From the NCBI RefSeq assembly GCF_003148495.1, contig NZ_QGGH01000005.1:310001-374000 (forward strand): a DNA stretch of 64,000 nucleotides. The letters run 5' to 3'. The notes under the pieces are model-generated. The model saw nothing but the letters and a program-made list of their open reading frames with translations, was not told where the DNA came from and searched no databases. Positions 1 to 64,000 of this stretch are shown one piece after another (within the stretch, counting starts at the first letter, position 1; every line of letters begins with the position of its first letter). The position numbers and the translations under genes are program-made. The stretch comes from Mesorhizobium loti (lineage in GTDB: Bacteria > Pseudomonadota > Alphaproteobacteria > Rhizobiales > Rhizobiaceae).

Positions 1-175
1 AGGTGTTTTACGGTAGCATCTTGACGCAAATATCGTTTGTATACTAATAAATTCCCGACACAAGAGCTTACCGCTTTGGAGTGTGCGAACAGCACGCCGG
101 AACCTGAATGGTTCGGGCGCGCAGGTGAAGGTTTGGCGCCCGCGTCCGTGAGTTTGGGCCAGAAGGTTGGATTTG

Positions 176-1003
176 ATGAACACCACATCCGCTCTCAACA
201 CCGTCGGCGCCCGCCCGCTGCAATTCCCGATTCCGGCCAACGTCTATGCCGAGACCGTCGTCTCGGTGAAGCACTATACCGACCGGCTGTTCTCGTTCCG
301 CATCACCCGTCCGCAGTCGCTGCGCTTCCGCTCCGGCGAGTTCGTCATGATCGGCCTGCCCAATGCCGAGAAGCCGGTGTACCGCGCCTACTCGGTGGCG
401 AGCCCGGCCTGGGACGAAGAGCTGGAATTCTTCTCGATCAAGGTGCCGGACGGCCCGTTGACCTCGGAACTGCAGAAGATCCAGCTCGGCGACACGGTCA
501 TCATGCGCCAGAAGTCGACCGGCACGCTGGTGGTCGACGCGCTGACCCCGGCCAAGCGGCTGTTCATGATCTCGACCGGCACCGGCATCGCGCCCTTCGC
601 CAGCCTGCTGCGCGACCCCGACACCTACGAGAAATTCGATCAGCTGATCCTGACCCATACCTGCCGCGACAATGCCGAGCTGATCTACGGCCAGGAGCTG
701 GTGGCGGCGCTGGAAAGCGACCCGCTGATCGGCGAACTGACCACTGGGCGCGTCACGCTCTACAATTCGACGACCCGCGAAGAGTCGGCCTGCATGGGCC
801 GCATCACCGCGCTGATCGGCTCCGGCAAGTTCTACAGCGATCTCGGCATCGACAAGCTCAACCCGGAAACCGACCGCATCATGATCTGCGGCTCGATGCA
901 TATGCTGAAGGACGTCAAGGAACTGGCCGAAAGCCTCGGTTTCGTCGAAGGCTCGCTGAGCCATCCGGCGACTTTTGTGGTCGAGCGCGCCTTCGTCGGC
1001 TGA
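176..1003 (+). CDS. fpr: Ferredoxin--NADP(+) reductase
   Basis: This 275-residue cytoplasmic flavoprotein should transfer electrons between NADPH and ferredoxin or flavodoxin. The FAD-binding beta-barrel carries RAYSVAS at about residues 70-76. The NADP-binding half carries STGTGIAPF near residue 132 and CGSMHMLKD near 240. The chain ends in VVERAFVG, the short aromatic-containing tail typical of bacterial FNRs. The frame extends upstream to a TTG at 167, but AGAAGG at 161-166 is well spaced for the ATG at 176, which I chose. The gene stands alone and is followed by two tandem hairpins. Length and motifs match the family. Confidence 0.93.
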   Translation: MNTTSALNTVGARPLQFPIPANVYAETVVSVKHYTDRLFSFRITRPQSLRFRSGEFVMIGLPNAEKPVYRAYSVASPAWDEELEFFSIKVPDGPLTSELQKIQLGDTVIMRQKSTGTLVVDALTPAKRLFMISTGTGIAPFASLLRDPDTYEKFDQLILTHTCRDNAELIYGQELVAALESDPLIGELTTGRVTLYNSTTREESACMGRITALIGSGKFYSDLGIDKLNPETDRIMICGSMHMLKDVKELAESLGFVEGSLSHPATFVVERAFVG

Positions 1004-1031
1004 GCCGAGCGTCGACACTTTCATATCCGCA

Positions 1032-1075
1032 TTTTGACCTTTCGGTCAAAAACTAGCTGCTTTCGCAGCCTTTTT
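1032..1075 (+). terminator. Tandem hairpins after fpr
   Basis: TTTTGACC (1032-1039) pairs with GGTCAAAA (1044-1051) across a TTTC loop. It is followed at once by GCTGC/GCAGC (1056-1069), also with a TTTC loop, and a run of five T. The second hairpin has classic intrinsic-terminator form for the upstream fpr gene. Confidence 0.7.
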
Positions 1076-1214
1076 CAGCTATGAGCGCCCTAAGGACTCG
1101 TGAAGCGTGAATTCACGGGCTATCTTCGTGCGTGTCGCCCAAAGTGTCGAGCGGTTTTGGGAAGACGATGCGCACCAAGACATAAGCGCACGTCGCCGAA
1201 TGAAAGGGCAGGAG

Positions 1215-2264
1215 ATGAGCAGCACAATCCGCGAAGCCGATGTCGGCTCGTCCAAGGTGACGCCGCTGCCGGCGCGCGCCGCCGCCAACACCCCCGTCCC
1301 GCACGACCATCGTATTGCGCGCAATCCAGGCATGAAGCTCGACCTCGGCTTCATGGAATCGGTGCGCAGCGTCAATCGCTCGGCGCTGGAACGGCGCGTC
1401 GCCAGCCTGACCAAGCGGCGCTCGATCAAGGCTGACAACCAGGCGGCCTGGTTGCTAAAGGCCGTCGCCTGCATGGATCTGACGACGCTGAATTCCAACG
1501 ACACCGAGGAACGCGTGCGCCGGCTCTGCGCCAAGGCGATCAACCCGTTTCGCCGCGACATTGTCGAGGGTCTCGGCATTGCGGGTGAAACCATCCGGCC
1601 GGCGGCCGTCTGCGTCTACCATCCCTTCGTCGCCACCGCCGTCGACGCCGTGCGCGGCACCGGCATCCACGTCGCCGCCGTATCCACCGCCTTTCCGCAT
1701 GGCCTTGCGCCGCTGTCCACCCGTCTGCAGGAAATCGAAGCCTCGGTCCGCGACGGCGCCGACGAGATCGACGTCGTCATTCCGCGCGGCCTGGTGTTCG
1801 GCGCCAAGTGGCGGGAGCTCTACAATGAGATCGTCTCGATGCGGGCTGCCTGCGGTGACGCGCATCTGAAGGTCATCCTCGGCACCGGCGACCTGGCCAC
1901 GCTGCGCAATGTCATGCTGGCCTCGATGGTGGCGATGATGGCGGGCGCCGACTTCATCAAGACCTCGACCGGCAAGGAAAGCGTCAACGCGACGCTGCCC
2001 GTCGGCCTCGCCATGGTGCGCGCCATCAGGGCCTATTTCGAGGAAACCGGCTATCTCATCGGCTTCAAGCCGGCCGGCGGCATTTCGACGGCCAAGGCCT
2101 CGCTCGACTGGCTGGTGCTGATGAAGGAAGAACTCGGCCGGCCGTGGCTGGAGCCGGAGCTGTTCCGGTTCGGCGCTTCGAGCCTTCTGACCGACATCGA
2201 GCGCCAGCTCGAGCACCATCTGACCGGACACTATTCGGCCAATCATCGCCACGCGATGGCTTGA
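1215..2264 (+). CDS. deoC: Deoxyribose-phosphate aldolase
   Basis: The protein (349 residues) should cleave 2-deoxyribose-5-phosphate to glyceraldehyde-3-phosphate and acetaldehyde in deoxynucleoside catabolism. The DeoC barrel shows LKVILGTGDL around residue 217, then the Schiff-base segment FIKTSTGK and the GFKPAGGI phosphate-binding segment. It is longer than the E. coli enzyme because of an N-terminal extension of about 60 residues, common in long-form DeoC. ATG 1215 was preferred over an in-frame start at 1107 because an AAAGGG/GGAG purine tract lies just upstream. An aldehyde dehydrogenase follows 70 bp downstream, suggesting joint disposal of acetaldehyde. Confidence 0.93.
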   Translation: MSSTIREADVGSSKVTPLPARAAANTPVPHDHRIARNPGMKLDLGFMESVRSVNRSALERRVASLTKRRSIKADNQAAWLLKAVACMDLTTLNSNDTEERVRRLCAKAINPFRRDIVEGLGIAGETIRPAAVCVYHPFVATAVDAVRGTGIHVAAVSTAFPHGLAPLSTRLQEIEASVRDGADEIDVVIPRGLVFGAKWRELYNEIVSMRAACGDAHLKVILGTGDLATLRNVMLASMVAMMAGADFIKTSTGKESVNATLPVGLAMVRAIRAYFEETGYLIGFKPAGGISTAKASLDWLVLMKEELGRPWLEPELFRFGASSLLTDIERQLEHHLTGHYSANHRHAMA

Positions 2265-2334
2265 GCGCACCACCCCCACCCCGATCGGCTTTGCCGATCG
2301 ACCCTCCCAGGCGGGAGGGTGAAGGAGGCACCTG

Positions 2335-4707
2335 ATGAACATCCTCGATCGCTATCACGCCATGGAGTACGGCCCGGCGCCGGAAGCCCGCAACGAGGCC
2401 GATGCGTGGCTTGCCGCGCGCGACTTTTCCAAGGCGCTGTTCATCGGCGGCGACTGGAAAGCCGCTTCCGGCGGCAAGACCTTCGAGACCAGCGAGCCGT
2501 CTTCCGGCAAGCTGCTGGCCAAGGTCTCGGACGCCAATGCCGCGGACATCGACGCGGCAGTTGCGGCGGCCACCAAGGCGCTGCCGAAATGGAGCGCCAG
2601 TTCGGGCTACGTCAGGGCGAAAGTGCTTTATGCCATCGGCCGCGCCATGCAGCGGCATCAGCGCCTGTTCGCGGTGCTTGAGACCATCGACAATGGCAAG
2701 CCGATCCGTGAAAGCCGCGACATCGACGTGCCGCTGGCGATCCGCCATTTCATCTATCATGCCGGCTGGGCGCAGGCGCTGGACAGGGATTTCCCCGGCC
2801 AGAAGGGTGTCGGCGTCGTCGGCCAGATCATCCCGTGGAATTTTCCGCTGCTGATGCTGGCCTGGAAGATTGCGCCGGCGCTCGCCGCCGGCTGCACCGT
2901 GGTGCTGAAGCCGGCCGAATTCACGCCTCTGACATCGATCCTGTTCGCCGAGATTTGCGAGCGTGCCGGCGTGCCGAAAGGCGTCGTCAACATCGTCCAG
3001 GGCGGCCCGGAAGCGGGCGTGGCCATCGTCAACCATCCCGGCATCCAGAAGATCGCCTTCACCGGTTCTTCCGAGGTCGGCAAGATCATCCGGAAAGCCA
3101 CGGCGGGGTCCGGGAAAAAACTGTCGCTGGAGCTCGGCGGCAAATCGGCTTTCATCATCTTCGAGGATGCCGATCTCGATAGCGCGGTTGAGGGACTGGT
3201 CGACGGCATCTGGTTCAACCAGGGTCAGGTGTGCTGCGCCGGCTCGCGGCTTTTGGTGCAGGAAGGCATCGCCGATGCCCTCATTGCCAAGGTCAAGACG
3301 CGGATGAGCCGGCTGCGCGTCGGCAGTCCGCTCGACAAGAACACCGATATCGGCCCGCTGGTCGACTTGACACAGCTCGACCGGGTCAAGGGCCTGGTCG
3401 CCGAAGGCGCCAAACAAGGCGCCGTCTGCTGGCAGCCGGATGCGGCGCTGCCGTCCTCCGGCTACTACCATCTGCCGACGCTCGCCACCGGAGTTTCGCC
3501 GGCCAACATTCTCGCACAGGAAGAAGTGTTCGGTCCGGTTTTGGCGACCATGACCTTCCGCAACACCGAGGAAGCGATCGAGCTTGCCAACAACACGCGC
3601 TATGGGCTGGCCGCCTCGGTGTGGAGCGAAAATGTCAATCTGGCCCTGCACGTTGCGCCGCAGCTCAAGGCTGGCGTCGTCTGGGTCAACGGCACCAACA
3701 TGTTCGACGCCGCCTGTGGCTTCGGCGGCTACCGCGAGAGCGGTTTCGGCCGCGAAGGCGGTCGTGAAGGCATGTTCGAATATCTCGCGGCGAAACTGCC
3801 GCTCGGCCCGGTCATCAAGCCGGCGACGCTCTCCGCACAGCCAGTCGAGCAGGCCGACGGCTCGGCAATCGACCGCACGGCAAAGCTGTTCATCGGCGGC
3901 AAGCAGGTGCGCCCGGACGGCAATTATTCGATTGCCATCGCCACCGCCAAGGGCAAGCTTGCCGGCGAAGTTGGTCTCGGCAGCCGCAAGGATATCCGCG
4001 ATGCCGTCTCCGCAGCCCGCGCCTGCAAAGCGTGGCCGGAGGCGACCGCCTATAACCGCAGTCAGGTGCTTTACTATCTGGCCGAAAACCTTTCCGGCCG
4101 CGCCGGCGAATTCGCCGCTCGCCTCACCGAGCTGACCGGCGCTTCGCCCAAGGCCGCGCGGGAAGAAGTAGACCAAACTATCGAGCGGCTGTTCCTCTAT
4201 GCCGGCCTTGCCGACAAGTTCGAGGGCCGGGTGCATCAGCCACCGGCGCGTGCCGTGACACTGGCACTGCACGAGCCGGTCGGCGTCGTCGGCATCGTCG
4301 CGCCTGATACCTCGCCGCTGCTCGGCCTGATCTCGCTGATCGCACCCGCGCTCGCGATGGGCAACACGGTGGTAGCGGTGCCGTCCGAGCGCTATCCGCT
4401 GCTGGCGACCGATCTCTATCAGGTCATCGAATATTCCGACGTTCCCGCTGGCGCCATCAACATCGTCACCGGCCGCACGGCCGAACTTGCCGGCGTGCTG
4501 GCCAAGCATGACGATGTCGACGGACTCTGGGTGTTCGCCGATGCCGAGACCTGCGCCAAGGCGGAAGCCGAGTCCATCGGCAACCTCAAGCGGGTCTGGA
4601 GCGGCAACGGCCGCAGCCTCGACTGGGCCTCCGACGAGGCTGCCGGCGACGCTTTCCTGCGTCGCGCCGTCGAGGTCAAGAACGTCTGGGTGCCTTATGG
4701 CGACTAG
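2335..4707 (+). CDS. Two-domain aldehyde dehydrogenase (ALDH16-like)
   Basis: This 790-residue protein joins two aldehyde dehydrogenase modules. The first (about residues 25-490) is complete: IPWNFPLLMLAWK, FTGSSEVGK, LELGGKS and the nucleophile segment FNQGQVCCAGSRL. The second (about 510-790) resembles ALDH again (IGGKQV near 520, PVGVVGIVAPDTSP near 645) but ends without a catalytic cysteine segment, so it is probably non-catalytic. Known ALDH16 enzymes have this architecture, and bacterial members keep the first-domain cysteine. Position after deoC suggests oxidation of acetaldehyde from deoxyribose breakdown; that substrate is inference. An AAGGAGG-like site precedes the ATG. Confidence 0.88.
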   Translation: MNILDRYHAMEYGPAPEARNEADAWLAARDFSKALFIGGDWKAASGGKTFETSEPSSGKLLAKVSDANAADIDAAVAAATKALPKWSASSGYVRAKVLYAIGRAMQRHQRLFAVLETIDNGKPIRESRDIDVPLAIRHFIYHAGWAQALDRDFPGQKGVGVVGQIIPWNFPLLMLAWKIAPALAAGCTVVLKPAEFTPLTSILFAEICERAGVPKGVVNIVQGGPEAGVAIVNHPGIQKIAFTGSSEVGKIIRKATAGSGKKLSLELGGKSAFIIFEDADLDSAVEGLVDGIWFNQGQVCCAGSRLLVQEGIADALIAKVKTRMSRLRVGSPLDKNTDIGPLVDLTQLDRVKGLVAEGAKQGAVCWQPDAALPSSGYYHLPTLATGVSPANILAQEEVFGPVLATMTFRNTEEAIELANNTRYGLAASVWSENVNLALHVAPQLKAGVVWVNGTNMFDAACGFGGYRESGFGREGGREGMFEYLAAKLPLGPVIKPATLSAQPVEQADGSAIDRTAKLFIGGKQVRPDGNYSIAIATAKGKLAGEVGLGSRKDIRDAVSAARACKAWPEATAYNRSQVLYYLAENLSGRAGEFAARLTELTGASPKAAREEVDQTIERLFLYAGLADKFEGRVHQPPARAVTLALHEPVGVVGIVAPDTSPLLGLISLIAPALAMGNTVVAVPSERYPLLATDLYQVIEYSDVPAGAINIVTGRTAELAGVLAKHDDVDGLWVFADAETCAKAEAESIGNLKRVWSGNGRSLDWASDEAAGDAFLRRAVEVKNVWVPYGD

Positions 4708-4741
4708 CTCGTGAAGGTGTCTTCCGGAGTGTGAGGGATCG

Positions 4742-5023
4742 ATGAAGAGCTATTTTCTGGAGAGGCTTGGCGAAGTGCCGTTTGTTCGAAGCGAGCTGTC
4801 AAAGTTGCTCCCGCATCAGGTCGATCCGTGGTTGCTGAATGCGGGCGACAAGGACCCGGTCGCGTACCTCAGCGTAGCAGCCTGCGATGATGGAACCTCC
4901 TACATCCAGGTGGATATGAGCGGCCGCCACTTCGATCAGGACGAGCTGGTTGTGCAAGTGCTGCGGCAGTTGCAAGGTCAGTTAGGTAGCGTCATTCGGG
5001 ACGATAGTGACGACGAGCTGTAA
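4742..5023 (+). CDS. Small hypothetical protein
   Basis: A 93-residue soluble protein with no recognised family. It has no signal peptide or membrane segment. Its C-terminus is strongly acidic (DDSDDEL), and it has a short amphipathic stretch VVQVLRQLQGQ. A GAGGG purine run precedes the ATG. It lies 34 bp after the aldehyde dehydrogenase on the same strand and could be cotranscribed. No frameshift or truncation is visible. A real gene seems likely from its frame and position, but no function can be assigned. Confidence 0.55.
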   Translation: MKSYFLERLGEVPFVRSELSKLLPHQVDPWLLNAGDKDPVAYLSVAACDDGTSYIQVDMSGRHFDQDELVVQVLRQLQGQLGSVIRDDSDDEL

Positions 5024-5296
5024 GACCTTCGACCTCCTATCTTGGGCACGAGGAAGTGATTCAGGCTCAGCATGAGAATCGAGCCGTTCCTACCCAACAA
5101 GCCGCAGGGCGTTTTGACGCTGCAGCCACGGCGGTGATCGTGTTCGGGCTTGACGCCCGGATGCATGTTCTTTAACGAGAAAAAACATCTTTATCTGTGG
5201 GCTGACAGGCGCGCAGGCCGCATAATGGCGTCCGACTGGCCCATGACGCCCTGGCCGACTGCCGATAAACCCGGACGATCCCTAGAGGAGAACAGC
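5024..5296. other. Intergenic region upstream of the SDR/FAH pair
   Basis: I see no convincing gene here. The segment 5160-5215 is noticeably AT-richer than its surroundings and is the likely promoter region of the following SDR gene. AGAGGAG at 5285-5290 is that gene's ribosome-binding site. Confidence 0.4.
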
Positions 5297-6028
5297 ATGG
5301 CGGATCTGGCAGGCAAGGTCGTTGTCGTCACGGCAGCGGCACAAGGCATCGGCAAGGCGAGCGCGCTGGCCTTCGCCAAGGCAGGTGCCGTGGTCCACGC
5401 CACCGACATCAACGAGACGCTTCTCGCTGAGCTCGCCAAGACGCCAGGAATCAAGGCCCGCAAGCTGGACGTGCTCAACGACGAGGCCGTCAATGCCGCC
5501 TTTGCCGAGATCGGTGTCGTCGACGTGCTGTTCAATTGCGCCGGTTTCGTCCATTCCGGCTCGATCCTCGAGATGAAGGACGCCGATCTCGATTTCGCGC
5601 TGAACCTCAATGTCCGCGCCATGATCCGCACCAGCCGCGCCGTGCTGCCCGGCATGTTGGAACGCGGCGACGGATCGATCATCAACATGGCCTCGCTGGC
5701 CAGCTCGACCAAGGGCGTGCCCAACCGCTTCGTCTACGGTCTGACCAAGGCCGCCGTCATCGGCCTGACCAAGGCGATCGCCGCCGACTATGTCGGCAAG
5801 GGCATACGCTGCAACGCCATCTGCCCCGGCACGGTCGAGAGCCCGTCGCTGCAGGACCGCATGCACGCGCAGGGCGACTACGATGCCGCCCGCGCCGCCT
5901 TCATCGCCCGCCAGCCGATGGGCCGGCTCGGCACGCCGGAGGAAATCGCCGATCTCGCCGTCTATCTGGCCGGCGCCACCTATACGTCCGGACAGGCCTA
6001 TAATATCGACGGCGGCTGGTCGATCTGA
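5297..6028 (+). CDS. SDR-family oxidoreductase (sugar-acid or hydroxyacid dehydrogenase)
   Basis: A classical short-chain dehydrogenase of 243 residues. It has the cofactor motif TAAAQGIGKA near residue 12, the NCAG motif, catalytic Ser in NMASLASS and YGLTKAA (YxxxK), and C-terminal ICPGTVESPS. An acidic residue at the end of beta-2 (ATDINE) predicts NAD use. The sequence style is that of 2-keto-3-deoxy-L-fuconate dehydrogenase and type-2 hydroxybutyrate dehydrogenase. The FAH-family hydrolase 26 bp downstream favours the former role, in non-phosphorylative L-fucose or L-rhamnose breakdown. ATG 5297 was chosen for its GAGGAG site; the open frame starts earlier at 5150. The precise substrate is inference. 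Confidence 0.85.
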   Translation: MADLAGKVVVVTAAAQGIGKASALAFAKAGAVVHATDINETLLAELAKTPGIKARKLDVLNDEAVNAAFAEIGVVDVLFNCAGFVHSGSILEMKDADLDFALNLNVRAMIRTSRAVLPGMLERGDGSIINMASLASSTKGVPNRFVYGLTKAAVIGLTKAIAADYVGKGIRCNAICPGTVESPSLQDRMHAQGDYDAARAAFIARQPMGRLGTPEEIADLAVYLAGATYTSGQAYNIDGGWSI

Positions 6029-6054
6029 ACCAATCTGACTGAGGAGAGCATGAC

Positions 6055-6900
6055 ATGAAGCTGCTGCGCTATGGCGAGGTCGGGAGCGAACGCCCCGGCC
6101 TGCTCGATGCGGATGGAACGATCCGTGATCTCACTGACCATATCACTGACATCGGCGGCAAGGCGCTCGATCCGGCATCGCTGGCGGCACTAGCCAAGCT
6201 CGATCCGAAGTCGCTGCCGGCGGTTTCCGGCAGCCCGCGCCTTGGTGCCTGCGTTGCCGGCACCGGCAAGTTCATCTGCATCGGCCTCAACTATTCCGAC
6301 CATGCCGCCGAAACCGGCGCCACCGTGCCGCCCGAGCCAATCATCTTCATGAAGGCAAGCTCGGCCATTGTCGGGCCGGATGACGACGTGCTGATCCCGC
6401 GCGGCTCGGTGAAGACCGACTGGGAAGTCGAACTGGCCGTGGTCATCGGCAGAAAAGCCAAATATGTCAGCGAGGCCGATGCGCTCGATTATGTCGCCGG
6501 CTATTGCGTCGCCCACGACGTCTCCGAACGCGCCTTCCAGGCTGAGCGGCAAGGCCAGTGGACCAAGGGCAAGTCCTGCGACACCTTCGGCCCGACCGGC
6601 CCATGGCTGGTGACCAAGGACGAGGTCGCCGATCCGCAGAACCTCAAGATGTGGCTGACCGTCAACGGCAAGACGATGCAGAACGGCTCGACCAAGACCA
6701 TGGTCTATGGCGTCAAGTATCTGGTGTCCTATCTCAGCCAGTTCATGTCGCTGCACCCCGGCGACATCATCTCCACCGGCACGCCGCCCGGCGTTGGCCT
6801 CGGCATGAAGCCGCCGGTGTTCTTGAAGGCCGGCGATGTGGTGGAGCTGGGCATCGAGGGCCTGGGCCAGCAGAAGCAGACGTTCAAGGCTGATTTGTAG
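6055..6900 (+). CDS. Fumarylacetoacetate hydrolase family protein
   Basis: A 281-residue member of the FAH superfamily, whose members hydrolyse C-C bonds of diketo acids using a divalent metal. The core runs from FICIGLNYSDHA (near residue 74) through DWEVELAVVIG (metal-binding acids), AHDVSERAFQ, KSCDTFGPTGPW and ISTGTPPGVG. It matches the style of 2,4-diketo-3-deoxy-L-fuconate hydrolase. It directly follows an SDR that could make that substrate, which supports a two-step sugar-acid module, although no fuconate dehydratase is present nearby. A GAGGAG site precedes the ATG. The next gene is convergent. Confidence 0.88.
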   Translation: MKLLRYGEVGSERPGLLDADGTIRDLTDHITDIGGKALDPASLAALAKLDPKSLPAVSGSPRLGACVAGTGKFICIGLNYSDHAAETGATVPPEPIIFMKASSAIVGPDDDVLIPRGSVKTDWEVELAVVIGRKAKYVSEADALDYVAGYCVAHDVSERAFQAERQGQWTKGKSCDTFGPTGPWLVTKDEVADPQNLKMWLTVNGKTMQNGSTKTMVYGVKYLVSYLSQFMSLHPGDIISTGTPPGVGLGMKPPVFLKAGDVVELGIEGLGQQKQTFKADL

Positions 6901-6918
6901 ATCTGCAAGGTTGCGCTG

Positions 6919-7045
6919 CCCCCTCATCCGGCCGCTTCGCGGCCACCTTCTCCCCGCAGGGGAGAAGAGGTGAGCGGTGGCGCTGACAATCTCCTCTCCC
7001 CTCGGGGAGAGGTCAGCCGAGCGAAGCGGAGGCTGGGTGAGGGGG
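6919..7045. repeat. Rhizobial intergenic mosaic palindromic element
   Basis: Between convergent genes lies a composite element whose ends are inverted copies (CCCCCTCATCCGGC at 6919 and GCTGGGTGAGGGGG ending at 7045). It contains GC-rich internal hairpins, including GGCCGC/GCGGCC and CTCCCC/GGGGAG. It resembles the RIME-like elements scattered through rhizobial genomes and may act as a bidirectional transcription end. Confidence 0.65.
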
Positions 7046-7060
7046 CTGCGCCGTCAGCCC

Positions 7061-8059
<999 letters not shown>

Positions 8060-8074
8060 GGCTTCGTCCCTGTT

Positions 8075-9136
8075 CTAGAGTTTCACAGCGGCGCCACTGC
8101 GCACGCTCTCGTCGGCGGCAAGGCAGACGGCGAGCGATTTGACCGCGTCGTCCATGTGTTTGGTGAGATCGAGATCCTCGCGGATCGCCTTCAGCACAAA
8201 GGCCTGTTCGAGGTCGCAAAGGTCCTGGTGGCCTGGTTCGCCTTCCATCGACAGCATTTCGTCCGACTTGACGAACTTGCCGTCCGCGCCGGTCGCGGCA
8301 CTGTGCAGGCGTATGGTCGAGGTCTTGGTGTGGGTGTCGATGTCGTCGGACTTGACGCCTTCCTTCATGACGATCGACACGCAGCCATTCGGCGAAATCA
8401 CGTCCTTCACGAAGAAGGCGGTTTCCGAAATCATCGGCCCCCAGCCTGCTTCGTACCAGCCGACGGAACCGTCATCGAACAGCACCTGCAGGTGGCCGTA
8501 ATTGTACATGGAGGGCGCCACCTCCTCTGTCAGCCGCACGCCCATGCCGCGCACCTCGACCGGTTTGGCGTCGGTGATCTGCAGCATGACGTCGAGATAG
8601 TGCACGCCGCAGTCGACGATCGGCGACGTCGTCTGCATCAACTGCTTGTGCGTCTCCCAGGTATGGCCCGAGGATTGCTGGTTGAGGTTCATGCGGAAGA
8701 CGTAGGGGCCGCCGAGCTTGCGTGCTTCGGCGATCAGCCTGATCCAGGATGGGTGATGGCGCAGGATGTAGCCGATCACCAGTTTCTTGCCATTGGCTTT
8801 GGCCGCCGCGACGACACGCTTGGCATCGGCCACCGTCGTTGCCAGCGGCTTTTCGACGAAGACATGGCAGCCAGCCTCGAACGCCCTAACCGCATAGTCG
8901 GCATGGCTGTCGGAATAGGTGGCGATGCAGGCGACATCGGGCTTTTCTTCGCGCAAGGCGTCATCGAAGGAGCGCCTGATGCCGTAGCCCGACAGCCCGT
9001 CCGGCAACGGCACGTCGGAGCGGTTGATCAGCGCCGCGATCTCGAAGCCCGGATTGCTGTGATAGGCCAGCGCATGGCTGCGGCCCATATTGCCAAGGCC
9101 GGCGACGACGACGCGAAGAGGTGCCTGCGAACTCAC
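8075..9136 (-). CDS. Gfo/Idh/MocA-family oxidoreductase
   Basis: A 353-residue NAD(P)-dependent oxidoreductase with the dinucleotide motif AGLGNMG near residue 10 and the family EKP motif in FVEKPLATT near residue 98. The second half is the substrate-binding alpha/beta domain (IVDCGVHYLDVML near 180). The start is a GTG whose GTGA overlaps the stop of the upstream permease, indicating translational coupling; the frame itself stays open to 9331. Enzymes of this family oxidise sugars or, in some glycosidases, act by transient NAD-dependent oxidation. Placement inside an amino-sugar importer operon suggests processing of an imported sugar, but the reaction is unknown. Confidence 0.88.
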   Translation of the reverse strand: MSSQAPLRVVVAGLGNMGRSHALAYHSNPGFEIAALINRSDVPLPDGLSGYGIRRSFDDALREEKPDVACIATYSDSHADYAVRAFEAGCHVFVEKPLATTVADAKRVVAAAKANGKKLVIGYILRHHPSWIRLIAEARKLGGPYVFRMNLNQQSSGHTWETHKQLMQTTSPIVDCGVHYLDVMLQITDAKPVEVRGMGVRLTEEVAPSMYNYGHLQVLFDDGSVGWYEAGWGPMISETAFFVKDVISPNGCVSIVMKEGVKSDDIDTHTKTSTIRLHSAATGADGKFVKSDEMLSMEGEPGHQDLCDLEQAFVLKAIREDLDLTKHMDDAVKSLAVCLAADESVRSGAAVKL

Positions 9137-9972
9137 TTGACGGCTCCGGAGGTGATGCCGCGGATCAGTTGCCGCGAGAAGATGACGTAGAGGATCAGCA
9201 CCGGCATGATCGCCAGCGAGAGCGCCGCCAGGATGGCGTTCCAGTTGGTGACGAACTGGCCGAGGAAGAGCTGCGCGCCGAGCGTCACCGTCTTGGTTTC
9301 TTCCGACGGCGCCAGGATCAGCGGGAACCACAGATCGTTCCAGATCGGGATCATGGTGAAGACGGCGACCGTCGCCATCGATGGCCGCACCAGCGGCAGC
9401 ACCAGCCGGAAGAAGATGGTGTATTCGGACAGGCCGTCGATGCGGCCGGCATTCTTCAGATCGTCGGACACTTGCTTCATGAATTCCGACAGGATGAAGA
9501 CGGCAAGCGGCAGGCCTTGCGCGGTGTAGACCAGGATCAGCGCCGTCAGCGTGTTGACCAGCCCGCTCGCCACCATCAACTGCAGGATGGCGACGGTGCC
9601 CAGCCGGATCGGGATCATGATGCCGAGCGCCAGATAGAGGCCCATCAGCGAGTTGCCGCGAAAGCGGTATTCCGACAGGGCGAAGGCTGCCATGGCGCCG
9701 AACAACAGCACGAAGAACAGCGAGGCGACGGTGACGACGAGGCTGTTCTGGAAATAGTGGATGAAATCGCCCTGGCCGATGACGGTCGTGTAGCCGATCA
9801 GGTCGAAGGTCTTGGGCGTCGGCGGCGTCAGCGGCGCGCCGAAGATGCCGGCGCGAGACTTGAACGAATTCATGATCACCAGGATCACCGGAAACAGTGC
9901 GATCACCGTATAGGTCAGCAGGATCGCATGGGCGCCGATGGTGCGGGGCACGGAACGGGTGGCGATGCTCAT
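9133..9972 (-). CDS. Carbohydrate ABC transporter permease, MalG type
   Basis: An integral inner-membrane permease of 279 residues with about six hydrophobic segments. It has the EAA-loop region DLKNAGRIDGLSEYTIFFR (around residue 170), which contacts the ATPase, and an ending AVK typical of MalG-like subunits. It pairs with the MalF-type permease encoded 10 bp upstream. Its stop overlaps the GTG start of the next gene. Together with the binding protein and ATPase this forms a complete CUT1-type importer. Confidence 0.93.
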   Translation of the reverse strand: MSIATRSVPRTIGAHAILLTYTVIALFPVILVIMNSFKSRAGIFGAPLTPPTPKTFDLIGYTTVIGQGDFIHYFQNSLVVTVASLFFVLLFGAMAAFALSEYRFRGNSLMGLYLALGIMIPIRLGTVAILQLMVASGLVNTLTALILVYTAQGLPLAVFILSEFMKQVSDDLKNAGRIDGLSEYTIFFRLVLPLVRPSMATVAVFTMIPIWNDLWFPLILAPSEETKTVTLGAQLFLGQFVTNWNAILAALSLAIMPVLILYVIFSRQLIRGITSGAVK

Positions 9973-9982
9973 CTCTTGCCCC

Positions 9983-10912
9983 TCAGAACTGGTAGCGACG
10001 CAGGCGCGTCTGCACGAGGAAGAGATAGACGCAGACGCCGCCGAGGATGATCAGGAACATCATCGTGGCGATCGCCGCACCCATATTGGGATCGCCGACC
10101 TGCAGCTGGAAGCCGAAGAAGGCGCGGTAGAGGAAGGTGCCGAGGATATCCGTGGAATAGTTCGGCCCGGCGAGCGCCCCTTGCGCGGTGTAGATCAGGT
10201 CGAAGGCGTTGAAATTACCGACGAAGGTGAGGATCGAGATGATGCCGATCGACGGCAGTATCAGCGGCAGCTTGATCTTCCAGAACTGCGACAGGCCGGT
10301 GATCCCGTCGCATTCGGCGGCCTCGATTACCTCTTCGGGGATCGACAGCAAGGCTGCGTAGATCAGCATCATCGGGATGCCGACGAACTGCCAAACTGAG
10401 ATCAGGCTGAGCGCGGTCAGCGCATATTGCTCCTTGCCGAGCCACGGCGTGAAGAGGCTTTTCAAGCCGACGAGATCCATCAGATGCGGCGCCACGCCCC
10501 ATAATGGCGACAGGATCAGCTTCCAGGCGAAACCGACGATGACGAAGGACAGGATGGTCGGCACGAAGATCGCCGTGCGGTAGAAGGCCGCGAACCTCAG
10601 TTTCGGGCTGGACAGCAGGGCGGCCAGCATGACGCCGATCGGGTTCTGCACCAGCATGTGGATGATGAAGAACCAGGTGTTGTTCCTGAGCGCGTTCCAG
10701 AAACCCACCGACCAGTTGGGATCGCCGAACAGCATGCGGAAGTTTTCCAGCCCGACGAAGACCTGATGCTGCTCGATGTTGCGGAACAGCGACAGCTGCA
10801 GCGTGCCGGCGAGCGGCAGGATCATGATCGCCGTATAGACGAGCACTGCCGGCGCCAGAAAGACGCCGATATGCCAGCGGAACGGTCTTTTCGGTCTGAT
10901 ATCTGCGGCCAT
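9983..10912 (-). CDS. Carbohydrate ABC transporter permease, MalF type
   Basis: A 309-residue inner-membrane permease with about six transmembrane helices. The cytoplasmic EAA loop is visible as EVIEAAECDGITGLSQFWKI near residue 200. It heterodimerises with the MalG-type subunit encoded immediately downstream. The gene starts 249 bp after the binding-protein gene ends, an unusually wide gap for this operon, and the gap begins with a stable stem-loop. That arrangement often makes permease expression lower than that of the binding protein. Confidence 0.93.
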   Translation of the reverse strand: MAADIRPKRPFRWHIGVFLAPAVLVYTAIMILPLAGTLQLSLFRNIEQHQVFVGLENFRMLFGDPNWSVGFWNALRNNTWFFIIHMLVQNPIGVMLAALLSSPKLRFAAFYRTAIFVPTILSFVIVGFAWKLILSPLWGVAPHLMDLVGLKSLFTPWLGKEQYALTALSLISVWQFVGIPMMLIYAALLSIPEEVIEAAECDGITGLSQFWKIKLPLILPSIGIISILTFVGNFNAFDLIYTAQGALAGPNYSTDILGTFLYRAFFGFQLQVGDPNMGAAIATMMFLIILGGVCVYLFLVQTRLRRYQF

Positions 10913-11115
10913 GAGTTCGGTCCCCGCCGTCTCTCGGTTCCAAAGGGTATCGATCTAGATGATGCCTCGATGCACGGCCCGAACGTTCTTGCCCGGTGTG
11001 GCAAGAACAAAGGCCTGCGACTGATCAGCTAGCCTTTCCCCACAAAAGGAGGGTAAGGCCGGGAGGCGGTGCCGACAATCGCAATCTGAATAGGCGCACT
11101 CTGAATGAGGTAGTC

Positions 11116-11149
11116 CGGAACCGGCCAGGCCTGCGCCCGGCCGGCTCCG
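11116..11149 (-). promoter_or_regulatory. Intercistronic stem-loop after the binding-protein gene
   Basis: CGGAACCGGCC (11116-11126) pairs with GGCCGGCTCCG (11139-11149), 10 of 11 positions, about 12 nt after the binding-protein stop. There is no T-run, so a 3'-end stabiliser or partial attenuator separating high binding-protein expression from lower permease expression is more likely than a strong terminator. Confidence 0.5.
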
Positions 11150-11161
11150 TTGCCTGAGCGC

Positions 11162-12421
11162 TTACTTGGCCGGCTTGTACCAGCTGTCGAGACCGGTCTG
11201 CAGCTTCTTGGCGGCAGCTTCCGGCGTATCGGTGCCGTTGATGACGTTGGCCGATTCAACCCAGGTCTCGTTTTCGAGGTTCGGCGTGCCGCGCGACAGG
11301 ATCTGGTAGGTCGAGCGGATCGTCGACTTGCACTTGCCGCGCCAGGAGACGAATTCCTGCGCCAGCGGGTCTTCCATCTTCACCGGTGCGGAGTTCAGGC
11401 TGAAGAAGCCCGGCAGCGCGTTGGCGTAGATGGTGGCGAAGTCCGGCGAGGCGACCCAGGACAGGAAGGTCTTGGCCGCATCGGCGTTCTTCGAAGCCGC
11501 ATTCAGGCCCATGCCGATATCGGTATGGTCGGAGATGTAGCAGGTGTCGCCGGCCTTCTCGACCGGCGGCGGGAAGGCGCCCATCTTGAACTGGGCCTGG
11601 GTGTTGAAAAGGCCGATTTCCCATGAGCCGGCCGGGTAGATGGCGGCGCGGCCGAGCGTGAACAGGTTCTGGCTGTCCGGATAGGTCTGGGCTTCAAAGC
11701 CGTCGCCGAGATAAGGCTTCCACTTTGCCAGTTCCTCATACGGCGCGACCCAGTCCTTGTCGGTCAGCTTCTGATCGCCCTTGATCAGCGCCGCGCGGCC
11801 GTCCTCGCCCTTCCAGTAGTTCGGGCCGATGTTCTGGTAGCCCATGGTCGCGGCTTCCCAGAGATCCTTGGTGCCCATCGCCATCGGGATGTAGGTGCCG
11901 TCGGCCTTGATCTTGTCGAGCGCGGCGAAGAATTCGTCGCGGGTCTCCGGCACCTTGATGCCGAGCTTGTCGAAGGCGTCCTTGTTGTAGATGAAGCCGT
12001 GGATGACCGAGGCCATCGGCACGCAGAAGCTCGCCTTGCCGTCGTCGGTCTGCCAGGCGGATTTGGCCACCGGAGAGAAGTTCTCCATGCCGGGCAGCGC
12101 CGACAGGTCGGCGAGGTTGCCCTTCTTGAACAGTTCAAGCGACTTGTCGAAGGGGCGGCAGGTGATCAGGTCGCCCGCCGAGCCGGCGGCAAGCTTGGCG
12201 CCGAGCGCGGCGTCATATTCGGTCGGCGCCGACGGCGCGAACACCACCTTGATGCCCGGGTTCTTGGCTTCGAAAGCCGGGATCAGCTTGTCCTTCCAGA
12301 TGGCAAGGTCGTCACCGCGCCAGCTTTCGATGTTGAGCGTTACGTCTGCGGCAGAAGCCACCCCGGCCGAGCCGAGAATGCTGGTGCCCAAAAGCAGTGC
12401 CGTCAGTAGTTTCGTTGTCAT
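11162..12421 (-). CDS. Sugar ABC transporter substrate-binding protein
   Basis: A 419-residue periplasmic solute-binding protein of the CUT1 family. A signal peptide with hydrophobic core LLTALLLGTSILG ends at ASA-AD near residue 24. The mature part shows features of extracellular family 1 proteins (IKVVFAPSAPTEYDAALGAK; GRAAIYPAGSWEIG near residue 260). The gene starts 2 nt after murQ, with AGGGAGA inside the murQ 3' end, so the two are coupled. Linkage with murQ, nagA and a BadF kinase suggests GlcNAc, MurNAc or a related sugar as ligand; this is inference. Confidence 0.92.
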   Translation of the reverse strand: MTTKLLTALLLGTSILGSAGVASAADVTLNIESWRGDDLAIWKDKLIPAFEAKNPGIKVVFAPSAPTEYDAALGAKLAAGSAGDLITCRPFDKSLELFKKGNLADLSALPGMENFSPVAKSAWQTDDGKASFCVPMASVIHGFIYNKDAFDKLGIKVPETRDEFFAALDKIKADGTYIPMAMGTKDLWEAATMGYQNIGPNYWKGEDGRAALIKGDQKLTDKDWVAPYEELAKWKPYLGDGFEAQTYPDSQNLFTLGRAAIYPAGSWEIGLFNTQAQFKMGAFPPPVEKAGDTCYISDHTDIGMGLNAASKNADAAKTFLSWVASPDFATIYANALPGFFSLNSAPVKMEDPLAQEFVSWRGKCKSTIRSTYQILSRGTPNLENETWVESANVINGTDTPEAAAKKLQTGLDSWYKPAK

Positions 12422-12423
12422 GC

Positions 12424-13383
12424 TCAGTCTCCCTGTTGACCTTTTTCAGGTTCGGTTTTGATGAGAACGGAGGCAGTGCGCCCCTTGCTCCCCTCGATCG
12501 CGGAAAGGGCCGGCCGCAGCTTCTGGCCGGTCTCTTCCAGTATCTTCTGCGCCGCATCGGCGCTGTCGGCGCCGGCGGCAAGCAGAATGGCGGTCTTGAC
12601 CGCGCCGCCGCTCTTCTCGAGCAGGCGGGCCGCTTCGTCCGTGCCACGCCCGCTGACGGCGGCGACGATGCGCGCCGCGCGGTCGCGCAGCTTGATGTTG
12701 TCGGCCATCAGATTGACCATGTAGCCGTCATGGACATGGCCGAGATGGACCGCGGTCAGCGTCGACAGCATGTTGAGCGCGATCTTCTGGGCGGTGCCGG
12801 CGCCCATGCGGGTCGAGCCGGCGATCAGCTCCGGCGGCGTTTCGAGCAGAATGGCGGTTTGCGCCTGGCGCAGCAGGGCAGAGTCCCGGTTGTTGGCGAT
12901 GCCTATGGTGGCGGCACCACGGCGAGCGGCTTCCTCGATGGCCCGCACCGCATAGGGCGTCGTGCCGCTGGCGGAAATGGCGATCAGGCAGTCGCCCTTG
13001 CCGATACCGGCCTTGGCGACCGCAGCCGCGGCCTCTTCGGTATCGTCTTCCGGCCCGCCGGCCAGTGTCCGGAAGGCCTCGTCGCCGCCGGCGATCAGGA
13101 TGGCGATGCGGTCGCGGTGAATGCCGAAGGTGCCGGGCAATTCAAGTGCATCGGCCAGCGCCATCAGGCCGGAGCTGCCGGCCGCCGCGTAGGCAAGCTT
13201 GCCGCCGCTCTTCAGCCTGCCGGCGATGATCTCGGCCGCCCTGGCAATGGATGGAATGGCTTGGCGCACGACCGTTGCGGCTTCGATCTGCGCATCGGCC
13301 AAATAGGAAAGGATGGCGTCCGGGGCCTGGATATCCAGCCCCTCGGCATTCTGGTGAAGCGCTTCGGTGCGCGTTTCGGCCAT
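12424..13383 (-). CDS. murQ: N-acetylmuramic acid 6-phosphate etherase (MurQ-like)
   Basis: A SIS-domain lyase of 319 residues that should split the lactyl ether of MurNAc-6-phosphate to give GlcNAc-6-phosphate and D-lactate. The SIS phosphate-binding motif is AAAGSSGLMALADALELP. ISASGTTPY and the family hallmark TRMGAGTAQKIALNMLST with following NIKLRDRA are present. ATG 13383 was chosen over the longer frame (13494) because GGAGG sits 7 nt upstream and because the extension would run into the operator array. It is the first gene of the leftward operon. Glucokinase-regulator-like SIS proteins are the main alternative. Confidence 0.85.
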   Translation of the reverse strand: MAETRTEALHQNAEGLDIQAPDAILSYLADAQIEAATVVRQAIPSIARAAEIIAGRLKSGGKLAYAAAGSSGLMALADALELPGTFGIHRDRIAILIAGGDEAFRTLAGGPEDDTEEAAAAVAKAGIGKGDCLIAISASGTTPYAVRAIEEAARRGAATIGIANNRDSALLRQAQTAILLETPPELIAGSTRMGAGTAQKIALNMLSTLTAVHLGHVHDGYMVNLMADNIKLRDRAARIVAAVSGRGTDEAARLLEKSGGAVKTAILLAAGADSADAAQKILEETGQKLRPALSAIEGSKGRTASVLIKTEPEKGQQGD

Positions 13384-13395
13384 CCCGGTTCCTCC

Positions 13396-13424
13396 AATAC
13401 CAGAACAATACCAAAAAAATACCA
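13396..13424 (-). promoter_or_regulatory. Three phased AATACCA operator copies upstream of murQ
   Basis: AATACCA occurs at 13396-13402, 13407-13413 and 13418-13424, exactly 11 bp apart, just ahead of the murQ ribosome-binding site. One copy per helical turn puts all three on one face of the DNA. The likely ligand is the GntR/UTRA regulator encoded in the divergent arm. Confidence 0.7.
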
Positions 13425-13541
13425 CTTGTCCACACGCATTAACGAATTCGCGGCTCTGAAATCGCTGAGCCGACGAAATACGTAGGTTTTTCAATAAAAT
13501 ACGCCTTAATCTTTTTGAAACGAAAATTAACCCTTGGCTAT

Positions 13542-13559
13542 TGGTATTTTATTGGTATT
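13542..13559 (+). promoter_or_regulatory. Two phased TGGTATT operator copies upstream of the kinase gene
   Basis: TGGTATT, the reverse complement of the left-hand word, occurs at 13542-13548 and 13553-13559, again 11 bp apart and 22 bp before the GTG of the kinase gene. The two arms of the divergent regulon therefore carry the same motif in mirror orientation. Confidence 0.7.
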
Positions 13560-13581
13560 ATCTGCCCGGAGGAGAAATCAC

Positions 13582-14460
13582 GTGAATTTCGTGCTCGGAA
13601 TCGATGGCGGCGGCACCAGCTGCAGGGCCGCCCTGGCAACAGCGGATGGTGCAGTCATTGGCCGCGCCAAGAGCGGCGCCGCCAACATCCGCACCGATCT
13701 GACCGGCGCCCGCTCGAACATCGTCGATGCCGCCAGGCAGGCGTTCATCGCCGCCGGGCAGGATCCGGAACTGATCCCGCAGACACCGGCCATTCTCGGC
13801 CTTGCCGGCGCCAATGTCGGCACCTACCGGCAGCAGCTCGAAGCGATCCTGCCGTTCAGCACCAGCCGCGTCGAGACCGACGCCGAAATCGCCCTGGAAG
13901 GCGCTGTCGGCTCGGGCGACGGCGCCATGGCGATCCTCGGCACCGGCACCGCCTACATGGCGCGCAAGAACGGCAAGTCGCGCGCCATCGGCGGCTGGGG
14001 CTTCCAGGTCGGAGACCAGGGCAGCGGCGCCCGCATCGGCCGCGACCTGCTCGAACAGACACTGCTTGCCTATGACGGCGTCCGCGCGGGTTCGCCGCTG
14101 ACGCAGAGCATGCTGGCCGTTTTCCGCAACAATCCGGAGGACGTGGTCGAATTCACCACCAATGCCAAGCCAGGCGATTTCGGCGGCTTCGCGCCCAAGG
14201 TGTTCGAGCATGCCGAGAAGGGCGACAGCGTCGCCAACTGGATCCTCGACAGGGTGGTCGCCGATGTCGAGGCCTCGCTCGGGGCGCTCGACCTTGCGGA
14301 CGACGCGCCGCTTTGCCTGCTCGGCGGGCTGGCGCCGCTCTACGCGCCGCGCCTCTCGGCGCGCTACCGGGCGCTGCTGAAGCCGCCGCTCGACGACGCA
14401 TTGGGCGGCGCCGTGCAGATGGCGGTCCGCCTTTTCGCGACCACGGAGGCGGCTCGATGA
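13582..14460 (+). CDS. BadF/BadG/BcrA-family sugar kinase (GlcNAc/MurNAc kinase-like)
   Basis: A 292-residue ASKHA-fold kinase with the first phosphate loop FVLGIDGGGTSCRAAL at the N-terminus, GLAGAN near residue 72, ILGTGTAYM near 118 and the adenosine-motif segment LLGGLAPLY near 255. This group includes N-acetylglucosamine kinases and clostridial MurNAc kinases. Here it probably phosphorylates sugar brought in by the ABC importer, since no PTS genes are present. The start is a GTG at 13582 behind GGAGGAG; the frame extends to 13534, which would overlap the operators. Its stop overlaps the next start (ATGA). Confidence 0.82.
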   Translation: MNFVLGIDGGGTSCRAALATADGAVIGRAKSGAANIRTDLTGARSNIVDAARQAFIAAGQDPELIPQTPAILGLAGANVGTYRQQLEAILPFSTSRVETDAEIALEGAVGSGDGAMAILGTGTAYMARKNGKSRAIGGWGFQVGDQGSGARIGRDLLEQTLLAYDGVRAGSPLTQSMLAVFRNNPEDVVEFTTNAKPGDFGGFAPKVFEHAEKGDSVANWILDRVVADVEASLGALDLADDAPLCLLGGLAPLYAPRLSARYRALLKPPLDDALGGAVQMAVRLFATTEAAR

Positions 14461-15239
14461 GCGAGGCCGCCGACCAGATCTTCGCCACGCTGAAACATCA
14501 GGCGCAAAGCGGCGCGCCGCTCTATCTGCAGCTTCGCAAGAGCATCGAGGACGCGGTCAATCGCGGCCTGATCGGGCCGGGCGACGCGCTGCCCTCCGAG
14601 CGCGACATTGCCACCAAGGCCGACATTTCGCGGGTCACCGTGCGCAAGGCGGTGCAGGACCTGGTCAAGGGCGGCATCCTGGTCCAGCGCCACGGCTCAG
14701 GCACGTTCGTGGCGCCGCGCATGGAGCGCGTCGAACAGTCGCTGTCGCGGCTGACCTCGTTTACCGAGGACATGGCTCGGCGCGGCATGGCTGTGCGTTC
14801 GGCATGGCTCGACCGCGGCCTTTACGCGCCTTCGCCTGACGAGATGATGGTGCTCGGCCTGTCGTCGAGCGAACTGGTGGCACGCGTGGCGCGCCTGCGC
14901 ATTGCCAACGACACGCCGCTGGCGATCGAACGCGCCTCGCTGTCGGCCAGCGTGCTGCCCGATCCGGCCGACATAGGCTCCTCGCTCTATGCGGCGCTGG
15001 AACTGACCGGCAACCGGCCGGTGCGGGCGGTGCAGCGCATCTCCGCCGCCAATCTCGGCGACAGCGACGCGCGCCTGCTTGAGGTGCCGCCAGGCATCGC
15101 CGGCCTGCACATCGAACGCATTTCCTATCTGGCGAGCGGCAAGGTCATCGAATTCACCCGCTCTATCTACAGAGGCGACGCCTATGATTTCGTCGCCGAA
15201 CTGCGGCTGACCGGGCCGAGCGAAGAGGGCCGACCATGA
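14457..15239 (+). CDS. GntR/HutC-family regulator with UTRA domain
   Basis: A 260-residue transcription regulator. A winged-helix GntR domain (about residues 20-90) shows PLYLQLRKSIEDAV, DALPSERDIATKADISRVTV and GILVQRHGSGTFVAP. A UTRA ligand-sensing domain follows (residues 105-250, with ERISYLASGKVIEFTRSIYR). Related regulators sense phosphorylated amino sugars such as GlcN-6-P or GlcNAc-6-P. It is translationally coupled on both sides (ATGA overlaps) and is the obvious candidate to bind the AATACCA/TGGTATT arrays in the divergent promoter region. The binding itself is inference. Confidence 0.9.
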   Translation: MSEAADQIFATLKHQAQSGAPLYLQLRKSIEDAVNRGLIGPGDALPSERDIATKADISRVTVRKAVQDLVKGGILVQRHGSGTFVAPRMERVEQSLSRLTSFTEDMARRGMAVRSAWLDRGLYAPSPDEMMVLGLSSSELVARVARLRIANDTPLAIERASLSASVLPDPADIGSSLYAALELTGNRPVRAVQRISAANLGDSDARLLEVPPGIAGLHIERISYLASGKVIEFTRSIYRGDAYDFVAELRLTGPSEEGRP

Positions 15240-16270
15240 CGACACAAGCAACCCATATGCGGCGCGAGATCGAGGAGATCCCGCAAGCCGTCGCTCGCCT
15301 GCTCGACGGTTCCGGCGCGGTGCTGACCGAGGCCGGGCGCGGCATCCGCGCACGCGACCCGCAGTTTGTCGTCACCGTGGCGCGCGGCTCGTCCGACCAT
15401 GCCGCCACCTTCATGAAATATGCCGTCGAGCTGACTGCGGGACTGGCCGTGGCATCGGTCGGACCATCCATCGCCTCGATCTATGGCCGCAAGCTCAGGC
15501 TCGCCGGCTCGGCCTGCCTGGCGATCTCGCAGTCGGGCAAGAGTCCCGACATCGTCGCTATGGCCGAAACCGCTCGGGCCGGGGGCGCGCTGACCGTCGC
15601 CATCACCAACACCGCCGATTCGCCGCTGGCGCGCGCCTCGGACTATGCGATCGATATCCTGGCCGGCCCCGAGCGCAGCGTGGCGGCAACCAAGACCTTC
15701 ATCAATTCCGCTGTCGCCGGCCTCGCCCTGATGGCGCATGCCACCGGCGACGATGCGCTTCTGGCGGCCCTCGCCCAATTGCCTGGGCATTTCCGCAAGG
15801 CGATCGCTTGCGACTGGATGAGCGTGCTGGCCGAGACGATCGAGAAGCAGAAGTCGCTATTCATCCTGGGCCGCGGCCCGTCGGCTGCGATGGCCAACGA
15901 AGCGGCGCTCAAATTCAAGGAGACCTGCGGCATGCATGCCGAGGCCTACAGCGCCGCCGAAGTCATGCATGGCCCGCTGGCACTGATCGGGCCCGATTTT
16001 CCGGTGCTGGCGCTGGCCGCGCGCGATGCGTCCGAGCCGTCTATCGCCGAGGCCGCCGACAGCCTGGCGGCCAAGGGCGCGCCGGTGTTCGTCACCTCCG
16101 CACTTGCCCAGCGCGCCGTGCGCCTGCCGCATGTCGCCACCGGCCACCCGCTGACCGATCCGCTGACGCTGATCGTCTCCTTCTACATGTTCGTCGAGGC
16201 CTTTGCCCGCCATCGCGGCCTCGATCCGGACACGCCGCGCAATCTTCGCAAGGTGACGGAGACCGTATGA
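15236..16270 (+). CDS. SIS-domain glucosamine-6-phosphate deaminase (NagB-II type)
   Basis: A 344-residue double-SIS protein resembling the isomerase half of glucosamine-fructose-6-phosphate aminotransferase without the glutaminase domain. SIS1 shows VARGSSDHAATFMKY and AISQSGKSPDIV. SIS2 shows LGRGPSAAMANEAALKFKET and AEVMHGPLALI. Such stand-alone proteins beside nagA and nagK act as NagB-II deaminases, converting GlcN-6-P to fructose-6-phosphate and ammonia. Start and stop overlap the neighbouring genes by 4 nt. AgaS-type deaminase is the alternative, but nagA context favours GlcN-6-P. Confidence 0.85.
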   Translation: MTTQATHMRREIEEIPQAVARLLDGSGAVLTEAGRGIRARDPQFVVTVARGSSDHAATFMKYAVELTAGLAVASVGPSIASIYGRKLRLAGSACLAISQSGKSPDIVAMAETARAGGALTVAITNTADSPLARASDYAIDILAGPERSVAATKTFINSAVAGLALMAHATGDDALLAALAQLPGHFRKAIACDWMSVLAETIEKQKSLFILGRGPSAAMANEAALKFKETCGMHAEAYSAAEVMHGPLALIGPDFPVLALAARDASEPSIAEAADSLAAKGAPVFVTSALAQRAVRLPHVATGHPLTDPLTLIVSFYMFVEAFARHRGLDPDTPRNLRKVTETV

Positions 16271-17439
16271 GCGACCGTTTTGCCCTGACTGGCGCCCGGA
16301 TTTTCGATGGCGACGACTGGCATGAAGGCCACGCGCTGGTCGTGCGTGACGGCCTCGTCGAGGCTATTTTGCCCACCAGCGCCATCCCCTCGGATATCCG
16401 CGCCGTCGACACCGGCGGCGGCGTGCTGGCGCCGGGCTTCGTCGACCTGCAGGTCAATGGCGGTGGCGGCGTCATGCTCAACGACCACCCCGATGTCGCC
16501 TCGATCGAAACCATCTGCAAGGCGCATGCGCCCTTCGGCACGACGGCGCTGCTTGTGACGCTGATCACCGACACGCCCGGCGTCACCGCCGCCGCCGTCG
16601 CCGCCGGCGAAGCAGCGGCGCTGCGGAAGGTGCCGGGCTTCCTCGGCCTGCATCTCGAAGGCCCGCATCTGTCGATCGCCCGCAAGGGCGCGCATGATCC
16701 GGCGCTGATCCGGCCGATGCTCGATGCCGACCAGGCGATGCTGATCGCGGCGCGGCAAAAGCTGCCGGTGCTGCTCACCACCGTCGCGCCGGAATCCGTC
16801 GAGCCGGCACGCGTCGCGGCAATCGCCAAGGCCGGTGTCATCGTCAGTCTTGGCCATTCCGACACCGGATACGCCACCGCCAGCACCTTCGCCGAAGCCG
16901 GCGCGAGCGTGGTCACCCATCTGTTCAACGCGATGAGCCAGATCGGCAATCGCGAGCCAGGGCTGGCGGGCGCAGCCATCGATATCGGCACCTTGTCCGC
17001 CGGTCTTATCGCCGACGGCATCCATGTCGATCCCGCCACCATCAAGATCGCACTGCGCGCCAAGCAAGGTCCCGGCAAGATCGTGCTGGTCAGCGACGCC
17101 ATGGCGACAATCGGCACCGACATGACCTCGTTCACGCTCAACGGCCGCACCATCTACCGCAAGGATGGCAGCCTGCGGCTTGCCGACGGAACGCTGGCGG
17201 GTGCCGATCTCGACATGATCTCGGCTGTTCGCTTCATGCACAATGTCGTTGGCATCGATCTATCCGAGGCCTTGCGCATGGCCTCATTGTATCCGGCGCA
17301 GGCGATCGGCCAGTCGCACCGGCTTGGCCGCTTCGCCAATGGCACGGCAGCCGATATCGTTGCGCTGTCGGACGATCTCGACATAAGAAGCGTCTGGATC
17401 GGCGGCGGCAAGGTGTTCGAGGCCACCGCTTCACGCTGA
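16267..17439 (+). CDS. nagA: N-acetylglucosamine-6-phosphate deacetylase
   Basis: A 390-residue amidohydrolase that removes acetate from GlcNAc-6-phosphate. Family markers in order are [15 protein letters not shown] (near residue 56), HLEGPHL carrying the metal-binding Glu, [22 protein letters not shown] and VLVSDAMA with the catalytic Asp. The ATG overlaps the SIS deaminase stop; a longer frame reaching back to 15808 is a shadow of that gene. It supplies the substrate of the preceding deaminase, joining murQ and kinase products to glycolysis. Confidence 0.94.
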
Positions 17440-17449
17440 AAGCAAGACC

Positions 17450-18562
17450 ATGCAAGATACCGATTGCGTCGTCGCCGGAGCGGGCGTCGTTGGGCTCGCC
17501 GTCGCCCGCGCGCTCGCTTTGTCGGGCCGAGAGGTGCTGGTGATCGAGCAGGCTGATGCGATCGGCACCGTCACGAGCTCACGCAATTCCGAGGTCATCC
17601 ATGCCGGGCTCTATTATGCGCCCGGGAGCCTGAAAGCCCGGCTCTGCGTCGAAGGGCGTGAGCGGCTCTACACCTATTGCTGCGAGCGCAACGTCGCCCA
17701 TGATCGCACCGGCAAGCTGATCGTCGCCGTCGAACCGGATCAGTTGGGCAGGCTGAGCGCGATCAGGGCCAATGCGCAGAGCTGCGGGGTTGGCGATCTC
17801 GATCTGCTTACACAGGCACAAGCCGAAAGCCTCGAACCCGCGCTGAGGTGCGCCGGCGCGTTGCTGTCGCCATCGACCGGCATTGTCGACAGCCATGCAC
17901 TGATGCTGTCGCTGCGCGGCGACGCGGAGACCGCCGGCGTGTCGTTCGCCTTCCTTACCACTGTCGCCGGAGCGGCCGTTGAAGCCGATGGAATCCGGAT
18001 CGATACGCGCGATGCCAAGGGCGAGATCTTCGCATTGAAAACCGGCGCCTTCGTCAATGCGGCAGGTCTCGATGCACAAGCCCTGGCCAACCGGATCGAG
18101 GGGTTTTCACAAGACCTCGTTCCGCCGCTCTGGCTGGCGCGCGGCAATTACTTTTCGCTTTCGGGCCGGTCGCCCTTCTCGCGGCTGATCTATCCGGTCC
18201 CGGTCAATGGCGGCCTCGGCGTGCATCTGACGCTGGACCTTGGCGGCAGCGCGCGCTTTGGTCCGGATGTCGAATGGATCGACCACCTCGACTATACGGT
18301 CGATCCCCGCCGAAGCGCTGTCTTCTACGAGGCGATCCGGCGCTACTGGCCCGAGCTTGCCGACGGCGCCCTGCAGCCTGCCTATGCCGGCGTCAGACCG
18401 AAACTGTCCGGCCCCGGCCAGCCGGCTGCCGACTTCACGATCCAGGGTCCGGCCGACCATGGCGCCGGCCGCATCGTCAATTTGTTCGGCATCGAAAGCC
18501 CCGGCCTGACGGCCAGCCTGGCGATCGCCGAGCACGTCGCCGAGCTGTTGTACCCAGGCTGA
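17450..18562 (+). CDS. FAD-dependent oxidoreductase (L-2-hydroxyglutarate oxidase-like)
   Basis: A 370-residue DAO-family flavoprotein. The FAD-binding motif [15 protein letters not shown] lies at residues 8-22. [20 protein letters not shown] (residues 43-62) and [18 protein letters not shown] are the characteristic LhgO/YgaF segments. Known relatives oxidise L-2-hydroxyglutarate or similar 2-hydroxy acids. It starts 10 bp after nagA, so it is probably the last gene of the amino-sugar arm. That raises the possibility that it oxidises a hydroxy acid released there, for instance the D-lactate from MurQ. The substrate link is speculative. Confidence 0.85.
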
Positions 18563-18642
18563 CCCGACTGCCTACGCGGCTCCCGGGGCGATCCATCGTT
18601 TCACGGAACCGCCGAACCGCGCTATTTTTTGCTGGTATTGCT

Positions 18643-20157
18643 CTATGAGGCATAGAGGTCCTTGTAGGCGTCGCGCAAAAGATTCTTCTGCACCTTGCCC
18701 ATGGTGTTGCGCGGCAGTTCGTCGACGAAGATCACCCGCTTCGGGTGCTTGTATTTCGCCACGCGTTCAGCGATGGCGCCGAGAATTTCGGCCCCGGTGA
18801 TCTGCGATGACGGCGCCCGCACGACGACAGCAGTGACGCCTTCGCCGAAGTCCGGATGGGCAACGCCGATGACGGCGCTTTCGCTAACCCCGTCAAGCGC
18901 GTCGATCTCGCTTTCGAGTTCCTTTGGATAGATGTTGTAGCCGCCGGAAATGATCAGGTCCTTGCCGCGCCCGACAATGTGGACGTAACCATCGGCATCG
19001 ATGATGCCGAGATCGCCGGTGATGAAGAAGCCGTCGGCGCGGAATTCCGCTTTGGTCTTCTCCGGCATGCGCCAATAGCCGCCGAAAACATTTGGGCCCT
19101 TCACCTCGATCATGCCGACCTCGCCCTGCGCAAGCGCTGCGCCGCTGTCGGGATCGGCGATGCGAAGCGCGACGCCGGGCAAGGGGAAACCAACCGTACC
19201 GGCGCGCCGCTCGCCCTCATAGGGGTTCGAGGTGTTCATGTTGGTCTCGGTCATGCCGTAGCGTTCGAGGATCGCGTGGCCGGTGCGCTCGCGCCAGGCC
19301 TTGTGTGTCTCGGCCAGCAGCGGCGCCGAACCGGAAATGAACACACGGATGTTTTTCGCCGCCTCGCGGTTCAGCCCGTCCTGCTGCAGCAGGCGCACAT
19401 AGAAGGTCGGTACGCCCATCAGGGCCGTGGCGCGTGGCAGCAGCGAGACGATGCGGGCCGGATCGAACTTCCGCTCGAACAGCATCGAGGCGCCAGCCAT
19501 CAGGATGACGTTGGTGGCGACGAACAGGCCGTGGGTGTGGAAGATCGGCAATGCGTGGATCAGCACATCATCTCCGGTGAAGCGCCAGTGCTCGACCAGC
19601 ACGCGCGCGTTGGAGGCGAGGTTCTCGTGGCTGAGCATGGCGCCTTTCGAGCGGCCGGTGGTTCCCGACGTGTAGAGGATCGCCGCAAGGTCATCCGGCC
19701 CGCGCGTCACGTCATGAAAATCCGCCGGCAGCCGCGAGGCCTGATCGGTCAGCGATCCCTCGCCGTCGCGGCCGAGCGTGACGGTGGTGGCGCCCGATTT
19801 TCCCGCCAACGCTGCGATGTCGGCAGCCCTTGCCGGATCGCAGACGACGAGGCGTGGCGCTGCGTCGCCGAAGAAGTACTCCAGCTCGGCCAGTGTGTAG
19901 GCGGTGTTGAGCGGCAGGAAGACGGCGCCGGCGCGCAGGCAGGCGAGATAGAGCAGGACCGCTTCCGGGCTCTTCTCGACCTGCACGGCGACGCGGTCGC
20001 CGGGTTCGACATCCAATTGCAAGAGCGCATGCGCAAGCTGCGCCGAGCGCGCCAGCATATCGCCATAGGTGAGCGAGCCGCCATCATCGGTTTCCATCAG
20101 CAGGCGCCCTGGCGCCGGCATCCGAGACCGGAACGCATCGAACAGATGATTGCTCAT
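18643..20157 (-). CDS. matB: Malonyl-CoA synthetase
   Basis: A 504-residue ANL-superfamily acyl-CoA ligase activating malonate (or methylmalonate) with ATP and CoA. Motifs include the P-loop YTSGTTGRSKGAMLSH (near residue 165), LPIFHTHGLFV, YGMTETNMNTSNPYEG, FITGDLG and the C-terminal catalytic lysine segment LPRNTMGKVQKNLL. These match rhizobial MatB. The usual partner matA (malonyl-CoA decarboxylase) and the matC permease are absent here. A GntR/FCD regulator gene lies 184 bp upstream on the same strand and may be the local MatR equivalent. Confidence 0.9.
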   Translation of the reverse strand: MSNHLFDAFRSRMPAPGRLLMETDDGGSLTYGDMLARSAQLAHALLQLDVEPGDRVAVQVEKSPEAVLLYLACLRAGAVFLPLNTAYTLAELEYFFGDAAPRLVVCDPARAADIAALAGKSGATTVTLGRDGEGSLTDQASRLPADFHDVTRGPDDLAAILYTSGTTGRSKGAMLSHENLASNARVLVEHWRFTGDDVLIHALPIFHTHGLFVATNVILMAGASMLFERKFDPARIVSLLPRATALMGVPTFYVRLLQQDGLNREAAKNIRVFISGSAPLLAETHKAWRERTGHAILERYGMTETNMNTSNPYEGERRAGTVGFPLPGVALRIADPDSGAALAQGEVGMIEVKGPNVFGGYWRMPEKTKAEFRADGFFITGDLGIIDADGYVHIVGRGKDLIISGGYNIYPKELESEIDALDGVSESAVIGVAHPDFGEGVTAVVVRAPSSQITGAEILGAIAERVAKYKHPKRVIFVDELPRNTMGKVQKNLLRDAYKDLYAS

Positions 20158-20341
20158 AAGGACTTCCCCGGGTGGCTGAAACGGCGGCGTCGAGCACGCT
20201 TTTTCGAAGCATGCATTGGCGGCGAAGAGTTCGCGGTTCCCAGCCGCGCCGTCAAGACCGCAGACGATGGTTCACGCCTGTCGAGCCAGCGCCAGAGGTT
20301 GTGGGAAATGGGCCGCAAAAGACCCGCCGGGAAAACGATCG

Positions 20342-21088
20342 CTATCGCCGGGCGCGCTCGGCTCTGCCGGCGGCCGCCTGTGACCCTTCGCCTTGACTGA
20401 AGCGTTTCATGCACATGGCGGCGGTCAACTGGTAGTGATTGATCAGTGCCTCGACGGCAGCGTCGGCATTGCCATCCAGGGCACATTCGGCGATCAGGCG
20501 ATGCTCGCCGAAATCGTCGCGCTGGACGCCTTCGCCGTCATTGGCCATTTGCCGATAGCGATAGGCGTGATCGGAAAGCTGATCGCAGAACCCCACCAGC
20601 CATTGCGACCGGCAGGCCGAGATCAGCACCCTGTGGAAGATGCGGTGCAACCTTTCCCAATCCGGGTTGAGCGAGAAGAGATTTTGCGGCGAAAGACGTG
20701 ACGCGCGCCCCAGGCGATGCAGAGCCAGGACGAGCTGTTCTTCCCATTCGGCGGTGCGGTGGGCGATGGATTCGCGAAGCGCTCGCTCCTCGAGCCAGCA
20801 GCGGGTACGCGTCAGCTCCTCGAGTTCCGACGCGCTGACCGGCATGATGAAGAAGCCACGCTGGTCGTGCCGACCGAGAAGCCCTTCCGAGGCGAGGCGA
20901 TTGAGAGCCTCGCGGACAGGGGAAGCGCCAGCCCCATATTTGGAGACCACCCATTCGACCCGCAGCTTGCTCTCGGCTTCAAGAACACCACCGAGAAGAT
21001 CGTCACGCAATTGCTGATAGACCGTGCTGGCAAGCGTGCTCTTGGGTCCTGCGGCGTCATCGTTCAGATTGGCAGCTCCGTATGTCAT
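20342..21088 (-). CDS. GntR-family (FCD) transcription regulator, possibly MatR-like
   Basis: A 248-residue regulator with a GntR winged helix (about residues 18-85: LASTVYQQLRDDLL, GASPVREALNRLASEGLL, RGFFIMPVS) and an all-helical FCD effector domain (residues 95-225, with metal-ligand-type histidines in WERLHRIFHRVL and GEHRLI). ATG 21088 follows AAGGAG; the longer frame (21163) has no such site. Proximity to matB suggests it responds to malonate or malonyl-CoA, as rhizobial MatR does, though MatR is usually divergent from its operon, so this is tentative. Confidence 0.85.
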   Translation of the reverse strand: MTYGAANLNDDAAGPKSTLASTVYQQLRDDLLGGVLEAESKLRVEWVVSKYGAGASPVREALNRLASEGLLGRHDQRGFFIMPVSASELEELTRTRCWLEERALRESIAHRTAEWEEQLVLALHRLGRASRLSPQNLFSLNPDWERLHRIFHRVLISACRSQWLVGFCDQLSDHAYRYRQMANDGEGVQRDDFGEHRLIAECALDGNADAAVEALINHYQLTAAMCMKRFSQGEGSQAAAGRAERARR

Positions 21089-21449
21089 AGCGACTCCTTG
21101 TCCCCAAAACTTGTCTTGGGCAATTCGAGTCCGACAGCATTCGCCTTTTCGTACTTGTACCATATAACGCGTGCCGCGGCGCGCTCAAGCAGAAGATCAC
21201 GCTATTGTACTTTAGCACAAAGGAATATGCGGCATTCCGGAGATCAATGCTGTAATCCCGCGCATTCCCACAACCTGCGGAAACTTAACATGTTTTGTAT
21301 GCACGCAGGAGAATCTGTTCTTCCTGTTCTTTTGTATGCGCATGAGACCACCTGTTCTATTGCGCGCACAGGCGGCGAACAGCGAAGCCGAATCAGGCCG
21401 CCGCTGCTCTTTTGGGCGCAGTGCCCTTGAAGATACGATGCGCCGTGAG
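21089..21449. promoter_or_regulatory. Regulator promoter region with TTGTAC words
   Basis: This gene-free 361-bp segment is AT-richer than its flanks. It holds TTGTAC at 21155-21160 and a near-perfect inverted repeat TTGTAC-TTTA-GCACAA at 21205-21220, candidates for autoregulation by the GntR/FCD protein. TTTTGTATGC also occurs twice (21293-21302 and 21330-21339). From memory, unverified, the R. leguminosarum MatR operator contains a similar TCTTGTA half-site. Confidence 0.35.
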
Positions 21450-22127
21450 TTAGCCGGCTGCGTTGTCGGCTGCCGTCCTGATCGCCTGAATGTTTTGCCG
21501 GTAGGCTCCGACACTGCCGCCTTTAAAAATGGCGGCGCCAGCCACCAGCACGTCGGCGCCGGTAGCGGTGACCAGCGGCGCGGTTTCGGCTGAAACACCG
21601 CCGTCGATCTCGATGCGGATCGGCCGGTCGCCGATCAGCGCCTTGACCCGCTTCACCTTATCGACGATGGCCGGAATGAACGCCTGGCCGCCGAAGCCCG
21701 GATTGACGGTCATGATCAGGATCAGGTCGAGCCGGTCGAGCACATACTCGACCACGCTTTCAGGCGTTGCCGGATTGAGCGACACTCCGGCCTTCTTGCC
21801 AAGGTTCCTGATGGTTTGAAGCGAGCGGTCGAGATGCGGCCCGGCCTCTGCATGGACCGTCAAACCGTCGCAGCCGGCCTCGGCGAAAGCGGCCAGATAG
21901 GGGTCGGCCGGGGCAATCATCAGATGGCAGTCGAAGAAGGCCTTGGTGCGGTTGCGGATCGCCTTGATCACCGGCGGGCCAAAGGTGATGTTGGGGACAA
22001 AGTGCCCGTCCATCACATCGAGATGGATCCAGTCGGCGCCGGCCGCCGCCACCGCTTCGACCTCATCGCCGAGCCTCGAAAAATCCGATGCCAGCACCGA
22101 CGGTGCGATCAAGGTCTTTCTGCTCAT
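21450..22127 (-). CDS. rpe: Ribulose-phosphate 3-epimerase
   Basis: A 225-residue TIM-barrel epimerase interconverting ribulose-5-phosphate and xylulose-5-phosphate in the pentose phosphate and Calvin pathways. Markers are [10 protein letters not shown] at the N-terminus, [16 protein letters not shown] with catalytic Asp and metal ligands, [10 protein letters not shown], and IEIDGGVS with the second catalytic Asp. ATG 22127 follows AAAGG and gives the usual family length; the open frame runs on to 22295. The gene appears monocistronic, with a terminator of the upstream locus 170 bp before it. Confidence 0.94.
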
Positions 22128-22294
22128 GGGTGCGGCCTTTCCGAGCGCCCTTTTCATCCGGCCACTCTGGATCGACTGCCTAATGCGCTCCAGCCGACTT
22201 GTCGAGTGCACGGGCGCGGGCGCTGCACAGGCAGGGTGGCGTTTTGGCGTCTCCGATCGTGTTGCAGCCAATTTCCGCTTGCCCCGGAACCACA

Positions 22295-22324
22295 AGAAAG
22301 ACCCGCCGGATTGCTCCGGCGGGT
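22295..22324 (-). terminator. Terminator after the 1,262-residue secreted protein gene
   Basis: ACCCGCCGGA (22301-22310) and TCCGGCGGGT (22315-22324) form a perfect 10-bp stem with a 4-nt loop. Read leftward it is followed by CTTTCTT, giving intrinsic-terminator form about 30 nt past the stop codon. Confidence 0.8.
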
Positions 22325-22352
22325 TTCTGGTCTGGCGTCGAGCAGATGGTTA

Positions 22353-25300
22353 TTACTGCTGGAGTTTCAGGATTCTGTTTGGATCCGGATCCTGCTGCTG
22401 TTCGACCTGCGGCCTGCGCCGTGGCAGTACCTGCTGCAGCAGCAGGCCCGGGTTGAGCTCCAGCGACGGTTGCCCGCGGACCGGTCGGCAGTTCGGATAC
22501 CGCCCGATCGTGCCTTCCGGGCAGCGCCGCCTGATGATCGGCTGGCACTGGCCATTGATCATCTGCGTGCCCGGTGCGCATTCCACCTGCTGCCTGGGCT
22601 TGCGGCATGCGCCGTCGATCACCTCGGTCCCACGCGGACAGACACATTCGCCGCGCTTGTTGTGGACCTGGCCGCGTATGTCGCACTGCTGCACATCAGG
22701 CTGCTTGCGCCGGCAGGCATTGCCTTGCACCTCGGTACCCCTCGGGCAGACGCAATCGCCGTTGGCGTCGTGGACCTGGCCACGGATGGTGCATTGCTCC
22801 GGCTTCGGCTGGATCGGTCGGCAGGCATTGCCCCTGACTTCCGTGCCGCGTGGGCAGACGCAATCGCCATCGGTATTGTGGACCTGGCCACGGATGGTGC
22901 ACTGCTCCGGCTTCGGCTGGATCGGTCGGCAGGCATTGCCCCTGACTTCCGTGCCGCGTGGGCAGACGCAATCGCCATCGGCATTGTAGACTTGGCCACG
23001 GATCGTGCACTGTTCGGGCTTTGGCCGGATTGGACGGCAGGCATTGTCCCTGACTTCCGTACCCCTAGGGCAGACACAATCGCCGTCTGAATTGTGGACC
23101 TGGCCACGGATGGTGCACTGCTCGGGCCTGTCGGTCCTGACACATTTGCCGTTCTCAAGCCCGGTTCCGCGTGGGCAGACGCAGCGTCCGTCCTCGGTGC
23201 GGATCTGGCCTTCGAGCAGCACGCAGCGCTTCGGCGGCGGTGGCGTTGGCAGAACATTGGTACCACCGCCGGTGCACTGGCCATTGCGGAAGGTGGTGCC
23301 TTCCGGGCAGACGCAGCGACCGGCGTCGTTCATGACGAAGCCTTGCGAGCATTCCTTCTTCGTCTCCTGGCTGATGGTGAAGGGATGGCAGGCATAGGCC
23401 TTGCCGCGATCGCCCTGCACATTGGTCTGGTCGCCGCCAAGCACGTCGCCACCGCCTTGCACCCGTGTGTCGGGAGAGAGCACGCCGACGCAGTTCTGGC
23501 CGCTGACGTTGCCCTGCAGATTGGCCAGGCGGCCGTCGTCGGGAATGACCACGGTGACATGGTGCACCTGGCTTTCGCCGGCGCCGAGCGTCAGGTCGGC
23601 AATGCAGGACGCAGGCAAGGTTGCCGGTTCCGGCGAGCAGCCGAAGGGCGGATCGATCGACGTGATTTCAACGCCTTCCAGCCTGCCGAGCCCATCCACG
23701 CCGATCGCATCACCGATACGGACCGGTCCCGAGAAGGGGGTCGTCCCATCATTGGTGATGGTGATCTCGAACGAGCAGGGTTGGCCGAGCTTGCATTCGC
23801 GGTCGCCGGTTTTTTCGACACGGATGGTCGAAGAGCCGCCGCCCTTGGCGCAGGCCTGGCCGATCGGATAGACGATGTCGTCGCCTGGCGCCGGACCAAA
23901 CGAACCCCGCGCGCAGTTCTCGAACGCGCCATTCGCAGAAACCGTCACGTCGAAGTGGCGGCTGGTTCCAGGTGTCATCACGGCACCGGGAATCTGGCAC
24001 GACAGCGCATTGGCCGGAACCGGTCCGCATGCCCATTCCGCGCCGTCAGGGGTGACGGTCTGGATCTGGACGGGCGCGCCGCCAGCCACCAGCGTGGCGG
24101 CATCGTTGACCCGCACCGGACCGGTGGGGGCAGCGGTGCCAAGGCTGATGACGGTGATGCGGCAAGAGATGACCGCGGCACCGGCGAGCGAGCCGTTGCA
24201 TACCTTGGTGATGCGCAGGGTCGGCTTGCCGCCATTGGGATGACGGAAGCGTTCCTTGGCGCAAGCCTTGTTATTGGTGAGGTCGTTTTCACCAGGAATG
24301 GCCTTCACCGCGGCGCAGTTCTCCACCGTGTCCGACTGGTAGCCGGCCGGCATGACCGCCTTGACGACGATCGGTGTCGAGGCGCCCGGAGGCAGCGAAA
24401 TCCCCGCATTGTCGCAGCGGAACTGGCCGGGGCCGTTCGGTCCGCATGTCCAGGGCGGGCTCGGGCCGAAGGTCGAGGAGGACGGCGCGCCGCCCGGATA
24501 GGTGTCGATCACCGTCAGCGGCCCATTATAGGTTGATGTGCCGTTGTTGATGATGTCGATCACGAAGTAGCAGATGCCGTCGGCCGTGCAGACCGGGATA
24601 CGGGCACGCTTCTTCAGGATCAGGTCGACCTTCTTTTCGACCGGCGGCTGGCAGTCGCGGTCACGGTCGCCACGCCGGCAGATCGGGATCGAGGCACAGC
24701 CGCGATCATTCGATTGGCTGCCGAACAGCGGCTTGCCGCTGGCCCCATAATTATACGTGGCGCAGTTGCGCAGGACGCTGCCTTGCCAGCCTCCGGCCGG
24801 CTTGAAGCCGAGCTTGAGGTCGACGGAGGCCCCCGGACTGAGCGTGGTCACCGGATAGGTGCACGTCATCGGGGTGGTGCCGGGTACGCAGACCCAGGGC
24901 GGATTAGGCCCCGAATCGAGCGTCGATCCGGCCGGCAGCGTCACCTCGTCGAGCACGATCTTGCCGTGGTAGGCACCGGTGCCGACATTGGTGACCCTGA
25001 TGGTGAAGTCGCAGCCGCCGCCCATCGTGCAACGCGTCACGTCGGCGCGTTTCTCGACCTTGAGGTCCGGCTCCTTGTCCTTGGGCGGGCACCTCTGGTC
25101 ACGCGGGATGACGATGTCGATCGTCTGCGTGCAGCACAGGCCCCAGCCTTCCTTCGGACCGGCATAGGTTTCGATGCCGGTGACGATGAGGTGGATGACG
25201 TCGCCGGGCGATGCGCCGACGATCTTCCAGTTTAAGACACCGCCGCCCGCCGGCACCAGCTGGGTGTCGGGGATGATGGTGATGCCGGGCGTGGTCGTCG

Positions 25301-26141
25301 ACACCTGCACCCACTTGCCGCCCATCTCCGGGCCGACCGGCATGTGATAGATGAAGGCGCCGCCGCCGGGCACGCAGTCGACCGTGCCGCGTTCCACCTT
25401 GAAGCATTCCTTGCCGGGAGGTGGCGGTGGCGGGTTGCATTTTGTGACGTCGATCTTGATCGAGGTCTTCACGCCGGTCTTGAAGTCGCCGTCGTCGGGC
25501 TTGCCCGGATCCTGCGACGGGATGATGGTCCCCGTGCCCGGTCCGGCCGTCACCTTGATCATGCCCTGGTTGTCGACGATCGTTGGTGCGGGAAAAGCCG
25601 CATGATCGATCTTGGCCGTGATCTGGAAGGTGATGACGCGCTCGTTCGGAGCACCGGCGCCGTCGAGATCGGTGGCGGAGAGCCGGAAATCGGACACAGT
25701 CGCCGTATCGTTGGGATTTGCCGAGGTGCTGATTGAAGCCCCCGGCAGTGGCCCACCGGACGAATCCGTGCCGTCGCCGGCCACATTGACGTTGACGATC
25801 TCAAGGCCGTGCGGGAGCTGGTCCTTGAAGTCGAGCTTGAGCTTGTTCAGCCTGGCCGCGAGGCTTGGGTCGGCAAAGCCTTGCGGATCGCCGCGCAAGC
25901 CGAAGCTCAGCGAATAGACGACATAGTCGCAGCTTCGTTGAGTGCCTTTCTTGGTGAAGAAAGGCACGAGCCGGTCCGGCCTCGGATTGACGACGCGCGA
26001 ATTGTCGAGGTCGAGCTTCAGTTCCGGGGTGATCGGAACGGCGTCTTCCGCGTGGCTTGCCACAGGGGTGAGCATGGCGACCGCGATACCGGCCGCCATC
26101 AGCCAGCGCGCGCCGCGCCTGGCATATGACAGGGGTTTCAT
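22353..26141 (-). CDS. Large secreted protein: DUF11-like domains plus Cys-rich 36-residue repeats
   Basis: This 1,262-residue protein has a signal peptide (hydrophobic WLMAAGIAVAML, cleavage after SHA near residue 31). Residues 246-351 form a Cys-containing domain shared with the upstream neighbour (PGD and CC motifs). Four DUF11-like beta-sandwich domains follow (about 358-460, 506-630, 640-765, 772-915), each with paired cysteines and an N-x-GT motif. Residues 931-1220 are Cys-rich units (CVCPRGTEV...C), six of 36 residues in near-perfect tandem, then a Gln/Pro-rich tail. Start 26141 follows GGAG. An extracellular or outer-surface structural or adhesive role is inferred. No anchor motif is seen, so it may be released. 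Confidence 0.8.
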   Translation of the reverse strand: MKPLSYARRGARWLMAAGIAVAMLTPVASHAEDAVPITPELKLDLDNSRVVNPRPDRLVPFFTKKGTQRSCDYVVYSLSFGLRGDPQGFADPSLAARLNKLKLDFKDQLPHGLEIVNVNVAGDGTDSSGGPLPGASISTSANPNDTATVSDFRLSATDLDGAGAPNERVITFQITAKIDHAAFPAPTIVDNQGMIKVTAGPGTGTIIPSQDPGKPDDGDFKTGVKTSIKIDVTKCNPPPPPPGKECFKVERGTVDCVPGGGAFIYHMPVGPEMGGKWVQVSTTTPGITIIPDTQLVPAGGGVLNWKIVGASPGDVIHLIVTGIETYAGPKEGWGLCCTQTIDIVIPRDQRCPPKDKEPDLKVEKRADVTRCTMGGGCDFTIRVTNVGTGAYHGKIVLDEVTLPAGSTLDSGPNPPWVCVPGTTPMTCTYPVTTLSPGASVDLKLGFKPAGGWQGSVLRNCATYNYGASGKPLFGSQSNDRGCASIPICRRGDRDRDCQPPVEKKVDLILKKRARIPVCTADGICYFVIDIINNGTSTYNGPLTVIDTYPGGAPSSSTFGPSPPWTCGPNGPGQFRCDNAGISLPPGASTPIVVKAVMPAGYQSDTVENCAAVKAIPGENDLTNNKACAKERFRHPNGGKPTLRITKVCNGSLAGAAVISCRITVISLGTAAPTGPVRVNDAATLVAGGAPVQIQTVTPDGAEWACGPVPANALSCQIPGAVMTPGTSRHFDVTVSANGAFENCARGSFGPAPGDDIVYPIGQACAKGGGSSTIRVEKTGDRECKLGQPCSFEITITNDGTTPFSGPVRIGDAIGVDGLGRLEGVEITSIDPPFGCSPEPATLPASCIADLTLGAGESQVHHVTVVIPDDGRLANLQGNVSGQNCVGVLSPDTRVQGGGDVLGGDQTNVQGDRGKAYACHPFTISQETKKECSQGFVMNDAGRCVCPEGTTFRNGQCTGGGTNVLPTPPPPKRCVLLEGQIRTEDGRCVCPRGTGLENGKCVRTDRPEQCTIRGQVHNSDGDCVCPRGTEVRDNACRPIRPKPEQCTIRGQVYNADGDCVCPRGTEVRGNACRPIQPKPEQCTIRGQVHNTDGDCVCPRGTEVRGNACRPIQPKPEQCTIRGQVHDANGDCVCPRGTEVQGNACRRKQPDVQQCDIRGQVHNKRGECVCPRGTEVIDGACRKPRQQVECAPGTQMINGQCQPIIRRRCPEGTIGRYPNCRPVRGQPSLELNPGLLLQQVLPRRRPQVEQQQDPDPNRILKLQQ
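22581..23225 (-). repeat. Six tandem 108-bp repeats encoding Cys-rich units
   Basis: Six in-frame units of 108 bp (the last one codon shorter) encode the pattern C-x4-GQ-x3-...-CVCPRGT-...-C. The three units spanning 22794-23117 are nearly identical at DNA level, while the outer ones have diverged. This indicates recent expansion in the middle of the array. Confidence 0.85.
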
Positions 26142-26211
26142 GATCGTCTCCATGACGGTTGAGTTGTTTTCTGCGAGCGGGGAGAGTGCGAGATTTTTCA
26201 TCTTCCCCTCC

Positions 26212-28173
26212 TCAACGTTCGCAGCTGACGGCTGGGGTTCTGAGCGGCAAAGTCATCTTGCAGCAAGGGTAGTAGCCACCCTTGTCCTTGTCGGACTTCC
26301 TGTAGAAGCAGAGCCCGACATCGACTGTGTCGCCCGGATCGTGGCCGGTGATGTCGATCGTGTAGGGCTTGCCGGGCGCATGCGACTGGGATGATGTCAC
26401 CCCGACGCCTGGCGTCCTGGACTGGGCCTTGATCGAATCGCCGCCGAAGCCGGCATGGTCATGGAGATAGAGATCGGCCTCAAGCCCCGAAGGCGTGCAG
26501 TAGTACTGGACATCTTCAACGTCGAGACACGGAGGCAGATTGCCGGGCGGTGGGAAGTCCGGCGGGTAGAAGGGGGGCAGGTAGCCGCCCGGGATTTCTT
26601 CATAATAGCCGGCGCGGCCTTCGCAGGGATGCCAGACGGCAACGTCGCCGACATGACCCTCGACCTCCGGGTCTTCGAAATAACCGTCGAAGTCGACGAG
26701 CCAGGAGCCGAAGGGCGGCACATTGGCCGGCTTGACCAGCTCTTTGGGCGTAATCTGCACGCCATGCACGGCCAGCGGCCCGCCGGCGGCGAGCTGTTCG
26801 GCGAGAGCCGGATTGTCGCGCAGCTTGTCGCCGGTGTTGACCAGCGTCTGCGTGCAGACCGAGGTGTCGAGATTGCCGTCGGCGTCATAGCCATATTGCA
26901 GGTCGAGACCGCCGGCCGACTGCCGGTTGCCCTGCGGGAAGCCGATCGCATATTCCTGCGGCATTTCCACCCAGACCGATTCGGTTGCCGGATCGTCCGG
27001 GTTCTCGCGCCAGTAGCGAATGACCTCGCCCTTGCCGGAATCGGCGAACTGGCTGTAATCGTAGCGGTTCTCGACCGGACCGCGCTGGGCCAGGTACATG
27101 AAGCCGCTGTTGTCGAAGGCGATATCGGTGACGGCGTAGTCCTTGTCGGCCTTGACCGTCAGTTCCCAGCGCGGGTCGCCGGCAAAGGTGCCGTCGCGGG
27201 CGATGCCCACCGACCAGATTTCCGACTTTTCGCCGACAGAGTAGTAGAGCCGGCCACCACGATAGGAAACGGCCCAGATGCGGCGCTCGTCCTGCGTGTA
27301 GCCCCAACTGTCGGGGTCTTCGCTGTCGAAGGCCGCGCCCTGGATGTCCATCACCGACCCGTCGTCGGCGACGGGAGCCAGCCCATGCGCGGGGCGGCCG
27401 ACAACGCCATGGTCGAAGCTGTCGATCAGCCTGCCGTTGGCGTCGATGCGATGGATCAGGCCGGTGTCGAGGTCGGAAGCAAAGAACTGGCGGTGGCTGG
27501 GATCGAAGGTGAGATTGCCGATGCCGGGGCCGCTGTTGGTGTCGATGTCGGCGAATTTGGAGACCTGGCCGGTGATGCCGTCGATCTTCCAGATGGTGCC
27601 CGGCCCGCCGCCGTTTTCGGTGCCGAACTGGCCATCCATGAAGGTGGCGCCGGCCATGCCGCGGCGTTGCCGCTCAGGGCGACCGTCATCGTCGGCGTCC
27701 GGCGTGACGATGCGGATGCCGTGCAGCGAGGTGGCGCCGGCATAGAGATTGGGAATGCCGGACGGAATGCCGTCGCGCACTCCATCGTCATAGGTGACGC
27801 CGAACACCTGGCCGATCTGCTCTGCCGTCACCTCGAAGGGCGGCGGTGTGTTGACGAGCTGGCCAGCGGCCGGTCCGCCCAGATGCGAGACGTCGAACAC
27901 GCGCAAGGTGGCGCGGGTGGTGTCGATGAAGGTTTCGTCGACCGGATCGACGCCGGGCGGCAGGCCCTCGTCGAAATTGGGAATGATGGTGCCGGAAAAT
28001 CCGGTCACCGCCATCGAGCCGGGATAGATGATCTGGGTTTCCTGCGCCTGCGCGGCGCCACCCAGCCACAGGCCGGCGGCGAGCGTCAGCGCCAGCAATG
28101 CGCCGCCAGCATGCGCGGCACGACGCAAACGACCATCAAGAGACGACACGAACGAGCCGCGGATGCGAGACAT
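26212..28173 (-). CDS. Secreted protein with propeller-like body and shared C-terminal Cys domain
   Basis: A 653-residue exported protein of unknown function. The signal peptide has core GGALLALTLAAGLWLGGA, with cleavage near residue 43 (AQA). Residues 100-450 contain spaced motifs such as GTIWKIDGITGQV, GNLTFDPSHRQFFASD, IWAVSYRGGRLYYSV and TDIAFDNSGFMYLAQRG, read as blades of a beta-propeller. A proline-rich linker (PPFYPPDFPPPGNLPP) leads to residues 549-653, which match residues 246-351 of the protein encoded 70 bp downstream (TPG, PGD and CC motifs). ATG 28173 follows GGGGGAG; the open frame reaches 28422. The two genes probably form an operon. Confidence 0.78.
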   Translation of the reverse strand: MSRIRGSFVSSLDGRLRRAAHAGGALLALTLAAGLWLGGAAQAQETQIIYPGSMAVTGFSGTIIPNFDEGLPPGVDPVDETFIDTTRATLRVFDVSHLGGPAAGQLVNTPPPFEVTAEQIGQVFGVTYDDGVRDGIPSGIPNLYAGATSLHGIRIVTPDADDDGRPERQRRGMAGATFMDGQFGTENGGGPGTIWKIDGITGQVSKFADIDTNSGPGIGNLTFDPSHRQFFASDLDTGLIHRIDANGRLIDSFDHGVVGRPAHGLAPVADDGSVMDIQGAAFDSEDPDSWGYTQDERRIWAVSYRGGRLYYSVGEKSEIWSVGIARDGTFAGDPRWELTVKADKDYAVTDIAFDNSGFMYLAQRGPVENRYDYSQFADSGKGEVIRYWRENPDDPATESVWVEMPQEYAIGFPQGNRQSAGGLDLQYGYDADGNLDTSVCTQTLVNTGDKLRDNPALAEQLAAGGPLAVHGVQITPKELVKPANVPPFGSWLVDFDGYFEDPEVEGHVGDVAVWHPCEGRAGYYEEIPGGYLPPFYPPDFPPPGNLPPCLDVEDVQYYCTPSGLEADLYLHDHAGFGGDSIKAQSRTPGVGVTSSQSHAPGKPYTIDITGHDPGDTVDVGLCFYRKSDKDKGGYYPCCKMTLPLRTPAVSCER

Positions 28174-28663
28174 GACACTCCCCCCGTAGTCAACGGGAGA
28201 AACGTCCGGTCTGGCCGCGCAAATCAGGGCAAGGCGCGGCGTTCCGGCTCGTTCTTCCCTGATCGAATTGTCTGCTTTCCTCATTGTCACGATACGCCTG
28301 CTCTTACGCAGGGTCAACGGAATCAGCGGAAAACCCAGCGCATCGACCCCGTCCCGAAGGCGGTGGTCGCGCCGAGCTCCTGTTGTTCCCGGAGACCGCG
28401 GAGTCTCTGGGTTATTGGTCATGGGGGGCTTCCTTTCCGGGCCGCACCATGCGGCGCCTGGACATCAGTCGCAGGCGGAGGTGGAAAGGTTCATGGAAGC
28501 CTTGCGCAGAATGCTTGCGCGCGATGCCGCCTGTTCTTATATACGCGCCAAGCCGTTCGGTGCCGGAATGCCGGTTGCCGGAACGGAATTTCTTGTGAAC
28601 AGGGGCTTTCGTCGGAACGCCTGTACGGGTCCTGAGAGCCTGCTTAGCGGAGAGACTAGAAAA
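28174..28663. other. 490-bp divergent intergenic region
   Basis: This holds the 5' regions of the leftward secreted-protein operon and of dnaK. Open frames crossing it are in-frame extensions of the flanking genes without ribosome-binding sites. The only clear signal is the heat-shock-type promoter at 28514-28542. Confidence 0.5.
28514..28542 (+). promoter_or_regulatory. RpoH (sigma-32)-type promoter of dnaK
   Basis: CTTG (28514-28517) and CTTATAT (28536-28542) are separated by 18 bp. This fits the alphaproteobacterial heat-shock pattern CTTG then CYTATNT. Transcription from here would give a leader of roughly 110 nt before the dnaK ATG. Confidence 0.6.
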
Positions 28664-30580
<1,917 letters not shown>

Positions 30581-30605
30581 ACCGTTTGACGGCAAGATAG
30601 TGCGG

Positions 30606-30633
30606 AAAGCCCGGCGCAAAGCCGGGCTTTTTT
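30606..30633 (+). terminator. Intrinsic terminator after dnaK
   Basis: AAAGCCCGGC (30606-30615) pairs perfectly with GCCGGGCTTT (30621-30630) over a GCAAA loop and runs into TTTTTT. It separates dnaK from dnaJ, so dnaJ needs readthrough or its own promoter. Confidence 0.9.
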
Positions 30634-30793
30634 GCAACCCCTTGCGGAAAAACAGCGGGCCTCGCCGAAAAAATGCAGGCAAAGCCGCGTCGACACTGGC
30701 ATCCCGCTTCCATCGCACCTAAATCGGAACGGCAATGCCGGCAAACGACGCAACAATGCTTCAAGACGTTGAGCATCCGGACAGCGGGAAAAA

Positions 30794-31924
30794 ATGAAAG
30801 CTGATTTCTACGAAACGCTGGGCGTGCAAAAGGGCGCCGATGAGAAGGAGCTCAAGAGCGCTTTCCGCAAGCTCGCCATGCAGTTCCATCCCGACCGCAA
30901 TCCCGGCGATCATTCCTGCGAGCACAAGTTCAAGGAAATCAACGAAGCCTACGAGACGCTGAAGGACCCGCAGAAGCGCGCGGCGTATGACCGCTTCGGC
31001 CACGCGGCCTTCGAACAGGGCGGCATGAATGGCGGCGCGCAAGGCTTTGGCGCCGGCGGCTTCGCCGACATCTTCGAGGATATTTTCGGCGACATGATGG
31101 GCGGGCGCCAGCGCCGCTCGTCGGGCGGCCGCGAGCGCGGCGCCGACCTGCGCTACAACATGGAAATCACGCTGGAAGAGGCCTTTGCCGGCAAGACCGC
31201 GCAAATCCGTGTGCCGGCGTCGATCTCCTGCTCGGAATGTTCGGGCAGCGGCGCCAAGCCCGGCACCCAGCCCGTCACCTGCTCGATGTGCAATGGCCAC
31301 GGCAAGGTGCGCGCCACGCAAGGCTTCTTCTCGATCGAGCGCACCTGCCCGCAATGCCAGGGGCGCGGCCAGACGATCAAGGATCCATGCCCGAAATGCG
31401 CCGGCCAGGGCCGCGTCACCGAGGAGCGCTCGCTGTCGGTCAACATCCCGGCCGGCATCGAGGACGGCACCCGCATCCGCCTAGCCAATGAGGGCGAGGC
31501 CGGCCTGCGCGGCGGGCCATCGGGCGACCTCTATATTTTCCTGGCGGTCAAGCCGCACGAATTCTTCCAGCGCGACGGCGCCGACCTCTATTGCAAGGTG
31601 CCGATCTCGATGACGACGGCCGCCCTTGGCGGCTCCTTCGAGGTGACGACACTGGATGGCACCCAGACCAAGGTCAAGGTGACCGAAGGCACCCAGAACG
31701 GGCGCCAGTTCCGCCTCAAGGGCAAGGGCATGCCGGTGCTGCGCCAACCCAATGTCGGCGACCTCTATATCCAGACCGCGGTCGAGACGCCGCAGAACCT
31801 CACCCGCCGCCAGCGTGAACTGCTGGAGGAGTTCGAACAGCTCTCCTCGCAGGACAATTCGCCCCAATCGAGCGGCTTTTTCGCCCGCATGAAGGATTTC
31901 TTCGAATCCTTCGGCGAACGTTGA
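30794..31924 (+). CDS. dnaJ: Chaperone protein DnaJ (Hsp40)
   Basis: A 376-residue type I Hsp40 that delivers substrates to DnaK and stimulates its ATPase. The J-domain occupies residues 1-70 with HPD in [12 protein letters not shown] Gly-rich linker follows ([20 protein letters not shown]). The zinc-binding centre has four CxxCxGxG-type repeats ([37 protein letters not shown], residues 140-215). The C-terminal peptide-binding domains complete the standard architecture. It lies 213 bp after dnaK. Confidence 0.98.
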
Positions 31925-32093
31925 TGCATGTCGCCCACGACCAGGAGCCGGTTTGCGCCGCGAAAACCCGTGAGACGCGCGTCACCTTGAGACGCGACGA
32001 AAATTATCTTATCCACGACATGCGTCCGGCCGCGCCTTGCCTTGCACCGCCCAGGTGTTAAGTAACTTGCGGGGAGCGCTGAGGAGAACTTGC

Positions 32094-32699
32094 ATGACAC
32101 GTGGCCCTGGACTGCGGAAGGCGCTTGTCGAAAAGTTCGACGACGAACTCAAATTCTTCAAGGGCTGGATCGACAAGCCGAAGACGGTCGGCTCGATCGT
32201 GCCGACCAGTTCGATCACCGCCCGCAAGATGGCCTCGATCGTCAATCCGAAGTCCGGCCTGCCGGTACTCGAGGTCGGTCCCGGCACCGGCGTCATCACC
32301 CGCGCCATCCTCGCCCAGGGCGTGCGGCCCGAGAACCTCTACGCGGTCGAATACAACACGGATTTCGTGGGCCACCTGCGGCGGCTCTATCCCGGTGTCA
32401 ACGTCATCGAGGGCGATGCCTTCAATCTCAACGCCACGCTTGGCGACAAGAGCGGGATGATCTTCGATTCCGTCGTTTCGGGCGTGCCGCTGCTCAACTT
32501 TCCGGTCGCCCAGCGCATCGCCTATATCGAGAGCCTGCTCGACCGCATCCCGGCCGGACGGCCGATCGTGCAGCTGACCTATGGCCCGATGTCGCCGATC
32601 CCGGCCGGTCGCGGCGACTACACGGTCAAGCATTTCGATTTCATCTTCCGCAACATCCCGCCGACGCAGCTGTGGATCTATCGGCGCGAGGCCCATTAG
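32094..32699 (+). CDS. pmtA: Phospholipid N-methyltransferase
   Basis: A 201-residue SAM-dependent enzyme that methylates phosphatidylethanolamine towards phosphatidylcholine, a major rhizobial membrane lipid. The SAM motif I is VLEVGPGTGVITRAIL near residue 60. FFKGWIDKPKTVGSIVPTS at the N-terminus and VVSGVPLLNFP are typical of Sinorhizobium-type PmtA. GAGGAG (32081-32086) sits 7 nt before ATG 32094; the longer frame to 32037 lacks a site. The dnaKJ-pmtA neighbourhood is familiar from other rhizobia. Confidence 0.9.
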   Translation: MTRGPGLRKALVEKFDDELKFFKGWIDKPKTVGSIVPTSSITARKMASIVNPKSGLPVLEVGPGTGVITRAILAQGVRPENLYAVEYNTDFVGHLRRLYPGVNVIEGDAFNLNATLGDKSGMIFDSVVSGVPLLNFPVAQRIAYIESLLDRIPAGRPIVQLTYGPMSPIPAGRGDYTVKHFDFIFRNIPPTQLWIYRREAH

Positions 32700-32754
32700 G
32701 GTGCGTTGATTTAAGCGGGCCTTGGCTGTACCTGTCCGGGAACAAGGGTGGCCA

Positions 32755-33351
32755 ATGGCAGTGATCCCGAAAATCCTCGTCTTCGCCGGCTCGGTGCGCA
32801 GCGGCGCCTACAGCGGCAGGACCGCCGACGTGGCGCAGAAGGAACTTGCCATGCAAGGCGCCGAGGTGACCCGCATCTCGCTCGCCGACTATCCCTTGCC
32901 GATCCTCGACGAGGATCTGGAAAAGGAAAAGGGCGTTCCCGAAAACGCCCAGAAACTCGGCCGTCTGGTGATCGCCCATGACGGGCTGCTGATCGCCACG
33001 CCCGAATATAACGGCTCCATCCCGCCCCTGCTCAAGAACACGATCGACTGGGTGAGCCGGGTGCGCAGGGATGGTGGCCGCACGGTCAGGCCGCTTGCCG
33101 GCAAGGTCGCCGGCCTCTGCTCATCCTCCAACGGGCACTTTGCCGGCATCCGTTGCATCAACCATCTGCGCGCCGTCCTGGTGCGCTGCCAGATGGAGGT
33201 GGTGACGCCGGAATGCTCGGTGCCAGAGGGCGGCGACGCCTTCGACGAGGACGGCCATTTCCGCGACGAAAGACTGCACAAATCGATGGAGCACCTATGC
33301 CGCACGCTGATCGAAACCTCGCGCATGCTGTCCACCCGGATCGAGGCATGA
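32755..33351 (+). CDS. NADPH-dependent FMN reductase family protein
   Basis: A 198-residue flavodoxin-fold reductase. The FMN phosphate-binding segment is [13 protein letters not shown] near residue 10 and the second flavin loop is [19 protein letters not shown] near residue 78. Such proteins reduce FMN, quinones, azo compounds or chromate. Its stop overlaps the start of pyrF (ATGA), so the two are cotranscribed and coupled, although no metabolic link is evident. Confidence 0.88.
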
Positions 33352-34046
33352 TCGCCGATAGCATGCGCGACCGGCTCATCGTCGGCCTCGACGTGCCGAC
33401 CGTGAAGCAAGCCGAGCAGGCGGTGCGCGAACTCGAAGGCGTCGTCTCCTTCTACAAGATCGGCTACCAGCTTGCCTTCGCCGGCGGGCTCGATTTCGCC
33501 AGGGAACTGGCCAGCGGCGGAACCAAGGTCTTCCTCGACATGAAGCTGCTCGACATCGACCACACGGTGGCCAAGGGGGTCGAGAACATCGTCAAGATGG
33601 GTATGACCATGCTGACCATCCACGCCTATCCAAAGGCGATGGCGGCGGCGGTGGAAGCAGCGCGCGGCAGTGACCTTTGCCTGCTTGCCGTCAGCGTGCT
33701 GACCTCGATGGACGAACAGGACGTGATCGACGCGGGCTATGAATATGACCCGCACACACTGGTGCTGCGGCGCTCGGAACAGGCGCTGCATGCCGGCATG
33801 GGCGGCATCGTCTGCTCGGCCGAGGAAGCGGAAGCGGTACGCCGCATCGCCGGGCCCGACCTGGCAGTGGTGACACCGGGCATCCGGCCCACAGGCAGCG
33901 ACCATGGCGACCAGAAGCGCGTGGTGACGCCGGGCCAGGCGATCCGCAACGGCTCCAGCCACCTCGTCGTCGGCCGGCCGATCGTTGCTGCGGCCAACAA
34001 ACGGGAGGCGGCCGAAGCCATCCTCGACGAGATGCGCTCGGCCTGA
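33348..34046 (+). CDS. pyrF: Orotidine 5'-phosphate decarboxylase
   Basis: A 232-residue TIM-barrel enzyme performing the last step of UMP synthesis. It shows LIVGLDVPT at the N-terminus, the catalytic charged network [14 protein letters not shown] near residue 65, and the phosphate-binding [17 protein letters not shown] followed by LVVGRPI. ATG 33348 overlaps the upstream stop; the frame extends to 33153 as a shadow of the reductase gene. Length is standard for bacteria. Confidence 0.96.
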
Positions 34047-34077
34047 CGTTTCAAGATAGAGAGTTCGGAGACAAGAC

Positions 34078-34365
34078 ATGCCCAAGGGATACTGGATCGC
34101 TCGTGTCGATGTGCGCGACGCCGAAGGCTACAAGGACTATGTCGCCGCTGCCAAGCCTGCCTTCGAGCGCTTCGGCGCGAAATTCCTGGCGCGCGGCGGC
34201 GAACATGAAAAGGCCGAAGGGCCCGGCCGCGCACGCAATGTCATCATCGAGTTCGAATCGCTCGCCGCCGCCCACGATTGCTACCACTCGCCGGAGTACC
34301 AGCGCGCCGTCGCCATCCGCCAGAAGGTCGCCGACGGCGAAATCGTGCTGGTCGAAGGCGCCTGA
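34078..34365 (+). CDS. DUF1330 domain protein
   Basis: A 95-residue dimeric ferredoxin-like-fold protein of the DUF1330 family. The typical opening is PKGYWIARVDVRDAEGYKDY, and the hallmark is IEFESLAAAHDCYHSPEYQ near residue 62. The biochemical role of the family is not established. It lies 31 bp after pyrF on the same strand and is likely cotranscribed. Confidence 0.9.
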   Translation: MPKGYWIARVDVRDAEGYKDYVAAAKPAFERFGAKFLARGGEHEKAEGPGRARNVIIEFESLAAAHDCYHSPEYQRAVAIRQKVADGEIVLVEGA

Positions 34366-34384
34366 GGGTCCACCGAACCATAAA

Positions 34385-34436
34385 TCCGAAAAGTGGTATC
34401 CGGTTTTCGCCGGAGATCACGCTCAAGATAAAGCCC
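34385..34436. repeat. Degenerate palindromic intergenic repeat
   Basis: CGAAAA at 34388-34393 and TTTTCG at 34404-34409 frame a segment resembling the better-preserved CCGAAAATCG/CGATTTTCGG palindrome at 41670-41695. It is probably a decayed copy of the same family. Confidence 0.4.
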
Positions 34437-34584
34437 GGCGGCGCTTCCACCGAACCCCCGTAAGCTCACTTCCCGTATCCAGTCGCCGTTGCGAAGCCTT
34501 GCCGATGCGCGGCTTGTCGAACGATCTACTGCCAGTCCCAACAGCCTTCGCTTGAGCCATTGCAGCGACTGGGGGACCTGCTGG

Positions 34585-34614
34585 TTGACATGCAGGTATT
34601 TACCTGCATATTAT
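34585..34614 (+). promoter_or_regulatory. Promoter with embedded ArsR-type operator
   Basis: TTGACA (34585-34590) and TATTAT (34609-34614) are 18 bp apart. A perfect inverted repeat, ATGCAGGTA-TT-TACCTGCAT (34590-34609), fills the spacer. A regulator dimer bound there would directly block RNA polymerase. The ArsR-family gene begins 24 bp downstream, so autorepression is the natural reading. Confidence 0.85.
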
Positions 34615-34637
34615 GGCCTCACATCAGAGTGAAGCCG

Positions 34638-34958
34638 ATGGACGCCGACAAGGTTTTCAAAGCGCTGGGCGACCCGACACGCAGAAGGCTGCTTGACCTT
34701 CTGTGTGAGCAGAACGGGCAGACGCTCGGTCAGCTTTGCGAAAACCTGGACATGGCAAGGCAATCCGCCACCCAGCACCTCGACCTGTTGGAGGCGGCCA
34801 ATCTGGTGAGCACGGTCAAGCGTGGCCGCGAAAAGCTGCATTTCATCAACCCGGTGCCGCTGCACGAAGTCTACGAGCGCTGGGTGCGCAAATTCGAACG
34901 GGAGCGGCTCAGCCTGCTGCACGACCTGAAACAAGAACTCGAAGGAGACGACCAATGA
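34638..34958 (+). CDS. ArsR-family winged-helix regulator
   Basis: A 106-residue repressor. The DNA-binding core is FKALGDPTRRRLLDLL, LGQLCENLDMARQSATQHLDLLEAANLVS and KRGREKLHFINPVPL. No cysteine metal-site motif like ELCVCDL is present, so it belongs with non-metal ArsR proteins that pair with SRPBCC partners. ATG 34638 was chosen because the frame upstream (from 34560) would overlap the promoter. The stop overlaps the next gene (ATGA). Confidence 0.92.
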   Translation: MDADKVFKALGDPTRRRLLDLLCEQNGQTLGQLCENLDMARQSATQHLDLLEAANLVSTVKRGREKLHFINPVPLHEVYERWVRKFERERLSLLHDLKQELEGDDQ

Positions 34959-35422
34959 CCACCAGAGAGACGACCAGTTTTGTCTACGTGACCTACATCC
35001 GCTCGACGCCAGACAAAGTGTTCGAGGCCATAACCAGGCCCGATATCGCACGGCGCTATTGGGGCCACGAGAACGTCTCCGACTGGAAGCCGGGATCGAA
35101 GTGGGAACATATCCGCGCCAATGATGAGCGCACCGTCCAGATCGTCGGCAAGGTCGTCGAGGTCTCGCCGCCAACCCGTCTCGTCATGACCTGGGCAAGC
35201 CCTTCGCAGGCCGCCGATCCGGCAAGCTACAGCCGCGTGACCTTCGGCATCGAGGAATACGACGCCATGGTCCGGCTGACCGTCACCCATGACGAACTCG
35301 AAGCCGGCTCCGGCATGGCAAAAGGCATCAGCCAGGGGTGGCCGGTTGTGCTGTCCAGCCTGAAGTCCTTGCTGGAAACCGGCAGCGGCATCAACGTTTT
35401 CGCCAAGCCGAAATCGGCCTGA
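34955..35422 (+). CDS. SRPBCC (AHSA1/START-like) domain protein
   Basis: A 155-residue protein with the hydrophobic-cavity helix-grip fold. Typical segments are VYVTYIRSTPDKVFEAIT at the N-terminus, YWGHENVSDWKPGSKWEH and KGISQGWPVVLSSLKSLLET at the C-terminus. ArsR-SRPBCC pairs are common in proteobacteria and the ligand is usually unknown. It is translationally coupled to the regulator. Confidence 0.9.
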   Translation: MTTRETTSFVYVTYIRSTPDKVFEAITRPDIARRYWGHENVSDWKPGSKWEHIRANDERTVQIVGKVVEVSPPTRLVMTWASPSQAADPASYSRVTFGIEEYDAMVRLTVTHDELEAGSGMAKGISQGWPVVLSSLKSLLETGSGINVFAKPKSA

Positions 35423-35438
35423 CCCAGGAGGACCGACA

Positions 35439-35855
35439 ATGACCAAACGCTATATAGGCGGCTGCGCATGTGGAGCCATTCGCTATGGGACGAGCGGCGA
35501 GCCTATCTTCCAGAACCATTGCCAATGCCTGGATTGCCAGAAGCGCGCCGGTACCGGCCACGGATCCTACCTGACCTTTGGCCGGCGCGCCGATATGGCA
35601 ATTACGGGCGAGGCGAGCACCTGGCGGGTGGCCGGCGACAGCGGCAACGAGAAGATCCACGCCTTCTGTCCGACCTGCGGAGCGCCGGTCTTCCTGACAT
35701 TCGCCGCCATGCCGGAGCTGATCGCGGTCCACGCCACCAGCCTTGACGACCCCAGCGTTTTCGAGCCGCAGGTGGTCACCTACACGATCCGCGGCCATGG
35801 CTGGGATACGATCGATCGCTCGCTGCAGGCATTCGAGCGAATGCCACACGGATAA
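35439..35855 (+). CDS. GFA/CENP-V-family zinc protein
   Basis: A 138-residue Mss4-like zinc-binding protein of the glutathione-dependent formaldehyde-activating family. Cys ligands are visible in GGCACGAIRY, NHCQCLDCQKRAGTG and FCPTCGAPV. Despite the family name, most members have no proven formaldehyde role. It follows the SRPBCC gene by 16 bp with an AGGAGG site and completes a three-gene cassette under the ArsR promoter. Confidence 0.9.
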   Translation: MTKRYIGGCACGAIRYGTSGEPIFQNHCQCLDCQKRAGTGHGSYLTFGRRADMAITGEASTWRVAGDSGNEKIHAFCPTCGAPVFLTFAAMPELIAVHATSLDDPSVFEPQVVTYTIRGHGWDTIDRSLQAFERMPHG

Positions 35856-35879
35856 ATGCTCGAGCAAACCCGCGGTCGG

Positions 35880-37142
35880 CTAATGCCGTGTCGAGTGCTC
35901 GTCGCTGGCGAGTGCTTCCGCCTGGTGGCGGTGCCCGAGCATTTCGTAGCCGACGATGGTGACGGCCGGCGCCAGCATCAGGATGATCAGGCAGATGGCC
36001 ATATCGACGCCGGCGAGCGCTGCGAGAATGGCAAGGGCCACGACCGCCGCGGTCGCGAGCAGCAGCCAGATGTGGAACGGATCGAAGCGCTGAACGAGAT
36101 AGGTGTAGAGCGCATAGACCGCCGCCAGGAAGACGGCGACAGGAACAGCGGTGGCGAGCAGTGTCGCAAGCGGGCCGATATGCGCCTTGTGCTCGATGAA
36201 ATAGGCCGCGACGTGCAGCCCGGCGCCGGTCGCGACGATTGCCGCGACAACCAGCATCTGCCCGTAACCCCAGACGAAGGCGCGATTGCGGTGGGCATGC
36301 AGGATCGGCGCTGAGGGCAGCATGTAGTAGACCCACCACATGCCGAAGGTGAGCCCGGTGCCGGCGATGCAGACCAGTGCCGCATCCACGGTCCAGCCCT
36401 GTTCCTCGACCACGGCGGACAGGGTGGCGAGGGTGCCGACGACCCCCTCACCCAAAGCGATGATGGCAAACAGGCTGTAGCGCTCGGCCATATGGTGCGC
36501 ATGCCAGGGCGTGCCGCCATCCTTGCCTTCCGCGATCACCGGCCCCGCCATTTCGATCAGCCCGAGAATGACGGCGAGGATGATGCTGGTGCCGACCGGG
36601 AAATCGACGATGATCTGCACCACCCAGCCGATCTGAGCGACCGCAATTGCCGTGGCGTAGGTCAGGCAGGCGCGACGTCGGACAGGGTCCTGCCTGAAGG
36701 CACGCAGCCACTGGAAGATCATCGCCACCCGCATGATGACATAGCCCAGCACCATCACCGAATTGTTGAGGTGCTCGCCGTGCTCGATGGAAGCGAACAT
36801 GCGTGGCAGGCCGAGCGCCAGCACCAGCACCCCGATCATCTGCACCATGGTGACGAGCCGGAAAATCCAGTCGTCGGTGTCATAGGCGGAAGAGAACCAG
36901 GAGAAATTGATCCAGGCCCAGCAAATGGCAAAGCTGGCGAACGCGAAGCCGAGCAAGGCCGCCGAGTAATGGCCTTCGGCCAGCGCATGGGCGAGTTGCG
37001 ATGAGGCAAAGCTGAACGCCGTCACGAAGGTCAGGTCGAACAGAAGCTCGAGCGGCGTCGCGACACGATGCACCTCATGCGGATCGCGCCCGGCCATGCG
37101 CCTGACATGATGGTGGAGGGCTTCGACTGATGTTGTGTTCAT
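35880..37142 (-). CDS. Low temperature requirement protein A (LtrA) family membrane protein
   Basis: A 420-residue polytopic inner-membrane protein with about eleven or twelve hydrophobic segments. The LtrA hallmark TPLELLFDLTFVTAFSFA lies near residue 25, with WAWINFSWFSSAYDTDDW and MAERYSLFAIIALGEGVVG further on. Members are named from Listeria and have no defined transport activity. It is convergent with the GFA gene and followed upstream by the ATP-grasp gene on the same strand. Confidence 0.92.
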   Translation of the reverse strand: MNTTSVEALHHHVRRMAGRDPHEVHRVATPLELLFDLTFVTAFSFASSQLAHALAEGHYSAALLGFAFASFAICWAWINFSWFSSAYDTDDWIFRLVTMVQMIGVLVLALGLPRMFASIEHGEHLNNSVMVLGYVIMRVAMIFQWLRAFRQDPVRRRACLTYATAIAVAQIGWVVQIIVDFPVGTSIILAVILGLIEMAGPVIAEGKDGGTPWHAHHMAERYSLFAIIALGEGVVGTLATLSAVVEEQGWTVDAALVCIAGTGLTFGMWWVYYMLPSAPILHAHRNRAFVWGYGQMLVVAAIVATGAGLHVAAYFIEHKAHIGPLATLLATAVPVAVFLAAVYALYTYLVQRFDPFHIWLLLATAAVVALAILAALAGVDMAICLIILMLAPAVTIVGYEMLGHRHQAEALASDEHSTRH

Positions 37143-37209
37143 CGCGCGGCCTTTGCTAGGGAGCGTTGGCCGACACTAGAGGCAGGGCGAAAGCCGTCAA
37201 GGCACGCAG

Positions 37210-38277
37210 CTATCGGTTGACGCCGATCAGCCGGCTCGCCGCGGTTTCGGCCATGGCATCGGCCAGCTCGAGGCCCCATTGCTGGCGGCAGTAGGCGCGG
37301 AAATCGAAGCAAGGCAGGCCGGGGCAAACCTCGAACTCGATGAGGTGGACGGTGTCGTCGGCCTCGACCCTGAGATCGATGGAAAACACGTCGCGCAGGC
37401 CGAGCCCGCCCATCAGCCGCTCGGCGATCGCGCGGATCCCGGCGTCGGCGACCGGCTGGCTGTCGGCAACCGCAACGAGTTCCGGTTCGGCATAATGTCC
37501 CGCCGCTTTCGCGACCTCGCCGGTGTCGCCGTAGAGCGCCAGGCTGTCCGCCATGGTCTGGAAATCGGCGCCTGAATCGACAAAGGCCACGCCAAGCGCT
37601 TCGACCCCGGCGCCCGGCACCAGGCCGAGGAAACTGGCGCGCACGTTGCGGCCGGCGACATAGGGCTGGACGACGACATCATCGCGATAGGCCGAAAACA
37701 CGCGCCGGCTGAGCTCCAAAGCGTGACCGAGATCGCTACAGCGCGAATCCGCCCAGATGCCGATCTTGGCGCCAAGCCGGTTGGGCTTGACGAACCAGCC
37801 GGCGGCAGAGGCAGGCGGCTCGACCAGCCATTGGCCATCGCGCGCAAGACCGGCCTGCGGCACCGGCAGGCCGAGTGCGCCAAGCACGGCGCCGGAGCGG
37901 AACTTGTCCTGGCAGAGCGCGAACAGCGCATCGTCGGCGCCGATCGTCTTGAAGCCGCCCAGTCGCGCCAAAGCGGGTGCCGCGCCGCCCCGGAAATAGG
38001 CAATGCCGTCGGTCAGCGTCCAGACCAGTGTTGTGCTGGGATGCTCACCGGCGAGGACGCTTGCGGCGTCGTCCAGTGCCACAGGTGTGAACGACAGGCC
38101 GCGTGCCTGGCAGGCGCGGCCAAGCGCATCGAATTCAGGAGCGAGATCGGTCGACTGTGCCAGATAGGACGCGATTTCGGCGGCACGCTCCGGCGCATGA
38201 CCGTCGGCGACCAGACGGTCGAAACAAGCCTTTTCCGGCTCATGGACGAGGATCAGTCTTGGCTTGTGGCTCGACAT
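37210..38277 (-). CDS. ATP-grasp domain protein (D-Ala-D-Ala ligase-like)
   Basis: A 355-residue protein with an ATP-grasp core. The pre-grasp half ends around DDALFALCQDKFRSGAVLGALGLP. The grasp half shows GWFVKPNRLGAKIGIW near residue 165, VVVQPYVAGRNVRASFLG and the Mg-ligand strand VHLIEFEVCPGLPCFDFRAY near residue 315. It resembles D-alanine ligases but lacks the usual N-terminal Ddl signature. It could join an amine to a carboxylate of unknown identity. No partner gene is adjacent, so function remains open. Confidence 0.75.
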   Translation of the reverse strand: MSSHKPRLILVHEPEKACFDRLVADGHAPERAAEIASYLAQSTDLAPEFDALGRACQARGLSFTPVALDDAASVLAGEHPSTTLVWTLTDGIAYFRGGAAPALARLGGFKTIGADDALFALCQDKFRSGAVLGALGLPVPQAGLARDGQWLVEPPASAAGWFVKPNRLGAKIGIWADSRCSDLGHALELSRRVFSAYRDDVVVQPYVAGRNVRASFLGLVPGAGVEALGVAFVDSGADFQTMADSLALYGDTGEVAKAAGHYAEPELVAVADSQPVADAGIRAIAERLMGGLGLRDVFSIDLRVEADDTVHLIEFEVCPGLPCFDFRAYCRQQWGLELADAMAETAASRLIGVNR

Positions 38278-38300
38278 GAAATGAACGATTCCCGGCAGTG

Positions 38301-38333
38301 CGATTGCCTACCATCGCATGGTGAAGGCAATCG
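38301..38333. promoter_or_regulatory. Nested inverted repeat upstream of the ATP-grasp gene
   Basis: CGATTGCCT (38301-38309) mirrors AGGCAATCG (38325-38333), with an inner ACCAT/ATGGT pair (38310-38322). It lies 24-56 bp before the ATP-grasp start codon, where an operator would be expected, but it could also be a hairpin ending the SMP-30 operon. Confidence 0.35.
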
Positions 38334-38406
38334 GCTCTCGCGAAACCGACACGGCGCGGGCGCTTGCGTGACAGCACCGGCGTCGAATCAGAAAGTCTGG
38401 CCTTGT

Positions 38407-39291
38407 TCAGGCGATCAGCACGTGCGGCTCGAAGCGGCCGTTGACGGGAATGTCGAGCAGAAATGTCATGCCGCCCTGCAGATCCAGCAGGCGCTGCTTC
38501 TCATCCTTGCCCGACCAGGCTGAGGTGACCGCCAGCCGGTCGGCCTTGGCGCCGACAAAGGCCGGGCAGGATGGCTGCGTCACCGGCATGGCGACCGTGC
38601 GGACGAGCTTGCCGTCGGGTCCATAGGCTTCGATGACGCTGCCGCCCCAGACGGCGTTCCACAGGATGCCGTCGCGGTCGAGCACGGACCCATCGATATA
38701 GCCCTTGGCCGAGCGGTGATCGACGAACACCTTCGGCTCACCGGCAGGCAGGCCGGTCGCCGGATCGCAGGCGACGCGCATCAGCAGCCCGGTCGAGGTG
38801 TCGGTGTAATAAGCGATCGTGCCATCTTCGGAAAAACAGATCGAGTTCGACACGGTGATGTCCGAAAACAGGCGGCGCAGTTCGCCCTTGAAAAACCAGT
38901 AGATCGAACCGGCGCCCTTTTCCTCCTTCTTGCCCATCGTGCCCATCCACAGGGCACCGCAGGGATGGACCCGGGAATCGTTGGAGCGCGTGACCGGATT
39001 GTCGGCCTCGACAGGCGTGTGCAGCGTCAGTTTGCCGGTCGCGACATCGCGGACATAAAGGCCGGTCTCGGCAGCGATCAGCTGGCGCTTCTCGTCGATG
39101 ACAGCGATCGCGCTCGCCATTTGGCCGAGCTCATGGACTGTGGTCGCGCCGCCGGACAGCTGCTTTTCCAGAAGCTGGCTGTTGACGATGTCGAACCAGA
39201 ACAGCGTATCGGTGGTGGGATCGTAGCTCGGCCCTTCGCCGAGCTGGCAGACGTGATCGGAAAAAACCGAAACGATCGCTTCGCTCATCAT
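38407..39291 (-). CDS. SMP-30/gluconolactonase family protein (sugar lactonase)
   Basis: A 294-residue six-bladed beta-propeller lactonase. It has the metal-binding Glu in LGEGPSYDPTTDTLFWFD (residues 16-33), NDSRVHPCGALWMGTMG near residue 105, SNSICFSEDGTIAYYTD near 145 and YIDGSVLDRDGILWNAVW near 198. It should hydrolyse an aldonolactone, here most plausibly galactonolactone. The ATG at 39291 overlaps the dgoA stop (ATGA), supporting that start over the adjacent ATG at 39288. Confidence 0.92.
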   Translation of the reverse strand: MMSEAIVSVFSDHVCQLGEGPSYDPTTDTLFWFDIVNSQLLEKQLSGGATTVHELGQMASAIAVIDEKRQLIAAETGLYVRDVATGKLTLHTPVEADNPVTRSNDSRVHPCGALWMGTMGKKEEKGAGSIYWFFKGELRRLFSDITVSNSICFSEDGTIAYYTDTSTGLLMRVACDPATGLPAGEPKVFVDHRSAKGYIDGSVLDRDGILWNAVWGGSVIEAYGPDGKLVRTVAMPVTQPSCPAFVGAKADRLAVTSAWSGKDEKQRLLDLQGGMTFLLDIPVNGRFEPHVLIA

Positions 39292-39926
39292 GCTTCTCCG
39301 AACACCGCATCCCAGGCCGTGACGGCGGCGAGTGCACGCGCCGCCACCTCGTCGACGCTCATGCCGGGCTTGAACAGGCTGGAGCCAAGCCCGAAGGCCG
39401 TCACGCCGGCGGCCTTGTAGCCGGCAAAATCTTTTTCGGAGACGCCACCGACGGCGCCGACCACTGTTTGCGCCGGCAACACCGCGCGCATCGCGGAAAT
39501 GCCGGCAGCACCCAGCACGCTCGCCGGGAAGAATTTGAGGGCCGAGGCACCAAGCTTGATCGCCAGGAAGGCCTCGGTCGGCGTGAGCACGCCGGGCATC
39601 GTCACCATGCCGTAGTGCATCGCACGCGCCATCACCTCGGCATCGATGTTGGGGCTGACCAGCAGCAGCCCGCCGGCCTTGTGCAAACCATCGACATCGG
39701 CTGGCGTCAGCACCGTGCCGGCGCCGACCAGGGCTGTTTTCGGAAGCACTTCCACAATCCCAGCGATCGACGAAAACGGCTCCGGTGAGTTCAGCGGCAC
39801 TTCGATCGCCTCGATGCCGGCATCGAACAGTGCCTGGCCGATAGCGATCGCTTCACTCGGCTTGAGGCCACGCAGGATGGCGACCAGCCCGCGCTTGAGC
39901 TTGGGGAAAGGTGCGGTCTGGCTCAT
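39288..39926 (-). CDS. dgoA: 2-dehydro-3-deoxy-6-phosphogalactonate aldolase
   Basis: A 212-residue class I KDPG/KDPGal aldolase yielding pyruvate and glyceraldehyde-3-phosphate. It shows LVAILRGLKPSEA, IEVPLNSPEP, LVGAGTVLTPADVD and the Schiff-base lysine region LGASALKFFPAS near residue 127, with GAVGGVS near 155. The NSPEP variant is typical of the galactonate enzyme rather than Eda. Both ends overlap neighbours by 4 nt, so the operon is tightly coupled. Confidence 0.93.
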   Translation of the reverse strand: MSQTAPFPKLKRGLVAILRGLKPSEAIAIGQALFDAGIEAIEVPLNSPEPFSSIAGIVEVLPKTALVGAGTVLTPADVDGLHKAGGLLLVSPNIDAEVMARAMHYGMVTMPGVLTPTEAFLAIKLGASALKFFPASVLGAAGISAMRAVLPAQTVVGAVGGVSEKDFAGYKAAGVTAFGLGSSLFKPGMSVDEVAARALAAVTAWDAVFGEA

Positions 39927-40882
39927 CGGGCTGCTCCAATTCTGGCGATCATGCCGTTCTCGCGCGCCGCCTCGACGAGGCCGGCACGCACCGCCTCATC
40001 GGCGTCAACGGTCCGAACCTCAAACCCCGCAAGACCAAGTGCGGCCTGGTAGAGCGCGGCCAGCGCGCCGGAGGCAACCAGCACGACAGGTTCCGCACCG
40101 GCGCCGTGACGGCGGCTGGCCGAGGCGATCTCGCCACCGATCAGAAGGCCGGACAGGCAGGCTGCGGCATCGTCGGCTTTCAGGTCCTGCAGCAGGCCGG
40201 CGGCGCGGATGGAAAACAGCCGCGAGGTGACATCGCCGCCTTCGCCCAATGCGGTTTCGCACCAGCGGCGGAAGAACGGATTGTCCGATGTGACCGGCTT
40301 GGGGTGCTCGCCGAGCGAATGGCGCAGGATCGAATGCGCGGCAAGCACCGAGAACAGCTCGCCGGTCGGCCAGGTGCCGAAGCCGACAACGGCGCCGTCC
40401 TCGACCAGCACCCATTTCGAATGGGTGCCGGGCATGCAGACCAGCTGGCGTCCCCTGGCCGGCAGGCCAGCGCCAGCGAGCTGGGTTTCCTCGCCGCGCA
40501 TGACGTCGGGCGCATCGGCCAAGCGCTGGGCAAGGCCCGGAACGATGCGGATGTCGCGGCTTTGCCCAGGCACCTTGGCAGCACCGCCGAGAATGGCACT
40601 GAGTGGCGCCGGCACGGTGACATAGGGCGCCTCCAGCCAGCCCTGTCGGGAACCGGCCATGCCGCAGATGATGACGGGCAGCGCTTCCGGTGCTCCCATC
40701 GCCGCCAGATGCCCTTCGAGAATGGTTGCAAAACCCTTCTGTTGCGCGGTGATCAGGCCATCATCGCCGCGGCGTTCGGCCAGCATCTTGCCTTGCCCGT
40801 CGATCAGCCAGACCCGCATGCGGGTTGTGCCCCAGTCGACAGCGGCTACCGCCGGCGCGTTGCTGGCAAACCCTGGGCTCAC
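39923..40882 (-). CDS. dgoK: 2-dehydro-3-deoxygalactonokinase
   Basis: A 319-residue kinase that phosphorylates 2-keto-3-deoxygalactonate. It shows VAAVDWGTTRMRVWLID at the N-terminus, IICGMAGSRQGWLEAPY near residue 70, RGEETQLAG and the substrate/phosphate segment MPGTHSKWVLVEDG near 155. The start is a GTG at 40882 overlapping the SDR stop (GTGA); the frame continues upstream to 41350 as a shadow of that gene. It feeds DgoA directly. Confidence 0.93.
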   Translation of the reverse strand: MSPGFASNAPAVAAVDWGTTRMRVWLIDGQGKMLAERRGDDGLITAQQKGFATILEGHLAAMGAPEALPVIICGMAGSRQGWLEAPYVTVPAPLSAILGGAAKVPGQSRDIRIVPGLAQRLADAPDVMRGEETQLAGAGLPARGRQLVCMPGTHSKWVLVEDGAVVGFGTWPTGELFSVLAAHSILRHSLGEHPKPVTSDNPFFRRWCETALGEGGDVTSRLFSIRAAGLLQDLKADDAAACLSGLLIGGEIASASRRHGAGAEPVVLVASGALAALYQAALGLAGFEVRTVDADEAVRAGLVEAARENGMIARIGAAR

Positions 40883-41646
40883 AGGAAACCTCCATCGACG
40901 ATCAGCATCTGCGCGGTCAGCATGCGCGAGGCGTCCGAGGCGAGGAACAGCACGGTGCCGACGATGTCGTCCGGTTGCATCACCTGCTTGATGCATTGCT
41001 TGGCGACATGGGCGGCAAGCGCCTGTTCGGTCACCCAGAGCTCCTTCTGCCGCTCGGTGATCACCCAGCCGGGCGCAATGGCGTTGACGCGGATGCCGTC
41101 CACGCCGAGCTTGCCGGCCAGCCCCTTGGTCAGACCTAGGATGCCGGCCTTGGCGGCGGTGTAGGACGGCATGTCGGGGTGGTTGATGAGATAGGATGTC
41201 GAGGTGAAGTTGATGATCGAGCCGCCGCCGGCCCGCTTCATGCCCGGCGCCACCGCTTGCGCGGTGAAGAAGTGCGGCCGCAGATTGATCGCCTGGTTGT
41301 TGTCCCAGAACTCCACCGTCACGTCCTCGACGGCGTGGCGCTCGTCCCAAGCGGCATTGTTGATCAGCACGGTGACATCGCCATGCGCCTCGGCGGCCTT
41401 CGCGGCGGATGCCCGCAAGGCCTCGATGTCGCGCAGGTCGGTCTTGAGATAGAGCGGCCGCTTGCCGAATTCTTTTTCGATGCGGTCGGCGAGTATCGTG
41501 CTCGGGCCGTCGGCGATGTCGACGAAGGCGACATTGGCGCCCTGGCGCACAAACCCCTCGGTCAGTGCCGCGCCAATTCCGGAGCCGCCGCCGGTGATCA
41601 GCACCGAGGCTCCTTCGAGGTCGGCAAAATGCGCCGATGGCATCAT
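40879..41646 (-). CDS. SDR-family sugar dehydrogenase (probable galactose dehydrogenase)
   Basis: A 255-residue short-chain dehydrogenase with VLITGGGSGIGAAL near residue 15, FVDIAD (acidic beta-2 end, NAD preference), NNAA, SFTSTSY-type catalytic serine (NFTSTSYL), YTAAKAG and IAPGWVITER. Leading a lactonase-kinase-aldolase operon, it most plausibly oxidises D-galactose to the lactone. Start 41646 (of a double ATG) has GGGAG upstream; the frame extends to 41667. The substrate is inferred from context only. Confidence 0.85.
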   Translation of the reverse strand: MMPSAHFADLEGASVLITGGGSGIGAALTEGFVRQGANVAFVDIADGPSTILADRIEKEFGKRPLYLKTDLRDIEALRASAAKAAEAHGDVTVLINNAAWDERHAVEDVTVEFWDNNQAINLRPHFFTAQAVAPGMKRAGGGSIINFTSTSYLINHPDMPSYTAAKAGILGLTKGLAGKLGVDGIRVNAIAPGWVITERQKELWVTEQALAAHVAKQCIKQVMQPDDIVGTVLFLASDASRMLTAQMLIVDGGFL

Positions 41647-41661
41647 CGTTCTTGTCTCCCA

Positions 41662-41766
41662 GCGCATGACCCCGAAAATCGGATCGATTTTCGGAAAGGG
41701 ATCATGCGCAAAATGTAAATTGCTACAGCGTCCTTTGCACGTCCAAGAGGACGCGCGGCGCTGTAG
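41662..41766. repeat. Two tandem palindromic intergenic repeats
   Basis: GCGCATGA (41662-41669) mirrors TCATGCGC (41702-41709) around a CCGAAAATCG/CGATTTTCGG palindrome. A second hairpin CTACAGCGTCC...CTGTAG follows at 41723-41766. Both look like members of dispersed rhizobial palindromic families. The first overlaps the extreme 5' extension of the SDR frame, supporting the shorter start. The rest of the gap to 41916 shows no gene. Confidence 0.65.
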
Positions 41767-41916
41767 TCGTGACCGGCGCGCATCCTAGCCACGCAAGGCG
41801 CGCGGGCAAGGGCGAACCGTCGAATTTCAGGGCTTATGTCAGACAAAACGACAATGCGCCGCACCGGGTGCGCACAGCGGCACCGTCGGGATTGCGGACC
41901 GCGGGGGAATCGCCGG

Positions 41917-43266
41917 TCAGATCGCCTTGGCGCGCAAGGCGCCGCGGAAGGAATCGCGGAGATAGCCGAGCGTGGCGTCGGCGTCGACCGGCTTGCCGAA
42001 CAGATAGCCTTGCCCGCCGGCGCAGCCGAATTGGACCAGGCGGTCGGCCTGCGCTTCCTGCTCGATGCCTTCGGCGACGACGTCCATGCCAAGCCCCTCG
42101 CACATGGCGAGAATGGCGCGGATGATGTGTTCGGACGGCCTGTCATCGAGAATGGAGGAGACGAAGGCGCGGTCGATCTTGAGCTTGTCGAAATGGAATT
42201 CGCGCAGACGGCCGAGCGAGGACTGGCCGGTGCCGAAATCGTCGAGCGAAACGCGGATGCCGACGCGGCGCAGATCCTCGACGATCTGCGCGGCCGAAGC
42301 CGGGTCGTTCATCAGGCCGGTCTCGGTGATCTCGATCTCCAGCCGGCGCGGATCGAAGCCGGTGCGGTCGAGGATCGCCAGTATGTGCAGGCCGGTGTTC
42401 TGGTCGACGAGCTGCGAGGGCGACAGGTTGAACGACAGGAACAGGTCCTTCGGCCAGCTTCTGGCGGCTTCGGTCGCCTTGCGCAGTACCAGCTGCGACA
42501 GCGGGCCGATGATGCCGCGCTCCTCGGCGATGGGAATGAAGACCGTGGGCGGCACCGAGCCAAGGTCGCGATCGGTCCACCGCGCCAGCGTCTCGAAGCC
42601 GATGGTGCGGCGCGTGTTGAGGTCGACGATCGGCTGGAAATGCGGCTCCACCTCGCCGGCCGAGACGGCGCGACGCAGCGCCTGTTCGATGCGGGTGACG
42701 CGCTTGGCCGCTTCTTCCATCTCGCGGGTGTAGACAACGACACGGCCACGGCCGGAACGCTTGGCATGGTAGAGCGCCGTCTCTGCCTTGTTGATGAGGA
42801 TCTCGGTGGTCTCGTCGCCGGAATAGAACAGCGAGCAGCCGACCGAGGCCGAAAGCCTGGCGGTGCGTTCGCCGACATCATAGGGCGCCGACAGTATCTC
42901 GATCAGCATGCGGGACTTTTCGGCCGCTGCATCCTCGCTGAACACCAGGGGATAGAGAAAGGCGAACTCGTCGGCGCCGATGCGGCAGACCGTTGAGTGG
43001 CCGTCCATCGAGGCGCGCAACCGCATGGCGACCTGGATCAGGATGTCGTCGCCGGCCTTGTGGCCGAACAAATCGTTGATCGGCTTGAAGCCGTCGAGGT
43101 CGAGAATACCGACGGTAAAGGGTGCGGGATCGTCGGCACGGTCGCTGATCAGGCGATCGACCTTGTCGAAGAAGCGGCGATGGTTGCCAAGCCCGGTCAA
43201 CGGATCTGTGAATGCCAGATCCGTGCTCTCCCTGTTTGCCTGACCGGTGCCAAACGAAGTTTGCAT
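41917..43266 (-). CDS. GGDEF/EAL protein (cyclic-di-GMP enzyme)
   Basis: A 449-residue cytoplasmic protein with a GGDEF domain (about 18-175) followed by an EAL domain (about 190-440). No membrane or sensor domain is visible. The GGDEF signature reads GADEF (in CRIGADEFAFLYP), so cyclase activity is doubtful. The EAL side keeps ETLARW (ExLxR), SFNLSPSQL, EITETGLM, SLDDFGTGQSSL and DRAFVS, so phosphodiesterase activity is plausible. It should lower c-di-GMP and favour motility over attachment. It is monocistronic. Confidence 0.9.
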   Translation of the reverse strand: MQTSFGTGQANRESTDLAFTDPLTGLGNHRRFFDKVDRLISDRADDPAPFTVGILDLDGFKPINDLFGHKAGDDILIQVAMRLRASMDGHSTVCRIGADEFAFLYPLVFSEDAAAEKSRMLIEILSAPYDVGERTARLSASVGCSLFYSGDETTEILINKAETALYHAKRSGRGRVVVYTREMEEAAKRVTRIEQALRRAVSAGEVEPHFQPIVDLNTRRTIGFETLARWTDRDLGSVPPTVFIPIAEERGIIGPLSQLVLRKATEAARSWPKDLFLSFNLSPSQLVDQNTGLHILAILDRTGFDPRRLEIEITETGLMNDPASAAQIVEDLRRVGIRVSLDDFGTGQSSLGRLREFHFDKLKIDRAFVSSILDDRPSEHIIRAILAMCEGLGMDVVAEGIEQEAQADRLVQFGCAGGQGYLFGKPVDADATLGYLRDSFRGALRAKAI

Positions 43267-43450
43267 CGGTGTCCCTGTTTTGTGACGTCGGAATTTATTT
43301 CGAGACTGGCAGCAAACCCTTTAGGAAACGTATCGCGAAATCGATTTTTCGCGGCTAAGCGGCGTCATGTGCACGGGGACCGATACGAGGCTCGGCGCGG
43401 GTCGGCGACAGTCCCTCCACAAGGCGAAAAAACGACGCGCAAAAAACGCG

Positions 43451-43849
43451 CTAGCCGCGCGTCGGAAACACCCATAGCAACGACATGACGTAGCTCACCG
43501 CGCCTGCGGCAACCGTCGTCAGCGCCGACATGGCGAGCGCTGACAAGCCGAAACGCGTGACCGCCAGGTGCGACACCAGACCCGAAAACAGAGCGCATCC
43601 GAGCTGCAGCGCAAGATAGCGCGGCATGGCGCTGACGTGATCGTGCTGGCCGCCGAATGTCCAGCCGCGCTGTGCGCTATAGGCAACAACAACGGCAATC
43701 GCATAGGCGACGACACTACCGATGAAGGGCGAAAGGCCCAGCGACACCAGAAGCCACGACAGAACGAAGAACAGCAATGCGGCGCCGACGCCGACCGTCA
43801 GGAATCGGAACAGGCGTGTCTGGACAAAGGTCGGCAATGCTTCGCTCAT
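43451..43849 (-). CDS. GtrA-family membrane protein
   Basis: A 132-residue protein with four transmembrane helices (LTVGVGAALLFFVLSWLLV; IGSVVAYAIAVVVAY; YLALQLGCALFSGLV; AGAVSYVMSLLWVF) and the conserved start RFLTVGVGA, typical of GtrA proteins thought to help flip or supply polyprenyl-linked sugars. No glycosyltransferase partner is adjacent. Its ATG overlaps the stop of a very small upstream frame. Confidence 0.88.
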   Translation of the reverse strand: MSEALPTFVQTRLFRFLTVGVGAALLFFVLSWLLVSLGLSPFIGSVVAYAIAVVVAYSAQRGWTFGGQHDHVSAMPRYLALQLGCALFSGLVSHLAVTRFGLSALAMSALTTVAAGAVSYVMSLLWVFPTRG

Positions 43850-43992
43850 GCGTCGCGCGCCGGCAGCTGGTTGGCCGGCAAGTCATTGGCCGGTAGGTCA
43901 TCGACCAGTAAGTCATCGTTGGGGCATGGCATCAGGGTTGTGAGTTCGAGCTGTCTGGTTGCGGCGGCGCGGATGGCGGTGACGGCGTTCAT
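43846..43992 (-). CDS. Possible 48-residue protein coupled to gtrA
   Basis: A short frame MNAVTAIRAAATRQLELTTL... ends in an ATGA overlap with gtrA. Its C-terminal half consists of DLPAN-type repeats. The ribosome-binding site is weak and no family is recognised. The overlap is the main reason to consider it real; it could equally be a leader peptide or chance. Confidence 0.3.
   Translation of the reverse strand: MNAVTAIRAAATRQLELTTLMPCPNDDLLVDDLPANDLPANQLPARDA
43871..43915. repeat. Three 15-bp tandem repeats
   Basis: TTGGCCGGCAAGTCA, TTGGCCGGTAGGTCA and TCGACCAGTAAGTCA follow each other directly, in frame with the small leftward frame (VDDLPANDLPAN on that strand). Confidence 0.7.
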
Positions 43993-44242
43993 GGTCGTTG
44001 TTCCATCGAGTGCCCGGGGCTGCATCAACACTGCCGGGCGCATTCGGGGCTTACCTTTGCACGGCTAGGCTTAAGAAAGCGATGACGCGCTGTTCGCCTT
44101 GTTTCCAGATGGCCGGGGCAGATCGGACGCTGGCTCGGGTTTGCGACTTCTGATGCCAATCTTCAAAATGTCGCGATTGGCAGACGGGCAGTGAGCCTGT
44201 ACAGGCAAGACAGTCGCCCATCCGAGCCGCCGGAGACCCGCC

Positions 44243-45184
44243 ATGAAGCTGAAAATCGCCGTCCAGATGGACCACATCTCCACCGTGTCGATCGCCGGCG
44301 ACACCTCGTTCGCGCTGTCGCTGGAGGCGCAGCGGCGCGGCCATCAGCTGTTCCACTACACGCCCGACCGGCTGTCGTTGCGCGACGGCAAGGTGTTTGC
44401 CCGCATCGAGGAGATGCAGGTGCGCGACGAGAAGGGAGCCCATTATTCGCTGGGCGAGCAGGTACGCACCGATCTCGCGGAAATGGACGTCGTCCTGCTG
44501 CGCCAGGATCCGCCCTTCGACATGAACTACATCACCACCACGCACATCCTGGAGCGCATCCATCCGGGGACATTGGTGGTCAACGACCCGGCCTGGGTGC
44601 GCAACAGCCCGGAAAAGATCTTCGTCACCGAGTTTTCCGACCTGATGCCGGACACGCTGATCACCAAGGATCCACTCGAAGTTGCCGCCTTCCGCAAGGA
44701 GTTCGGCGACATCATCGTCAAGCCGCTCTACGGCAATGGCGGCGCCGGCATCTTCCATCTGCACGAGGCCGACCGCAACCTTGCCTCGCTGTTGGAAATG
44801 TTCGGCCAGATGTTCCGCGAACCCTATATCGTGCAGCGCTACCTCAAGGACGTGCGCAAGGGCGACAAGCGCATCATCCTGATCGACGGCGAGCCGGTCG
44901 GCGCCATCAACCGGGTGCCGGCCGAGCATGATTCCCGCTCCAACATGCATGTCGGCGGCCGCGCCGAAAAAACCGAACTAACGGAACGCGAGCGCGAGAT
45001 CTGCGCCCGCATCGGACCGTCGCTGAAGGAGCGCGGCTTCATCCTCGTCGGCATCGACGTCATCGGCGACTATATGACCGAGATCAACGTGACCTCGCCG
45101 ACCGGCGTGCGCGAGGTCAAGCGCTTCGGTGGCGCAGACATCGCCAGCCTGTTCTGGGACGCGGTCGAGGACAAGCGGAAGTGA
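44243..45184 (+). CDS. gshB: Glutathione synthetase
   Basis: A 313-residue ATP-grasp ligase adding glycine to gamma-glutamylcysteine. It shows [12 protein letters not shown] at the N-terminus, [20 protein letters not shown] near residue 85, [18 protein letters not shown] near 155 (ATP-grasp loop), [15 protein letters not shown] near 235 and [20 protein letters not shown] near 275. Length and motif order match bacterial GshB. It stands as a single gene upstream of the YifB-type ATPase. Confidence 0.97.
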
Positions 45185-45365
45185 CCGTTTTCATTTTGTC
45201 TTAACCATGTTCCGCTTTTGCAACCGAGCTCTATTCGGCTGCAACCTACACGCTCACGTGTTCCTGTAATGTTCTTGATTTGATCAAGGAATTGTGATTG
45301 TCTCCTCGAGGGCCGTTCCTGGCCCGATCGCACGGGCTGGGGCCAGCCTAAATTGGGGTTGCACG

Positions 45366-46898
45366 ATGGTGGCGCGGGTTCGCACGGTCGCTTTCCAGGG
45401 CATCGAGGCTGTGCCGGTCGACGTGCAGGTGATGATCGCGCCCGGCAAGGTCAACATGCACATCGTCGGCCTCGCCGACAAGGCGGTGGCCGAAAGCCGC
45501 GAGCGCGTGCAGGCAGCACTTCATGCTTCCGGCCTGTCGATGCCGTCGAAGAAGGTTACGGTCAATCTGGCGCCCGCCGATCTGCCCAAGGAAGGCAGCC
45601 ATTACGATCTGCCGATCGCGCTTGGCCTGATGGCCGCCCTTGGCGCCATTCCGGGCGACATGCTGGCCGGCTATGTCGTGCTTGGCGAATTGTCGCTCGA
45701 CGGCACGATTGCCGCCGTCGCCGGCGCCTTGCCGGCGGCAATCGCCGCCAATGCCGAGGGCAAGGGCTTGATCTGCCCGTTCGCCTGCGGGCCGGAAGCG
45801 GCCTGGGCGGGCAAGGATTTCGACATCCTGGCGCCGCGCAGCCTGATCGCCATCGCCAACCATTTTCGCGGCACGCAGGTGCTGTCGCGACCGGAAGCCG
45901 GCATCCACGCCGCGGCGCGCGACCTACCCGATCTCGCCGACATCAAGGGCCAGGAGACCGCCAAGCGGGCGCTGGAAGTGGCGGCCGCCGGTGGTCATAA
46001 TCTGCTGATGATCGGGCCACCGGGATCGGGAAAATCGATGCTGGCGCAGCGGCTGCCTTCGATCCTTCCGCCGCTGGCGCCGAAGGAACTGCTCGAAGTG
46101 TCGATGATCGCCTCGGTGGCCGGCGAGCTCGGCGAAGGCAAGCTGACCGACCGGCGGCCGTTCCGCGCGCCGCACCATTCGGCCTCGATGGCGGCCATGG
46201 TTGGCGGTGGCATCCGCGCGCGGCCGGGCGAAGTGTCGCTCGCCCATCACGGCGTGCTGTTCCTCGACGAATTTCCCGAGTTCACGCCGCAGACGCTCGA
46301 TGCGCTGCGCCAGCCGCTGGAGACCGGCGACTGCATGATCGCGCGGGCCAACCATCGCGTCACCTACCCGGCGCGCATCCAGCTGGTTGCGGCGATGAAC
46401 CCGTGCCGATGCGGCATGGCCGGCGAGCCGGGCTATCGCTGCCTGCGCGGCGACCGCTGCCGCACCGACTACCAGGCGCGCATCTCAGGCCCGCTGCTCG
46501 ACCGCATCGATCTCAGGATCGAAGTGCCGGCGGTCTCGGCCAGCGACCTGATCCGACCGGACCGGGCGGAGAAAAGTGCCGATGTGGCGCTGCGCGTGGC
46601 GCGTGCCCGCACCGTCCAGCGCGAACGCTTCGAACGGCTCGGCGCTACCCGAGCCACCACCAACGCGCATTGCGCGCCGTCGGTCATCGAGGAGATCGCC
46701 ATGCCTGACGCCGCCGGCCTGTCGCTGCTCAAGGACGCCAGCGAGAAGCTCGCCTTTTCGGCGCGGGCCTACCACCGCGTGTTGAAGGTCGCGAGAACAC
46801 TGGCCGATCTTGACGCCAGCGAAACCGTCGGCCGCATCCATCTGGCCGAAGCGATTTCTTATCGGATGAGTTCGGAGCGGGTGGCGCAGGCGGCGTAA
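45366..46898 (+). CDS. ComM/YifB-family Mg-chelatase-like AAA+ ATPase
   Basis: A 510-residue protein with an N-terminal Lon-protease-like fold (FQGIEAVPVDVQ near residue 8; LPKEGSHYDLPIALGLM near 77). A ChlI-type AAA+ module follows, with Walker A GPPGSGKSMLAQRLP near 218, Walker B LFLDEFPEF near 300, and a zinc-type CRCGMAGEPGYRC insert near 343. The C-terminal Mg-chelatase helical domain contains FSARAYHRVLKVARTLAD. Homologues act as hexameric helicases aiding branch migration in natural transformation. ATG 45366 gives the family start; the frame opens earlier at 45294. Confidence 0.93.
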   Translation: MVARVRTVAFQGIEAVPVDVQVMIAPGKVNMHIVGLADKAVAESRERVQAALHASGLSMPSKKVTVNLAPADLPKEGSHYDLPIALGLMAALGAIPGDMLAGYVVLGELSLDGTIAAVAGALPAAIAANAEGKGLICPFACGPEAAWAGKDFDILAPRSLIAIANHFRGTQVLSRPEAGIHAAARDLPDLADIKGQETAKRALEVAAAGGHNLLMIGPPGSGKSMLAQRLPSILPPLAPKELLEVSMIASVAGELGEGKLTDRRPFRAPHHSASMAAMVGGGIRARPGEVSLAHHGVLFLDEFPEFTPQTLDALRQPLETGDCMIARANHRVTYPARIQLVAAMNPCRCGMAGEPGYRCLRGDRCRTDYQARISGPLLDRIDLRIEVPAVSASDLIRPDRAEKSADVALRVARARTVQRERFERLGATRATTNAHCAPSVIEEIAMPDAAGLSLLKDASEKLAFSARAYHRVLKVARTLADLDASETVGRIHLAEAISYRMSSERVAQAA

Positions 46899-47243
46899 GT
46901 CACCTGCCTGCTGATGGCCGTGCTTGCGGTTGTGGGTTTTGGTCCTGCCGGCGAAATCTGGCAGTACGCGATCTCGCGACAAGCTGACCCTGCCACGTTG
47001 CCTTCCGCGATCACGCCATAACCGCCACCCAGCGAATCGACCATCTCTGCAGTGCGGCGGACCTGATTGTCCGCTTGGCCGGCGTCCTCACCACCCAACG
47101 GCCCCCACCGAACGGGCGCCGGCCATTTTCTTCCTCTTCCAGAAGCGTGGCCGTTATCGACGCCGGACTTAAGTCTGGGCTTCTGCTTTGGATGTTCTTT
47201 ATTTAGACAATGCGAATATGATTGCGGTTGAGGGTGTACCGCT
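46899..47243. other. 345-bp gene-free interval
   Basis: No reading frame with recognisable homology or a ribosome-binding site is visible. The last ~60 bp before 47243 turn AT-rich and probably hold the promoter of the following J-domain gene. Confidence 0.4.
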
Positions 47244-47783
47244 ATGTTCATTGACTACTACGAAGTTTTGGAAGTTAGCCCGAATGCCAACTCGGAAACG
47301 CTGGAGCGCATATTTCGCTATTTTGCGATGCGCTATCATCCAGACAATCAACAGACTGGCGATGAAGCCCGCTTCAGCGAAATCGTGGAAGCCCACAATA
47401 CGCTCAAGGATCCGGTCAAGCGCGCTCAATACGACATCGCGTACAGAGACCATGCCGGCCTTCGCCGCGAGTTGACCGAGGAAGCCAGCAACACCAAAGG
47501 CATCGAGCGGGATGCTGTGATCCAGGCCAAACTGCTGTCGCTGCTTTACGCAAAGCGCCGCCACGACGTCACCGATCCTGGGATCGGAGATGTAGAGCTC
47601 GAACGATTGTCAGGCTGTCCGCGAGAACATCTCGAGTTTCATCTCTGGTATCTGAAAGCGAAAGGCTGGATAGCAAGAGTGGAAAACGGGACGATCGCGA
47701 TTACGGTGGAAGGCGTGGACCGCGCCAATTCCGAATACCGTCGCGATCCCACCATTCGGCTGCTAGACCATACAGCTTCCTAA
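47244..47783 (+). CDS. J-domain protein with winged-helix-like C-terminus
   Basis: A 179-residue cytoplasmic protein. Residues 1-68 are a J-domain (DYYEVLEVSPNANSETLERI; HPD in RYHPDNQQ; LKDPVKRAQYD), which should stimulate a DnaK ATPase. There is no Gly/Phe or zinc region. Residues 95-165 (AKLLSLLYAKRRHDVTDPGI, LSGCPREHLEFHLWYLKAKG, WIARVENGTIAITVEGVD) read as a winged-helix fold with recognition helix and wing. Composition is less GC-rich than the neighbours. The combination suggests a DnaK-linked regulator; DNA binding is unproven. Confidence 0.8.
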   Translation: MFIDYYEVLEVSPNANSETLERIFRYFAMRYHPDNQQTGDEARFSEIVEAHNTLKDPVKRAQYDIAYRDHAGLRRELTEEASNTKGIERDAVIQAKLLSLLYAKRRHDVTDPGIGDVELERLSGCPREHLEFHLWYLKAKGWIARVENGTIAITVEGVDRANSEYRRDPTIRLLDHTAS

Positions 47784-47833
47784 CACCTTATCTCTCGCCG
47801 GAAGCCAGGTCGAAGACCCGCCGCCATGCCTCT

Positions 47834-50002
47834 TCAGCCCTGCTGCGCCTTCAGTTCCAGCCTCCGCGCGTGCAGCACCGGTTCGGTGTAGCCATTGGGC
47901 TGGACGCGGCCCTTGAAGACCAGGTCGAAGGCGGCGAGGAAGGCGATCGACTTGTCGAAGTCGGCGGCCATAGGCTGGTAGAGCGGGTCGCCAACATTCT
48001 GCAGGTCGACGATGGCCGCCATGCGCCGCAGGGAATCCATCACCTGGATGCGCGAGCAGACGTCGTGGTGCAGCCAGTTGGCGATGTGCTGCGAGGAGAT
48101 GCGCAGCGTGGCGCGGTCTTCCATCAGGCCGACGTCGTTGATGTCAGGGACCTTTGAGCAACCGACGCCCTGGTCGATCCAGCGCACGACATAGCCCAGA
48201 ATGCCTTGCGCGTTGTTGTCGAGTTCGCGCTGGATCTCGTCGGGAGTCCAGTTCGGCCTGACCGCGACCGGCACCGACAGGATATCGTCGAGCTTCGCCT
48301 TCGGCCGGCTCTTCAGCGCGGCCTGCACGGCATGGACGTCGACCTTGTGATAGTGGGTGGCGTGCAGCGTCGCCGCCGTCGGCGACGGCACCCAGGCGGT
48401 GTTGGCGCCGGCCTTGGGATGGGCGATCTTCTGTTCCAGCATCGCCGCCATCAGATCCGGCATCGCCCACATGCCCTTGCCGATCTGGGCATGGCCGGCC
48501 AGCCCGCATTCCAGCCCGGTGTCGACATTCCACGCCTCGTAGGCGGAAATCCAGGCGGCCTGCTTCATGTCGCCCTTGCGGATCATCGGGCCGGCTTCCA
48601 TCGAGGTGTGGATCTCGTCGCCAGTGCGGTCGAGAAACCCAGTGTTGATGAAAACCACGCGTTCCCTGGCGGCGCGGATCGCTTCCTTGAGGTTGACGGT
48701 GGTGCGCCGCTCCTCGTCCATGATGCCCATCTTGATGGTATTCTTGGCCATGCCGAGCAGGGCCTCGACACGGTCGAATATCTCGACGGCGAAGGCGACT
48801 TCCTCAGGCCCATGCATCTTGGGTTTCACGACATACATCGAGCCCGCGCGGGAGTTCATGCGCCGCCCCTTCGGCCCGACGTCATGCAGCGCGATCAGAG
48901 CGGTCATCGCCGCATCCATAATGCCTTCCGGAACCTCGTTGCCGTCGCGGTCAAGGATCGCCGGGTTGGTCATGAGGTGGCCGACATTCCTGACCAGCAT
49001 CAGCGAGCGGCCGGGCACGGTCAGCGTGCCGCCGGCGGGCGCGCTGTAGGAGCGGTCGGGATTGAGCTTGCGGACAAAACTCTTGCCGCCCTTGGTGATT
49101 TCTTCCGCCAGGTCACCCTTCATCAGGCCGAGCCAGTTGCGGTAGACGACGACCTTGTCCTCAGCATCCACCGCGGCGACCGAATCCTCGCAGTCCTGGA
49201 TGGTGGTCAGCGCCGATTCCAGGATGACATCGGCGATGCCCGCCGGATCGGTGCGGCCGATCTGGTTGTCGCGGTCGATTACGATCTCGATGTGCAGGCC
49301 GTTGCGCACAAGCAGCACCGCATCGGGATTGGCGGCGTCGCCACGGTAGCCGACGAATTGCTTCGGGTTGGCCAGCGTGGTCGAGCCGGCACCGGCACTC
49401 AGCCGCAACCCGCCTTGCGCCAGCGACAGACCGTTGACCCCGGCCCATTTGCCCGAGGTGAGCGGGGCAGCCTCGTCGAGAAAGGTCTTCGTCCAGGCAA
49501 CGACCTTGGCACCGCGCGCCGGGTTGAAGCTCTTGCCCTTTTCGGCGCCGTCGGTTTCGGGAATGGCGTCGGTGCCGTAGAGCGCATCGTAGAGCGAGCC
49601 CCAGCGCGCATTGGCGGCGTTGAGCGCATAGCGGGCATTCATGACCGGCACGACCAGCTGGGGGCCTGCAATGACTGATATTTCCGGGTCAACATTGTCG
49701 GTCGACACGCTGAAGGCCGGGCCTTCCGGAACGATATAGCCGATCTCCTTCAGGAAGCCTTTGTAGGCTTCCATATCGACGGGGGCGCCGTGGTCGCGAT
49801 ACCAGCCGTCGAGCTTCTCCTGCATGGCGTCGCGTTTCGCCAGCAGTGCCCGGTTCTTCGGCGCCAAATCATGGACGATGGCCGAAAACCCGTTCCAGAA
49901 GGCGTCCGCTTCGATGCCGGTGCCGGGCAGCGCTTCCTTGGCCACGAACTCATGCAGCTCGCGGGCAATCCGCAATCCGGCGATCTCGATGCGATCGGTC
50001 AT
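47834..50002 (-). CDS. glcB: Malate synthase G
   Basis: A 722-residue enzyme condensing glyoxylate with acetyl-CoA to malate in the glyoxylate bypass and glycolate use. It shows GWYRDHGAP near residue 67, [20 protein letters not shown] near 128, [20 protein letters not shown] near 248, [20 protein letters not shown] near 429 and the C-terminal catalytic region [20 protein letters not shown] near 612. Length fits isoform G. It appears monocistronic and is followed upstream by a palindromic repeat. Confidence 0.97.
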
Positions 50003-50109
50003 CAGGCTACTCCAGATGAAAGGCTTTGCGGGCCTTTGGCATGTCAGGTCTGGCGGGTCAATTCAGCTTAGGGTGAAGGTGGGTGTTTTTGGCGAGCGGC
50101 GACGCTGCC

Positions 50110-50264
50110 GATCTCCCCCCTTGAGGGGGGAATTGGCCGGCAGGCCAGAGGGGGTCGCCGGACGTAAGGCGCTAGCCTCTTCTGTTCAAAGCAGGAGGTC
50201 GCGTCCCGTCGAACCGACCCCCTCTGTCGCCTTCGGCGACATCTCCCCCTCGAGGGGGAGATTA
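50110..50264. repeat. Composite palindromic intergenic element
   Basis: The element is bounded by two hairpins (CTCCCCCC/GGGGGG near 50112-50130 and CTCCCCCTCGAGGGGGAG at 50243-50260). GGGGGTCG and CGACCCCC-type inverted arms lie between them. It occupies nearly the whole gap between glcB and the hydantoinase gene and resembles the rhizobial mosaic-element family. Confidence 0.6.
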
Positions 50265-50269
50265 CGCGC

Positions 50270-52312
50270 TCAAACCGCAATCCGCGGCCTTCCCGAGGCC
50301 ACCGCCACCACATGCGCCTCGATGAACATGCGCTGGGCTTCGACGGTCGAGACGCGGAATTCGGTCGCGACGTCGATCTCGGCGCTGTCGGTGCCGGCCT
50401 CCCTGGCGCGCTGGGCGACGATGGCGCGGACATCGGCCTCGGCCGCTGCGATCGCCGCCGCCTCGTCGAGGAAATCGCGCACGGTTTCACCCGAGGCAAG
50501 ACGAAACAGCCCTTCCTTGGGCTGGCTAACCCGCGCCTCGGCGGACACCCGCACCTGCCCAACGACGGCGCCGAGTGCGTTGGCGACATCGGTATCTTCC
50601 GGCACCACGCAGTCATTGCCGATCAGCGGCGACAGGCCGGCATAATGCAGCGGCGCCGAGGCGCCGAGGCCGATGACCGGGCGGTCGAGCGCCACGGTCA
50701 GCCGTGCAATGCCGGGATGCGCGTCGACCGCGCGCTGCACCAGCGCATGCGCCACGGTCGACGCACCATCGAGGCCGTCCTCGGCGAAGGCGGTTTCGAG
50801 GATATATTCGGCCGACCAGCGGGTCAGCGTCACCAGCACCCGCTCCGAGATCGCTTCGGGGGAAGCGGCGATGTACTGGCCACGGCCGTCGCGCTTGCGG
50901 GCGAACAGCTCGGCGCCGAGGCGCGCGGCAACGGGATCCCAGTTCGCCTGCTTGCCCAGCACATGGGCGGCGTCCGACGGGGTGAAGCCGGCGACATGCA
51001 CCAGCCCGCGCGACACCAGCCGGTTCAGCGTCGCGTTCTGCGCGTTCGAGGTCAAAAGCCTGTCGATGGCGAGCGGCACGGCACCAATCAGCTCGTAGAG
51101 CTTGGCTTCGGCGCCGGTCAGGCCGGCGGCGAGCCGATCCGGCACGCCGGTGCGCACCGCGAAGCGGCCATCCATGCGGCCGGGATTGGGTGCCCGCAGT
51201 TGCCGTTCGAGTTCCGATGTGACGGCGCTGCCATGGGCCATGCCGGCCAGCGCCAGCGGCACCAGGCGGCGCGGCCCGAGCAGGATCTTCGGGTTGAGCG
51301 CGCCATCCTCCAGCGTCACTTCGGAATCGCCCCCGAGGCCGAAGGTGCGCATGGCGACCGCCTCGACCATGGTGCGGAAGCCGCCGACGGTGGCGCCCTC
51401 CGGATCGAGCCTGGGACGGCCGCCGTCGAGCACGGCGACATCGGTGGTGGTGCCGCCTATATCGGACACCATGGCGTTGTCGAGGCCGGTCATGTGGCGG
51501 GCGCCGACCAGGCTGGCGGCCGGGCCGGACAGGATGGTCTCGATCGGCCGCTGGCGGGCAAACGCCGCCGAAACCAGCGCGCCATCACCGCGCACCACCA
51601 TCAGGGGTGCTGCAATGTTGCGCGCCTCGAGAAAGCCTTCGGTCGCCGCCACGAGCCGGTCGATCATCGAGATCAGCCTGGCGTTGAGCAGCGTCGTCAG
51701 CGCCCGGCGCGGACCGCCGAGCTTGGCCGACAGCTCGTGGCTTGATGTGACCGGCAGGCCGGTCTTGTCGCGGATCAGCTCACGGGCGGCGATCTCATGC
51801 GCCGGATTGCGGGTGGCGAAATAGGCGCAGACGGCAAAGCCGGATACCGACGCGCCGAGTTCCGGCAGCACCGCTTCCAGTCCGGACAGATCGAGCTTGG
51901 CGGCATTGCCATGGACGTCGTGGCCGCCCGGACAAAAAACCACCGGATCGGTGCCCAGCGCGGCCTTCAGCCCGTCGCGGGCGAGGTCGCCCTCGGAAAA
52001 GCCGATCATCACCAGCGCGACGCGACCGCCCTGGCCCTCGACCAGCGCGTTGGTGGCAAGCGTCGTTGACATCGAGACCAGCTTGATATCAGCGGGATCG
52101 GTGCCAGCCTTCTGCAGCACCGCGTCGACGGCGCCGGAAATGCCGACGGCGAGATCATGCCTGGTGGTCAGCGCCTTGGCCTTGGCCAGCACCTTGCCCT
52201 TGTTCGGCCCCTGCTGCGGGCCTTCCGTCTCTGACCACAGCACGGCATCGGTGTAGGTGCCGCCGGTGTCGATCCCGAGGAACAGCGGCTTTGGCTTGGT
52301 CTTGGCGGTCAT
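50270..52312 (-). CDS. Hydantoinase/oxoprolinase family protein (HyuA-like)
   Basis: A 680-residue ATP-dependent amidohydrolase subunit. It shows LFLGIDTGGTYTDAVLW near residue 10 (ASKHA phosphate 1), VSMSTTLATNALVEGQGG near 80, MVSDIGGTTTDVAVLDGG near 282 and LGASAPLHYAGL near 563. These place it with N-methylhydantoinase A and 5-oxoprolinase A. No HyuB partner lies adjacent, so it may act alone or with a distant subunit; the substrate is unknown. It is monocistronic. Confidence 0.9.
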   Translation of the reverse strand: MTAKTKPKPLFLGIDTGGTYTDAVLWSETEGPQQGPNKGKVLAKAKALTTRHDLAVGISGAVDAVLQKAGTDPADIKLVSMSTTLATNALVEGQGGRVALVMIGFSEGDLARDGLKAALGTDPVVFCPGGHDVHGNAAKLDLSGLEAVLPELGASVSGFAVCAYFATRNPAHEIAARELIRDKTGLPVTSSHELSAKLGGPRRALTTLLNARLISMIDRLVAATEGFLEARNIAAPLMVVRGDGALVSAAFARQRPIETILSGPAASLVGARHMTGLDNAMVSDIGGTTTDVAVLDGGRPRLDPEGATVGGFRTMVEAVAMRTFGLGGDSEVTLEDGALNPKILLGPRRLVPLALAGMAHGSAVTSELERQLRAPNPGRMDGRFAVRTGVPDRLAAGLTGAEAKLYELIGAVPLAIDRLLTSNAQNATLNRLVSRGLVHVAGFTPSDAAHVLGKQANWDPVAARLGAELFARKRDGRGQYIAASPEAISERVLVTLTRWSAEYILETAFAEDGLDGASTVAHALVQRAVDAHPGIARLTVALDRPVIGLGASAPLHYAGLSPLIGNDCVVPEDTDVANALGAVVGQVRVSAEARVSQPKEGLFRLASGETVRDFLDEAAAIAAAEADVRAIVAQRAREAGTDSAEIDVATEFRVSTVEAQRMFIEAHVVAVASGRPRIAV

Positions 52313-52409
52313 TGCTGATGGCGGTCCGGCTGGCGAAATTATCTGTCCATGCCCTTAGCCGATACCGAGCGGGCGATAAAGCTGCGAGCGCTGGGCCAAG
52401 GGAAGAGAG

Positions 52410-52438
52410 CCAATCTCCCCCACGAGGAGGGAGATTGG
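52410..52438. repeat. Hairpin repeat upstream of the HyuA-like gene
   Basis: CCAATCTCCC (52410-52419) mirrors GGGAGATTGG (52429-52438). It looks like a fragment of the CTCCCC-type palindromic element seen at 50110-50264 and may also end transcription of the cupredoxin gene. Confidence 0.55.
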
Positions 52439-52525
52439 CAGCTTTGCCGCAACGCTAGTAACCAGCTTCCACCGATGCTGGAAGTCTTATCGCCATGGCG
52501 GATGACAAGTCTGGCGAGGACGCCG

Positions 52526-52828
52526 CTATTTCGCGGTGACGGTGCCCTTCATCGAGCTGTGGATCGCACAATGGAATGGGTGCGCGCCGGCAGCTGATAT
52601 CTTGACCTTGGCGCTCTTGCCGGTGGCGAGATGACCGGTGTCGAAGGAGCCGTCAAGCGCGGTGGCGGTGTGCGTCATCGGGTCGGCATTGGTGAAAGTG
52701 ATGGTGTCGCCGACGGCGACCGAGATTTTGGACGGGGTGAATTTCATGCCCTTGATCTGAACCGCATGATTGGCGGCGTAGGCGGGCATGGCAAAGGCAA
52801 GCAGAGCAAGAACAAGCATGGTGCGCAT
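52526..52828 (-). CDS. Periplasmic cupredoxin (plastocyanin/amicyanin-like)
   Basis: A 100-residue blue-copper protein with a signal peptide (MLVLALLAFAMPAYA, cleavage near residue 19). Type 1 copper ligands are visible as His in DPMTHTAT and the Cys-His-Met set in FHCAIHSSMKG. The short loop between Cys and Met resembles amicyanin and pseudoazurin relatives. ATG 52828 has GGAGG 5-6 nt upstream; the longer frame to 52858 does not. It should carry electrons in the periplasm; the redox partner is not evident. Confidence 0.9.
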   Translation of the reverse strand: MRTMLVLALLAFAMPAYAANHAVQIKGMKFTPSKISVAVGDTITFTNADPMTHTATALDGSFDTGHLATGKSAKVKISAAGAHPFHCAIHSSMKGTVTAK

Positions 52829-52885
52829 GATGATTTCCTCCTGAGCGCGAACTCTCATCCTACACTAACGCTGGCGGACCTCCTT

Positions 52886-53512
52886 TCATGCCACGAAGCC
52901 TATTTTTTTATGCGTCCCATCGCAAAACGGCTTGTTGGCGGAATGGCCGCAGCGGCAGAGGAAGGTGCGTTGCGTGCGGTCGACCGTGTGGCCGGTGCCG
53001 GTGACGATCTCGACATTGCCTTCGAGCTTGAGCGGGCCGTTGGTGGTCGGCGTCACTTTCAGCGGGCCATTCCTCGCCTCCAGCGCCGGCGTGTCCTTCA
53101 GCGGCGGCTCGCCGGTGGCGGCAAAACCTGACTTGTTGTGGCTGCCGTCGCAGAACGGCTTGTTTTCCGAGGCGCCGCAGCGGCACAGCGTGGCGCGATA
53201 AAACGTTTCGCCGTCGAGCACGATCTCGGCATGCACGGCCAGCGGGCCGTTTTCACGCAGCCGCACTGTGTTGACCACCGGCGGCTGCTCCTGCGGCCCG
53301 CCATCCTTCCTGATGTAGGTGATGGCGCCCGAGGGGCAGCTTTCGGCGATGGCGACGATCTTCTCGACGCTGGCGGCCTCGGGATGGATCCACTGGCCCG
53401 GCGCGTTGGGTACGAAGACATGCGGATCGCCGAGCACGCAATTGCGCGAATGGATGCAGCGCTTGCCGGAGAATCCGACGTCGATCTTGTCGCTTTCGAC
53501 CATGCCGGCCAT
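52886..53512 (-). CDS. Iron-sulfur protein: Fer4-like plus two CDGSH domains
   Basis: A 208-residue protein. Residues 1-75 match the divergent 4Fe-4S mono-cluster domain (CIHSRNC; ESCPSGAI). Two CDGSH zinc-finger-type 2Fe-2S motifs follow: CRCGASENKPFCDGSH (about 130-146) and CRCGHSANKPFCDGTH (about 185-201). Tandem CDGSH proteins are known redox or Fe-S transfer proteins of uncertain role. ATG 53512 follows GAGGAG; the frame extends to 53581. The cupredoxin gene lies 57 bp downstream on the same strand. Confidence 0.9.
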   Translation of the reverse strand: MAGMVESDKIDVGFSGKRCIHSRNCVLGDPHVFVPNAPGQWIHPEAASVEKIVAIAESCPSGAITYIRKDGGPQEQPPVVNTVRLRENGPLAVHAEIVLDGETFYRATLCRCGASENKPFCDGSHNKSGFAATGEPPLKDTPALEARNGPLKVTPTTNGPLKLEGNVEIVTGTGHTVDRTQRTFLCRCGHSANKPFCDGTHKKIGFVA

Positions 53513-53589
53513 AGCTGGGCTCCTCTTGCCTGAAGCACGTCGCATCCGAATGGATGTGGCGCGCTCTGGGTATTCGCGCAATTCCGCAC

Positions 53590-53625
53590 GGAAAACCGCT
53601 TCACACTTTTCCTGGAATTGCTCTA
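53590..53625. repeat. Dispersed intergenic repeat, copy 1
   Basis: The core GGAAAACCGCTTCACACTTT followed by TCCTGGAATTGCTCTA matches a second copy at 60998-61032 with only a few differences. It lies upstream of the CDGSH gene. Confidence 0.65.
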
Positions 53626-53662
53626 TGGCTCCGGCAGGATAACCGTCAAGCTGGCAAGCCGG

Positions 53663-54034
53663 TCAGGGGACCAGGTCGATTTCCTCGGTCTCGCCACCGC
53701 TGCAGGTATAGCAGCAATCCTCGCATTTTTCCTTGTTGCCGGGACCGACGCCCCAATAGGTGCCCTCGTCGCCATCGACCCAGGCGCCGTAGCAGATCGA
53801 TTCGCCCTCGTTGCACGAGATCGGCAGCTGTTTGGTCTCGCCATCGTCAAGGAAGTAGTCCTTGTCCTCGCCCGGCCAGACATAGTCGCGGTCCTGGCTG
53901 TAGAGCTCGACGCGCATGGCGTTGGGGTGGCTGTTCTTGATGGCGAAGGTGATATCGGCGGCGTGCGCTGACGGCGCAAGCAGTGTGGCAAGCGACAACG
54001 CGACCAGCGTGCGGCGCGCGTAGGTGTAAAGCAT
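53663..54034 (-). CDS. Small secreted Cys-rich protein, paralogue B
   Basis: A 123-residue exported protein of unknown family. The signal peptide (LVALSLATLLAPSAHA) is cleaved near residue 26. The mature part holds DYVWPGEDK, ISCNEGESICYGAWVDGD and GVGPGNKEKCEDCCYTC, with six cysteines, and ends in EEIDLVP. It aligns end to end with the next gene upstream. ATG 54034 has AGGGGG upstream; the frame runs to 54283. Disulfide bonding in the periplasm or outside is likely. It may be the last gene of a four-gene unit with the PLP enzymes. Confidence 0.8.
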   Translation of the reverse strand: MLYTYARRTLVALSLATLLAPSAHAADITFAIKNSHPNAMRVELYSQDRDYVWPGEDKDYFLDDGETKQLPISCNEGESICYGAWVDGDEGTYWGVGPGNKEKCEDCCYTCSGGETEEIDLVP

Positions 54035-54158
54035 GGTAACCCCCTGAAATAGCGGCCCACCCGGCCGCGGAGCGACCATCGCACGCTGCATTGAATCGCT
54101 AAAGGGATGATTGCAACAATTCCCGGACTGATTTTGGGGATATCGGCGTGCCTCTGCC

Positions 54159-54518
54159 CTAGGGCACCAGATCGATCGTCTCGGTCGAATGCTCCACGCA
54201 GATGAAGCAGCAGGTGTCGCAGGGCTGGTCATTGTCCGGTCCGACGCCGGCGGAGATGCTGTCGTCGCCATCGACCCAGGCACCGTAGCAGATATGTTCG
54301 CCCTGATTGCAGGAGAGCGGCACGGATTTCTGCGAGCTGGGGTCGATCAGGAACACCTTGTCGTTGCCCGGCCAGACCGTCTCGCGGTCGCGGCTGAACA
54401 GCTCGACCGCGACTGCTTCCGTGCGCAGGTTCTTGACGAAGAAGGCCATCTCGGCGGCCTGCGCCGAGGTGGTGAAGAGCAAGGCCGCAAGTGCAGCCAT
54501 ACGAAAGAGCGTCACCAT
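54159..54518 (-). CDS. Small secreted Cys-rich protein, paralogue A
   Basis: A 119-residue exported protein (signal peptide MAALAALLFTTSAQA, cleavage near residue 21). It shows ETVWPGNDKVFLID, LSCNQGEHICYGAWVDGD and GVGPDNDQPCDTCCFIC and ends in ETIDLVP. About half of the mature residues match paralogue B, including all cysteines, so the two arose by tandem duplication. It begins 45 bp after the PLP decarboxylase stop. No known domain is recognised. Confidence 0.8.
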   Translation of the reverse strand: MVTLFRMAALAALLFTTSAQAAEMAFFVKNLRTEAVAVELFSRDRETVWPGNDKVFLIDPSSQKSVPLSCNQGEHICYGAWVDGDDSISAGVGPDNDQPCDTCCFICVEHSTETIDLVP

Positions 54519-54563
54519 CGGACCTCGCGAATCATTCCGGCAGAATCGCATGCCTGCCGGGAA

Positions 54564-56051
54564 CTAGGAAGGCGCAGCCGCCGGCGCCGAGATCTCACGC
54601 CCCAGTCGCACCGTTTCCCGCACCAGAAGATCGAAATCCTCGCGCCTTGTGCGATGGTTGGTGATCGCCGCGCGCACCCAGTGCTCGCCATGCACCGTGG
54701 TGTCCGACAGAGCGGCAATGCCCTGTTCCTGCAGCCGCAGCATGATCTCGGTGTTGAGCACCTTCAGCGCCTCGCCGGCCAAACCGGGCTGATAGCGGAA
54801 GCAGACGATGTTGATGGTCGGCACTGCCGCCAGCTCCAGGTCCGGCTCGGTCTCGATCAATCCCGCGAGATAGAAAGCTTGTGCGATGTTCTGGTCGATC
54901 AGGCGGCCGAACTTGTCGATGCCGTGCTCCTTCAGCGCCATCCACACCTTGAGCGCGCGAAAGCCGCGCGACGTCTGCAAGCCGTAGTCGTGCAGCCATT
55001 CGCCGGAGGCCAGGCCGCGCGGCGTTGATTCCAGATATTCCGGCGTCACGGCGAAGGTCCGGCGATGCGCGATGGCATCCCTGACCAGGGCGCAGCCGAC
55101 CTCGAACGGCGCATGCAGCCATTTGTGGGGATCGAGCGCAACTGAATCGGCCCATTCGATGCCGGCGACGCGATGGGCATTTTCAGGCGCAATGGCGACC
55201 AGCGCGCCGATACAGCCGTCGACATGGAACCAGAGGTCCTCCTCATGGGCCAGCTTGGCGAGCGTCCGCAGGTCGTCGATCGCCCCGGTGTTGACCGTGC
55301 CGGCATTGCCGATGATACAGGCCGGCTTGAATCCTGCCGCGCGGTCCTCGGCGATCGCCGCGCGCAAGGCAGCGATATCGATGCGCAGCCCGGCATCGGT
55401 CGGAATGCGGCGCAGCGCCTTGTTGCCAAGGCCGAGCGCCTCCATTGCCTTGCGGTGGCAGGAATGGATCTGGTCTGAGCCATAGAAACGCAGTGGCTTC
55501 TCGATGGCGGCAACGCCGTGCTCGCGCACGTCGATGCCCGCCTTGGTGTTACGCGCCACCGTCAGCCCGATAAGGTTGGCCATCGAGCCGCCGCTGACCA
55601 GCGTGCCGCTGGCAGAAGCCGGAAAGCCCAGCATCTCTTTGCACCAGTTAACCACCTGGCTGTCCATCAGCCCGGCGGCGTGGTTGCCGCCGCCGAGGTT
55701 GGAGCCCTGGATTGCCGCCAGGAAATCGCCGAGCGCGCCGGTGAAGTTGCTCGATCCCATATACCAGGACCAGAAGCGCGGATGGATGTTGCCCATCGGA
55801 TAGGACATCACCGTGCGCGAGACCTCGCCATAGACAGCGGCAAGCGGCGCCGGCGATCGCGGCAGCGGTGCCGCGAAGACCTCTCGCACATCCGCAGGCA
55901 TCTCCCGCCAGACTGGGCGGTCGCGCAGGTCGCGCAGATAGTCGACCGCATCGTCGATAATCTGGTGCGACAGGGCCTGCACATCGGCCCAGTCCTGGGG
56001 ATCGAGCGTTTCCTCGGCCATCAGGCCGAGGGGTTCCTGTACGGCGTCCAT
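54564..56051 (-). CDS. PLP-dependent group II decarboxylase
   Basis: A 495-residue PLP enzyme of the aromatic amino acid/glutamate/diaminobutyrate decarboxylase group. It shows NHAAGLMDSQVVNWCKEMLG near residue 118, LVSGGSMANLIGL near 150, WFHVDGCIGAL near 270 and the PLP lysine in DPHKWLHAPFE near 307. GGGAG precedes ATG 56051. It follows the cysteine-synthase-like gene by 12 bp. The amine product is unknown; a substrate made by the neighbouring synthase (a 2,3-diamino or beta-substituted amino acid) is an attractive but unproven idea. Confidence 0.9.
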   Translation of the reverse strand: MDAVQEPLGLMAEETLDPQDWADVQALSHQIIDDAVDYLRDLRDRPVWREMPADVREVFAAPLPRSPAPLAAVYGEVSRTVMSYPMGNIHPRFWSWYMGSSNFTGALGDFLAAIQGSNLGGGNHAAGLMDSQVVNWCKEMLGFPASASGTLVSGGSMANLIGLTVARNTKAGIDVREHGVAAIEKPLRFYGSDQIHSCHRKAMEALGLGNKALRRIPTDAGLRIDIAALRAAIAEDRAAGFKPACIIGNAGTVNTGAIDDLRTLAKLAHEEDLWFHVDGCIGALVAIAPENAHRVAGIEWADSVALDPHKWLHAPFEVGCALVRDAIAHRRTFAVTPEYLESTPRGLASGEWLHDYGLQTSRGFRALKVWMALKEHGIDKFGRLIDQNIAQAFYLAGLIETEPDLELAAVPTINIVCFRYQPGLAGEALKVLNTEIMLRLQEQGIAALSDTTVHGEHWVRAAITNHRTRREDFDLLVRETVRLGREISAPAAAPS

Positions 56052-56063
56052 ACCGATCTCCCG

Positions 56064-57152
56064 TCAAGCCGCCGGAAACTGGCAGCCGGGCGTCGAGCGC
56101 GAAAGGGCAGCCTCATCGGCGTCCATCTCGGCCTCGATGCCGTCGAACAGCGGCGTCGACATGTAGCGTTCGCCGGTGTCGGGCAGCATGCACAGGATCA
56201 CCGCCCCGGCCTGTGCCTGCTCGGCGACTTGCCGCGCCACGGCAAAAGTGGCGCCGCCGGAGATGCCGGTGAAGACGCCTTCCTGGCGCGCCAGCGCCTT
56301 GGCCCATTTGATACCCTCGGGCCCTGCAATGGGCATCACCTCGTCGTAGAGGCTGGCGTCGATCGCTTCCTGCAGCACGTTGGGGATGAAATCCGGCGTC
56401 CAGCCCTGGATCGGGTGCGGCTCGAAGGCGGGGTGGCTGGCGGCAGGGGCGCCATCGGCACCACGCTGCTGCACCTTGCCGCTGCCGATGAGCTGCGCGT
56501 TGGCCGGTTCGGACAGCACGATGCGGGTTTCCGGCCGCTCCCGGCGCAGCACGCGCGCCACGCCGACGACCGTGCCGCCGGTGCCATAGCCGGTGATGAA
56601 GCAGTCGAGCCGCGAACCGGCGAAGTCATTGACGATCTCCCGCGCGGTCGTCGCCTCGTGGATGGCGGCGTTGGCGGCCGTCTCGAACTGGCGGGCGAGG
56701 AACCAGCCATTCGCCTCGGCCAGCTCCACCGCCTTCTTGTACATGCCGAAGCCTTTTTCAGCGCGCGGCGTCAGCACCACCTTGGCGCCCAGCATGCGCA
56801 TCAGCTTGCGGCGCTCGACCGAAAAGCTGTCGGCCATGGTGACGACCAGCGGATAGCCCTTCTGCGCGCAGACCATGGCCAGGCCGATGCCGGTGTTGCC
56901 GCTGGTCGCCTCGACCACCGTCTGGCCCGGCTTCAGCGCGCCGCTGCGCTCGCCCTCCTCGATGATGTTGAGCGCCAGCCGGTCCTTCACCGAAGCGCCG
57001 GGATTGAAGAACTCGGCCTTGACATAGATCGTCGCGTGAGCTGGTCCCAGATTGTTGATACGGACCACCGGCGTGTCGCCGACGGTGTCGAGAATGCTGT
57101 CGAAAAGGCGGCCGCGGCCGGCCGTGGTCCTGATTTTCTGCTGATGCAACAT
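56064..57152 (-). CDS. Cysteine synthase-like PLP enzyme (beta-replacement)
   Basis: A 362-residue fold-type II PLP enzyme. It shows VGDTPVVRINNL near residue 23, the PLP lysine in NPGASVKDRLAL near 49, EATSGNTGIGLAM near 78, GYGTGGTVVGVARVL near 190 and GISGGATFAVA near 285. It has about 50 more residues than typical CysK at the C-terminus. The first ATG of the frame (57173) lacks a site, whereas GAGGAG lies 7 nt before ATG 57152. It leads a leftward unit with the decarboxylase and is divergent from a large regulator gene, suggesting a dedicated amino-acid product rather than housekeeping cysteine synthesis. Confidence 0.88.
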   Translation of the reverse strand: MLHQQKIRTTAGRGRLFDSILDTVGDTPVVRINNLGPAHATIYVKAEFFNPGASVKDRLALNIIEEGERSGALKPGQTVVEATSGNTGIGLAMVCAQKGYPLVVTMADSFSVERRKLMRMLGAKVVLTPRAEKGFGMYKKAVELAEANGWFLARQFETAANAAIHEATTAREIVNDFAGSRLDCFITGYGTGGTVVGVARVLRRERPETRIVLSEPANAQLIGSGKVQQRGADGAPAASHPAFEPHPIQGWTPDFIPNVLQEAIDASLYDEVMPIAGPEGIKWAKALARQEGVFTGISGGATFAVARQVAEQAQAGAVILCMLPDTGERYMSTPLFDGIEAEMDADEAALSRSTPGCQFPAA

Positions 57153-57360
57153 CTTGGTCTCCTCGATTGTCATCGTGTCTTGTCATCACGGGCCGGTTAC
57201 AAACCGGCGGGTTGTGCGGCGAAGTTTCGTGACCTTGCTGCGCTAGGACTGACATGCCGCACTGCGGCAATGGTGGTGTCCGGCGCGTAATCCGCTGCCG
57301 CATGCGCCTTGTCGTGTTTGGTGATACAGGAGTGGCCGACAGGCCAGCGTGGGAGCAGGC

Positions 57361-59397
57361 GTGGAAACCGACGTGGAATCCGCACGATCGAGGCTGGGCG
57401 GCGAGATGCCGGCGCTTTCCGTGCGCCTGCTCGGACCGCTGGTAATCTCCCGCAACGATGTGCCGGTTGCGTTGCCCTCGTCACGCAAGCTGCGCGCTCT
57501 GTTCGCCTATCTGGCGCTGGCGCCGCATCCGGTCGGCCGCAGCCGCCTGTGCGAGCTGTTGTGGGATGTACCGAACGATCCAAGGGGCGAGCTGCGCTGG
57601 TGCCTGAGCAAGCTGCGGGGCACACTCGACGCGCCAGACCGACACCGGGTCGTGACACAGGGCGACACGGTAGCGCTCGATCTGAGCGATTGCCTGGTCG
57701 ATGCGCTGGAAGTCAGCCAGGCCGTCACGCAAGGGCTCGGCACGCTTGATGTCGAGCGCTTGCGGGTGCTGGCCGGGCTGTTTGCCGGGGATTTGCTCGA
57801 CGGTCCGGAGGTCGAGCGCAGCCCGCATTTCAACAGCTGGCTGATCGCCCAGCGTCGCCGTTTTCACGCGTGCCATATCGCCGTGCTGGAACAGCTTGTC
57901 GCGAGCCTGCCGGCGGATAGCGACGAGGCGATCGTTCATCTCGACACATGGGTGGAACTGGCGCCGTTCGACGAGCGTGCGCATGCAGCCCTTCTGGCCA
58001 GTCTGGCCCGGCGCGGCGAGGTCGGCGCGGCCGAGCAGCACCTGGCTTCGGCGGAACGATTGTTTCAGTCGGAGGAACTGGATTTCGCACAGCTTCGCGC
58101 GGCCTGGCGGGCAATCCGTAACCAACAGTCGGGTACCCCGCTCCGGCCGCAGCAGGCCTGCCTGTCCACAATATCGCAGTTGGCCGCGGCGCCCTCAGAT
58201 GCCGGCCCGGTCGAACCCAGCCACGCTTCGCTGGCGGTGATGCCGTTTGTCGAGGAGAGCGGCGGCACGCGCGGCGGATTGGCCGATGGTTTCACCCACG
58301 ACATCATCACCCGCCTCTCCAAGCTCAGGGATTTCTTCGTCATCGCGCGCGGATCGGTGTTTGCGCTGGCCGAGAAGGACATCGCGCCCGAGGATGCCGG
58401 CCGCCGGCTGAATGTCGACTATGTCGCCACCGGCACCGTGCGCAGCCCGCCCGGCCGCCTTATTGTCAGCGTCGAACTGATCGAGGTGCGCACCGCCAGG
58501 ATCGTCTGGGCCGAGACGTTCGAGCGCAGGCCCGACGACATCTTTTCCGTACTCGACGATATCGGCAACAGCATCGTCTCGTCTATCTCGGCCGAGATCG
58601 AAACGGTCGAGCGCAACCGCGCCATGCTGAAAGCCCCCAGTTCGCTCAACGCCTGGGAAGCCTATCATCGCGGCCTCTGGCACATGTACCGCTTCACCCA
58701 GGCGGAAAACGAGCAGGCGCGGCATTTCTTTGCCCAGGCCTTGCAGCTCGACCCGACCTTTGCCCGCGCCTATGCCGGCCTGTCTTTCACCCATTGGCAG
58801 AACGCCTTCCAGCGCTGGGGCGACCGCGACCGCGAAAGCGCGCTGGCCTTCGAGAGCGCCGGCCACAGCCTGCTGGTCGACGACCACAATCCGGCCGCGC
58901 ACTGGGCGATGGGGCGGGCGCTGTGGCTGCGCGGCGAGCAGGACAGCTCGCTGATCGAACTGGAACGGGCGGTGGACCTCAGTCCCAATTTCGCGCTTGG
59001 CCACTATGCGCTGTCCTTCGTCCATTCGCAGTCGGGCGACCCGCAAGCGGCGATCGGCTCCTCCGACCATTCGCGCCATCTCAGCCCCTTCGACCCGCTG
59101 CTGTTCGGCATGCTGGGCGCGCGGGCGATGGCGCATGTCCGGCTCGGCCAGTTCGAGGAGGCGGCCGAATGGGCGCTGAGGGCGGCGGCGCGGCCCAACG
59201 CGCACGCCATCATCCTGGCGATCGCAGCACATTGCCTTGCTCTGGCCGGACGGCTCGACGAGGCACGCGGCTTTGCCGCCGTCATCCGCAAGACATTGCC
59301 GAGCTATGGCGTCGACGATTTCATCGGCACATTCCGCTTCGAGCCGGACGCCGTAGCGCTGTTCCGGCAAGGGGCAAGGCGGATCGGGCTGCGCTGA
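57361..59397 (+). CDS. SARP-type regulator with TolB-like and TPR domains
   Basis: A 678-residue predicted transcription activator. An OmpR-like winged helix (about 15-100: LSVRLLGPLVISRNDVPVAL, SRLCELLWDVP, LRWCLSKLRGTLD) is followed by a bacterial transcription-activation domain (about 110-245). Residues 275-400 resemble the TolB/FlgO-like domain (SLAVMPFVEES, FTHDIITRLSKLRDFFVIAR, YVATGTVR). TPR helices fill 420-660. The start is uncertain: GTG 57361 with GGGAG is preferred, GTG 57349 or ATG 57406 are possible. Divergence from the PLP-enzyme genes, with 208 bp between, makes it their probable regulator. Confidence 0.82.
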   Translation: METDVESARSRLGGEMPALSVRLLGPLVISRNDVPVALPSSRKLRALFAYLALAPHPVGRSRLCELLWDVPNDPRGELRWCLSKLRGTLDAPDRHRVVTQGDTVALDLSDCLVDALEVSQAVTQGLGTLDVERLRVLAGLFAGDLLDGPEVERSPHFNSWLIAQRRRFHACHIAVLEQLVASLPADSDEAIVHLDTWVELAPFDERAHAALLASLARRGEVGAAEQHLASAERLFQSEELDFAQLRAAWRAIRNQQSGTPLRPQQACLSTISQLAAAPSDAGPVEPSHASLAVMPFVEESGGTRGGLADGFTHDIITRLSKLRDFFVIARGSVFALAEKDIAPEDAGRRLNVDYVATGTVRSPPGRLIVSVELIEVRTARIVWAETFERRPDDIFSVLDDIGNSIVSSISAEIETVERNRAMLKAPSSLNAWEAYHRGLWHMYRFTQAENEQARHFFAQALQLDPTFARAYAGLSFTHWQNAFQRWGDRDRESALAFESAGHSLLVDDHNPAAHWAMGRALWLRGEQDSSLIELERAVDLSPNFALGHYALSFVHSQSGDPQAAIGSSDHSRHLSPFDPLLFGMLGARAMAHVRLGQFEEAAEWALRAAARPNAHAIILAIAAHCLALAGRLDEARGFAAVIRKTLPSYGVDDFIGTFRFEPDAVALFRQGARRIGLR

Positions 59398-59525
59398 AGC
59401 CGGGCGATCGCCATCTGGGGGATCGCCTGGGAATTCCGCCTCAATTCCGCCCGGTTAACACTGTCGGAAGGGGTTGCTTAACCGTTCGCGGCTATGTCAC
59501 GGCCGGGGGGTCTGACAAAGTGAGT

Positions 59526-59708
59526 ATGATGAGCAACAGCCCCGACAAGCGCAATGAATGGCGCGCCATTTTTTACGTGCAAGCCCGCGTTGCCATCCTG
59601 TTTGTCCCGGTGGTTGCCAGCCTGCTGATCATAGCGGCACTCGCCGGCAACGAACGCAAATCCGTTCCCAGCACGATCGACCCGACCGTCACAGGCTCCG
59701 TGCGATAA
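59526..59708 (+). CDS. Small single-pass membrane protein
   Basis: A 60-residue protein with one hydrophobic helix (VAILFVPVVASLLIIAALAG, about residues 22-41) between a basic N-terminus and a Ser/Thr/Pro-rich tail ending TGSVR. The ribosome-binding site is weak. No family is recognised. The clean hydrophobic pattern and positive-inside distribution support a real gene. Confidence 0.5.
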   Translation: MMSNSPDKRNEWRAIFYVQARVAILFVPVVASLLIIAALAGNERKSVPSTIDPTVTGSVR

Positions 59709-59844
59709 ACGGCGCGGCAGCCGGCAGCGAACGCCTGTCAAAACGCTTCGAACCGACCGCCGCGATGCTCTGCCAACGGCCACCCATGTCGAGGAGCCCG
59801 CCGAGCGGCTCCTCTGTCCGAGTGCGTCTTCGAACAGCGCCGAC

Positions 59845-60387
59845 CTAAAGAATTTTGGTCACCAGTTTGTCCAGCCGGGAGTTCTCCCGGTAAGCCAGCC
59901 GCACAATGATGGCGCCCAGGATGCCAGTGATGGCCCCGCCGACAACGTCGGTCAGGTAGTGCGTCCCGATGTAGATTCTCGACCAGCAGACCAGGAATGC
60001 CATGACGAGAAGCGCAGTCGTCCGACGCGGGAGACCTTGCATCGCAAAGGCCGCAACAATCGCAATGGTGGCTGTCGCGTGATCGGACGGGAATGACCAG
60101 TCGGCGCTGGGCGCAATCAACAGATGCGTCACACCGGCATCGTAGGGCCTCACCCGATGCACGAAGAGAAGAATGAACTGGTTGACCGCAAGACCCAGCA
60201 AGAACGCCAGGCCGGCGGATATCGCCGCGTGGCGAACATGATAGCGGTCGGCCTTCGCCCACCATTGCAGGACCACGGCCAGCACCATGAGGGGAACGCC
60301 GATTTGTGAGATGCCGACCATTGCATTATCAAGAAAAGGGCTGATACCGGCCGCGGCGTTTATCCAGTGCGTTAAAGCTGCATCCAT
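59845..60387 (-). CDS. PAP2-family membrane phosphatase
   Basis: A 180-residue integral membrane phosphatase of the BcrC/undecaprenyl-diphosphatase style. The three active-site motifs are visible as HRVRPYDAG near residue 75, SFPSDHAT near 97 and SRIYIGTHYLTDV near 135, set among five or six hydrophobic helices. It could recycle undecaprenyl pyrophosphate or dephosphorylate other lipids. It is divergent from the DUF2127 gene, with 38 bp between start codons. Confidence 0.92.
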   Translation of the reverse strand: MDAALTHWINAAAGISPFLDNAMVGISQIGVPLMVLAVVLQWWAKADRYHVRHAAISAGLAFLLGLAVNQFILLFVHRVRPYDAGVTHLLIAPSADWSFPSDHATATIAIVAAFAMQGLPRRTTALLVMAFLVCWSRIYIGTHYLTDVVGGAITGILGAIIVRLAYRENSRLDKLVTKIL

Positions 60388-60425
60388 TTGGCGTCGGTTC
60401 CCGCGATTGGTCGTGAGGTGGATTT

Positions 60426-60908
60426 TTGAAGCCCGTCGATGAACACCGCATCCATCAGATTTTTGAAGTCAGCGTCTGGTTCAAGGGCGCACATGCCCTG
60501 ATTGAGTGCATCGGTGGGATACTGCTCTATGTCATCACCACCGACACCATTGCCTCCTGGGTCAATGCTCTCACCCAGGAGGAATTGATCGAAGATCCGA
60601 ACGATTTCATAGCGAGCCATCTGTCGCAGATGGCAAGCCATTTTTCGATCGCCAGCAAGGAGTTCTACGCCTTCTACCTGCTCAGCCACGGCCTGATAAA
60701 GCTGGCCTTGGTTGTCGGCCTCCTGAGAGGCAAGCTTTGGTCGTATCCAGCATCGCTCGCGGCATTGGGCTTGTTCATGGTCTATCAAGTCTACCGCTAC
60801 TCCTACACCCATTCGTTCGGCCTGCTCGTCCTGACCGTCTTCGATGCGGCCGTCATGGTGCTGATCTGGCACGAGTGGAAGATCGTGCGACGGCACAAGC
60901 CGGCATGA
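60426..60908 (+). CDS. DUF2127 membrane protein
   Basis: A 160-residue inner-membrane protein with about four helices. The family style is visible in RIHQIFEVSVWFKGAHALIE at the N-terminus and LSHGLIKLALVVGLL near residue 90. The start is TTG at 60426 with GAGGTGG 7 nt upstream. The function of the family is unknown. Confidence 0.88.
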   Translation: MKPVDEHRIHQIFEVSVWFKGAHALIECIGGILLYVITTDTIASWVNALTQEELIEDPNDFIASHLSQMASHFSIASKEFYAFYLLSHGLIKLALVVGLLRGKLWSYPASLAALGLFMVYQVYRYSYTHSFGLLVLTVFDAAVMVLIWHEWKIVRRHKPA

Positions 60909-60997
60909 CAGTTGAACCGCCGGCCTCATCCCTGTTCACTGGTCTGGAGCCCTGCCTTCACGCAATTCCCAAGGGAAAGCGCTATGCGCTTTTCCCG

Positions 60998-61032
60998 GGA
61001 AAACCGTCTCACACTTTCCCGGACTTGCTCTA
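60998..61032. repeat. Dispersed intergenic repeat, copy 2
   Basis: GGAAAACCGTCTCACACTTT followed by CCCGGACTTGCTCTA is the second copy of the repeat at 53590-53625. It overlaps the stop codon of the cytochrome b561 gene. Confidence 0.65.
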
Positions 61033-61572
61033 AGAACTCGCGCTTTCCGGCAGCATTCGCTTGAGCACGTCGTCCTTGCGGATGAAATGGTGCCACAGCG
61101 CCGCGGCCGCGTGCACTCCGGCGAGGATGAGGATCGAATTGGCGCAGAGGCTGTGCAGTTCCCTGATGAACCGGGCCGTGTCGCGGTCGGGAGAGACCGG
61201 AGCCGGGATGGTGAAAAGGCCAAAGAAGCTCAAGGCGTCGCCCCTGTACCACGTCAGCAGGATGCCGAGAACCGGAATGGCCACGAGTAGCCCATAAAGC
61301 AGCAGATGCGCGATCTTTGCGGCCCATCGTTCAAGCTCTGACATCTCCATCGGCAGCCCTGGCGTTCCCAGCATCAGCCGCAGGCCGACGCGGATAACGA
61401 CCAGCGCGAACAGCAGCAGCCCAAACGAAATATGAAGCCACCAGACGAGCGCACGACCGGGGTCGCCGCGCGGAAAAAGCTCCTCCACATAGGTCAGGCC
61501 ATAAAGGCCGATGACCAGCAGAAACACCGCCCAGTGAATGGCCTTTTGCGCGCTTGTATAGGTGGGGTTCAT
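61030..61572 (-). CDS. Cytochrome b561 family protein
   Basis: A 180-residue diheme membrane cytochrome with four helices. Heme-ligand histidines are visible in KAIHWAVFLLV near residue 12, WWLHISFG near 48, LHSLCANS near 142 and GVHAAAALWHHF near 154. It transfers electrons from the quinone pool, often scavenging superoxide in E. coli relatives. ATG 61572 follows GGAAGG. Its 5' end lies exactly at the edge of a 77-bp repeat that recurs 1.4 kb away. Confidence 0.92.
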   Translation of the reverse strand: MNPTYTSAQKAIHWAVFLLVIGLYGLTYVEELFPRGDPGRALVWWLHISFGLLLFALVVIRVGLRLMLGTPGLPMEMSELERWAAKIAHLLLYGLLVAIPVLGILLTWYRGDALSFFGLFTIPAPVSPDRDTARFIRELHSLCANSILILAGVHAAAALWHHFIRKDDVLKRMLPESASS

Positions 61573-61647
61573 GCGAGCCTTCCGTTTTGAATGTTTCTAA
61601 ATTAGCCGCGATCATGTCAAAGCTTTGTCGGGCTCTGGTGATCGTGA
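61571..61647. repeat. 77-bp direct repeat, left copy
   Basis: This segment begins at the cytochrome b561 start codon and extends upstream of that gene. It matches 62981-63058 at all but about six positions. Both copies contain the segment GCCGCGATCATGTCAAAGCT. Confidence 0.88.
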
Positions 61648-62057
61648 GAGGCATTACGATCTACCAGCGCTCAGTGACAGTGTGGATTGCAGCGGGTAGC
61701 TACCGGGATCGCGAATATGAAGTGAAAGTCGATCCCCAGCGATGGTACTCGCATGTGGAAAGAAGCCGCCAGATACAGGTCGGGAATGTGTGCCTGTAAA
61801 GCGGGGCCGCCTTCCTGTCCAATTGGTACCCTGGATTAACCCGGCTACCACGTTTTGATATGGTGCAACGGCACCGTTGATGCCTTAGTTTTCCTTGTCC
61901 GGTACCTTGGATTCTACCGGCTGATCCGGTTCGTGCCGGATCCCAAGCACTAGCATGGGCTGTGATACCCATCGCAACGCTGCTCGTCTGCGTATTCAGG
62001 AATCCGTGAACAATCCCATTGGACTGACGCTGGGCGGGCAAGGGAGAATGCGACCTT
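61648..62057. other. Gene-free interval inside the repeat-flanked segment
   Basis: I find no convincing gene between the left repeat and the methyltransferase. Composition is less GC-rich than typical for the window and the short frames here have no recognisable content. Confidence 0.4.
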
Positions 62058-62915
62058 ATGAAAAATCTTCAACCGTCGATCCCACCGACAGAAAAAAAGA
62101 CCAAATCGGAACTTCAAGCGGCTGTCGAACGCCTCGCACCGTTTCATCACGCCATCGACTTGCCTTACGGCTTGAGCACCTACGTGCCGACCGCTTCTCG
62201 TCAAGACCGAGAGCGCACGAGAATGCAAAATCTCATCGATCACGCATGGCCAAGTATCCTTAGTGCCTGTGGAGGGTCATTGGCAGGCAAAAGGGTACTT
62301 GACGTGGCATGCAACTGCGGTGGTTTTTCCGTGCACGCGGCAAGGGCAGGTGCCAGTTATGTGCTTGGGATCGACATTGATCCTCACTATATCGAACAGG
62401 CAAATCTCGTAAAAGAGGCAGTAGACCTCCACAATTTAGATTTTCAGCAACTTGATTTGATGGAACTTGATCCGTCCAAGCACGGCGCATTCGATCTCGT
62501 CCTGTTCTTCGGGATTCTATACCACTTGGAGAACCCTGTTTTAAGCCTCAAACGTATTTCAGCATTGGCAAGCAACGTTCTAGCGGTTGATACCACTCTC
62601 ATGAAGGTGCCGATCATAAATCGAATCCTGGATCGATGGCCGATGTGGCATATGCGCAGGGTGGCGGGGGTCGATTCCGCAGCAAGCAACATTACGACCT
62701 CGCGCTGGCGCCCAGAGGAATTCTGTCAGTTTTCCCCCAATTCCCGCGCCGTCATCAGCTTATTGGAATATTCTGGATTTACCGATATTGAACGTCTCAA
62801 ACCGACAGTAACCGGGCTTGAGAAACGCTACTATAACGGGCGACGGGCAACGTTCATTGCGATAAAGAATCGCGGAAGCTACCCCGGCATCAGGCTTGCC
62901 CATAGGAGCAGGTGA
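62058..62915 (+). CDS. SAM-dependent methyltransferase (CmoB/UbiG-like)
   Basis: A 285-residue class I methyltransferase. SAM motif I is VLDVACNCGGFSVHAARAG near residue 80, followed by VLGIDIDPHYIEQA and FDLVLFFGILYHLENP near 145, the last resembling CmoB-type tRNA enzymes and DUF1698. Composition and codon use are AT-richer than every neighbour, and the gene sits between two 77-bp direct repeats, so recent acquisition is likely. Its last ~12 codons overlap an opposite-strand membrane-protein frame, suggesting that its C-terminus was re-formed at the junction. The substrate is unknown. Confidence 0.8.
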   Translation: MKNLQPSIPPTEKKTKSELQAAVERLAPFHHAIDLPYGLSTYVPTASRQDRERTRMQNLIDHAWPSILSACGGSLAGKRVLDVACNCGGFSVHAARAGASYVLGIDIDPHYIEQANLVKEAVDLHNLDFQQLDLMELDPSKHGAFDLVLFFGILYHLENPVLSLKRISALASNVLAVDTTLMKVPIINRILDRWPMWHMRRVAGVDSAASNITTSRWRPEEFCQFSPNSRAVISLLEYSGFTDIERLKPTVTGLEKRYYNGRRATFIAIKNRGSYPGIRLAHRSR

Positions 62916-63025
62916 AGGACACCAAAGCCGGCCAGATACAGCGCCACGAAGATGAGCGCGGCGCGAATGATTAGGCGGGTATGCGAGCCTTCCAGTCTGA
63001 ATGTTTCTAAACTAGCCGCGATCAT
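62879..63025 (-). pseudogene. Possible truncated or small membrane protein frame
   Basis: On the minus strand a 48-codon frame begins inside the right repeat (MIAASLETFRLEGSH) and continues as a hydrophobic helix (RAALIFVALYLAGFGVLHLL) before a TAG within the methyltransferase 3' end. The same MIAA-LETF-EGSH start is encoded in the left repeat, where it runs into the cytochrome b561 gene. It may be the remnant of a gene cut by the insertion, or a genuine tiny membrane protein. Confidence 0.4.
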
Positions 63026-63058
63026 GTCAAAGCTTTGTCAGGGCTCTGGTGGTCGTGA
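62981..63058. repeat. 77-bp direct repeat, right copy
   Basis: This is the counterpart of 61571-61647 with one inserted base and a few substitutions. The pair brackets about 1.33 kb of lower-GC DNA carrying the methyltransferase. Confidence 0.88.
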
Positions 63059-63130
63059 CCTGGCAGACACTGAACTGGTAACCTGTCAGTTTGCTGACAA
63101 TCGGGCATCGAGCGGCGATTATGCTTGGAC

Positions 63131-63157
63131 AAAGAAAAAGCCCGGGCGAACCGGGCT
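63131..63157 (-). terminator. Terminator of the UBP zinc-finger operon
   Basis: AGCCCGG (63139-63145) and CCGGGCT (63151-63157) form a stem. On the minus strand it runs into CTTTTTCTTT. It lies 26 bp past the zinc-finger gene stop. Confidence 0.85.
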
Positions 63158-63182
63158 CTTCTTCGGGTCTCTCGGGCGCAGC

Positions 63183-63491
63183 TCAATAAAAGCGCGGGAT
63201 CGGGCCGTTCTGCGGGGTCACGTCGTCGCCAAGGTCGACAAACACCTCGTCGACATAGCACCATGCCCAGCCTTCCGGGGGATCGTAGCCCTCGATGATC
63301 GGATGCTTGGTGGCGTGGAAATGCTTGGTGGCGTGGCGGTTGGGCGAGTCGTCGCAGCAGCCGACATGGCCGCAGGTGCGGCACAGCCGCAGATGCACCC
63401 ATTGCGACCCGCTCTTCAGGCATTCCTCGCAGCCGAGCGCGCTCGGCGTCACCTTCCTGATGTCGCGCGTATGTCTGCATTCATCCATCAT
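63183..63491 (-). CDS. UBP-type zinc-finger protein
   Basis: A 102-residue protein that is essentially a single zf-UBP domain. Ligands are visible in CEECLKSGSQWVHLRLC, RTCGHVGCCDDSPNRHATKH and HATKHPIIEGYDPPEGW. In eukaryotes this fold binds the ubiquitin C-terminus; the bacterial role is unknown. Its ATG overlaps the stop of the upstream reductase gene (ATGA), so the pair is cotranscribed. The adjacent second ATG (63488) is an alternative start. Confidence 0.92.
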   Translation of the reverse strand: MMDECRHTRDIRKVTPSALGCEECLKSGSQWVHLRLCRTCGHVGCCDDSPNRHATKHFHATKHPIIEGYDPPEGWAWCYVDEVFVDLGDDVTPQNGPIPRFY

Positions 63492-64000
63492 GGTCTCCCT
63501 GCCGTTTGAGGTGCGTCGGCGTTGCCGCGCGCGAGATATGCATGCAAGGCCGCGACCACCTGGGCGCCTTCGCCGACAGCCGCCGCGACGCGCTTGACCG
63601 AGCCGGCGCGGACGTCGCCGATGGCGAACACACCGCTACGGCTCGTCTCCATCTGCGCCGATCCCAGGTCCGATCCGGTACGGACGAAACCCTTGGCGTC
63701 CAGCGCCACATCGCAGTTCGCCAGCCAGTCGGTGTTCGGGTCGGCGCCGATGAACAGGAAGAGATGGCGGATCGGGCGCGTCGTTTCCACGCCGCTGGCG
63801 CGGTTGCGCCAGCGTACCGTGCCAAGATTGCCCTCGTCGCCTTCCAGAGCCACGATTTCGGTCCCGGTCAGCACCTCGATATTCGGTTGCGCCCTGATGC
63901 GCTCGACCAGATAGCGCGACATGCTGGCATCGAGGCTGTCGCCGCGCGCCAGCAGCGCCACTTTGCGCGCATGGCTGGCCAGATAGACAGCCGCCTGCCC
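63488..64000 (-). CDS. FAD-dependent (thioredoxin reductase-like) oxidoreductase, partial
   Basis: The window holds the last 170 codons; the N-terminus lies beyond 64000. It shows QAAVYLASHARKVALLARGD (NADPH-domain strand and helix), LFLFIGADPNTDWL, and the C-terminal FAD motif GVFAIGDVRAGSVKRVAAAV followed by GEGAQVVAALHAYLAR. This matches the C-terminal half of bacterial thioredoxin reductase-like proteins. In related genomes such genes, often with an extra N-terminal sensor domain, are followed by a UBP zinc-finger gene, as here. Confidence 0.88.
   Translation of the reverse strand, partial: GQAAVYLASHARKVALLARGDSLDASMSRYLVERIRAQPNIEVLTGTEIVALEGDEGNLGTVRWRNRASGVETTRPIRHLFLFIGADPNTDWLANCDVALDAKGFVRTGSDLGSAQMETSRSGVFAIGDVRAGSVKRVAAAVGEGAQVVAALHAYLARGNADAPQTAGRP

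Follow-up and report, generated by a model that had tools for sequence, protein, structure and literature searches.

Two neighboring genes on the minus strand of the window, i.e., the 64,000-nucleotide stretch of Mesorhizobium loti DNA analyzed here, encode exported proteins, B (upstream) and A (downstream), which carry one copy each of a cysteine-containing domain that we call the seam domain (domB and domA). We consider it somewhat probable (roughly 55%) that B and A are the halves of one envelope protein, split in two, possibly branched, and similar to fibrillar adhesins, which the paired seam domains hold together, docking, branching, and adhesion being what we infer from the data below. 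The pair would correspond to what many Hyphomicrobiales export as a single propeller-DUF11 chain, here encoded by two genes: B would give the propeller head, A the stalk (a DUF7929 plus some four domains of CLIPPER type) and a Cys-rich tail, and each half would bear at the break one copy of the hitherto undescribed seam domain. The halves would be made together, with the start of A 10 bp past the stop of B, exported separately, each by its own signal peptide, and, once exported, joined through the seam domains, with copy binding copy or with each clasping the neighboring domain of the other chain. With a fresh start of A at the joint, there would be room beside the propeller for a second module (DUF7929, another, or nothing), producing a branched tip that would be impossible for one chain.

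Table 1. Features of the gene pair (positions in the window)
Feature	Position	Strand	Description	Basis
Gene B	26212..28173	minus	exported propeller protein, 653 aa, shared domain at C-end	ORF; full-length relatives
B signal peptide	28045..28173	minus	...AQA/QET	sequence read by eye
B propeller body	26566..28044	minus	residues 44-536	AF2 model; VIA match to 1npe
domB	about 26215..26529	minus	seam domain copy, C-terminal in B, 6 Cys	profiles and alignments
Shine-Dalgarno-like GAGGAGGGG plus spacer	26202..26213	minus	directly 5' of the A ATG at 26201, adjoins the B stop	
Gene A	22353..26201	minus	exported DUF7929-seam-DUF11 repeats-Cys-rich protein, 1282 aa	ORF; profile matches
A signal peptide region	26049..26201	minus	...SHA/EDA	sequence read by eye
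DUF7929 (PF25551)	25443..25967	minus	CnaA-like	Pfam E 3.4e-89; triad; VIA match
domA	25086..25421	minus	seam domain copy, 5 Cys	profiles and alignments
DUF11/CLIPPER repeat 1	24753..25076	minus		Pfam DUF11
DUF11/CLIPPER repeat 2	24309..24635	minus		Pfam DUF11, second match
DUF11-like repeat 3	23907..24218	minus		alignment to other repeats (29% to repeat 1); purpose-built HMM
DUF11-like repeat 4	23502..23834	minus		TIGR01451 above cut-off, residues 803-824; DUF7507 E 0.0018, below cut-off
Cys-rich tandem repeats	22660..23127	minus	108-bp (36-aa) unit, 4.3 copies	repeat analysis

The order and strand of the genes were verified in an ORF check, and the length of B is counted from the ATG chosen in the first-pass annotation. 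That annotation had read A as 1,262 aa from an inner ATG at 26141, 70 bp from B. However, GAGGAGGGG precedes the ATG at 26201, and in 73 of 78 named loci the first ATG with a Shine-Dalgarno sequence before it lies 9-11 bp past the stop of B, so that 26201 is most likely the start of A, which corrects the two earlier figures to 1282 aa and a gap of 10 bp.

The kinship of the two seam domains is evident from several comparisons. Smith-Waterman alignment of the whole proteins scored 95, a value reached by none of 500 shuffles, and that of the domB and domA stretches scored 80 (0 of 5000 shuffles as high); hhalign of 10 B-copies against 10 A-copies gave a probability of 97.1 with an E-value of 5.1e-11 over 105 columns. 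Six columns (C, C, G, C, C, P) were invariant in 17 rows of both copy kinds, among them both cysteines of the first pair, the TPG glycine, and the CC pair. In AlphaFold2 predictions, strand/not-strand states of domB and domA agreed at 83% of 105 aligned positions, with no circular shift out of 104 scoring as high. These data confirm a shared cysteine-containing domain of about 105 residues, as first proposed, with a predicted seven-stranded layout common to both proteins, and hence bear out the preset check that both segments should be predicted to have the same fold. Pfam hmmscan of 17 seam-domain members found no family at E ≤ 5, and comparison with PDB sequences found no match at E ≤ 1. The possibility that the seam domain is a stray DUF11 was rejected, since hhalign to the four DUF11-type repeats of A gave a probability of 0.8. 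Within the close set that was aligned, domA has 5 conserved Cys versus 6 in domB; an inter-chain disulfide was considered for this odd count but is not claimed, because DUF11 repeat 1 also has 5 Cys and B has an even 8.

The body of B, described at first pass as propeller-like, is predicted to be a six-bladed YWTD/NHL-like propeller. The AF2 model of B (pLDDT 81, pTM 0.83) superposes on nidogen (1npe) over 257 of 263 residues at 2.6 Å (VIA Z 25.6), and the best 32 matches comprise six-bladed YWTD/NHL propellers such as nidogen, LDLR, LRP6, and Pizza6 (Z 24 to 25.6, 2.5-2.9 Å); at just 9-14% identity, this likeness is one of fold, and no function is drawn from it. Models covered B and the N-terminal part of A, and the VIA structure searches, which used those models, hardly probe the seam domains. 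Pfam and NCBIfam scans of B gave no match, DUF6923 was weakly matched by 3 of 15 B family members (best E 0.0028), and the propeller had no match among PDB sequences at E ≤ 0.01.

The description of A as a series of DUF11 sandwiches held for its repeats but not for its N-terminal domain, which is DUF7929 (297.7 bits against a gathering cut-off of 27, covering positions 1-175 of 175). Its predicted isopeptide triad, Lys84, Asp127, and Asn211 in the numbering of the 1282-residue protein, is kept in a 48-row alignment (K 48/48, D 48/48, N 47/48) and sits at the positions given for the exemplar A0A090G7K7 in the portion of PMC12617251 consulted, shifted by two. This part of the A model matches the pilin BcpA (3rkp) with a VIA Z of 11.0 and the structure 9ifr with a Z of 9.1. 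DUF11 (PF01345) matches A at 59.5 bits, against a gathering cut-off of 24.6, in two stretches, and Pfam supports repeats 1 and 2 alone, with no PF01345 match for repeats 3 and 4 on their own; the corresponding residues of repeat 1 are K in 48/48, D in 40/48, and N in 48/48 rows. DUF11-like counts in relatives come from an HMM built on four pieces of A, and are circular for A itself, including repeat 3. DUF7929 and about four CLIPPER-type domains of A are probably locked by internal isopeptide bonds. Pfam and NCBIfam scans found no anchor or sorting domain.

In the part of PMC12617251 consulted, DUF7929 and DUF11 are listed as isopeptide-bond families and DUF11 is linked to fibrillar adhesins, with DUF7929 named once, in a table; a partner gene and a seam domain, both of which are present at the B/A locus, go unmentioned there. 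The B/A pair resembles the CLIPPER (DUF11) fibrillar adhesins of that paper (crystal structure 9IFR) in having signal peptides, a distinct head, tandem DUF11-type Lys/Asp/Asn repeats, and a DUF7929 of predicted CnaA-like fold. These adhesins, however, carry head and stalk on one polypeptide, whereas B and A are two genes with a matched seam domain; a head plus repeated stalk on one exported chain is found instead in the single-chain relatives. The earlier statement that no described system has this form holds for the pair in the literature searched, but not for the DUF7929 and DUF11 of A. PMC3420878 was rejected as a DUF11 source, as it matched through DUF1109 only, and a search for plasmid-record annotation returned one weak match without gene annotation.

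Among 397 genomes of the order, the propeller occurs in 115 and the seam domain in only 29. Exactly two copies were above threshold in 28 of the latter, the second copy of the 29th (G097) being seen in the locus scan, and the loci fetched from the 29 genomes all show the copies on consecutive genes, one at the C-terminal end of gene 1 and the other before DUF11 in gene 2. The preset check on co-occurrence likewise came out positive: homologues are neighbors in 33 of 33 DUF7929-bearing genomes among the first 61 searched, and 79 of 80 named loci contain them as pairs (gene 1 is frame-broken in three; L244 is cut by a contig end before domA). No seam copy was found outside such a gene pair at E ≤ 0.001 among 397 order, 289 class, and 249 phylum genomes sampled, the reach beyond the order consisting of three genomes, of which G566 and G653 have identical propellers and G653 and G664 are 8-10% contaminated. 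This occurrence in matched pairs on neighboring genes in the genomes searched suggests a natural docking system. The module before domA differs among loci, being DUF7929, another module of about 217 residues (L137), about 700 residues (L139, L140), or none recognized (L127, L135). In G148, a single MAG that is 71% complete, gene 1 is without a propeller, and a 153-aa signal peptide plus domB adjoins domA-DUF11.

Uncut relatives give the proposal of one complex its footing. The fetched loci contain 76 propeller ORFs, of which 51 give no seam-domain match even at E values as high as 10 (one of these, L122, is a frame-broken split gene), and 42 of the 51 carry DUF11-like repeats in the same chain. 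Single-chain proteins of Hyphomicrobiales (such as L065-L069, L142, L143, and L147) have a homologous propeller followed by DUF11-like repeats, as in B plus A, with propeller identity to B of 45-51% in the five rows L065-L069; unlike the pair, they are one chain without seam domain or DUF7929. Since relatives unite the two bodies on a single chain, the complex of B and A proposed at first pass is now better founded. A periplasmic location would be in keeping with PG_binding_1, which scans detected in 2 of 3 single-chain relatives (L066, L074) and in 1 of 4 gene-A proteins.

Conversely, three Mesorhizobium genomes (G016, G020, and M. muleiense L236) have B joined to A in frame with both copies gone. 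At two of the three joints PPCLD/PPCLG is retained, resembling the first residues of domB, and dnaK and rpe still flank the fused genes of G016 and L236. In the propeller tree the fusions are nested among split forms (10-row clade 100/100, fork just inside 86/91); together with the motif at two joints, this led us to reject the idea that the single chain of the M. muleiense group is ancestral. All three fusions fall in one clade and could go back to a single event. A tree of domA and domB (26 + 26 rows) separates the two kinds completely (100/98), which indicates that they derive from one old duplication, before the sampled split lineages diverged. The propeller tree requires seven split/single label changes, six forced by starred branches, with L122 mislabeled and the G148 pair left out; combined with the clean separation, this implies repeated losses or re-fusions, or transfer.

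How the halves might be joined was approached by rate covariation. The partial rate correlation of domB with domA, four other domains controlled, was -0.04 in 71 loci, which speaks against simple copy-to-copy contact, although the test is weak; partner binding by the shared domain, as first suggested, thus stays plausible but unproven. The highest cross-chain values were instead 0.55 for propeller-domA and 0.42 for domB-DUF11 repeat 1, above the 0.11-0.25 of adjacent domains within one chain, and both hold in 34 distant loci (0.56 and 0.57). Such values would fit an arrangement in which domA lies against the propeller and domB against the first DUF11 repeat, each seam domain gripping the neighbor of the other chain. 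We regard this clasp as unlikely: correlated rates are not evidence of contact, and the near subset of 54 loci is unspecific, with propeller-DUF11 repeat 1 (0.39) and domB-last DUF11 (0.36) matching propeller-domA (0.38).

It is also rather improbable that the copies are leftovers of a tandem domain duplication, with a stop and start having split an old single-chain gene into proteins that work separately and stay neighbors as one operon. A tight gene pair that is inherited vertically would keep its copies together even without binding, and the missing excess of domA-domB covariation and the joint loss of both copies in M. muleiense-type fusions agree with this. However, the copies predate the divergence of the sampled split lineages and have been retained ever since, with invariant Cys, Gly, and Pro; the pair is kept in G148 in spite of the lost propeller, and pairs persist where dnaK (45 of 80 loci) or rpe (37 of 80) was not found in the flank, several flanks being short or cut by contig ends. 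Least probable is a common external partner, i.e., a glycan, peptidoglycan, or third protein bound by both seam domains to bring the proteins to one site, which the capacity of two copies of one fold to bind one ligand type and the occurrence of PG_binding_1 favor, but which the old distinctness of the copies, their unequal Cys content, and their confinement to the gene pair oppose.

The split, seam-joined envelope protein thus remains our preferred reading, and we would only tentatively extend it to the whole family, as an obligate docking pair (type A/type B, from one old duplication) joining two exported chains into a branched, isopeptide-stiffened filament, with B bearing a propeller or nothing and A a stalk and a second arm that can be exchanged; once the halves are fused, the pair would be dispensable and would then be deleted. 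If docking is true, the genes would show how nature can assemble a long envelope protein of bacteria out of two exported parts. They would also offer small, cysteine-containing docking domains that come as a matched pair and work outside the cytoplasm, and a testable case of gene fission maintained by a domain pair, for which uncut, cut, and re-fused versions would be nature's own controls. Even on a more modest reading, two long and hitherto unknown proteins found in many legume symbionts would be halves of one machine. With docking, DUF7929 would also gain a context: it occurs in 24 of the 397 order genomes, all of them pair genomes, and each time lies between the two seam-domain copies.

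The two adjacent genes studied here encode the exported propeller protein B (653 aa) and the exported repeat protein A (1282 aa), in a genome of 7.45 Mb whose closest named relatives are Mesorhizobium, with up to 97% identity to mature B over 610 residues. From reading of their translations, we take the flanking genes to be rpe and dnaK. The sequence places the start of A best at 26201, where an ATG is preceded by GAGGAGGGG and lies 10 bp past the B stop. Of 78 named loci, 73 likewise had as their first SD-preceded start an ATG 9-11 bp past that stop. The 1,262-aa start in the first-pass annotation is 60 bp further inside. The signal peptides of both proteins were read by eye, and Pfam and NCBIfam scans detected no sorting domain in either. 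Long antisense ORFs lie opposite B (726 aa) and A (480 aa) and are most likely products of high G+C.

Coordinates of the genes and modules discussed (window, or fetched locus L)
Feature	Sequence	Position	Strand	Remark
B	window	26212-28173	minus	with A between presumed rpe and dnaK
A	window	22353-26201	minus	with B between presumed rpe and dnaK
ORF opposite B	window	26455-28635	plus	
ORF opposite A	window	23094-24536	plus	
G148 minimal pair	L127	2401-2862, 335-2455	minus	second gene: signal peptide, domA, DUF11; no DUF7929
G427 protein with other module before domA	L137	3550-6699	plus	about 217 residues, NPGFE start, not DUF7929
Protein with long module before domA, outside order	L139	3319-8481	minus	about 700 residues
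Protein with long module before domA, outside order	L140	1328-5023	plus	about 700 residues
Protein with PG_binding_1	L066	4761-7823		directly after DUF11-type repeat
Protein with PG_binding_1	L074	1557-6014		directly after DUF11-type repeat
Protein with PG_binding_1	L135	1716-4847		directly after DUF11-type repeat
Second propeller protein of G010	L073	4456-10002	plus	single chain

A domain shared by B residues 549-653 and A residues 246-351 (counted from the inner ATG) had been proposed, and the two copies, domB and domA, proved homologous: none of 5000 shuffles reached their local score, hhalign gave 97.1% (E 5.1e-11), and six columns were invariant across 17 rows. AF2 models of B (pLDDT 81, pTM 0.83) and of A residues 32-468 (pLDDT 78, pTM 0.48) predict one strand layout for both, with 83% agreement and 0 of 104 shifts equal or higher. 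This seam domain has no Pfam match and no PDB match by sequence. It was also considered as a DUF11 domain and rejected, as likeness to DUF11 was not detectable.

For the body of B, described earlier as propeller-like, the prediction is indeed a six-bladed YWTD/NHL-like propeller. A begins with DUF7929; behind it come domA, then DUF11-type repeats, four in number, and finally Cys-rich repeats of 36 aa. Pfam DUF11 recognises the first two of the four, repeat 4 matches TIGR01451, and repeat 3 is assigned by likeness to the others. The predicted DUF7929 structure resembles CnaA-type pilin and adhesin domains (Z 11.0 for BcpA, 9.9 for SpaD and 9.1 for CLIPPER 9ifr). According to PMC12617251, an isopeptide bond was seen by crystallography in a DUF11 domain, renamed CLIPPER, and another was predicted for DUF7929 at Lys86/Asp129/Asn213 of A0A090G7K7. 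When A of the window was aligned with 47 named A proteins, out of 73 that were usable, this triad stood two positions earlier (K 48/48, D 48/48, N 47/48); for repeat 1 the counts are K 48/48, D 40/48 and N 48/48, and K, D and N are present by eye in repeats 2-4.

Propellers of this family turned up in 115 of the 397 order genomes sampled, and a class sample gave 2 of 133, own genome counted. The seam domain was found in 29 of the 397, in 4 of 289 genomes of another class sample (own counted) and in 6 of 249 from the phylum, where all six belonged to the same genus. Because all 29 fall among the 115, 86 order genomes have a propeller without a detected seam domain. Two copies exceeded the threshold in 28 of the 29; the second copy of G097, below it, was recovered in the locus-level search. 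In all 29, the fetched loci show the two copies on consecutive genes. Three further class genomes had both copies (G653, G664) or a gene 2 leaving the contig (G566); since the G566 and G653 propellers are identical and G653 and G664 are listed with 10% and 8% contamination, the reach of the seam pair beyond the order is thin. Among the 80 named loci, 79 hold pairs, of which three have a frame-broken gene 1 and L244 ends at a contig edge before domA; the remaining one, M. muleiense, has a single chain. No seam domain was found at any E up to 10 in 51 of 76 propeller ORFs from fetched loci, and in 42 of these the chain itself continues with DUF11-type repeats; the other nine include a frame-broken split gene (L122) and three ORFs reaching the locus end (L076, L141, L144). 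DUF7929 was found in 33 of the first 61 genomes searched (own counted), always with B directly upstream and both seam copies, and in 24 of the 397 order genomes, all within the 29 and each time between both copies. In addition to its pair, G010, a genome of the same genus, encodes a second propeller protein, which is distant, single-chain and equipped with seven or more DUF11-type repeats.

The neighbours of the seam domain vary. Of the 29 order genomes, 24 have DUF7929 in front of domA; in L123 and L132 DUF7929 matches weakly by our own HMM. The module of L137 is a different one and may resemble a carbohydrate-binding type sandwich, L135 has about 100 residues without any match, and in L127 domA is preceded by the signal peptide region alone. 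L139 also has a weak VWA_2 match after domA. In G148 (one MAG, 71% complete) the product of gene 1 consists of a signal peptide plus domB and nothing more (153 aa, no propeller); structure work would be well served by this minimal pair. The constant part across pairs is domB/domA plus a DUF11-type stalk.

When 26 rows each of domB and domA, taken from 27 loci picked for spread, were placed in one tree, the two kinds separated fully (100/98; 200 of 200 bootstrap trees). A single duplication preceding the split lineages sampled, those outside the order included, explains this; several end branches were long, L135 domB was too short for inclusion and L138 domA was not in view. A tree of 85 propeller rows, 35 from split and 50 from single forms and drawing on 11 of the 80 named loci, required at least seven changes of the split label, six forced by well-supported branches, and nested three Mesorhizobium fusions within split forms. 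At L063, L064 and L236, one of them M. muleiense, B is joined in frame to later A at slightly different joints, with no seam domains. In the G016 and G020 fusions, B runs to residue 534 and A continues in frame from residue 479 or 480, with 80-81% identity in the B part and 71-74% in the A part. PPCLD or PPCLG, resembling the start of domB, stands at the joint in two of three fusions, and those of G016 and L236 still lie between dnaK and rpe. Most likely, then, deletion took out both seam copies together with DUF7929, DUF11 repeat 1 and the signal peptide of A; the one-chain product was retained.

The first-pass remark that no described system has this form holds for the pair in the literature searched, where most subscription papers were outside reach, and fails for its parts, which are of known kinds; by name, DUF7929 appeared there in PMC12617251 alone. 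What is new, as far as searched, is that the protein is split, that the seam domain comes paired and that natural fusions exist.

The simplest account would be that the two chains are exported separately and then rejoined through their seam domains, the new N-terminus of A at the joint giving room for a second arm. Rates were compared in 71 of 96 usable loci, near copies removed. The domB-domA partial rank correlation was -0.04, which, as a weak test used as caution, counts against direct contact between copies. Cross-chain values were high for propeller-domA (0.55) and domB-DUF11 repeat 1 (0.42), as would fit each seam domain holding the neighbouring domain of the other chain; the near-subset pattern is not specific. 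Rejoining by the seam domains binding each other only would leave the propeller-domA covariation unexplained. Across the 71 pair loci, this covariation between chains exceeded that of adjacent domains within one chain. As to location, PG_binding_1 was found in three of seven proteins scanned, two single-chain (L066, L074) and one pair member (L135), hinting at a place near peptidoglycan.
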